Shown here piece by piece: positions 1 through 30,626 of a stretch of 30,626 nucleotides of DNA. The translations under genes were made by a program, and so were the position numbers. The stretch spans positions 1 to 30,626 of IMG/VR virus record IMGVR_UViG_3300028653_000042. One strand, written 5' to 3'. This DNA comes from a virus. Numbering within the stretch: position 1 is the first letter of the stretch; every line of letters starts with the position of its first letter. The notes under the pieces are model-generated. The model was not told where the DNA came from, made no database searches, and saw only the letters and a program-made list of their open reading frames with translations.

Positions 1-723
1 TTCGGATATATGCTAGGGGATGGTCATTTTTCAAGGAATTATTTAACAATTTCTTGTGATAAAAGAGAAACTGATATTGTTGATGACATTGTTTCGCTAG
101 GAAAAGAAATGGGGTTAATGCCAATTTTAGTGGAAAAAATACCAGATAGGAGATGTAAAACATCAGTAATTAAAGAAGGATTTGGTGTTGATATCAGATT
201 ACCATCAATACATTTAGCACACATATGTTATCAAGAAAATTTAAGAAATGAAAAAGGTAAGGTTTTTGAAGTACCATATTTTATATTAAAATCTCCAAAG
301 TCAGTTGTTAAAGAATTTTTACGTGGTTTATTTGAAGCAGATGGTAATGTTACAACCAATTCATCATCAATGTCATTTACAACAAAAAGTATTATATTCG
401 TAAAACAAATTCAATATTTATTACTTGGTTTTAATATTATATCTAAAATAAGTTATGCATATAATAAACATTATAATAGATATTATTATACATTAAGATT
501 ATGTAGAGATGCTTCAGATATTTTCTATAAAGAAATTGGTTTTATATCAAAAAGAAAACAAAATAGTCTTAAATTAATTACGGAAAAAAATCACAGCAAT
601 AGATTTACATATCAAAATCAAAGTACAACAATTAAAAATATTGAATATAACATAAAAGATGTATATGATATTGAAGTTGAAAATATTCATCAATATAATG
701 GTAATGGTATAATTAATCATAAT
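1..723 (+). mobile_element. Intein with LAGLIDADG homing endonuclease (C-terminal part)
   Basis: The first visible residues, FGYMLGDGHF, fit the first LAGLIDADG-type helix; a second one, LRGLFEADG, follows at about nt 322-348. The end of the element carries the two C-terminal splicing blocks: VYDIEVENIHQY (block F) and NGIINHN followed by Ser (block G). The terminal Asn is codon 721-723 and the +1 nucleophile is Ser at 724-726. Splicing would join the N-extein (outside the window) to the glycosyltransferase C-terminal region. Two dodecapeptide motifs suggest a monomeric endonuclease that can spread the intein into empty alleles. The N-terminal splicing Cys/Ser cannot be checked here. Confidence 0.88.
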
Positions 724-1029
724 TCAAATCTTAAACAAGTTGAATGTTGGACAAGAAAACTCCCAATAGTATGTTCTGATATTCCACCATATAATGTACA
801 TGGAAGACATTTGGAAAATTGTGTGTTAATTCCAATTAAAGATGGAAAAAATCCAACAAAATATTGGGTAAAATATTTAAAAAGACTTATATTAGATGCA
901 GATTTAAGAAAGAAACTTGGAGAGCAATTGTATGAGGATTTCAAGGTTGAATATAACCTAGCGACAGTTACAAAAAAACGTGCAGACTTTTATAAAGCAA
1001 TTGTTGCAAAAACATTAAAGGTAGTTTAA
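1..1029 (+). CDS. Glycosyltransferase (GT-B/GT4-like) interrupted by a LAGLIDADG intein, 5' partial
   Basis: The reading frame is open to the left edge, so the N-extein and the intein start lie outside the window; the ATG at 10 is internal. Bases 1-723 encode intein and bases 724-1026 the C-extein of about 101 residues. The C-extein reads SNLKQVECW..KLPIVCSD.PPY and continues to a C-terminal helical stretch with LRKKLGEQLYEDF. This matches the C-terminal nucleotide-sugar half of GT4-like glycosyltransferases of phages, where the Glu of NLKxxE belongs to the conserved acidic motif. The mature enzyme would transfer a sugar from an activated donor; the acceptor is unknown (DNA, virion protein or host surface glycan). 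Because the intein sits directly before the acidic motif, the enzyme is probably inactive until splicing. Confidence is high for the intein and good for the glycosyltransferase family. Confidence 0.82.
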   Translation, partial: FGYMLGDGHFSRNYLTISCDKRETDIVDDIVSLGKEMGLMPILVEKIPDRRCKTSVIKEGFGVDIRLPSIHLAHICYQENLRNEKGKVFEVPYFILKSPKSVVKEFLRGLFEADGNVTTNSSSMSFTTKSIIFVKQIQYLLLGFNIISKISYAYNKHYNRYYYTLRLCRDASDIFYKEIGFISKRKQNSLKLITEKNHSNRFTYQNQSTTIKNIEYNIKDVYDIEVENIHQYNGNGIINHNSNLKQVECWTRKLPIVCSDIPPYNVHGRHLENCVLIPIKDGKNPTKYWVKYLKRLILDADLRKKLGEQLYEDFKVEYNLATVTKKRADFYKAIVAKTLKVV

Positions 1030-1056
1030 AAATTATATGAATTTAAAATTAAACTT

Positions 1057-1797
1057 ATGAAAAAAATTAAAATAAAAAAACTAATAAGAAAAGAAATTAA
1101 AAAAATTGTTCCTTTCATTATTGAATATATTGAAGAATCAATAATTGATAATGATAATAAAAACATTGAAGAAAAAAAGGTTATCAATAAATCGAACAAA
1201 ACGGATACAATAAAAAACGTTGAAGATGTAGTTACCAATAAAATGGAGACTATCGATCTAAGACCCTCTAATCGGCATTTTGAAAATATCAAGAAAGAGT
1301 ATCCAGAAATTGATGAAATTAGAAATAATATTAATCAAATGTTTCCCGGTCTTGAAACTAGGTTTGCTAATTATTTAGCAGAAAGCGTTATTCTAAATAA
1401 AAATATGATTAAACGTGATGAATTAATTGAACACGAAAAATTAATTAAATATGAAAATTATTATAAAAAATTTTGGAATATGTTTTCCAATAATTTTTTC
1501 GATGAATTTGAAAAAGTTATTAGTTTTTATAATAATATAAGAAATCTTGAGGAAGATAATTTATTACAAAAAGATTTCCCAGATAAAAAAAATCTTAGTG
1601 GAGATGATATGTTTCATAAAAAATTCTTTAATGAATTTGAAAAATTAATTATTTATTATAATAAAACTAATGAAGAATTTAGACCTAAAACTAAAGAAGA
1701 ATTAATAACTAAAGAAGATAATACTGATTTAGGTAATACTGGTAGTACAACTAATAAAATACCACAATTAATTAATATTGAAAAAAAAGAAAATTAA
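1057..1797 (+). CDS. Hypothetical charged protein with internal duplication
   Basis: 246 residues, very rich in Lys, Glu, Asn and Ile, not recognised as a known family. The N-terminus is strongly basic (KKIKIKKLIRKEIKK). Residues about 141-163 and 185-206 are an imperfect repeat built on FFxEFEKxIxxYN, which suggests two related helical hairpins. The C-terminus is low-complexity Thr/Asn. There is no signal peptide or clear membrane segment. The ATG at 1057 is the first usable in-frame start; an ATG at 1037 in another frame closes after seven codons. It lies 27 nt after the glycosyltransferase and 56 nt before the next gene on the same strand, so it is probably in the same transcription unit that ends at the 3801 terminator. 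Confidence 0.7.
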   Translation: MKKIKIKKLIRKEIKKIVPFIIEYIEESIIDNDNKNIEEKKVINKSNKTDTIKNVEDVVTNKMETIDLRPSNRHFENIKKEYPEIDEIRNNINQMFPGLETRFANYLAESVILNKNMIKRDELIEHEKLIKYENYYKKFWNMFSNNFFDEFEKVISFYNNIRNLEEDNLLQKDFPDKKNLSGDDMFHKKFFNEFEKLIIYYNKTNEEFRPKTKEELITKEDNTDLGNTGSTTNKIPQLINIEKKEN

Positions 1798-1853
1798 AAC
1801 TATAAAATACAAAATTCGAGAGAATCAAAAATTTTAGCACATAATCAAATACA

Positions 1854-2768
1854 ATGAAGAAATTTTTTCAAAATATAATACTTTGGATATATATTAAAAT
1901 TCATAGCATACTAATTAATATTAGCATTGCTTTATATTCAACAGAAATTGATATACTTAAAGCCAATTCTCTTGACATTCAAGAAAAGGATAAAAAAACT
2001 ACAAGAAAATTACATCGTAACCCATTATTGGAAAAATTCTATGCTGGACAACGAGATGAAAATTACCTTAATGATTATTATGAACTTCTTAAAAAATCAG
2101 ATAAATTTATACGAAAAGCAACACCACATCAAATGGCAGTTGCTGCAGATAAATATGGTATGAGTTATGGTATGAAAGACCAATATGGTCGTAGGTATGA
2201 ACACTATGGTTTTTTTGATGAAAAACATAAAAATGCAGGTAAAACATTGGGTGAAGTTCTTGCTTTAGAGTTTGAAGAAAGACGAACTAAAGATGATAAG
2301 TATGAAATATTATACATTTTTAATAATAAACCAATTGAGGTTGGATTTGCAAAAGTATTGAATGTAGTAGAAAAAACTGAAAAGGAAGATTCTGATTTTG
2401 AATATGAAGTACAGGACACAATAAAAAAATCAAAATCACTTGAATTTCCAATTAATGTAACACATAATAATGAAAATATTGTAAATAAAATTGAACAATT
2501 AACTGAATATTTACACATTAAAAAAACTAGTTTTGAAAATAGAATATTAGAATTTTTCATACCAATTAAATTTAAGACTTCGGAATTACTAGATGACTCA
2601 GAAGATTTTAAAGAAATTTTAGATGTTAAAGAAGTTTTCATTAAAGACGAATATGGTCAATTAAAAGCATTTGGAATTACGAATTTTATAAAAAGAATAA
2701 TACATAACAATACTTATGAAGTCCTTAAATTCGAAGGAATTGAAATGGAAGTAGTAAGTAAATATTAA
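1854..2768 (+). CDS. Conserved-looking phage protein of unknown function, N-terminal hydrophobic helix
   Basis: 304 residues. Residues about 4-28 form a hydrophobic stretch (FFQNIILWIYIKI onwards) that could be a membrane anchor or buried helix. Residues about 58-130 have the compact, Tyr/Gly-rich look of a conserved domain, with AVAADKYGMSYGMKDQYGRR and YEHYGFFDE. The second half is acidic and probably alpha/beta. I cannot name the family. It sits 10 nt before the next gene and in a four-gene block of unknown function upstream of the baseplate operon, so a role in virion assembly is possible but only inferred from position. Confidence 0.75.
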   Translation: MKKFFQNIILWIYIKIHSILINISIALYSTEIDILKANSLDIQEKDKKTTRKLHRNPLLEKFYAGQRDENYLNDYYELLKKSDKFIRKATPHQMAVAADKYGMSYGMKDQYGRRYEHYGFFDEKHKNAGKTLGEVLALEFEERRTKDDKYEILYIFNNKPIEVGFAKVLNVVEKTEKEDSDFEYEVQDTIKKSKSLEFPINVTHNNENIVNKIEQLTEYLHIKKTSFENRILEFFIPIKFKTSELLDDSEDFKEILDVKEVFIKDEYGQLKAFGITNFIKRIIHNNTYEVLKFEGIEMEVVSKY

Positions 2769-2778
2769 AAACAAAATT

Positions 2779-3273
2779 ATGGGAGACTCAAATTTTTTAG
2801 AAAATCTTAAAAAAGCTGTAGATACTGGTGAATTTAATTCAGAAGCAGCTAAAAAAATTATTGAAATCAATAAATTAGCAGAAGAAAAGATTTCAACAAT
2901 GACCAAGCCCAATGAAAATATTGTGGATAGCGATATACAAAAATCGATTAATAATCGTTTAAAAGAAGCTGGTGTTAAAACTGCAAATGAAGAAGAAATT
3001 ATTACAATTAATTCTGAGTATGAAAAGAATATGCAGAAAATGAAAGAGATTGATAATGAAAACAAAAGAGTTGCAGATTTAACTAATATGATAGATAAGC
3101 AACTTTTAACATTAGATGAAATTGAAAATATGGTTGAGTTAACCATACAAGATATGTTTACTTATATTAATGAACTTACTGTAAAATTTAAAAAAGAATT
3201 TGAAGAAAAAAATCCAATGTTTAATAATTTACTGGAAAAAATTAATCAAATTAATTTAAAATACAAAAAATAA
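2779..3273 (+). CDS. Hypothetical helical/coiled-coil protein
   Basis: 164 residues, almost wholly predicted helical: long runs of Lys/Glu with Ile, Leu and Met at heptad-like spacing from about residue 70 to 160. No Cys, no signal peptide and no recognised motif. It starts 10 nt after the preceding stop, which suggests co-transcription with it. A structural or scaffolding adaptor role would fit its composition and place, but nothing in the sequence proves it. Confidence 0.7.
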   Translation: MGDSNFLENLKKAVDTGEFNSEAAKKIIEINKLAEEKISTMTKPNENIVDSDIQKSINNRLKEAGVKTANEEEIITINSEYEKNMQKMKEIDNENKRVADLTNMIDKQLLTLDEIENMVELTIQDMFTYINELTVKFKKEFEEKNPMFNNLLEKINQINLKYKK

Positions 3274-3306
3274 TAATTTTATTATTAACAATTAAATATA
3301 AAAAAA

Positions 3307-3771
3307 ATGGCAAAAATTGAAAAAGCATCAGAAGAAATGATTAATCTATTTGATGAAATTAAAAACAAAACATCAATCAAAAATTGGCTTGAATTTGAAG
3401 TTCTTTGTAATAATAAACAAAAGGAACTTTGTAAAATCGTTAAGACTAACGATCTTGTAGAAGTATTGAGTAACGGTATTAATTTTGCTGTAATTTTCAA
3501 CGAAGAAGTTTTTGAACAATTACCAAAAGATTTACAAGAAATTGCAATTGTTGAGTGTATTGCAGGTGTATGTGTTAGTGATACTGATTCAGTTTCATTA
3601 GAAAAACCTGATTTTAATACCCATACTGGTGTATTGCAAAAATATGGACATGAGCCAATTATTAAGTTACACGAATCAATTAAAAGTCTTTTCGATGCAA
3701 AAAAACAGAAAGAAGATGAATTAAAAGCATTAACGAAAGGCAAGAGAGGCAGAAAACCAAAAGAAGTGTAA
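3307..3771 (+). CDS. Hypothetical protein with AT-hook-like basic tail
   Basis: 154 residues. The body (about 1-135) looks like a small globular alpha/beta domain, with NFAVIFNEEVFEQLPKDLQE and an acidic patch CVSDTDSVSLEKPDF. The C-terminus ends in GKRGRKPKEV, an RGRKP core of the AT-hook type that could bind the minor groove of AT-rich DNA. This is the last gene before a clear terminator (3801-3829). The family is not recognised; the AT-hook reading rests on one short motif and could be chance in a Lys-rich tail. Confidence 0.72.
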   Translation: MAKIEKASEEMINLFDEIKNKTSIKNWLEFEVLCNNKQKELCKIVKTNDLVEVLSNGINFAVIFNEEVFEQLPKDLQEIAIVECIAGVCVSDTDSVSLEKPDFNTHTGVLQKYGHEPIIKLHESIKSLFDAKKQKEDELKALTKGKRGRKPKEV

Positions 3772-3800
3772 AATTAGTTTAACATATTCAAATAATTAAT

Positions 3801-3829
3801 AATCCCGGCACACTGTCGGGATTTTTTGT
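3801..3829 (+). terminator. Rho-independent terminator
   Basis: Perfect 7-bp stem AATCCCG / CGGGATT with a 9-nt loop, followed directly by TTTT and a T-rich run. It closes the first gene block and separates it from the baseplate operon, whose putative promoter motif begins 8 nt further on. Confidence 0.9.
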
Positions 3830-3836
3830 TTAGATA

Positions 3837-3845
3837 GTATTTATA
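3837..3845 (+). promoter_or_regulatory. Putative phage promoter motif GTATTTATA ahead of gp25
   Basis: GTATTTATAATAAAAT directly follows a terminator and leaves 15 nt between the TATTTATA box and the ATG at 3861. The same core recurs at 7738, 8728, 13165, 13745, 15857, 23610 and 28662. Transcription from here would yield a very short leader for the baseplate operon. No experimental support; the role is inferred from recurrence, spacing and position. Confidence 0.65.
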
Positions 3846-3860
3846 ATAAAATTAAATATA

Positions 3861-4259
3861 ATGAATTCATATAATATTAATTATCCCTTTCAAGATGACC
3901 AAGAAACTAATTCATTTTTATTAATGAATCAAGTTACTAAAGATTCATATAGTTCTAATTTGATATTACTATTATTAACACAAAAAAATGAAAGACTTTA
4001 TGAACCAGATTTTGGTACTAATTTATTAAAATATATTTTTGAACCAACTGATGATTTAACTGAAAGCCAAATTGAGGAAGAAATTAAAAATACTGTTTCA
4101 TTATATATTCCAGAAATTAAAATAACTTCAGTAACATTTAAATCACTTATTGATGATAGTGGACAATCAATGCCCGATAATCAAATAAATGTTAATGTTA
4201 AATTTGTGTATATTGAAGGTGCACTTAATGACGTGGGAAGTGTCGATTTAAATTTTTAA
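3861..4259 (+). CDS. 25: Baseplate wedge protein, gp25/GPW family
   Basis: 132 residues, the usual length for T4 gp25-like wedge proteins. The N-terminal NYPFQDD, the central LLLLTQKNERLYEPDFG and the following LLKYIFEP match the family pattern (PF..D, then a hydrophobic helix, then GER..PDFG..L). In T4-type phages this protein sits in the baseplate wedge core next to the sheath-initiating region, together with gp6 and gp53. It is the first gene of the operon, preceded by a terminator and the GTATTTATA motif, and is followed 52 nt later by the gp6 homologue, which is the classic 25-6 order. Some family members were once called lysozymes, but no lysozyme catalytic motif is needed or seen here. 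Confidence 0.92.
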   Translation: MNSYNINYPFQDDQETNSFLLMNQVTKDSYSSNLILLLLTQKNERLYEPDFGTNLLKYIFEPTDDLTESQIEEEIKNTVSLYIPEIKITSVTFKSLIDDSGQSMPDNQINVNVKFVYIEGALNDVGSVDLNF

Positions 4260-4311
4260 ACTATAAAAATAATATAAATAACAATAAAGAAATTTAAAAA
4301 AACATAATATA

Positions 4312-6159
4312 ATGGCAAACAATACAACAAATATAATTCAATATAACTCACGTACTTTTAGTGATATTCGTACTGACCTCATTAGTTATATACAACAAGG
4401 TTATCCTGAGATATTTGGTGATTTTAGTGATTCAAATGTTGGTTCCATTTTAATTGATTTAAATGCTGGTGTTGCTAACAACTTGAGTATCAACACAGAT
4501 AAGGTTTTTTTGGAAACACAGTTAGAGAGTGCACAATTAAAATCGTCAATATTAAATATTGCAAAAAACATGGGGTTTAACATACCAGCACGAAGACCAA
4601 GTGTAACTGTTGTAGATTTTACAGCAGTAATTCCAGTTTTAGGTAATGCTCCAGACCCATCATATTATCCTGTTTTAGATATGGGGGCGCAAGTAATTGG
4701 TGGCGGTAAAATATTTGAAACACAATCAATAATTGATTGGAATTCACCATTTAGTAGTTTAGGAGATTCTAATCGTAGAATAATACCAAATTTAGATTCT
4801 AATGGTATACCCGTAAGCTATTTCATTACAAAAAGAGAAGTAGTAATTAATGGTGGAACTAGTATATATAAAAAAATAATTAATTCGACAGACGTAATAC
4901 CATTTTTAAGTATAACATTGCCAGACCCAGACGTAATTGAAATTGAAAGTGTAATACTATTAGAAGGTACTAATTATAGCACAAATCCAAACATTAGTGA
5001 ATTTTATAATATTAATAATAGATTTTTTGAAGTTGATTATTTAGCACAGCAACGTGTTTTTGTTGAAGACACTACAAGTTCAAGTGCAAATACCAACACA
5101 CAAGGTTTAAAATCTGCAACTTGGATTGATGTTACAAAAAAATTCATTAAAGAATATACGCCACAAGGTTATTGTAAATTAACTTTTGGTTCAGGTGATG
5201 CAGACGTAAATGCATTCAAAGAAGGATTCTTAAAAGAAGGTGTTAGTAACACATATTTTCTTGAAAATTTTTTAAATAATACTGCTTTAGGTGAAAAGCT
5301 TAAGGCAAATTATACATTATTTGTACGTTATAGAACAGGTGGTGGAGTAAGTTCAAATATTGGTGCTAATGTACTAACACAACTTGGTTCATATAATTTT
5401 AAGGTGATTGGTTCAAGACAAGATTATAATCAAACAGTACAAAAAAGTTTAAAAGTAACCAACCCAATTCCAGCTATAGGTGGAAATGATGGTTTAAGTG
5501 TTGAACAAATTAGACAATTAATTAAATATAATTTTTCTAGTCAAGGAAGATGTGTAGCATTAACAGATTATTTATTGCAGGTATATAAAATGCCCGGAAA
5601 GTTCGGGTCACCATTTCGTGCTAATGCATATAAAGAAAATAATAAAGTTATAATTCCAATATTAGGTATTGACTCAAACAATAAATTATCAAATACAAGC
5701 AATTCATTATTAAAATCAAACATTGCTGAATATTTATCTCAATATCGAAATACTAATGATTATATTGAGATAAGAGATGGTCAAATAATTAATTTAGCTT
5801 TTGATATTGACGTATATGTTGAAAATATATCCGATAATCAAGTTGCTAATAGCATTATATCATTAGTTATTGATAATTTAAATATTAATTCACATGAAAT
5901 GAATCAAGATATTTTTTTAGGTCAACTTCAAACAGAAATTTTAAATGCAAATGGTGTCATTAATGTTATTGGAATAACCGTATATAATAAAGTAGGTGGA
6001 CAATATTCAAATAATACAATTGCACAATCAATTAGTAATACAAATACTGGTGAAATTTCAGTTGTTAATAATACAATTCATTCAATGCAAAATTCAATGT
6101 TTGAAATTAAATTTCCAGAAAAAGATATAAAAGTTCTTCTTCGTAAAAAGATTGGTTAA
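4312..6159 (+). CDS. 6: Baseplate wedge protein gp6 / baseplate J-like
   Basis: 615 residues, close to T4 gp6 (about 660). The N-terminal 90 residues are typical: SRTFSDIRTDLISYIQQGYP, then DFSDSNVGSILIDLNAGVAN, then a long helix ending in IAKNMGF. The central part is a beta-rich domain, and residues about 380-480 contain GGNDGLSVEQIRQLIKYNFS and CVALTDYLLQVYKMPGKFG, the baseplate-J style segment that forms the dimer contacts. In T4 it forms the dodecameric ring holding the wedges together. It starts with MANN after an A-rich leader without a Shine-Dalgarno site. Identification is by pattern and synteny with the preceding gp25. Confidence 0.88.
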   Translation: MANNTTNIIQYNSRTFSDIRTDLISYIQQGYPEIFGDFSDSNVGSILIDLNAGVANNLSINTDKVFLETQLESAQLKSSILNIAKNMGFNIPARRPSVTVVDFTAVIPVLGNAPDPSYYPVLDMGAQVIGGGKIFETQSIIDWNSPFSSLGDSNRRIIPNLDSNGIPVSYFITKREVVINGGTSIYKKIINSTDVIPFLSITLPDPDVIEIESVILLEGTNYSTNPNISEFYNINNRFFEVDYLAQQRVFVEDTTSSSANTNTQGLKSATWIDVTKKFIKEYTPQGYCKLTFGSGDADVNAFKEGFLKEGVSNTYFLENFLNNTALGEKLKANYTLFVRYRTGGGVSSNIGANVLTQLGSYNFKVIGSRQDYNQTVQKSLKVTNPIPAIGGNDGLSVEQIRQLIKYNFSSQGRCVALTDYLLQVYKMPGKFGSPFRANAYKENNKVIIPILGIDSNNKLSNTSNSLLKSNIAEYLSQYRNTNDYIEIRDGQIINLAFDIDVYVENISDNQVANSIISLVIDNLNINSHEMNQDIFLGQLQTEILNANGVINVIGITVYNKVGGQYSNNTIAQSISNTNTGEISVVNNTIHSMQNSMFEIKFPEKDIKVLLRKKIG

Positions 6160-6189
6160 AATTATAGATAAGATAAATAATTTGAAATA

Positions 6190-6411
6190 ATGGAAATAAT
6201 TAAAAAAACTATACTTCAGTCATTAACAACTGGAACAACATCTGGATGTACAGGTAGTTGTAGAGTAATTATTCCCAATTTAAATGCTTTTTATCATATA
6301 AAAATTTGTCTCATACAAGAAGCAAATGATTTTGGTTTTTTTGATGCAGATATTTTTGAAAATGATCCATATGGTTTTTCTGCACCAATTGGAATTAATA
6401 ACTTACTATAA
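6190..6411 (+). CDS. Small protein in baseplate operon
   Basis: 73 residues, unknown family. Its N-terminus contains two Cys in SGCTGSC and the C-terminal half is acidic/aromatic (FGFFDADIFENDPYGF). It starts 30 nt after gp6 and ends 2 nt before the next ATG, so it is translated in a tightly packed baseplate operon. A small virion or assembly protein is likely by position only. Confidence 0.68.
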   Translation: MEIIKKTILQSLTTGTTSGCTGSCRVIIPNLNAFYHIKICLIQEANDFGFFDADIFENDPYGFSAPIGINNLL

Positions 6412-6413
6412 CT

Positions 6414-6860
6414 ATGATAATTACTGGAACAACAACAAATACTAGATTAGCTGAATTAAAAAAATATGCTAAAGGTGTTCCATTTTCTCAACAGTATTTT
6501 GGTAGTGGTTCTACTATAAATGATGGTGTTGATTATAATAATTCAATATCTGGTTCTACAGTCGTTTATTATATAGGTGGGATTAAATTTACTGATAAAT
6601 ATATTGGAAGTGCAACAACCACAACATTTAAATTTATTGGACAAGGATTTAATAGTCCTGATTTTATTAAAGTACCATACTATAAAGATTTTAATAAAGA
6701 AAATATTATTAGTAACCCAAAAATTAATGATGATATTTTTGTAATCAGACAAGAATTATCAGCATTTGAATCGAATTATAGATTAGAACATGTGAGAAAT
6801 TTAATTGATTTGGCAACATATGCTGGTGGTAAATTTTTTAACATAGTTAGCAATACATAA
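6414..6860 (+). CDS. Probable structural protein in baseplate operon
   Basis: 148 residues, unknown family. The first two thirds are rich in Gly, Thr, Ser and Tyr (beta-rich, as in tail or fibre proteins), for example GSTVVYYIGGIKFTDKYIGS. The last 40 residues turn helical (ELSAFESNYRLEHVRNLIDL). It begins 2 nt after the preceding stop and ends 3 nt before the glycosyltransferase ATG, so the three genes are probably translationally coupled. Role inferred from location and composition. Confidence 0.7.
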   Translation: MIITGTTTNTRLAELKKYAKGVPFSQQYFGSGSTINDGVDYNNSISGSTVVYYIGGIKFTDKYIGSATTTTFKFIGQGFNSPDFIKVPYYKDFNKENIISNPKINDDIFVIRQELSAFESNYRLEHVRNLIDLATYAGGKFFNIVSNT

Positions 6861-6863
6861 AAA

Positions 6864-7730
6864 ATGAAAATAGTTCAATCATTTGCACAATTTGATGAAG
6901 GTAGCATATACAGTAAGAATAAAAATACTTATTTAAATTTTTATTCATTTTTATTGAGTTATTTAACATTAAATAAATATTGTGGACAAGTAACAATGGT
7001 TTGTAATGAAGAAGCATATAATTCATTTATAAAATATATTCCATATGATGAAATAATTTTTATGGAAAATAAAAATGATATCGATTTTTGGTCTATATAT
7101 AAAATTGATGCAATGAAATTATTTTCGGATGATTTAATTCATGTGGATTCCGATGTATTTATTTTCGATGATTTATTTCGTGAATTTATCGATGGTAGTT
7201 ATGATATTTTAGTTCAAGATATTTTACCTCATTATCAAAATCCAGTTGATATTAATTTTGTACATGATAATAAAGAATTTTTGATTGATAATAATATTTT
7301 TTCAAATCCAGATAGCTATGATGGCAGATTTACAAGTTGTGGAACATTTGGAATTAAAAATAATGTAAAATCAATCTATTATACAGCTTTTGATAAAATA
7401 TATGAAGCAACGAAAAAAGGAGAATTAAAAAATATTGATAAATCCAGACTTCCAACAATAATTTTAGAAGAATTGTTATTATATTTAGTAGCAGTTAATA
7501 ATAAATTTAAAATATTTGAAATTTTACCTCATGATATCATTGTTGCTAATGGATACTCAGGTAATAATGTTGCAGCCAATATGAAAAAATATACACACAT
7601 GTGGTTTGACAGTAGATTTAAAAGTAATAATATTGATCTAATGAAAAATAAAATAAAAAAAGAATTTTCACAAAATTATTATTTAGTTGATAAATTTGAA
7701 AAGGAAGTACTAAATGAATTCAAAATTTAA
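6864..7730 (+). CDS. GT-A fold glycosyltransferase (GT8-like / DUF6734-like)
   Basis: 288 residues. The start MKIVQSFAQFD, the segment FWSIYKIDAMKLFSDDLIHV and the DxD motif D95-S-D97 (HVDSDVFIFD) are the pattern of retaining GT-A enzymes that bind a nucleotide-sugar through a metal ion. A later TSCGTFGI resembles the acceptor-side loop, and KYTHMWFDSRF near the C-terminus gives the expected late His. The resemblance to the Bacteroidota DUF6734 group is from memory of its N-terminal pattern and is tentative. It is squeezed between virion genes with 3 nt upstream spacing, so it probably acts late, perhaps glycosylating a baseplate or fibre protein. No signal peptide: cytoplasmic. Confidence 0.75.
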   Translation: MKIVQSFAQFDEGSIYSKNKNTYLNFYSFLLSYLTLNKYCGQVTMVCNEEAYNSFIKYIPYDEIIFMENKNDIDFWSIYKIDAMKLFSDDLIHVDSDVFIFDDLFREFIDGSYDILVQDILPHYQNPVDINFVHDNKEFLIDNNIFSNPDSYDGRFTSCGTFGIKNNVKSIYYTAFDKIYEATKKGELKNIDKSRLPTIILEELLLYLVAVNNKFKIFEILPHDIIVANGYSGNNVAANMKKYTHMWFDSRFKSNNIDLMKNKIKKEFSQNYYLVDKFEKEVLNEFKI

Positions 7731-7737
7731 TTTACAA

Positions 7738-7746
7738 CTATTTATT
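7738..7746 (+). promoter_or_regulatory. Variant of the TATTTATA motif
   Basis: CTATTTATTAT, 16 nt between the box and the ATG at 7763. It differs from the strongest copies at the first base (C for G) and the last base of the box (T for A). It would allow the 7763 gene to be transcribed separately from the operon upstream. Confidence 0.45.
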
Positions 7747-7762
7747 ATCAATAACAAATAAT

Positions 7763-8671
7763 ATGGCTATAGGAACATTCGGTAATATTAGACCAGCAGA
7801 TGTTAGTATTGATGATATTGATATTTATTATAATTATATTCCCAATAGGGAAACATTAAATAATGATATCTTTAAAATAAATACATCAGAAGTTTTAACA
7901 TATAATTATCTACCAACTGAAGAACAAATTACTGGTAATGAAAATCTTCTTGAAGGATTATATAATTTAAGATTACCTGCATCAGTATTTTCAAGTTTAG
8001 GAATATATACATTATATATAAGACCAAAAAAATTTATAACAACAATTGTTGATTGTAGTGTATTATCATCATTACCAAGTGTGAGAGGAATTGTACTTGA
8101 TAGCAATCAATTACCTGTAAATTTAAAAACAAATAATGCATTACAAGGTTATAGAATTGAATATATCGATACAACAACTAACAATAAAATAAGAAATGTT
8201 GTTCGATATGTGGTAACATCAAATAAAGTTGTTCCTGTTAGTGAAAATGTTGGAAATACTAGTCAAAAAGCTATTAGATATCGTTTTGATGATAGTGGTT
8301 CACTAATATTTCTACAATTAACCCCAAGTAGTTCTTCTGATGTTAAACCAAACGTTTCACCATTTCTCGGAGTTCCTAATCAAACAGTTATTATTTCAAA
8401 CACTTTCTTTTCTCCACTTGTAATTGAAATTGATTTAGTTGCTAATACAATTGATACTCTTTCAAGTATAATTGCTGGTGAACAAATTAAAGATGTTGAC
8501 AATGGTATATTAACATATTATGATGAAAATAGAGTTATAACAAAACAATTTAATATTTATGAGATAAAAAATAAAGTTGACGACACCTCGGCTTTATATG
8601 AAGTGAAAGAGTTACGTAGTAACGTGGACGAAAGTCAGAATTTTGATTCAATTATAAGCGATTTACAATAA
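7763..8671 (+). CDS. Probable baseplate/tail structural protein
   Basis: 302 residues, starting MAIGTFGNIRPADVSIDDIDIYYNY. Composition is that of a beta-rich virion protein with few charged residues, almost no Cys (one, in VDCSVL) and many Thr/Asn/Ser. A long acidic C-terminus ends in QNFDSIISDLQ. Its location after gp25 and gp6 and before the giant tail protein makes a wedge component (gp8-like or a fibre connector) the most reasonable guess, but no family motif is visible. It is the last gene before the 8688 terminator. Confidence 0.72.
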   Translation: MAIGTFGNIRPADVSIDDIDIYYNYIPNRETLNNDIFKINTSEVLTYNYLPTEEQITGNENLLEGLYNLRLPASVFSSLGIYTLYIRPKKFITTIVDCSVLSSLPSVRGIVLDSNQLPVNLKTNNALQGYRIEYIDTTTNNKIRNVVRYVVTSNKVVPVSENVGNTSQKAIRYRFDDSGSLIFLQLTPSSSSDVKPNVSPFLGVPNQTVIISNTFFSPLVIEIDLVANTIDTLSSIIAGEQIKDVDNGILTYYDENRVITKQFNIYEIKNKVDDTSALYEVKELRSNVDESQNFDSIISDLQ

Positions 8672-8687
8672 GATTTTTTAAATTAAA

Positions 8688-8724
8688 AAGAAACCCAACA
8701 GTTATGATTGGGTTTCTTTTTTTT
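8688..8724 (+). terminator. Rho-independent terminator
   Basis: Perfect 11-bp stem AAGAAACCCAA / TTGGGTTTCTT with a 9-nt loop and a run of T. It ends the baseplate operon 16 nt after its last stop codon. The right arm contains a TTG that would otherwise be mistaken for the start of the next gene. Confidence 0.93.
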
Positions 8725-8727
8725 ATC

Positions 8728-8736
8728 GTATTTATA
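8728..8736 (+). promoter_or_regulatory. Putative phage promoter motif GTATTTATA ahead of the giant tail gene
   Basis: GTATTTATATAG lies 4 nt after the terminator's T run and 16 nt before a GTG at 8753. The terminator-then-motif order repeats that at 3801-3845 and supports a fresh start of transcription here. Confidence 0.65.
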
Positions 8737-8752
8737 TAGAAATATAAAGATT

Positions 8753-11700
8753 GTGGCAAAAGTAAAAGTAATAAACACAAATTTAGATCAAAATTTAAAT
8801 GGTACATATTTTAACGATTCTCCTTCAAAAACGATATTTACTTTTGGAAGTTTTAATGTTACATCGAATTTTGATGGTAAGACAACAATAGATTATACAA
8901 ACACTCTTAGTTCATTTGTTCGTCCAGTTACATTGGAAACAATGGGTGTTACAACAGTTCAGTCACAAATATTACAAACAAATACAACTAATGCTGTTTT
9001 AAATTTAGATAAATCAGATTTAAATACTTTTGTTAGATTTGGTTCAGCATATGAATTTCTAAGGGTTTCAATAGAAAATATTATTCTCATGTATCCCGGA
9101 AGTCTTTATGTAAACACACAAAAAATTCGTGGTGGTAACATTACCTTTTCTGGTTATTCATATAATGCAACAGCAAATACATCAACATTTTATGTACCAA
9201 CGGCATATACTGAAAATATATTTGGATTAATTTTTAATTCTGGAAATACAAGTACATCAGATAATAATAAAAATTTAAATATTTCTTATGACGAATATGT
9301 AATTTGGTTACCATTTACACCAGAATCTTACTATCCAATAATTGGATTTACTGGAAATACTGCAAATAGTATGTATACACTTTCGAAATATTATTTAAAA
9401 GTGCAAGTTACTGGTGATCCATTCTTTTTTATAAAAACTGGTGATACTGATAGTTATCAAATTAAAACTGGTAATGTTAATTTTCATTTAAAGCCAAATA
9501 CAACAAATTTTGAAGAATTTAGGGCATTACTTAGTGATTATGAAAAATATATTATTTCACAAAGAGTAAATAATAATGGTTTTCAATTTACATTAAAAGA
9601 ACCCACATTACTTGATGATGGTAGTATTATATATTCAGATACAACAATACTTTGGACAACATCCGATAAATACAACATCGATATTAATACATCAAGTTAT
9701 CAAAAATTTTTACAAACAGTATTAACAATTGGAGCAAAATTCGATAAAGTTAAAACCGATTTAATTGCAAGATTTCTAACACCAACATCACTTAAAACTT
9801 ATGACCTTACAGAAGAAGGCAAAATAACAAAATTATTAAGAATTTATGGTAGAGAATTTGACCAATTACGACAATTTATTGATTCACTTGTTTATATTAA
9901 TAAAATTACTTATGATAAAATAAATAATATACCAGACCAATTGATTAAAAATTTATCTAACACATTTGGATGGGATTATTTTTCATTAGTTAATGAAGAA
10001 AATTTAGTTCAAAATTTTTTAACTGTAAGTGACGTTGAAAGAAATTTGAATGAAAATCTATTACCTGCAGAAATTGATATTGAATTGTGGAGGAGAATAT
10101 TAAATAATACTAATTATTTTTGGAAATCAAAAGGTACTCGTGAAGCAATTAAATCAATATTTTTAATTATAGGTATACCCGAACCTTTTATTAATATAAC
10201 TGAATATGTTTATACTGTTGAAGGTAAAATTAATCCAAATAGTGTTAATATAAATCAACAAGATTTCCCATCAAATTCATTACCATATGATAATAGTGGG
10301 TATCCGGTTGCACCATTAGAAACTAATGATTTTTATTTTCAGGTTTCTGGCGATACTGATAGTGGTCAAGCATATCTTAATGTTTTTCGTACTGCAGGAT
10401 TTAATCTTTCAGCAACTGTTGATAATAAAAAATCGTGGATTCAAACTGGTGCAACAACAAGAATTCATTATGATACACCACAATATTATCAAGAAGATAG
10501 TAAACTTATAATTAATACAAAAGAGGTTGATATTGCATTAGATATTGCACGTGGTATTGAATATGATGTTTATGATTATATTAAAAACACAGATTTTCCA
10601 GCAAATAATAGTGGTTATACGTTGCCATATTCTTATGTTAACATATCATTAGATTATACTGGAATACAAAATACTTTTCAACTTCCAACACCCTATAGTA
10701 AAACACAAGGTGATTTAGAAGTTCGTTATAATGGTATATTATTAAAAGCACCAAAAACTGGTACTACTCGTGGAATATTAAATAATGCGGATTATAGTAT
10801 TTCTGGAAATAGTTTTACAATATTAAATGGCAATTATGCTACTAATTCTGGTAATCGTAGAGATGTTATTCAAGCAACATTTATTTATAGTGGCGAAACA
10901 CAACCAATTACAGGAATAACTGTACAGTATATTGTCACACGTATTAAACCACAATTCCCATTTACGTATATACCATTACCTAGTTTTCCACGTGGTGATG
11001 TACAAGTAACAATAAATGGAATTGCATTAACAAAGGGTACTTCTCAATTTACTGCTGATTATATTATCGACCCAAATAATACAACAGGATATAGTCAAAT
11101 CATTTTACAAAATACTGATGTTATTTCTTTTTTAGCTGTTAATCCTGAAGTTCAAGTCGCATACGTTGAAGTTCAAGGTAGTAATGACATAAATGCAAGA
11201 AGTGAAATCGTTAGAATTGATAGTTTTAATAATAGTAAAATATATTATAATAATAGTGCAAATAAATATGTTTATAAATTAAATTATAAAGCAAATAATG
11301 CATCAGATATTAAGTTTTTGGTTGATGGAATTGCATTAGAACCATATAAAGATTATGATATCAACATAATGAATCCATATGAAGTCTTTTTACCTAGTGG
11401 TCTTAAATATGGTACAGTTCTTAGTGTTTATTATCTTGTTGGTGGAAATGCAGCGTTTACACCAGTTGTTTCAGATAGTTTTGGTATTGGTGATATTAGT
11501 AAGTTATCATTTTTGGAATTTATTGAATTAATTAAAAGAAAAATGATTAATGCAAGAAATAGAAAAACAATATCGGATTTTAAAGGTGGTTGGTATCCAA
11601 CATTATTAAGAATTTATGAAATGTATTCACAAAGGTCATTACTTCCAACAAGTAATACTTTACATTCAAATGGATATTCTTTTGAGAATTTATATCCATT

Positions 11701-13147
11701 CTTAAGTAAATATAATGCTTTTTTTCAAAAATTTATTGACCAGTTATTACCAACTACAATTATTTTAAAAAGAAGTGGACTACTAGTTAGAAATACTGTG
11801 TTTACTAAACAAAAATTTACATATAAAAGAGGTACGAATGTTTCTTCGTCAGCAACTACTTATGTATATGTACCACAAAGTTTATCAGGTTCTTCATTAA
11901 TTGGAATTGGTAATTTAACTGATAGACCAACAATTCAATATTTAGGTGACGATGGTTCTATGTTTATGATAAAACAAAATCTAGAACCATCACCAGTCGA
12001 TTTATATGTTGAAACAAATGCTGGTACTGCAGGAATTGGTTCATTAATAAATATTGGTGGTAAAAATATTATGGGATATGGACTTATAGATGAATATGGA
12101 GTAATGTATAAGAAATCAAGTGCTAGTAATTGGGTAAATCAATTAATATTGGGTACTCCCACTGGAAATACATTTAATTTTACTATTACAGGTTTAACTG
12201 AAAATATAAATTATAATTATAAAGCAGTGATTCATTCAAACGCATATGCTTTAGGAAGTACAGGTAATACATTAACATTAAAAACCTTAAAAACTCCACC
12301 AAATCCATCAGGTAAAACAAAACAAAATACTTCAACTACAACAACTTCAATTGTTAATACTGGTGGCTATGCAATTCAACGCTATGGTGACATTCAATAT
12401 TATGGTATGCAATATAGACCAATAGGTAGTACCACAGATTTTAAGGTAACACCTACATATTTTCCCAATATTCCAAATACATCACAAGTATGTAATGTAA
12501 CAATTGTTGGTAAAACAAGTAATACATTTACTGTATCTACAGTATGTGGAACAACACCAATAACATGGTTAACACCACAAGCCCCAAATCCACCAACACC
12601 TGCTGGAATAACACAAACTGTTTTTGTACAATCAACGAATGTTGCAAGAACTGGTTGCACAGTATATACACCAACAGTTGGAACACCTCAAATTGTAAAA
12701 TTTGAACAAAAGGGAATACTTACACATCCAGTAACAACAATTCGTTGTGGTGGATGTAATTCTGCAACATATGCCACACAGGATGGTGTTATAAGTCAAC
12801 CATTATGTGGAGATAAATTTTATGTAAACATTTCTTATGCTATGTGTAATGGAGCAAGTACATGTTCATTTACACCAACATTTGTTTGTGTAACATGTAA
12901 TGGCGTATTAGTTCCGGGATGGCATTGTGCTGCATTATCAAATAAAACTGCACAAAATTATTGTGGTTCATTTGGTACAAAATTAATTTGTTATGGGGAT
13001 GAATTGCATTTATATACATCTGCTGCAAGTTGTAATAATACGTGTAGTAGAAGTGTTGCTAATCTTTGGATTGGTAGTGTTACAAATTGTGTTGGGAATT
13101 ATTCTGTTGGTACACCAAATTGTATAATTAGCTCAACATCAAAATAA
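8753..13147 (+). CDS. Giant tail/baseplate protein (gp7 / P2 gpI-like segment, FN3-like and Cys-rich C-terminus)
   Basis: 1464 residues from the GTG at 8753. A longer frame opens at a TTG at 8708, but that codon lies in the terminator stem and upstream of the TATTTATA motif, so GTG is preferred. Residues about 328-485 resemble the tail protein I/gp7 type region: LLRIYGREFDQLRQFID, a Pro-containing NNIPDQLIKNLSNTFGWDYF, and WKSKGTREAIKSIFLIIGIP. A second helical segment near residues 920-1025 ends in FIDQLLPTTI. Residues about 1100-1190 look like a fibronectin-III-type strand sandwich ending in LKTLKTPPNPSG. Up to residue 1246 there is no Cys; the last 218 residues contain 17. By synteny after gp25 and gp6 this is probably a gp7-like wedge protein extended by a surface-exposed tip. 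Confidence 0.78.
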   Translation: MAKVKVINTNLDQNLNGTYFNDSPSKTIFTFGSFNVTSNFDGKTTIDYTNTLSSFVRPVTLETMGVTTVQSQILQTNTTNAVLNLDKSDLNTFVRFGSAYEFLRVSIENIILMYPGSLYVNTQKIRGGNITFSGYSYNATANTSTFYVPTAYTENIFGLIFNSGNTSTSDNNKNLNISYDEYVIWLPFTPESYYPIIGFTGNTANSMYTLSKYYLKVQVTGDPFFFIKTGDTDSYQIKTGNVNFHLKPNTTNFEEFRALLSDYEKYIISQRVNNNGFQFTLKEPTLLDDGSIIYSDTTILWTTSDKYNIDINTSSYQKFLQTVLTIGAKFDKVKTDLIARFLTPTSLKTYDLTEEGKITKLLRIYGREFDQLRQFIDSLVYINKITYDKINNIPDQLIKNLSNTFGWDYFSLVNEENLVQNFLTVSDVERNLNENLLPAEIDIELWRRILNNTNYFWKSKGTREAIKSIFLIIGIPEPFINITEYVYTVEGKINPNSVNINQQDFPSNSLPYDNSGYPVAPLETNDFYFQVSGDTDSGQAYLNVFRTAGFNLSATVDNKKSWIQTGATTRIHYDTPQYYQEDSKLIINTKEVDIALDIARGIEYDVYDYIKNTDFPANNSGYTLPYSYVNISLDYTGIQNTFQLPTPYSKTQGDLEVRYNGILLKAPKTGTTRGILNNADYSISGNSFTILNGNYATNSGNRRDVIQATFIYSGETQPITGITVQYIVTRIKPQFPFTYIPLPSFPRGDVQVTINGIALTKGTSQFTADYIIDPNNTTGYSQIILQNTDVISFLAVNPEVQVAYVEVQGSNDINARSEIVRIDSFNNSKIYYNNSANKYVYKLNYKANNASDIKFLVDGIALEPYKDYDINIMNPYEVFLPSGLKYGTVLSVYYLVGGNAAFTPVVSDSFGIGDISKLSFLEFIELIKRKMINARNRKTISDFKGGWYPTLLRIYEMYSQRSLLPTSNTLHSNGYSFENLYPFLSKYNAFFQKFIDQLLPTTIILKRSGLLVRNTVFTKQKFTYKRGTNVSSSATTYVYVPQSLSGSSLIGIGNLTDRPTIQYLGDDGSMFMIKQNLEPSPVDLYVETNAGTAGIGSLINIGGKNIMGYGLIDEYGVMYKKSSASNWVNQLILGTPTGNTFNFTITGLTENINYNYKAVIHSNAYALGSTGNTLTLKTLKTPPNPSGKTKQNTSTTTTSIVNTGGYAIQRYGDIQYYGMQYRPIGSTTDFKVTPTYFPNIPNTSQVCNVTIVGKTSNTFTVSTVCGTTPITWLTPQAPNPPTPAGITQTVFVQSTNVARTGCTVYTPTVGTPQIVKFEQKGILTHPVTTIRCGGCNSATYATQDGVISQPLCGDKFYVNISYAMCNGASTCSFTPTFVCVTCNGVLVPGWHCAALSNKTAQNYCGSFGTKLICYGDELHLYTSAASCNNTCSRSVANLWIGSVTNCVGNYSVGTPNCIISSTSK

Positions 13148-13164
13148 AACTTTAATGAAAATGA

Positions 13165-13173
13165 GTATTTATA
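13165..13173 (+). promoter_or_regulatory. Putative phage promoter motif GTATTTATA
   Basis: GTATTTATAATAAAAT, identical over 16 bases to the copy at 3837 and with the same 15-nt gap to the ATG (13189). It lies in the 41-nt space after the giant tail gene. Confidence 0.65.
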
Positions 13174-13188
13174 ATAAAATGAAATAAA

Positions 13189-13707
13189 ATGGCAATACCT
13201 TGGAGTACAACAAATTTACAGCCCGGACCTCTTTCAGCCAATACTTATAATTGGACTATAACTTCTTTGTCTGCAAGTACAATATATGAATATCGAGCAT
13301 ATTTTATGCTTAATGGTGTTGCATTTTATGGGAATATACTTACTGGTACAACATTAAATCCACCACCAATTCCACCTACAGTAAATACTGGTGTTGCACA
13401 AGAACCAACTGCATATAGTATTTTTATATGTAATAGTAGTGCTAGTAGTATTGGTGATAGTCCAATTGTTGAATATGGTTTATTATATGCACAAATTGGT
13501 TCATGCCAAATTGATACAAATTTAATTTATTCGAATTATCCTGCTTTTGTTAAGAAATCATCAACATGTTCATCAATAAATGCTGGGGTTAATTTTAATA
13601 ATGCTGGTGGTGGTCTTTCCCCAAACACTGCAACATTTTATAGAGCGTTTGCTAAAAATGCTTCTGGTATTGGATATGGTCATATTCAATGCCAGCAAAC
13701 AACATAA
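13189..13707 (+). CDS. FN3-like tail-associated protein
   Basis: 172 residues. Two copies of the Bacteroidota FN3-type signature are visible: SLSASTIYEYRAYFMLNGVA followed by YGNILTGTT, and GLSPNTATFYRAFAKNASG followed by IGYGHIQC. The first domain begins in mid-fold, since the strands that normally precede the TITSL segment are missing. The layout parallels residues about 1120-1190 of the giant tail protein just upstream (NTFNFTITGL then a Pro-rich linker). There are four Cys in the second half. It could be a separate fibre subunit, or a detached piece of the upstream tail tip that gained its own start and promoter motif. Confidence 0.75.
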   Translation: MAIPWSTTNLQPGPLSANTYNWTITSLSASTIYEYRAYFMLNGVAFYGNILTGTTLNPPPIPPTVNTGVAQEPTAYSIFICNSSASSIGDSPIVEYGLLYAQIGSCQIDTNLIYSNYPAFVKKSSTCSSINAGVNFNNAGGGLSPNTATFYRAFAKNASGIGYGHIQCQQTT

Positions 13708-13744
13708 TTAATATAATTATATATAAATTAAAATAAATTTAGAT

Positions 13745-13753
13745 GTATTTATA
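13745..13753 (+). promoter_or_regulatory. Putative phage promoter motif GTATTTATA
   Basis: GTATTTATAAAAAAATG with 13 nt between the box and the ATG at 13767. Another ATG at 13759 is in a different frame and is not used for the long ORF. Confidence 0.6.
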
Positions 13754-13766
13754 AAAAAATGATTAA

Positions 13767-15089
13767 ATGGCATTTATTGAAAAAAAAGACCCAGTAGTTA
13801 TAAATATAAAATTAACGTCAAAAGGTAGAGAATTATTATCACAAGGTAAATTAAATTTTAATTATTATACTGTTGGTGATAGTGAAATTGATTATGATTA
13901 TAATAATGCAGTTAATTTAGCTTCTACTGGATATACAACATTTAATTCAAACATATTAAAACCAGTTGATAAGAATCCTAATTTATTATCTTTCATTCCA
14001 AGAAATTTAAGTGGTGACCCATATAATCAAATATCTACAGTACCTGTTACATCATATGATGTTGAAAATCATGTTGATTCTATTGGATTTTTTACGAATA
14101 GTGGTAGTTCTTATATTGTTGATAGCAACCACGTAAAACAACCAGATATAAAAATTAAAGTAAATACTGTTGCAGGTGGTTTAACTCTTACATTATTAAA
14201 AGCACCGAACTATGGTACAAGTGGAAATGAACCCAAAGTTGGTGACTTATTATTTGTTAAATGGACATTAAAAAATAGTACTTTAGGATATAATAATAAC
14301 AAAAATTATCCAGTACCAAATTTATGGTATAAAATTACTAATATTAATTCAGGTTCATTAGCAAGTGGTTCAATTAGTGTTGATGTTGATAGAGAATTGC
14401 CTGATTTTAGTGGTTTAGGACTTTCAGCAACACTTATGGCTGGTGCAATGATTTACTATAATACTATTAATTATAGTGGTAATACAATATCAAATATGTC
14501 ACCAACAGAATATCTTGATGAAAGTGTATTATCTTTTTTACAGAATAGTCAATGTCCAACAATTATATTTCCATTTTGGAATATGTCGATAATATTTACT
14601 GAAGAAATCGCAGGAGTAAAAGCAGCAAATTTAAAATATACACAATTTAAAAATAAAGCATTTGGTAATTTTGTATCATATATTCAAAATCAAGCACCAA
14701 TTTACAAAAAATTAGGTATTATTCATTATACAAATACATCTCCTGCTAATGTATATGGAGAAGGATTTTTATTAAAAACAACTATATTGGAAATCCCTAC
14801 AATAATGTGGCATAAATCCACAAGTACTACATTAGGTCTTACACTAAAATCATATTCACCAAATGGAAGTCCATTATATTTAACTGGTTCATCAAATGTT
14901 AATCATGGATTAGGAACACCATATTATTATCTTATTGATGTTAATGATACATCGTTAACCCCATATTCTGTTGGTAAAGTTTTTCCTGAATTAAAAATAT
15001 TTGTTATAGAAGATCAAGAATTATTATTTGCAATGTCATATAAGTCAAATAGGTCTTGGACTCTTCCTAATTATACTATTAGCACATAA
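13767..15089 (+). CDS. Probable virion (tail/fibre) protein
   Basis: 440 residues starting MAFIEKKDPVVINIKLTSKG. The first 50 residues look like a compact conserved domain (KGRELLSQGKLNFNYYTVGD followed by SEIDYDY). The rest is rich in Asn, Ser, Thr, Tyr and Gly with long beta-type stretches, as in tail and fibre proteins. A single Cys occurs at NSQCPTI. It stands alone behind its own motif and is followed 6 nt later by another virion-like gene. The family is not recognised; a virion role is inferred from composition, position and the shared motif. Confidence 0.72.
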   Translation: MAFIEKKDPVVINIKLTSKGRELLSQGKLNFNYYTVGDSEIDYDYNNAVNLASTGYTTFNSNILKPVDKNPNLLSFIPRNLSGDPYNQISTVPVTSYDVENHVDSIGFFTNSGSSYIVDSNHVKQPDIKIKVNTVAGGLTLTLLKAPNYGTSGNEPKVGDLLFVKWTLKNSTLGYNNNKNYPVPNLWYKITNINSGSLASGSISVDVDRELPDFSGLGLSATLMAGAMIYYNTINYSGNTISNMSPTEYLDESVLSFLQNSQCPTIIFPFWNMSIIFTEEIAGVKAANLKYTQFKNKAFGNFVSYIQNQAPIYKKLGIIHYTNTSPANVYGEGFLLKTTILEIPTIMWHKSTSTTLGLTLKSYSPNGSPLYLTGSSNVNHGLGTPYYYLIDVNDTSLTPYSVGKVFPELKIFVIEDQELLFAMSYKSNRSWTLPNYTIST

Positions 15090-15095
15090 AATAAA

Positions 15096-15818
15096 ATGGC
15101 AGATACATACACAATATATACATCATACGCATTAATTCCAACAGGAAGTACTGCAGGATACGGAAGAACGGTTCATTGTAATTATATTAATAATATGCAA
15201 CTTACTACAACAAATATTAATATTGAAGAAATTCGAGTTAATTTTGTAAATGCAAGTGATTTTAAATTCTTAAGTAATACAACTACTAATGGAACAGGAT
15301 ATACTGTTCAAAGAATATATATTTTAGTACAAAAAATACTTAATGTAGGAACTTCAATACCCCAACCAGTATCAACAGATTGGAAATATTTTGATGTCAC
15401 CAATCAAATAGTTGGTTATCACAATCCATTAACAAAAGATGATTTAACAAGTATAGTATTTAAAGTGCCATTAAAAGACTATGATACATATCCAACATAT
15501 GATTTAGATTATCTTAATTATCCTTCGGCAAGCCAAACAAATCAATTATGTTTTGGTGATGAAGAATATTTTTTTGGAAATGTAACTACTGACATTAAAG
15601 CCGATGTTTATACGCTAGACATGGCAATCAATATAAATTTAAATGAATTTAATTCAAGCACTAATTTAAGCTGGGATGGTGGTATATCTAAAGTTTATAT
15701 TAGTGAAGTTGCATTATATGATAATAATAAAAATTTAGTTGCTATCGGTAAATTAAATAATCCAGTACCAAAAGATGCAACAATTTCTAGAACACTTCTA
15801 TTTGCAATTGATTTTTAA
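15096..15818 (+). CDS. Probable virion protein
   Basis: 240 residues, beta-rich and low in charge, with YTIYTSYALIPTGSTAGYGR at the start and a C-terminal segment WDGGISKVYISEVALYDNNK followed by LVAIGKLNNPVPK. That closing pattern (new strand, 'I.EVALYD...N.VAIGKL..P..K') is common in phage tail-fibre and collar-type proteins. It starts 6 nt after the preceding stop with no motif of its own, so it is co-transcribed with 13767-15089. Specific role unknown. Confidence 0.72.
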   Translation: MADTYTIYTSYALIPTGSTAGYGRTVHCNYINNMQLTTTNINIEEIRVNFVNASDFKFLSNTTTNGTGYTVQRIYILVQKILNVGTSIPQPVSTDWKYFDVTNQIVGYHNPLTKDDLTSIVFKVPLKDYDTYPTYDLDYLNYPSASQTNQLCFGDEEYFFGNVTTDIKADVYTLDMAININLNEFNSSTNLSWDGGISKVYISEVALYDNNKNLVAIGKLNNPVPKDATISRTLLFAIDF

Positions 15819-15856
15819 ATAAATCATCATCTTTTATATTTTTTTATAATTTCTTA

Positions 15857-15865
15857 GTATTTATT
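15857..15865 (+). promoter_or_regulatory. Variant of the TATTTATA motif
   Basis: GTATTTATTATAAA, 19 nt between the box and the ATG at 15885. The spacing is the longest of the set and the last base of the box is T, so this is a weaker match than the copies at 3837 and 13165. Confidence 0.45.
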
Positions 15866-15884
15866 ATAAATTATATAAAAATAT

Positions 15885-16088
15885 ATGGAAAATTTAATCA
15901 CAAACAATGAAATAGTTCCAAAGTCAATAATTATTGATGGTAAATTACACAATAAATTTAAATTATTTTGTAAAGGAAAAAGTTTAAAAATTGGCGGTAT
16001 TATCGAAGACTTAATTCAACTATACTTAGATAGCCCTAAAGTAATTCAGAAAATGATTGATGAATTAAAAGAACAAAAAATAAATTAG
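15885..16088 (+). CDS. Small ribbon-helix-helix type DNA-binding protein
   Basis: 67 residues. Residues about 11-48 follow the ribbon-helix-helix pattern: a short strand KSIIIDGKL, then helix A (HNKFKLFCKGK), a turn with SLKIGG, and helix B (IIEDLIQLYLDSP). Such proteins bind DNA as dimers through the paired strands and often act as repressors. The gene sits at the switch from virion genes to replication genes and has its own motif, so a regulatory role is plausible. It ends with TAG, 21 nt before the RuvC-like gene. The pattern is short, so confidence is moderate. Confidence 0.62.
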   Translation: MENLITNNEIVPKSIIIDGKLHNKFKLFCKGKSLKIGGIIEDLIQLYLDSPKVIQKMIDELKEQKIN

Positions 16089-16109
16089 GAAGAATCACAT
16101 AAATAATTT

Positions 16110-16751
16110 ATGGAAAAATATATTTGGTCGTTAGATATAAGTACCACAAATATTGGTAGTTGTTTAATGGATGAAAAAGGAAATCTTATTGAATTAAAAC
16201 ATCTTGAATTAAAAACAGATAAAGATGTTCCCGTTGTGGATAGAATTATACATAAAGCAGAAATATTTAGAAAATATGTGGAAGAATATAAAGAACGTAT
16301 ATTGAATGAACTTAATGGCGAAATAATATATATTTTTATAGAAGAACCTTTGGGTGGTAGCAACAACCCCAATACAGTATCCATGCTATTTGGATTTAAT
16401 GGAATTTGTACTTATATTTTATATCAGATATTTAATTTATATCCAAAAAAGATTAGTGTATATGATTGTCGTAAATCATTTCTTGTTGATTTAGTTCATA
16501 CTGAAAAAAGAAAGGGTGAAATTTGTGAAGTATTATCATTTCCACCAGAATATAAAAATAGAAAAAAAGAATATATTTGGGAAAAGGTAACAAAATTAGA
16601 AAAAAGTGTTAAATGGTTTTATAAGAAAAATGGAACTCCATCTGATATAAACTACGATATGTCTGATAGTTATGTTGTTTCAATTTCTGGTCTAATTACT
16701 TTAGGTATTCTTACTAAAGAAAATTGGAAAAAAAGATATTTATCAATATAA
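16110..16751 (+). CDS. RuvC-like Holliday junction resolvase / RNase H-fold nuclease
   Basis: 213 residues. The start SLDISTTNIGSCLMDEKG carries the first catalytic Asp (D9) on the first strand of the RNase H fold. A second acidic site lies in IFIEEPLGG (E78/E79), and a late pair in NYDMSDSYVVS (D183, D186), the place of the third and fourth carboxylates of RuvC-type enzymes. Such enzymes cut branched DNA during recombination-dependent replication and packaging. Position among recombination and repair genes agrees. Direct proof of junction specificity is not possible from sequence; another RNase H-fold nuclease role is the alternative. Confidence 0.78.
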   Translation: MEKYIWSLDISTTNIGSCLMDEKGNLIELKHLELKTDKDVPVVDRIIHKAEIFRKYVEEYKERILNELNGEIIYIFIEEPLGGSNNPNTVSMLFGFNGICTYILYQIFNLYPKKISVYDCRKSFLVDLVHTEKRKGEICEVLSFPPEYKNRKKEYIWEKVTKLEKSVKWFYKKNGTPSDINYDMSDSYVVSISGLITLGILTKENWKKRYLSI

Positions 16752-16773
16752 AATTAATTATTCTTTGGTTTAA

Positions 16774-17082
16774 ATGAAATACATATATTTAATTCAATCT
16801 CAAGAAGACGGTTACTATAAAATAGGTATATCCAAAAATCCTAATAAAAGACTATTGACATTACAAACAGGAAATTCTTCGCCATTAAAATTAATTAATA
16901 CTTATCAAACAGAATTTGCTGAGAAAATAGAGGGTACTTTACATCGAAGATATAAACATCTACATAAAGAAGGGGAATGGTTCGATTTATCTATTGAACA
17001 TGAAGTTTATTTTATCGATGAATGTAAAAAAATTGAAGACAGTATTAAGTATTTAGTGGAAAATAATAATGTTTTTATATGA
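16774..17082 (+). CDS. GIY-YIG superfamily protein (T5orf172/MUG113 type)
   Basis: 102 residues. KYIYLIQ, then GYYKIGISKNPNKRLLTLQT followed by GNSSPLKL, then EKIEGTLHRRYKHL and GEWF match the T5orf172/MUG113 branch of the GIY-YIG fold: Tyr of YLI, Tyr-Lys-Ile-Gly, the conserved Arg (R26) and a later Glu. Members cut DNA or are predicted to. The stop overlaps the next start by 4 nt (ATGA at 17079-17082), so it is translationally coupled to the zinc-ribbon nuclease that follows; the pair may move as one cassette between the RuvC-like gene and the metallophosphoesterase. Confidence 0.85.
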   Translation: MKYIYLIQSQEDGYYKIGISKNPNKRLLTLQTGNSSPLKLINTYQTEFAEKIEGTLHRRYKHLHKEGEWFDLSIEHEVYFIDECKKIEDSIKYLVENNNVFI

Positions 17083-17972
17083 AAATGTTCAAAAAAAGAA
17101 AATTAAATATCGAAATATTTAAAATAATAGCAAATGAAAGAGGTGGTGAATGTTTAAGTAACATCTATATTAATGGTAAAAGTAAATTAGAATTTAAATG
17201 TAGTGAAGGTCATATTTGGAAAACAATTCCTGAGTGCATTAAAAATAATAAAACTTGGTGTTCTATCTGTGCTAATAAAAACATACCATTAACAATAGAA
17301 GAAATGAAAAAATTAGCTATCGAAAATGGTGGAGAATGTTTAAGCGACACATATATCAACAATAGTACCAATTTAAAATGGAAATGCAAAAATGGTCATA
17401 TCTGGGATGCAACACCAAATAAAGTTAAGTCAGCAAAAACTTGGTGTTTAGAATGTTCAGGTTCGAAAATAAAAACAATTGAATATATGCAAGAAATTGC
17501 AAAAGAAAAAAATGGTAAATGTTTATCAGAAAAATATGTTGGTGCTCATTCTAATTTAATATGGGAATGTGAATTTGGTCATCAATGGTCTGCACCATAT
17601 CATCTAATAAAAAATCATAATTGTTGGTGTCCTACTTGTAAAGATTCTAAAGGTGAAAAAATAATAAAAAATTTCTTAGATGAAAATAATATTGAATATA
17701 TCAAACAAAAAAGATTTAAAGATTGTAGAAATAAATATCCACTACCTTTCGATTATTATTTACTAAATGAAAATATTACAATAGAATATGATGGAATATT
17801 ACATTACAAACCAATTGAATATTTTGGTGGAGAAAAAGAATTGGAGCATAGAAAATATTTAGATAAAATTAAAGATGAATATTGTAAAAGTAATAATATT
17901 CGTTTAATTAGAATTCCATATTTTGAAAAAAATATTAAAATAAGATTAAAAAATGAACTTGGATTACCATAA
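17079..17972 (+). CDS. Zinc-ribbon-array nuclease A: three repeats plus Vsr-like PD-(D/E)XK domain
   Basis: 297 residues. Three repeats of about 62 residues (about 10-64, 72-126, 133-187) each carry GGECLS.xYI, then Cys-x3-His-x-Trp (KCSEGHIW, KCKNGHIW, ECEFGHQW) and a closing W-C-x2-C. The first zinc site would be C41, H45, C61, C64. Residues about 190-297 form a Vsr/DUF559-like nuclease domain: E193, D225 (PFDYYL), E236 and D238 (IEYDG) and H242. The layout suggests a free-standing homing-type endonuclease in which the repeats bind DNA and the C-terminal domain cuts. It overlaps the GIY-YIG gene by 4 nt. The C-terminal DNA is nearly identical to that of the 19494 gene (see repeat entry). 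Confidence 0.82.
   Translation: MKMFKKRKLNIEIFKIIANERGGECLSNIYINGKSKLEFKCSEGHIWKTIPECIKNNKTWCSICANKNIPLTIEEMKKLAIENGGECLSDTYINNSTNLKWKCKNGHIWDATPNKVKSAKTWCLECSGSKIKTIEYMQEIAKEKNGKCLSEKYVGAHSNLIWECEFGHQWSAPYHLIKNHNCWCPTCKDSKGEKIIKNFLDENNIEYIKQKRFKDCRNKYPLPFDYYLLNENITIEYDGILHYKPIEYFGGEKELEHRKYLDKIKDEYCKSNNIRLIRIPYFEKNIKIRLKNELGLP
17861..17921 (+). repeat. 61-nt near-identical segment shared with 20486-20546
   Basis: By eye, 59 of 61 bases match the segment at 20486-20546; the two differences are both purine transitions. It encodes DKIKDEYCK(S/N)NNIRLI and RIPY at the end of the nuclease domain. The rest of the two genes is far less similar, so this looks like recent gene conversion or domain exchange. 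Confidence 0.85.
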
Positions 17973-17976
17973 ACCC

Positions 17977-18007
17977 TTGCATTATCTATAAATTTATTAT
18001 AGATTTG
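17977..18007 (+). promoter_or_regulatory. Bacteroidota-type housekeeping promoter for the metallophosphoesterase
   Basis: TTG at 17977-17979, 20-nt spacer, TAGATTTG at 18000-18007, a full match to the TTG / TAnnTTTG pattern of the Bacteroidota primary sigma factor. The start codon at 18041 is 33 nt downstream. This suggests early, host-polymerase transcription of the gene. Confidence 0.75.
17984..18004. repeat. 8-bp inverted repeat overlapping the promoter
   Basis: ATCTATAA (17984-17991) and TTATAGAT (17997-18004) are perfect inverted copies separated by 5 nt. The right arm overlaps most of the -7 box. It could be an operator, or a weak terminator for the preceding gene, though no T run follows. 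Confidence 0.55.
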
Positions 18008-18040
18008 TCAAAAATATAAATTTATTTAAAATTTTATAAT

Positions 18041-19477
18041 ATGAAAAAAGAACGAATTGAAAAGGCAATAGAAGTTATTAATTATGCAATAAAAAATCAA
18101 TTATCAGTAAAGGAAGCCTCAGTTAAATGTGGGTATTCCGATACTTATGTTAAAAATATTAAAGCATTGGTTTATGATTATTATGAAAATAATAATTTGG
18201 ATGATGACTTATTTACTTTATTTAATAATGCATATGAAGAATATAAATATTATCGTGGCTTTGGTGCTAATGATGATAATATTACAAACAAAGAAAAACA
18301 AAGTAATGATGGAAAAACAATTATCACTGGTAATGGAAATGAAATTCAAGTCGAATGGAAAACAGGTTCAAATTATCCAGCAAATCATATAAAAACTCTC
18401 GATAAACTACTTGAGGTAGCAGAAATTGATTTAGATATTTGGAAAGTTAAAGATTTTGTGGTTAATAAATGGGATGTTACTTCATGGAAAAAAGAAAATC
18501 CACAAACAATTCAAAATTTTCAAGTAAAAGCTCGTCTTGAAAAAGATGTTCAAACTAGTGAAGTAATAAATATAGAAAAAGTTTTTGCTGACATGGCACA
18601 AACATATAAACCACCTATTTTAAATGTTACACCAAAAATACAAAAAAAATCTGAAGAAAATAATCTACTCGAAATTTCAATATTCGATTTACATCTTGGT
18701 AAACTTTGTTGGGGTAAAGAAACTGGTGAAGATTTTGACGTTAAAATAGCTAGTACTAGATTTAAAAATGCAATTGAAACTCTGTTACGTCATGCATCTG
18801 GTTTTAAGTATAATAGAATTTTATTTCCACTTGGTAACGATTTTTTTAATAGCGATACTATTTTAAATACTACAACGAAGGGGACCCCGGTTGACGAAGA
18901 TCTCCGATGGAGGAAAACATTTTCTTTAGGCGTAAAATTATTAATTGATGGAATAAATATATTAAAACAAATTGGAGTTCCAATAGATGTTCTTATTATA
19001 CCGGGAAATCATGATTTGGAGAGGTCTTATTATATGGGTTCTTATTTAGAAGCATGGTTTAATAATGACCCACAAGTTAATGTTAATAATAATGCTACAC
19101 TAAGAAAATATTATAATTTTGGTGATGTTTTATTGGGATTTACTCATGGTAGTGAAGAAAAAGAAAGTTCATTACCACTTTTGATGGCAACTGATGTTGA
19201 ATCAAAGCCATATTGGTCTGATACTAAATATCATGAATGGCACTTAGCGCATATTCATCGTAAAAGAAATATTAAATATAGTGTGACTGATAATAAAGAA
19301 AGAATATTAAATGAAGACCTTGGTGTTACAGTTAGATATTTGTCAAGTTTGGCAGGAACGGACCAGTGGCATTTTTCCCGTGGATTTATAGGTTCCATCA
19401 AAGCTGCAGATGCTTTTATTTGGAACGATAAATTAGGTTTGCAAGCTCATTTAAATGCTAATTTAGATATAGATTGA
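18041..19477 (+). CDS. Calcineurin-like metallophosphoesterase with N-terminal helix-turn-helix
   Basis: 478 residues. The catalytic domain (about 205-478) has the full motif set: D216-L-H218 (IFDLHLGK), GND with D267, GNHD (322-325), TH369GSEE, and AH404IH406. These residues bind two metal ions in phosphodiesterases related to SbcD/Mre11 and repair nucleases. Residues about 10-48 look like a helix-turn-helix (VKEASVKCGYSDTYVKNIKA), an unusual addition that may guide the enzyme to DNA. The middle (about 80-200) is unassigned. It has its own host-type promoter, and a zinc-ribbon-array nuclease gene on each side. Substrate unknown; DNA processing is the likely role. Confidence 0.82.
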   Translation: MKKERIEKAIEVINYAIKNQLSVKEASVKCGYSDTYVKNIKALVYDYYENNNLDDDLFTLFNNAYEEYKYYRGFGANDDNITNKEKQSNDGKTIITGNGNEIQVEWKTGSNYPANHIKTLDKLLEVAEIDLDIWKVKDFVVNKWDVTSWKKENPQTIQNFQVKARLEKDVQTSEVINIEKVFADMAQTYKPPILNVTPKIQKKSEENNLLEISIFDLHLGKLCWGKETGEDFDVKIASTRFKNAIETLLRHASGFKYNRILFPLGNDFFNSDTILNTTTKGTPVDEDLRWRKTFSLGVKLLIDGINILKQIGVPIDVLIIPGNHDLERSYYMGSYLEAWFNNDPQVNVNNNATLRKYYNFGDVLLGFTHGSEEKESSLPLLMATDVESKPYWSDTKYHEWHLAHIHRKRNIKYSVTDNKERILNEDLGVTVRYLSSLAGTDQWHFSRGFIGSIKAADAFIWNDKLGLQAHLNANLDID

Positions 19478-19493
19478 GATAATTAAAATATTA

Positions 19494-20603
19494 ATGTCAA
19501 GAAAATCAACAACAGAAGAATTTATAATAAAAGCCAAGAATGTTCATCACGATAAATATGATTATTCATTAGTTAATTATATTAATAATAGGACAGAAGT
19601 TAAAATTGTATGTTTAATTCATGGTGAATTTGAACAACAACCCGATTCACATTTACGTGGTCGAGGTTGTCCAATTTGTTCTGGAAATTTAAAGTCAAAT
19701 ACTAATGAATTTATTGAAAAAGCAAATAAAATTCATGGTAATAAATATGATTATTCTAAAGTTGATTATATTAATAGACAAACTGACGTTATAATTATTT
19801 GCTCTCAACATGGTGAATTTACACAAGTTCCAAAATCTCATTTAATTGGCAAGGGATGTTCAAAATGTAATGGTGGTGTAAAAATAAATACTAACGAATT
19901 TGTTGAAAAAGCAAAAAATGTTCATGGTGATAAGTATGATTATACTAAAGTTGTTTATATTAATAATACCACAGATATTATAATAATTTGTCCTAAACAT
20001 GGTGAATTCATACAAAAACCAAATTCTCATATTGATGGGTGTGGTTGTTCATTATGTAATGGTTCTAAATGTAATAAAGATATTTTTATTGAAAAAGCAA
20101 AAAAAGTTCATGGTGATAAATATGATTATTCTAACGGTATTTATATTTCAAATAGAAATGAGATAGAAATTATTTGTTCAAAACATGGTTCGTTTTTTCA
20201 AAATGCAAGTAATCATTTACGTGGTCGCGGTTGTCCTAAATGTAAATGTAGTAATGGTGAACAACAAATAATTAATTATTTGACAAATAATAACATTAAA
20301 TTTGAACATCAGAAAAAATTTAATGATTGTGTAGGAAAAAAATATAAACTTCCTTTTGATTTTTATTTACCTGATTTAAACATAATCATTGAATATGATG
20401 GTAAACAACATTTTGAATTAGTAAAGTTTAATAAATTAACGCCTGATGATGAAGCATTAATTGAATTTATAAATTTAAAACAAACAGATAAAATTAAAGA
20501 TGAATATTGTAAAAATAATAATATTCGTTTGATTAGAATTCCATATACAGTTAAAAATATTGAAGAATTTTTGAAAAATAACTTAGAAAACATTAATAAA
20601 TAA
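19494..20603 (+). CDS. Zinc-ribbon-array nuclease B: four DUF723-type repeats plus Vsr-like domain
   Basis: 369 residues. Four repeats of about 62 residues (about 7-62, 70-125, 132-188, 194-250) follow the DUF723 pattern: F..KA...H..KYDYS...YI, then C-x2-HGEF.Q.P.SH, then G-x-G-C-x2-C. In repeat 1 the metal ligands would be C40, H43, C59 and C62. Residues about 255-369 form the nuclease domain: E256, D289 (PFDFYLPD), E300 and D302 (IEYDGKQH) and H306. It is placed between the metallophosphoesterase (16 nt) and a coiled-coil gene (4 nt). Repeats 3 and 4 are very similar in DNA, which suggests recent duplication. Likely a homing-type endonuclease; a defence or repair role is not excluded. Confidence 0.84.
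   Translation: MSRKSTTEEFIIKAKNVHHDKYDYSLVNYINNRTEVKIVCLIHGEFEQQPDSHLRGRGCPICSGNLKSNTNEFIEKANKIHGNKYDYSKVDYINRQTDVIIICSQHGEFTQVPKSHLIGKGCSKCNGGVKINTNEFVEKAKNVHGDKYDYTKVVYINNTTDIIIICPKHGEFIQKPNSHIDGCGCSLCNGSKCNKDIFIEKAKKVHGDKYDYSNGIYISNRNEIEIICSKHGSFFQNASNHLRGRGCPKCKCSNGEQQIINYLTNNNIKFEHQKKFNDCVGKKYKLPFDFYLPDLNIIIEYDGKQHFELVKFNKLTPDDEALIEFINLKQTDKIKDEYCKNNNIRLIRIPYTVKNIEEFLKNNLENINK
20486..20546 (+). repeat. 61-nt near-identical segment shared with 17861-17921
   Basis: Partner of 17861-17921 (59 of 61 by eye). It lies at the same place in the nuclease domain of gene B, while the repeat arrays of A and B belong to different repeat types. Confidence 0.85.
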
Positions 20604-20607
20604 AATA

Positions 20608-21123
20608 ATGGCAAAAGAGAAAAATTTAACAAAATTAGCAAAAGGCAATAAAGTATCTACGAGTGTAGTAGAAACAAAAAAGCCTATTAGTCCAGCAGAA
20701 CAACGTGACTTAAAAGCAAAAGCAGCAGTAGAAGAATTACTTCATGACGTACCATTGACACTTGAAAAGAAAGAAACAATATCTGAAGTTGAAGAAAATA
20801 AAGAACAAAAGCAAGGTATAGAATGGCTTGAAGAACAAGTTCAACTACTTTCAGAATCTAATGAAAATCTAAAAGCAGAATTAATTCTTGCTAAAGATGA
20901 TTATTCAAGAATTTTTGAAGAAAATCAACGACTTAAAAATGGCGGTGGAGATGAAGCAATAAAATTAAAAGTAATTGAATTATTTAATGAATTGCAAAAT
21001 AATCACCTTCAATTAGGTAGTGACCCAATAACAAATATTGGTAATTTTAGAATTTATTGTCCCGGTTTCTTAAATCGATTAATAATATTCTTTCCTTTCC
21101 TAGAAAGTGTTAGAAAATTTTAA
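20608..21123 (+). CDS. Coiled-coil protein of unknown function
   Basis: 171 residues. A basic N-terminus (MAKEKNLTKLAKGNK), a Glu/Lys-rich middle and a clear coiled coil at about residues 70-115 (IEWLEEQVQLLSESNENLKA and onward). After a GGGD hinge, the last 50 residues form a more globular end with several aromatic residues (FRIYCPGFLNRLIIFFPFLE). It starts 4 nt after the nuclease B gene and is the last gene before a strong terminator. The family is not recognised. Confidence 0.72.
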   Translation: MAKEKNLTKLAKGNKVSTSVVETKKPISPAEQRDLKAKAAVEELLHDVPLTLEKKETISEVEENKEQKQGIEWLEEQVQLLSESNENLKAELILAKDDYSRIFEENQRLKNGGGDEAIKLKVIELFNELQNNHLQLGSDPITNIGNFRIYCPGFLNRLIIFFPFLESVRKF

Positions 21124-21144
21124 CAATTAAAATAAATTAAATTG

Positions 21145-21185
21145 ATTTGCCTTAAAACTTATAGGTTATAAGGCAAATTTTTTTT
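21145..21185 (+). terminator. Rho-independent terminator
   Basis: Perfect 10-bp stem ATTTGCCTTA / TAAGGCAAAT with a 14-nt loop, then a run of T. It ends the unit 18041-21123 and lies only about 12 nt ahead of the primase start codon. Confidence 0.92.
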
Positions 21186-21192
21186 ATATTTG
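21185..21192 (+). promoter_or_regulatory. Possible -7 box for a nearly leaderless primase transcript
   Basis: TATATTTG matches the Bacteroidota -7 consensus TAnnTTTG and follows the terminator's T run directly. No TTG lies at the expected -33 distance. Transcription would begin at about the ATG (21197), giving a leaderless or almost leaderless mRNA. Moderate support only. Confidence 0.45.
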
Positions 21193-21196
21193 TGGT

Positions 21197-22258
21197 ATGA
21201 TAAAAGGTTTAGAATTTCACAGCATAATTGGTAGTATTTTCCCTGATGCTAAAGGGTTAGGTGTATCCGAACAAATACAGGCCGAATGTCCTATCTGTGG
21301 TGGAGGTAATAAAAGAAATCTTGAAATATCAACATCTAAGCTAGTGTTTAGATGTTGGTCGTGTGAGCCTAAATTCAGTGGATCATTAAAACGTCTTATC
21401 TATCTATATGGTTCCAAGTCAGATATTGATTTGTTTAAATCATACGCAAGTATCTATAATAGTGGTAGTTATTCATATGAAAATAATAATGAGGAAGAAG
21501 AATACATACAAATACGTCTTCCAGAAGAAATGATATTATTTTCTAAAATGGAAGAAGGAAATCCAGAACATTTCGAAGCATATAATTATCTTGTTAATGA
21601 TAGAAAAATAAGTAGAGATATAATTTTAAAATATCGGCTTGGTTTTTGTACAACAGGAAAATATGCTAAAAGAATAATTATTCCATCTTATGATAATGCT
21701 GGGTTAAATTATTATATTTCTCGTACTTACGATAAAAAAGAGAAGAAGATGAAGTATAAGAATCCAACTATTGATAAAAATAAAATTATTTTTAATGAAG
21801 GTTATATTAATTGGGATTCAACAGTTTATATTTGCGAAGGGGTTTTCGATGCATTCTCATTACCCAATGCAATTCCATTATTAGGTAAAACATTATCTAC
21901 AACATTATTTAATAAATTAAATGAATTAAAACCAAAAATAATTGTATTATTAGACCCTGATGCAATAAAGAATGCAATATTACTATGTCAAACATTACTT
22001 ACAATTTATGTGGGTTGTGAAGATAGAATTAGAATTGTTGAATTACCAATTAAAGAGGATATCGATAAACTTAGAAAAGATTATGGAATGGATAAAGTAA
22101 TTGAAACGCTATATACTGCAAGAAAACTAAATAATAATGATTATTTTATGAGTAAATTAAGTAAGCCTTATGACAATCGTAACAGAGCAAGAAGATACAA
22201 TACTTATTCAAAATATTTTGAATGGGAATCAACAAGCGCAAAAAGAGCTATACAATAA
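21197..22258 (+). CDS. DnaG-type primase
   Basis: 353 residues. The N-terminus has a CHC2-like zinc ribbon: C31-P-I-C34 and C53-W-S-C56. The Toprim domain follows, with E214 in VYICEGVFDA and the D253-P-D255 pair in IVLLDPDA. It makes RNA primers for lagging-strand synthesis at the phage fork. It is shorter than bacterial DnaG (about 600) and near the size of T4 gp61; no helicase-binding domain is evident. The last 30 residues are encoded in DNA that also encodes the start of the sigma factor (89-nt overlap, +1 frame). Confidence 0.87.
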   Translation: MIKGLEFHSIIGSIFPDAKGLGVSEQIQAECPICGGGNKRNLEISTSKLVFRCWSCEPKFSGSLKRLIYLYGSKSDIDLFKSYASIYNSGSYSYENNNEEEEYIQIRLPEEMILFSKMEEGNPEHFEAYNYLVNDRKISRDIILKYRLGFCTTGKYAKRIIIPSYDNAGLNYYISRTYDKKEKKMKYKNPTIDKNKIIFNEGYINWDSTVYICEGVFDAFSLPNAIPLLGKTLSTTLFNKLNELKPKIIVLLDPDAIKNAILLCQTLLTIYVGCEDRIRIVELPIKEDIDKLRKDYGMDKVIETLYTARKLNNNDYFMSKLSKPYDNRNRARRYNTYSKYFEWESTSAKRAIQ

Positions 22259-22766
22259 ATATAAAAAATCTGTTGAATGTTTTCTAAAAAAGAAATATTT
22301 TAATCTTAATGATATTGAAGATAGTGTATCGGAAATAATGATTAAAGTCTTTATGAATTTAAATACATTTGATGATACAAAATCAAAATTTAGGTCATGG
22401 GTTTTCAGTATTGCTAAAAACTATATGATAGATAAGTGGAGAAATAATTCTTATTCCACAACATTTAAAACAAGTGATATATCTTTTACATCAATAATGG
22501 ATAATACGTTAGATAAAGCATCATCAACATTTATGAATAATACATATTCAGCACATAACACAGAATTTGAAAATAATAATTCTATTAATTATATTTCAAC
22601 ACAAATATCACCACAAGATTTTAAATTATTAAATATGAAATACGTTCAAGGTTATAATTATGGTGAAATTGGTAAAGAATTTAATGTTACGAGCAGTACC
22701 ATTAGTAATAGAATTAACTATATTAAAAGTAAACTTAAAAAAAATAAAACAGAAATAATGTATTAA
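22170..22766 (+). CDS. Phage-encoded ECF-like sigma factor
   Basis: 198 residues. Region 2 is at about 22-92: AQKELYNKYKKSVECF, the acidic DIEDSVSEIMIKVFMNLNTF, then FRSWVFSIAKNYMIDKWRNN. After a Ser/Thr/Asn-rich linker, region 4 is at about 146-190: a YVQGYNYGEIGKEF helix-turn-helix and SSTISNRINYIKSKLKK. It would direct host RNA polymerase to phage promoters. The only ATG that keeps all of region 2 is at 22170, inside the primase gene, so the overlap is real coding in two frames. A natural target is the TATTTATA motif seen ahead of the virion genes, but that link is inference. Confidence 0.87.
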   Translation: MTIVTEQEDTILIQNILNGNQQAQKELYNKYKKSVECFLKKKYFNLNDIEDSVSEIMIKVFMNLNTFDDTKSKFRSWVFSIAKNYMIDKWRNNSYSTTFKTSDISFTSIMDNTLDKASSTFMNNTYSAHNTEFENNNSINYISTQISPQDFKLLNMKYVQGYNYGEIGKEFNVTSSTISNRINYIKSKLKKNKTEIMY

Positions 22767-22827
22767 TAATTAGAAATTTTGTAACATAATTAATTTATTT
22801 GCGTATATTAATATAAAATAAAAACAT

Positions 22828-22974
22828 ATGGAACAAGAAATTTTTAAGAATAAACTAAAAAAAGCAGTCATTGATGGTAAAACATCAATGTATGGAAGAC
22901 CAAGAACTAATGAAGAAATATTTGAATTTAAACAAAAAGTTCTAAAATTATATGCTAGTGGTTATGGTATATAA
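22828..22974 (+). CDS. 48-residue protein, possible cut-down helix-turn-helix
   Basis: ATG at 22828, ending with two consecutive TAA codons just before a terminator. The sequence is basic at the N-terminus and contains SMYGRPRTNEEIFEFKQK then VLKLYASGYGI. The 'GRPR...F...VL.LYASGY' pattern often introduces a helix-turn-helix in transposase or regulator N-termini, but here the protein stops where the recognition helix would begin. It is 61 nt after the sigma factor and convergent with Hsp20. Real expression is likely from its own spacing and terminator; function unknown. Confidence 0.6.
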   Translation: MEQEIFKNKLKKAVIDGKTSMYGRPRTNEEIFEFKQKVLKLYASGYGI

Positions 22975-22975
22975 T

Positions 22976-23003
22976 AAAAAGGCATCATTATCGATGCCTT
23001 TTT
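22976..23003. terminator. Bidirectional terminator between convergent genes
   Basis: AAAAAGGCATC and GATGCCTTTTT are perfect inverted copies with a 6-nt loop; the A and T runs let it work in both directions. It serves the 48-residue gene on the plus strand and Hsp20 on the minus strand. Confidence 0.92.
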
Positions 23004-23023
23004 ATTTTTGAAACTCTTAATTT

Positions 23024-23455
23024 CTACTTAATCTCAATCGTTTTCTTACATAATTTAGTATCGTTCTTTAATTTAGGAATAATTACTTTAAGTATTCCAT
23101 CAACCATAGTTGCATCAATATTATCCTTATCAACATTATTTGACAAAGTAAATAACCTTTCATATTTACCAAAATAAGTTTCTTTATGATTATATTTTAA
23201 ATCATTAACTTCTTTACGTTCAGCTTTGATTGATAACACATCATCTTCAATATCAATTTTAATGTCTTCTTTTTTGACACCAGCAAGCGAAAACTCGACT
23301 TGATATTCATTATCATTTTCAATGATATCATGAATTGGCGTTTTGATATCACAATCAATTGATTTAATTAATGAATGATTATAAAAATCATCAAAAAATT
23401 TGTCATCAAAAATACTACTAAGAATTGATGTTGGTTTACTGTACTTCATTAACAT
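23024..23455 (-). CDS. Small heat-shock protein Hsp20 (alpha-crystallin family)
   Basis: 143 residues, the usual size. The alpha-crystallin domain spans about 38-133: TPIHDIIENDNEYQVEFSLA, then GVKKEDIKIDIEDDVLSIKA, YFGKYERLFTLSNNVD, and the hallmark DATMVDGILKVIIPK. It is an ATP-independent holdase that keeps unfolding proteins soluble. The N-terminal arm contains FDDKFFDDFYNHS, typical of Bacteroidota versions. It is the only plus-to-minus switch inside the core of the window and has its own host-type promoter and terminator, so it is probably an acquired host gene expressed independently. A start at the second Met (MKYS) is an alternative. Confidence 0.94.
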   Translation of the reverse strand: MLMKYSKPTSILSSIFDDKFFDDFYNHSLIKSIDCDIKTPIHDIIENDNEYQVEFSLAGVKKEDIKIDIEDDVLSIKAERKEVNDLKYNHKETYFGKYERLFTLSNNVDKDNIDATMVDGILKVIIPKLKNDTKLCKKTIEIK

Positions 23456-23497
23456 AGTTTTAAAATTTTAAATAAAGTTATTTTTCATGCATTAAAT

Positions 23498-23529
23498 CAA
23501 ATCTAATACCAAGTATATTTACATGACAA
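23498..23529 (-). promoter_or_regulatory. Bacteroidota-type housekeeping promoter for hsp20
   Basis: On the minus strand, TTG (complement of 23527-23529), a 21-nt spacer and TAGATTTG (complement of 23498-23505). The start codon lies about 43 nt downstream. Same architecture as the promoter at 17977-18007. Confidence 0.75.
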
Positions 23530-23570
23530 TTTGGCAATTAAAATTATAATAATATTTATTATTGTCATGT
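23521..23570. repeat. 10-bp inverted repeat pair between divergent genes
   Basis: ACATGACAAT at 23521-23530 and ATTGTCATGT at 23561-23570 are perfect inverted copies, about 40 bp centre to centre (near four helical turns). The left arm covers the TTG of the hsp20 promoter. Arms on the same helix face could hold a looped repressor, or form a cruciform; either is inference. Confidence 0.6.
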
Positions 23571-23609
23571 GAAATTAATAAATATAAAAAATGTTTTGAT
23601 GATTTGGCA

Positions 23610-23618
23610 GTATTTATA
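23610..23618 (+). promoter_or_regulatory. Putative phage promoter motif GTATTTATA ahead of nuclease C
   Basis: GTATTTATAGATAAA with 12 nt between the box and the ATG at 23631. It lies inside a longer frame that opens at a TTG at 23562, and favours the shorter start. Confidence 0.55.
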
Positions 23619-23630
23619 GATAAACATTAT

Positions 23631-25247
23631 ATGGGAAAAACAATAAAAATTACACAAGAAGATGCAAACGCAAATGTTATAAAACGCTGTTGTGAAATTA
23701 ATTGTACATTAACATCAAATTTTGAATATTTAAATGTGAGAAAAACCAGATTAAAACTTCATTGCAATATTGATAATTATGAATGGGAAACATCATATGC
23801 AAGTTTTATTAATTTAAAATCAAAATGTCCTAAATGTTCTAATTGTGCAAAAAAATCATATTCAGAATTTTTGGAAAAAATAAAAAATCGTTGTAATGAA
23901 AGGGAATATACATTATTAAATATTCCATTAAAAATGAACACGAATTGTAAAATTTTATTAAAATGTAATAAAGATAATCATGAATGGTATGTTACATATA
24001 ATAATTTTATTAGAAATGGAAGGGGTTGTTCTAAATGTGCAAAAAAACTTAAGCCAACACAAAATGAATTTATTGAAATGTTATTAAACCGTTGTAATGA
24101 ACTAGATTATAAATTATTGGAAACCCCTAAATATGAAAATAGTAAAACAAAAATTCATCTGAAATGTAATAAAGATAATCATGAATGGTATGTTACATAC
24201 AATAGTTTTATTAATCATAATAGTGGTTGTTTAAAATGTGCAGGTAATTTAAAAATAACACAAGATGATGCAAATATTTTAATAAAAAATAAATGTGAAA
24301 AAAATAATTACATATTAATTGAACCGTTCTTGCATAAAAATAATCAATCAAAAATTCATTTAAGATGTAATAAAGATAGCCATGAATGGTTTATGTCCTA
24401 TAGAAATTTTATTAATTTAGATAGAGGTTGCCCAAAATGTGGGGAAATTAAATCTCATCTTAAACAAAGAAAATCTAAAGTTGATGTAATAATAAATATA
24501 GAAAATCGATGTAAAGAATCAAATTATACTCTAATTGAACCATTTGATTATACTGGTAATACAACACCAATTAAATTACGATGTAATATTGATGGACATG
24601 TTTGGAATGTTGATTACAAATCATTTATTCGTGGAAATGGTTGCCCTAAGTGTTCAAAACGAGCTAAACCATCTCAAGAAGATGCAAATAATATAATTAA
24701 AAATATTTGCATTAAGAAAAATTATATTTTAAATAAAGAATTTACATATAATACTGCAAGCAAAACATATTTAGATTTACATTGTAATATACACAATTAT
24801 GATTGGGAAACAAGTTATGTTTCTTTTGTAAATCAGAATTCTGGTTGTCCATTATGTGGTCAAAAATTTAATTTACTAGAACAAAGAATAAAAGAAATAT
24901 TAATTCAAAATAAATTTAATTTTATTCATAATTATAAAAATAAGGATTGGTTTGGAAAACAATCAATAGATTTTTATTTTCCCGAATATAAAATAGGGGT
25001 TGAGCATCAAGGTGAGCAACATTTCATACCATCAAAATTTTTTGGTGGAAGAAAAGCTTATATTGAAAATGTTAAACGTGATAAGAATAAATATGAATTA
25101 TGTAAAAAACATGGCATTAAACTTTTTTATTTATCGCTAATAAAAAAAGATATTATTCCTGATAAATATTTTGATAAAATTTATACTAATGTTAATACAT
25201 TAATAATTGATATTAATAAATTTATTGAAGAAAATCATACATATTAA
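23631..25247 (+). CDS. Zinc-ribbon-array nuclease C: six repeats plus Vsr-like domain
   Basis: 538 residues from the ATG at 23631. The frame could be extended to a TTG at 23562, but the ATG lies seven residues before the first repeat and just after the TATTTATA motif. Six repeats of about 65 residues follow the pattern (T/S)Q(E/D)(D/E)A..I...C....Y.L, then C-N-x-D-x-H/Y-x-W, and G-C-x-x-C. The C-terminal nuclease domain has IDFYFPEY, then VEHQGEQHF and FFGGRKAYIE; the D of the EYDG motif in A and B is replaced by Q, a pattern I recall from other Vsr-like phage proteins. Repeats 2 and 3 are almost identical in DNA over 52 nt. It lies between Hsp20 and the SbcD-SbcC fusion. A homing-type role is inferred. 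Confidence 0.8.
   Translation: MGKTIKITQEDANANVIKRCCEINCTLTSNFEYLNVRKTRLKLHCNIDNYEWETSYASFINLKSKCPKCSNCAKKSYSEFLEKIKNRCNEREYTLLNIPLKMNTNCKILLKCNKDNHEWYVTYNNFIRNGRGCSKCAKKLKPTQNEFIEMLLNRCNELDYKLLETPKYENSKTKIHLKCNKDNHEWYVTYNSFINHNSGCLKCAGNLKITQDDANILIKNKCEKNNYILIEPFLHKNNQSKIHLRCNKDSHEWFMSYRNFINLDRGCPKCGEIKSHLKQRKSKVDVIINIENRCKESNYTLIEPFDYTGNTTPIKLRCNIDGHVWNVDYKSFIRGNGCPKCSKRAKPSQEDANNIIKNICIKKNYILNKEFTYNTASKTYLDLHCNIHNYDWETSYVSFVNQNSGCPLCGQKFNLLEQRIKEILIQNKFNFIHNYKNKDWFGKQSIDFYFPEYKIGVEHQGEQHFIPSKFFGGRKAYIENVKRDKNKYELCKKHGIKLFYLSLIKKDIIPDKYFDKIYTNVNTLIIDINKFIEENHTY
23961..24012 (+). repeat. 52-nt near-identical unit in gene C, copy 1
   Basis: Matches 24162-24213 at 50 of 52 bases by eye; both differences are silent-type transitions in the repeat region encoding KCNKDNHEWYVTYN. 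It marks a recent repeat duplication or conversion. Confidence 0.85.
24162..24213 (+). repeat. 52-nt near-identical unit in gene C, copy 2
   Basis: Second copy of the unit at 23961-24012, one repeat (201 nt) downstream, in the same frame. The other repeats of the gene carry more diverged versions of the same segment. Confidence 0.85.
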
Positions 25248-25281
25248 TTAAAAATTACTAGTAATATACATTTACATTCAA

Positions 25282-25289
25282 TATATTTG
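25282..25289 (+). promoter_or_regulatory. Possible -7 box upstream of the SbcD-SbcC fusion
   Basis: TATATTTG matches TAnnTTTG and lies 29 nt before the GTG at 25319. There is no clear TTG at the -33 position, so this is a partial match only. Confidence 0.4.
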
Positions 25290-25318
25290 TAAAAATAATT
25301 TTATGTAATATATTTAAT

Positions 25319-28300
25319 GTGGTCAGAAAAATAATCCAACTTGCTGATATTCATATCCGTAAGTCACCTTCACGTAATGAAGAATATCAAAAAGTATTTG
25401 AGAATTTATATAAAAGTTTAAAGGAACAAAAGCCCGATAGGATAATAATTGTGGGTGATTTGGTTCACGATTATTTGAATTTAGAAAGCGAACAATTAAT
25501 TTTAGCTTCAAATTTTTTAAATACATTGGCTAGTATTGCTCCAGTTAGAATAACTCGTGGTAATCACGATTTTCTTCGTAAAAATAATAAAAGAACTGAT
25601 AGTATTGAAGCCATAACAAAAATATTAAATAATCCCAACATAATTTATTATAATAAGACAGGATTTTATGATGATGAAAATGTAACTTGGGCAGTCTTCC
25701 ATCATGGTGATAAGAACAACAATCCACATAAAACCAAACAAGGTAAACAAATTGAAATTGATAGAAAAACTAATGCTAGAATATATATTGATTTATTTCA
25801 TGATCCAATAAATGGTTGTAAAACTACAACTGGTTTTGAAATGAAAAGTAAGTCTTATTATAAGATAAGCGACTTTAAATCAGACTATTCTATGTTCGGC
25901 GATATTCATATCCAACAATATTTGGATAAAAATAAAACTAAAGCGTACTCAGGAAGTTTAATATCGCAGGATATAACCGAGGGAGATTCTTGTTTCCACG
26001 GTTACATCTTATGGAATATTTTAGATAAAACAGTACAAGAAATTCCAATACATAATGATTATTCATTTAAAAATATAAGAATAACACAATATACTGATTT
26101 TGATGATTTAGATTTGGTGATAGACAACCCAACTAAATTTATGAAAGTTAGGTTTGTTTGGGGTACTTTACCACAGACACGTACAAAAGAAAATGAGAGA
26201 AAAGTAATTGAATATTTAAAGTCTAAATATGAAAATATTATCATTTCACATAAAAATGAATTTCTTGAAAATGAAAAAATTGATGTAAACGAAAATATCA
26301 CTTTACAAAATGTAACTGATAAAACAGTGCAACATGAAATATTTAAAGAATATTTAACTAAAATTGGTTGTGATGAACAATTGATTACTGACGTGCTTGC
26401 GCTCGATGAGGAAATTTTAAATGAAATTGAGATAACTACGGATCAAAGTATTGAATGGAATGTAATTAAATTTGGTGGTAAAAATTTCATGTCGTATGAC
26501 CAATTTGATATTGATTGGCGAAATGAAGATGGTTTATATCAGATAGTCGGAAAAAATGCGAACGGGAAAACAACAATTTTAAAATCAATTAGTTATATAC
26601 TTTTTGGGAGAACATTGGAAACTGAAACTCGAATGAAGTTTGGTGATATGCGTTTTATAAATAATAGAAATGATGCAAATTTTTGTGAAGCATATCTTGT
26701 ACTTGAAGCAAATGGTGAATATTTCGGTATTAAAAAGAAAACAGAAATCATAAAAAATAGAAGTGGTGAGATTACAAGTACACCAACCACATTAAATTAT
26801 TATGCATTTGCAACACCTGATGATGTAATGAATGAAGAAACATCATTAGTAAAACTTGATGAAGATAGACGAGTGAAAACTCAAAAGAAAATTGAATCAA
26901 TTATTGGTAGTTATGATAATTTTATGCGAATCGTAATGACTACCTCAGACACGCTCAATCGTATTCTCAGTAATGACCAATCTACATTTATTGACAGTAT
27001 TTTATTTGATAGTGGTTTGGACATATTCGATAAAAAACTTGAAGGATTTAAAGTTTATCAAAAACGTGTGAATGAAAAATCGAGAGTTAGTTGTAATGTT
27101 GAAATTACCAATGCAGAAAATGCAAGACTACAACAAGAAATTGCTACGCTTGAAGATGAGATAAGTAATATTGAGACAATAAAATTACCAGATATTATAA
27201 ATCGAATTGAGATTGGTAGAAAATATGTTGAAGACCTAACGAAGAAATTATATAAAATAGACACCGAAATCTACAATTTGGACGTAGATAAGGTACGAAA
27301 TGATATAAGTGACAATAATAAAAACATTGTTGAAATAAAGGCACGAGAAAGGGTTTTAAAGCAAAGTATATTACCGTTAAAACAAACATATGATATAGAA
27401 AGATTAAATGTTCTTCTTGAAAAGAAAGAAGCACACAAGACCAATGAATATAATCAAAAATTATTAATTAAAACACTTGAAGGGGAAAAATCAAGTGAAG
27501 AACATTTAATAGAAATAATTAATGGTGATATTTTTAGGTTAAAACAAGATGGAGTTAAATTAAAAAAAGAAATTGTTGATTTAAAAAATAGTAAGGTTTG
27601 CAGTCAATGCGGACAAATAATTGATAAACAAGAACATAAAGACCACATTGAAAAGACTGTTAAAGAAAAAGAAGTTGAGATGTATGCAATTAGTGATAAA
27701 ATCAATACTAAGCAAACAATTGATACTGATAAGCATAAAGTAATTATTAGTGAAAAAAACACTAAAATAGAAAAAATTAAAGAAGAAATAAAACATTCTT
27801 CATTGGAAATGGAAACAATTCTTAATGAAATTGGAACATTAATTAACGAAAAAAATGATGTCGAAAAAAGAAAAGAATTACAAACTGAATTAGATTCAAT
27901 TCCAACTAAAGTTCAAAATGAAGAATTAAAAATTAGTATACTTGAGCAAAAAATTACTAATCATGAAAACAGTTTACTTCAAATAGAAGAAAATCAAAAA
28001 ATTGAAAAGGGAATCGCTACTGCTAAATTAAAAATAGCTGACCTTGAAACCGATAAGACTAATGAGAATGAAAATGTTTATATTAGAAAAACAAGTGTTG
28101 GTGAAAAACAATTTAAAATTAAAAGTAATGAAGCAATAATTATAGAATTCAAAGCACAAGAATATAGAGATAACATTATGAATTTATATAAAAAATGTGT
28201 TCATCGTGATGGTATACCAAGACAAATGTTATGTAATTATATTATTCCAAAAATTAATTTAACTTTGGAGAATATATTATCGGTAGCACCATTTAAAGTA

Positions 28301-28645
28301 TGGCTTGATATTGATGATTTGAAACCTAAGTTAAAATATAATGATAGACCAGCAATTATTGATTGTATTAGTGCAAGCGGTAAAGAAAGAACATTTTCAA
28401 GTGTGGTATTAAAATTTGCATTAAATCAAATTAATGTTAAAGCAAAACCAACAATTTTTTTACTAGATGAAGTAATGGGTAAACTAGATGAAAATAGTGT
28501 AGAAGAATTTATTGAAATATTACAATTAATAAAAAATAATATGAAAAAAGTGTTAATTATTGAGCAAATGGCTAATGTTAATCCCGATTACACTATTGAT
28601 GTAAAATTAAATGATGATGGAATTTCATCACTGAGTTTAGAATGA
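25319..28645 (+). CDS. Fused SbcD-SbcC (gp47-gp46, Mre11-Rad50) recombination nuclease
   Basis: 1108 residues from a GTG. The N-terminal half (about 1-370) is an Mre11/SbcD nuclease: D10-I-H12, GD47, GNH83D, FHH129GD, and GDIHIQQ near 194-200, where the first His of the usual GHxH is Asp. The C-terminal half is the Rad50/SbcC ATPase: Walker A GKNANGKT (411-418), two coiled-coil arms (about 590-755 and 770-950), a zinc hook C761-S-Q-C764, a signature region SASGKE (1018-1023, usually SGGE) and Walker B IFLLDE (1046-1051). In T4 the two activities are separate proteins that resect double-strand ends for recombination-dependent replication. Here both are in one chain. No frameshift or stop lies at the junction near residue 375. 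Confidence 0.92.
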   Translation: MVRKIIQLADIHIRKSPSRNEEYQKVFENLYKSLKEQKPDRIIIVGDLVHDYLNLESEQLILASNFLNTLASIAPVRITRGNHDFLRKNNKRTDSIEAITKILNNPNIIYYNKTGFYDDENVTWAVFHHGDKNNNPHKTKQGKQIEIDRKTNARIYIDLFHDPINGCKTTTGFEMKSKSYYKISDFKSDYSMFGDIHIQQYLDKNKTKAYSGSLISQDITEGDSCFHGYILWNILDKTVQEIPIHNDYSFKNIRITQYTDFDDLDLVIDNPTKFMKVRFVWGTLPQTRTKENERKVIEYLKSKYENIIISHKNEFLENEKIDVNENITLQNVTDKTVQHEIFKEYLTKIGCDEQLITDVLALDEEILNEIEITTDQSIEWNVIKFGGKNFMSYDQFDIDWRNEDGLYQIVGKNANGKTTILKSISYILFGRTLETETRMKFGDMRFINNRNDANFCEAYLVLEANGEYFGIKKKTEIIKNRSGEITSTPTTLNYYAFATPDDVMNEETSLVKLDEDRRVKTQKKIESIIGSYDNFMRIVMTTSDTLNRILSNDQSTFIDSILFDSGLDIFDKKLEGFKVYQKRVNEKSRVSCNVEITNAENARLQQEIATLEDEISNIETIKLPDIINRIEIGRKYVEDLTKKLYKIDTEIYNLDVDKVRNDISDNNKNIVEIKARERVLKQSILPLKQTYDIERLNVLLEKKEAHKTNEYNQKLLIKTLEGEKSSEEHLIEIINGDIFRLKQDGVKLKKEIVDLKNSKVCSQCGQIIDKQEHKDHIEKTVKEKEVEMYAISDKINTKQTIDTDKHKVIISEKNTKIEKIKEEIKHSSLEMETILNEIGTLINEKNDVEKRKELQTELDSIPTKVQNEELKISILEQKITNHENSLLQIEENQKIEKGIATAKLKIADLETDKTNENENVYIRKTSVGEKQFKIKSNEAIIIEFKAQEYRDNIMNLYKKCVHRDGIPRQMLCNYIIPKINLTLENILSVAPFKVWLDIDDLKPKLKYNDRPAIIDCISASGKERTFSSVVLKFALNQINVKAKPTIFLLDEVMGKLDENSVEEFIEILQLIKNNMKKVLIIEQMANVNPDYTIDVKLNDDGISSLSLE

Positions 28646-28661
28646 AAAATATGTTCAATTA

Positions 28662-28670
28662 CTATTTATA
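28662..28670 (+). promoter_or_regulatory. Variant of the TATTTATA motif
   Basis: CTATTTATAAAAAAT, 13 nt between the box and the ATG at 28684. As in the copy at 7738, the first base is C. Confidence 0.5.
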
Positions 28671-28683
28671 AAAAATATTAGCA

Positions 28684-29829
28684 ATGGATTTAAAAGAATT
28701 TGATAAATTAGAAAAGAAAATTAAGGTCAAGGATTTTGAAAGTAATAATAAAAGTCTTGATAAATGGTTATATCGTTCATCATTTATTGGAAATGTTGGC
28801 TCAATATTTTTTGCATATTTTTTAGTTTATCCATCCTTATTTAAGGCAATTTCAATTAATTTAATTAATGGATTGTGGGCAACAATTTTATCATTTATTT
28901 TTAGTGTATTATTTTTAACAATATTTGAAGTAATTAAAAGAATTTTAATCAAAAACTTTTCTTCTGATTATGTTGCTAACAATAAAAAAATAAGTCCGAC
29001 AATATTTGGTTGGTTTATTATATCAGTTTCAATTGTATTATTAAGTTTTTATTTATCATTAGTTGGTTCAAAAGATTTAGCAACAATTAAAATATTTAAA
29101 GATAATATTGCTGAAGTTAAAATGGATGTTCAAATTGATAGTATTTCAAAAATATATGAGGATAAGAAAAAAACATATGTAGATGATAATATTAGTCTTA
29201 GAACAATTAATAATAATTTAAGAGATAAATTAACTCAAACACCTATTGAATATAGAGTTGTTAGAAATGATTATCAATCGAGTATTGATAAAAATACTAA
29301 GATTATTGATAAAAATCAAGCTGAGTCCGATAAAATTGATGAACAATTAAAACAAAGAATAGAAAATTTAAAACTTAATTTTATTAATATTAAATCAGAT
29401 AATAATAATGAGAATAATAAAAATGTTATTCTGTTTATAATTATTGCATTCTGTTCAGAACTTTTGATAATATTTGGAATTTATAATCGTGAAAATTTTG
29501 AACAAAAATTATATAATATAAATAAAGATAAGTTTAAAAAAATATTACAGAAAAAAGAAAGATATAAAACATTATTAAGTTTCATCTATAATAAAGGTAA
29601 ATTAAATGTTGGTGATAAAGTAATTGGTGGTTTAGAATTAAAAAAACTAATCTCCGAAAGAACAACAATTCCAAATAAATTTGTAGATGAATTTTTTAGA
29701 GAAGCAGAAAAATTGGGAATTTTTTCGGTTGTAGGAAAGCGTAGATTTATAGCAATTACTTATACTGAAGCTGTTAGTTGTATTGAAAATTATGATGATA
29801 TATATTTGGTTTTGGAAAATATTAAATAA
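28684..29829 (+). CDS. Membrane protein with coiled coil and C-terminal winged-helix-like domain
   Basis: 381 residues, unknown family. Four hydrophobic segments are visible: about 36-58 (NVGSIFFAYFLVYP), 62-84 (LWATILSFIFSVLFLTIF), 106-127 (FGWFIISVSIVLLSFYL) and 248-267 (VILFIIIAFCSELLIIFGIY). Between the third and fourth lies a helical, coiled-coil-like stretch of about 120 residues. Residues about 300-381 look like a small helical domain (KLNVGDKVIGGLELKKLI and FVDEFFREAEKLGIFSVVGK) of the winged-helix kind. It could anchor a phage complex to the host membrane or sense infection state; nothing identifies a partner. Confidence 0.74.
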   Translation: MDLKEFDKLEKKIKVKDFESNNKSLDKWLYRSSFIGNVGSIFFAYFLVYPSLFKAISINLINGLWATILSFIFSVLFLTIFEVIKRILIKNFSSDYVANNKKISPTIFGWFIISVSIVLLSFYLSLVGSKDLATIKIFKDNIAEVKMDVQIDSISKIYEDKKKTYVDDNISLRTINNNLRDKLTQTPIEYRVVRNDYQSSIDKNTKIIDKNQAESDKIDEQLKQRIENLKLNFINIKSDNNNENNKNVILFIIIAFCSELLIIFGIYNRENFEQKLYNINKDKFKKILQKKERYKTLLSFIYNKGKLNVGDKVIGGLELKKLISERTTIPNKFVDEFFREAEKLGIFSVVGKRRFIAITYTEAVSCIENYDDIYLVLENIK

Positions 29830-29853
29830 TACAATAAATTAATAATAAAGAAA

Positions 29854-30117
29854 ATGAAAACACTTGATGAATTTAAAAATAAACTTAAAGAAGCGGTGCA
29901 TAATTTTAAACATGGGATTGCTTATTCAAAAAAAGATAATGAAAGCATTAATATTAAAAAAGGTGATTTTGGAATAATAACCGCATATTTACCAGAAATG
30001 GAAAAATTTGCAATTTATTTTGATGATAATATACTTATTACGTTTAGTTGTAATGAAGTCGAATTTTTAAATAATTTTTACCATATTGATTGTGATGTTG
30101 AGTATGAAAATAAATAG
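29854..30117 (+). CDS. Small hypothetical protein
   Basis: 87 residues, unknown family. The first 20 residues are a basic helix (LDEFKNKLKEAVHNFKHGIA); the rest is a short beta domain (INIKKGDFGIITAYLPEMEK then FAIYFDDNILITFSCNE), like a small SH3-type barrel. It ends with TAG only 8 nt from the stop of the convergent tnpB, so its last residues could be altered by, or encoded in, the end of that element. Confidence 0.65.
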   Translation: MKTLDEFKNKLKEAVHNFKHGIAYSKKDNESINIKKGDFGIITAYLPEMEKFAIYFDDNILITFSCNEVEFLNNFYHIDCDVEYENK

Positions 30118-30125
30118 AAATTTAT

Positions 30126-30626
30126 CTACTTTATTAATTTTATGTTAATTGGATGTACTCCTACACCCTCTATTCCATTGCTAAACGCATTTGGAATTGC
30201 TTTCCTTAATATGTTATATGCTCCATTTACATCAGCATTTATTAATCTACCTGATTTAGACTTATATTGCCCTCTCTTTATTCGTCTGCCACTAAACTTA
30301 TAGTTAGTGTTATCGCCTTTCTTATATGTGGGTATTAAATCTAAATCAAGAAAGCTTGCTTTGCTTGTGTAACTTTCTTCTTTGCATATAACATTTATAC
30401 CTCGTCTTTCGCATTTATATGATAACATATCTATAAATCTACTGTGTGGTATATTTACAAAATTCTGATTATTTATCTTTCCATTATTTATATCTTGTTT
30501 CCACCCCATATTCTTACCTATTACTAATGTGTTAAGATTATTAGTAACTAATTTATTAACAATTATTTTACTTGCTTTATGTAAATAATTGTCAATCTTA
30601 CATTTTCTTTTTAAATTTAATTTGTT
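30126..30626 (-). CDS. tnpB: TnpB (IS200/IS605 OrfB family), C-terminal part
   Basis: The frame runs past the right edge, so the N-terminal part is missing; a Met at 30509 is internal. Visible residues (166) include KRKCKIDNYLHKASK, NLNTLVIGKNMGWKQDINNG, NFVNIPHSRFIDMLSYKCER, EESYTSKASFLD with the RuvC-II Glu, and LINADVNGAYNILRK with the last catalytic Asp. The zinc ribbon Cys pairs of many TnpBs are absent, replaced by YKFSGRRIKRGQYKSKSG, the form seen in one common subgroup. TnpB is an RNA-guided nuclease that helps the element persist; its guide RNA normally comes from the 3' end of the gene and the DNA beyond. The stop is TAG. Confidence 0.9.
   Translation of the reverse strand, partial: NKLNLKRKCKIDNYLHKASKIIVNKLVTNNLNTLVIGKNMGWKQDINNGKINNQNFVNIPHSRFIDMLSYKCERRGINVICKEESYTSKASFLDLDLIPTYKKGDNTNYKFSGRRIKRGQYKSKSGRLINADVNGAYNILRKAIPNAFSNGIEGVGVHPINIKLIK

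Follow-up and report, generated by a model that had tools for sequence, protein, structure and literature searches.

Homing endonucleases that carry three to five CapR/DUF4379/DUF723-related modules of ~60 aa, followed by an EDxHD/Vsr-like domain of ~100 aa, have been reported from group I and II introns of phages, and these CapR-like EDxHD/Vsr enzymes have thousands of homologs (PMC12350094, NAR 2025). T5orf172 homing endonucleases also contain CapR/DUF723 repeats, which vary in number and recombine with each other, and their genes are located at junctions of essential genes; the CapR repressor of PLE is related to such DNA-binding domains, and CapR-type domains are reported to bind DNA (PMC10448857). 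Among the EDxHD enzymes, I-Bth0305I recognizes a target almost 60 bp in length as a dimer, as described in a review of this group (PMC3943268).

Here, we analyzed a viral stretch of 30,626 nucleotides (hereafter, the window), for which an earlier reading had proposed three modular nuclease genes whose repeats and Vsr-like nuclease domains were known separately. This last point has to be corrected, since the combination of such an array with an EDxHD/Vsr domain is already described (PMC12350094). The three genes, named B, C, and F, are very probably free-standing EDxHD/Vsr homing endonuclease genes, in which the array would guide cutting, repair would copy the gene, and the copies later decay.

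Architecture of the three nuclease genes

All three genes are located on the + strand and encode a zinc-finger module array followed by an EDxHD/Vsr-type nuclease domain. Gene B (17079-17972; 297 aa) contains three modules of the C-x3-H type (17079-17270, 17271-17456, and 17457-17639) and a nuclease domain at 17640-17969. Gene C (19494-20603; 369 aa) has four modules of the C-x2-H type (19494-19679, 19680-19868, 19869-20057, and 20058-20243) before its nuclease domain (20244-20600). Six modules of the C-x4-[H/Y] type (23631-23837, 23838-24038, 24039-24239, 24240-24440, 24441-24653, and 24654-24857) precede the nuclease domain (24858-25244) in gene F (23631-25247), whose 538 aa are counted from the ATG at 23631, a TTG at 23562 being a possible longer start.

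The spacing of the CxxC knuckles (residues 61, 123, and 184 in gene B; 59, 122, 185, and 247 in gene C; 66, 133, 200, 267, 338, and 406 in gene F) gives the same 3, 4, and 6 repeats that had been counted in the original prediction. The repetition itself is also real, with a measured module length of 61-71 aa instead of about 62-67 residues, and several module types do exist, three where at least two had been distinguished before. The proposed C..H..CxxC ligand rule fails in gene F, where Tyr replaces His in modules 1 and 6 and the Cys in helix 1 is constant.

Profile searches with the proteins placed these genes in known families. Gene F matched the Pfam models CapR (E value 4.9e-42; 142.4 bits, cut-off 24.2), DUF4379 (2.5e-25), and DUF723, and gene C matched DUF4379 (1.4e-7; 32.1 bits, cut-off 24.5). 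No relevant Pfam model was found above cut-off for gene B in the Pfam profile search, and its kinship is based on phrog_559 and 38% identity to gene C. All three proteins matched phrog_559 ("HNH endonuclease"), with E values of 1.2e-65 (gene B), 5e-109 (gene C), and 5.5e-75 (gene F), and strongly matched PHROG 9084 ("homing endonuclease"). Because of the E values obtained with Pfam CapR/DUF4379 and phrog_559, the module repeats cannot be attributed to chance. In the nuclease domain of gene C, the EDxHD/Vsr motif consists of E256, D289, H306, and D332, which are invariant in an alignment of 24 homologs including genes B and C. Their counterparts in gene F are found in LEQR, IDFYF, QHF, and KRDK, so that none of the three genes has lost any of the E, D, H, and D residues.

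Predicted fold, zinc ligands, and DNA reading

An AlphaFold model of the gene C protein, built with 24 homologs taken from the loci, reached a pLDDT of 89.6. In this model, each module is predicted to form a helix, a beta hairpin carrying the first two ligands, and a short helix, followed by the CxxC, and the nuclease domain comprises the last 115 residues of the protein. Foldseek ranked Vsr first with this model, and VIA-align gave the nuclease domain Z scores of 11.3 against Vsr (1cw0) and 10.9 against the catalytic domain of I-Bth0305I (3r3p), which bears out the Vsr-like nuclease domain of the original prediction. A single-sequence model of gene F showed the module pattern six times, with a pLDDT below 50 in the nuclease part. 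The Vsr-type PD-(D/E)XK fold is thus assigned by model in gene C, by alignment in gene B, and by motif and profile only in gene F.

Among 445 near-full type-1 modules, the zinc ligands are conserved as C (100%), H (95%), C (100%), and C (100%); together with the predicted fold, these ligands suggest that the modules bind zinc. Most likely, the treble-clef-like modules of an array are arranged along the target DNA. Some treble clefs do not bind DNA, and the arrays might instead mainly contact RNA or proteins or serve as spacers, with specificity located elsewhere; sequence searches of solved structures with the full protein and the nuclease profile gave no significant match, and no solved module relative was found with these queries or the gene C model. 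We regard such a role as very unlikely, since CapR-type domains have been reported to bind DNA (PMC10448857), most modules have a basic net charge, and modules are found with several nuclease types.

The positions that vary between the zinc ligands are 40, 42, 44, 45, 48, and 50 (433 distinct type-1 modules). It is rather doubtful that the modules read DNA one by one by a simple residue-to-base rule, using the residues that vary from the C-x2-H knuckle to the CxxC; the independent same-register ortholog pairs found for a comparison of such a code numbered only three. If they did, the natural arrays of 1 to 11 modules, which already come joined to a Vsr-type nuclease, would represent a new scaffold for programmable DNA binding and a naturally occurring alternative to arrays of the TALE or C2H2 type.

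Core neighborhood and distribution in related phages

Searches with the neighboring genes identified ~40 viral contigs that share this gene order (relatives, designated by L numbers). The genes starting at 16774, 18041, 20608, 21197, 22170, and 25319 are largely constant in them. These core genes include a MUG113/T5orf172 (GIY-YIG-like) ORF of 102 aa (16774-17082, +), which is present in most relatives, a metallophosphoesterase/DNA repair exonuclease-like gene (18041-19477, +), a Toprim DNA primase gene (21197-22258, +), and an SbcD-SbcC-like fusion gene (25319-28645, +), which borders the gene F site together with an HSP20 gene (23024-23455, -). An ECF-type sigma factor gene (22170-22766) overlaps the primase gene and is kept in relatives. 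TnpB/OrfB-like transposon ORFs were also noticed by eye in the same gene cluster of L062 (near 8601) and L082 (near 13883).

The T5orf172 domain is not fused to repeats here: the C-terminal domain of the array proteins is EDxHD/Vsr, and the MUG113/T5orf172 ORF is a separate core gene. We also considered that this ORF and gene B could form one two-part nuclease, which was ruled out because most relatives have the former without the latter.

Genes B, C, and F had been expected to be modular, mobile genes beside replication and repair genes, and orthologs are indeed missing from many relatives. Far from always occupying the same place in all related phages, each of the three is usually absent from the ~40 relatives, in which the neighboring genes are joined; the empty junctions measure 65-126 bp (B), about 0-190 bp (C), and about 125-233 bp (F). 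In a tree of 41 phages based on three core proteins, L056 is placed beside the window and L051 beside both, with a support of 99 each. On this tree, at least six changes are required at junction A (16110/16774) and three at junction C; one change suffices at junction B (the window gene and a scar in L056), and gene F is found in the window only.

Vertical inheritance of all three as core genes, with losses in many relatives, would be compatible with the tree insofar as genes B and C can be assigned to a common ancestor of the window with L056, or with L051. Nevertheless, we consider it extremely improbable, since empty sites prevail on either side of the tree, six and three changes are needed at junctions A and C, and site F is occupied by unrelated genes, among them other types of nuclease.

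Gain, decay, and loss at individual junctions

The first codon of gene B overlaps the 16774 stop codon, and the spacer behind the gene (17973-18040, +) directly follows that stop codon in phages without gene B and therefore marks the 3' edge of the insertion. This shows a precise insertion of gene B, with the stop codon of 16774 on one side and the old spacer on the other. The gene is intact in the window only. In L056, the last codons of gene B, followed by the spacer, lie between the 16774 and 18041 genes; 98 of 122 positions match the window, and the C-terminal codons read KNELGLL-stop (KNELGLP-stop in the window). The scar alone has a score of 27, the highest score among 1674 background blocks being 17.

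An ortholog of gene C with 70% identity is present at the same place in L001/L051, and the gene is absent from L056. A homolog in the distant L084 has 53-55% identity and five modules. Gene F occurs at the HSP20/SbcCD site of the window only; since no ortholog is in place there in any relative, its mobility is judged from this absence and from the other genes at that spot, namely a LAGLIDADG gene in L064 and a 252-280 aa ORF in four others. In the same gap of L136 (8259-9947), a DUF7487-repeat protein with an EDxHD-like motif (by eye) represents another repeat-plus-nuclease combination.

A few fixed junctions between genes repeatedly hold nucleases of this family: 16110/16774 (L059, L063, L076, L079, L085, and L143), 21197/22170 (L064 and L090, next to the primase gene), and 7763/8708 (L088). 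In the nuclease tree, those at 21197/22170 pair and those at 16110/16774 fall into one group of 10 tips, with genes B and F elsewhere. Decayed copies were detected at junction A, where L085 has lost all modules and kept the nuclease domain, and L095 retains only the N-terminus (the first ~16 residues).

These data also bear on the possibility that the three genes are former homing endonucleases that now serve the phage, either as regulators of neighboring operons, like the CapR of PLE, or as weapons against rival phages or satellites. Genes B and C lie directly within the replication/repair operon, gene C is 70% conserved in L051, and a repressor related to such DNA-binding domains has been published (PMC10448857). 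However, all four motif residues are intact in the three genes, L056 has no gene C and only a scar of gene B, and no change in a flanking core gene points to dependence. A phage-serving role is accordingly possible but somewhat unlikely.

A probable footprint in the RuvC-like gene

Junction A of the window carries a probable footprint of a lost nuclease gene. The RuvC-like gene in front of it has an atypical 3' end (16681-16751, +) and terminates in WKKRYLSI-stop, while nearly all relatives end in LGIIK-stop or similar. By mismatch counting, this tail is identical to that of L076 at 61 of 71 nt and to that of L063 at 56 of 71 nt, and in both phages a nuclease gene directly follows it. The segment 16681-16773, consisting of the tail and 22 nt, is common to L063 and L076 only; the tail was not found in ~32 other relatives, and a scan of the whole viral_contigs collection gave no further case. 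L063 and L059 are 92% identical in the 18041 gene and 85% identical in the 15096 gene, but the identity drops to 74% for the body of the RuvC-like gene and to 40% for its tail.

The simplest reading, which we consider likely, is that a nuclease gene and the RuvC tail travelled together and that the window later lost the nuclease gene. The tail shared by L063, L076, and the window could also be an old allele. Core identities are just 60-80%, and conversion tracts are therefore read from few cases.

Module number and combination with other nuclease domains

Type-1 modules were detected in 136 proteins, with 1 to 11 modules per protein and mostly 3 or 4. Their number differs between nucleases at the same junction, with four in the window and L001 and five in L084 at junction C, and three versus four at 16110/16774. 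The junction thus does not determine how many modules an array has, which makes a strict version of the earlier idea that module number sets target length less plausible. Modules 3 and 4 of L084 are 72% identical, which points to a duplication.

Several related arrangements were observed in other contigs. In L033 (6001-7605), six gene-F-type modules are followed by a C-terminal domain (motif VDGYIEKYNICIEWHEKHH) that does not resemble the window's EDxHD domain. Conversely, the same nuclease domain lies behind other repeats (LTGQRFGKLxV...CGC; TIxNIKLWL..NKxYxLLSE) in L043 (5605-6750), L019 (5104-6699), and L022 (4915-6408). At the 20608/21197 junction, GIY-YIG-type genes are present in L068 (12118-13989), L069, L086, L059, L065, L072, and L136. 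They have a ~50-aa module on both sides (WTKEKCxEEALKYK..GWLDEICSHM), which has no Pfam match and occurs about 2, 4, 9, or 10 times by motif count. The genes of L068 and L069, apparently close relatives, are one module apart (624 and 575 aa), and the last two modules in L068 are near-identical.

The family is large and mostly unannotated. Gene C matches 1062 phage records at up to 17 places per record, and many contigs from bacterial genomes and some from archaeal genomes also encode the EDxHD/Vsr-type nuclease domain. That three such genes within 8 kb are unusual was ruled out, as the record with 17 matching places is that of a Klebsiella phage.

Proposed mechanism and comparison with known systems

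As homing endonucleases, genes B, C, and F would act through an array that places the C-terminal nuclease domain, which may then cut the phage allele without the gene. Repair from the gene-bearing genome would copy the gene and some of its flank into the gap between two core genes; such copying is shown indirectly, in that sites were found empty, one site holds a scar, and a flank is shared. The copies subsequently decay and get lost, as seen in L085, L095, and the L056 scar. Arrays change by gain and loss of modules, and modules combine with other nuclease domains, both of which are represented among the loci above. The matched filled, empty, and scarred sites of this phage set define candidate target junctions.

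Among known systems, the intron-borne enzymes of PMC12350094 share the plan of genes B, C, and F, whereas the window genes are free-standing between genes and one of them has six modules. The T5orf172 enzymes of PMC10448857 contain the same module families but differ in their nuclease domain, which is of the GIY-YIG type. Gene F has a tblastn match over 80% of its length (27.5% identity) to I-MsaI of a Staphylococcus phage, whose annotation places it in the region of the terminase gene of phage MSA6, and members of PHROG_559, 681, and 9084 are profile matches to the window nucleases. The Vsr mismatch endonuclease (1cw0, 1vsr) has the fold of the gene C domain but is a repair enzyme without an array. 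I-Bth0305I, the type member of the EDxHD homing endonucleases, shares both the nuclease fold and the E-D-H-D motif with gene C; to our knowledge, its array is not of the CapR type. Compared to these systems, the present analysis adds an account, site by site, of how such genes are gained, decay, and are probably co-transferred in related phages.
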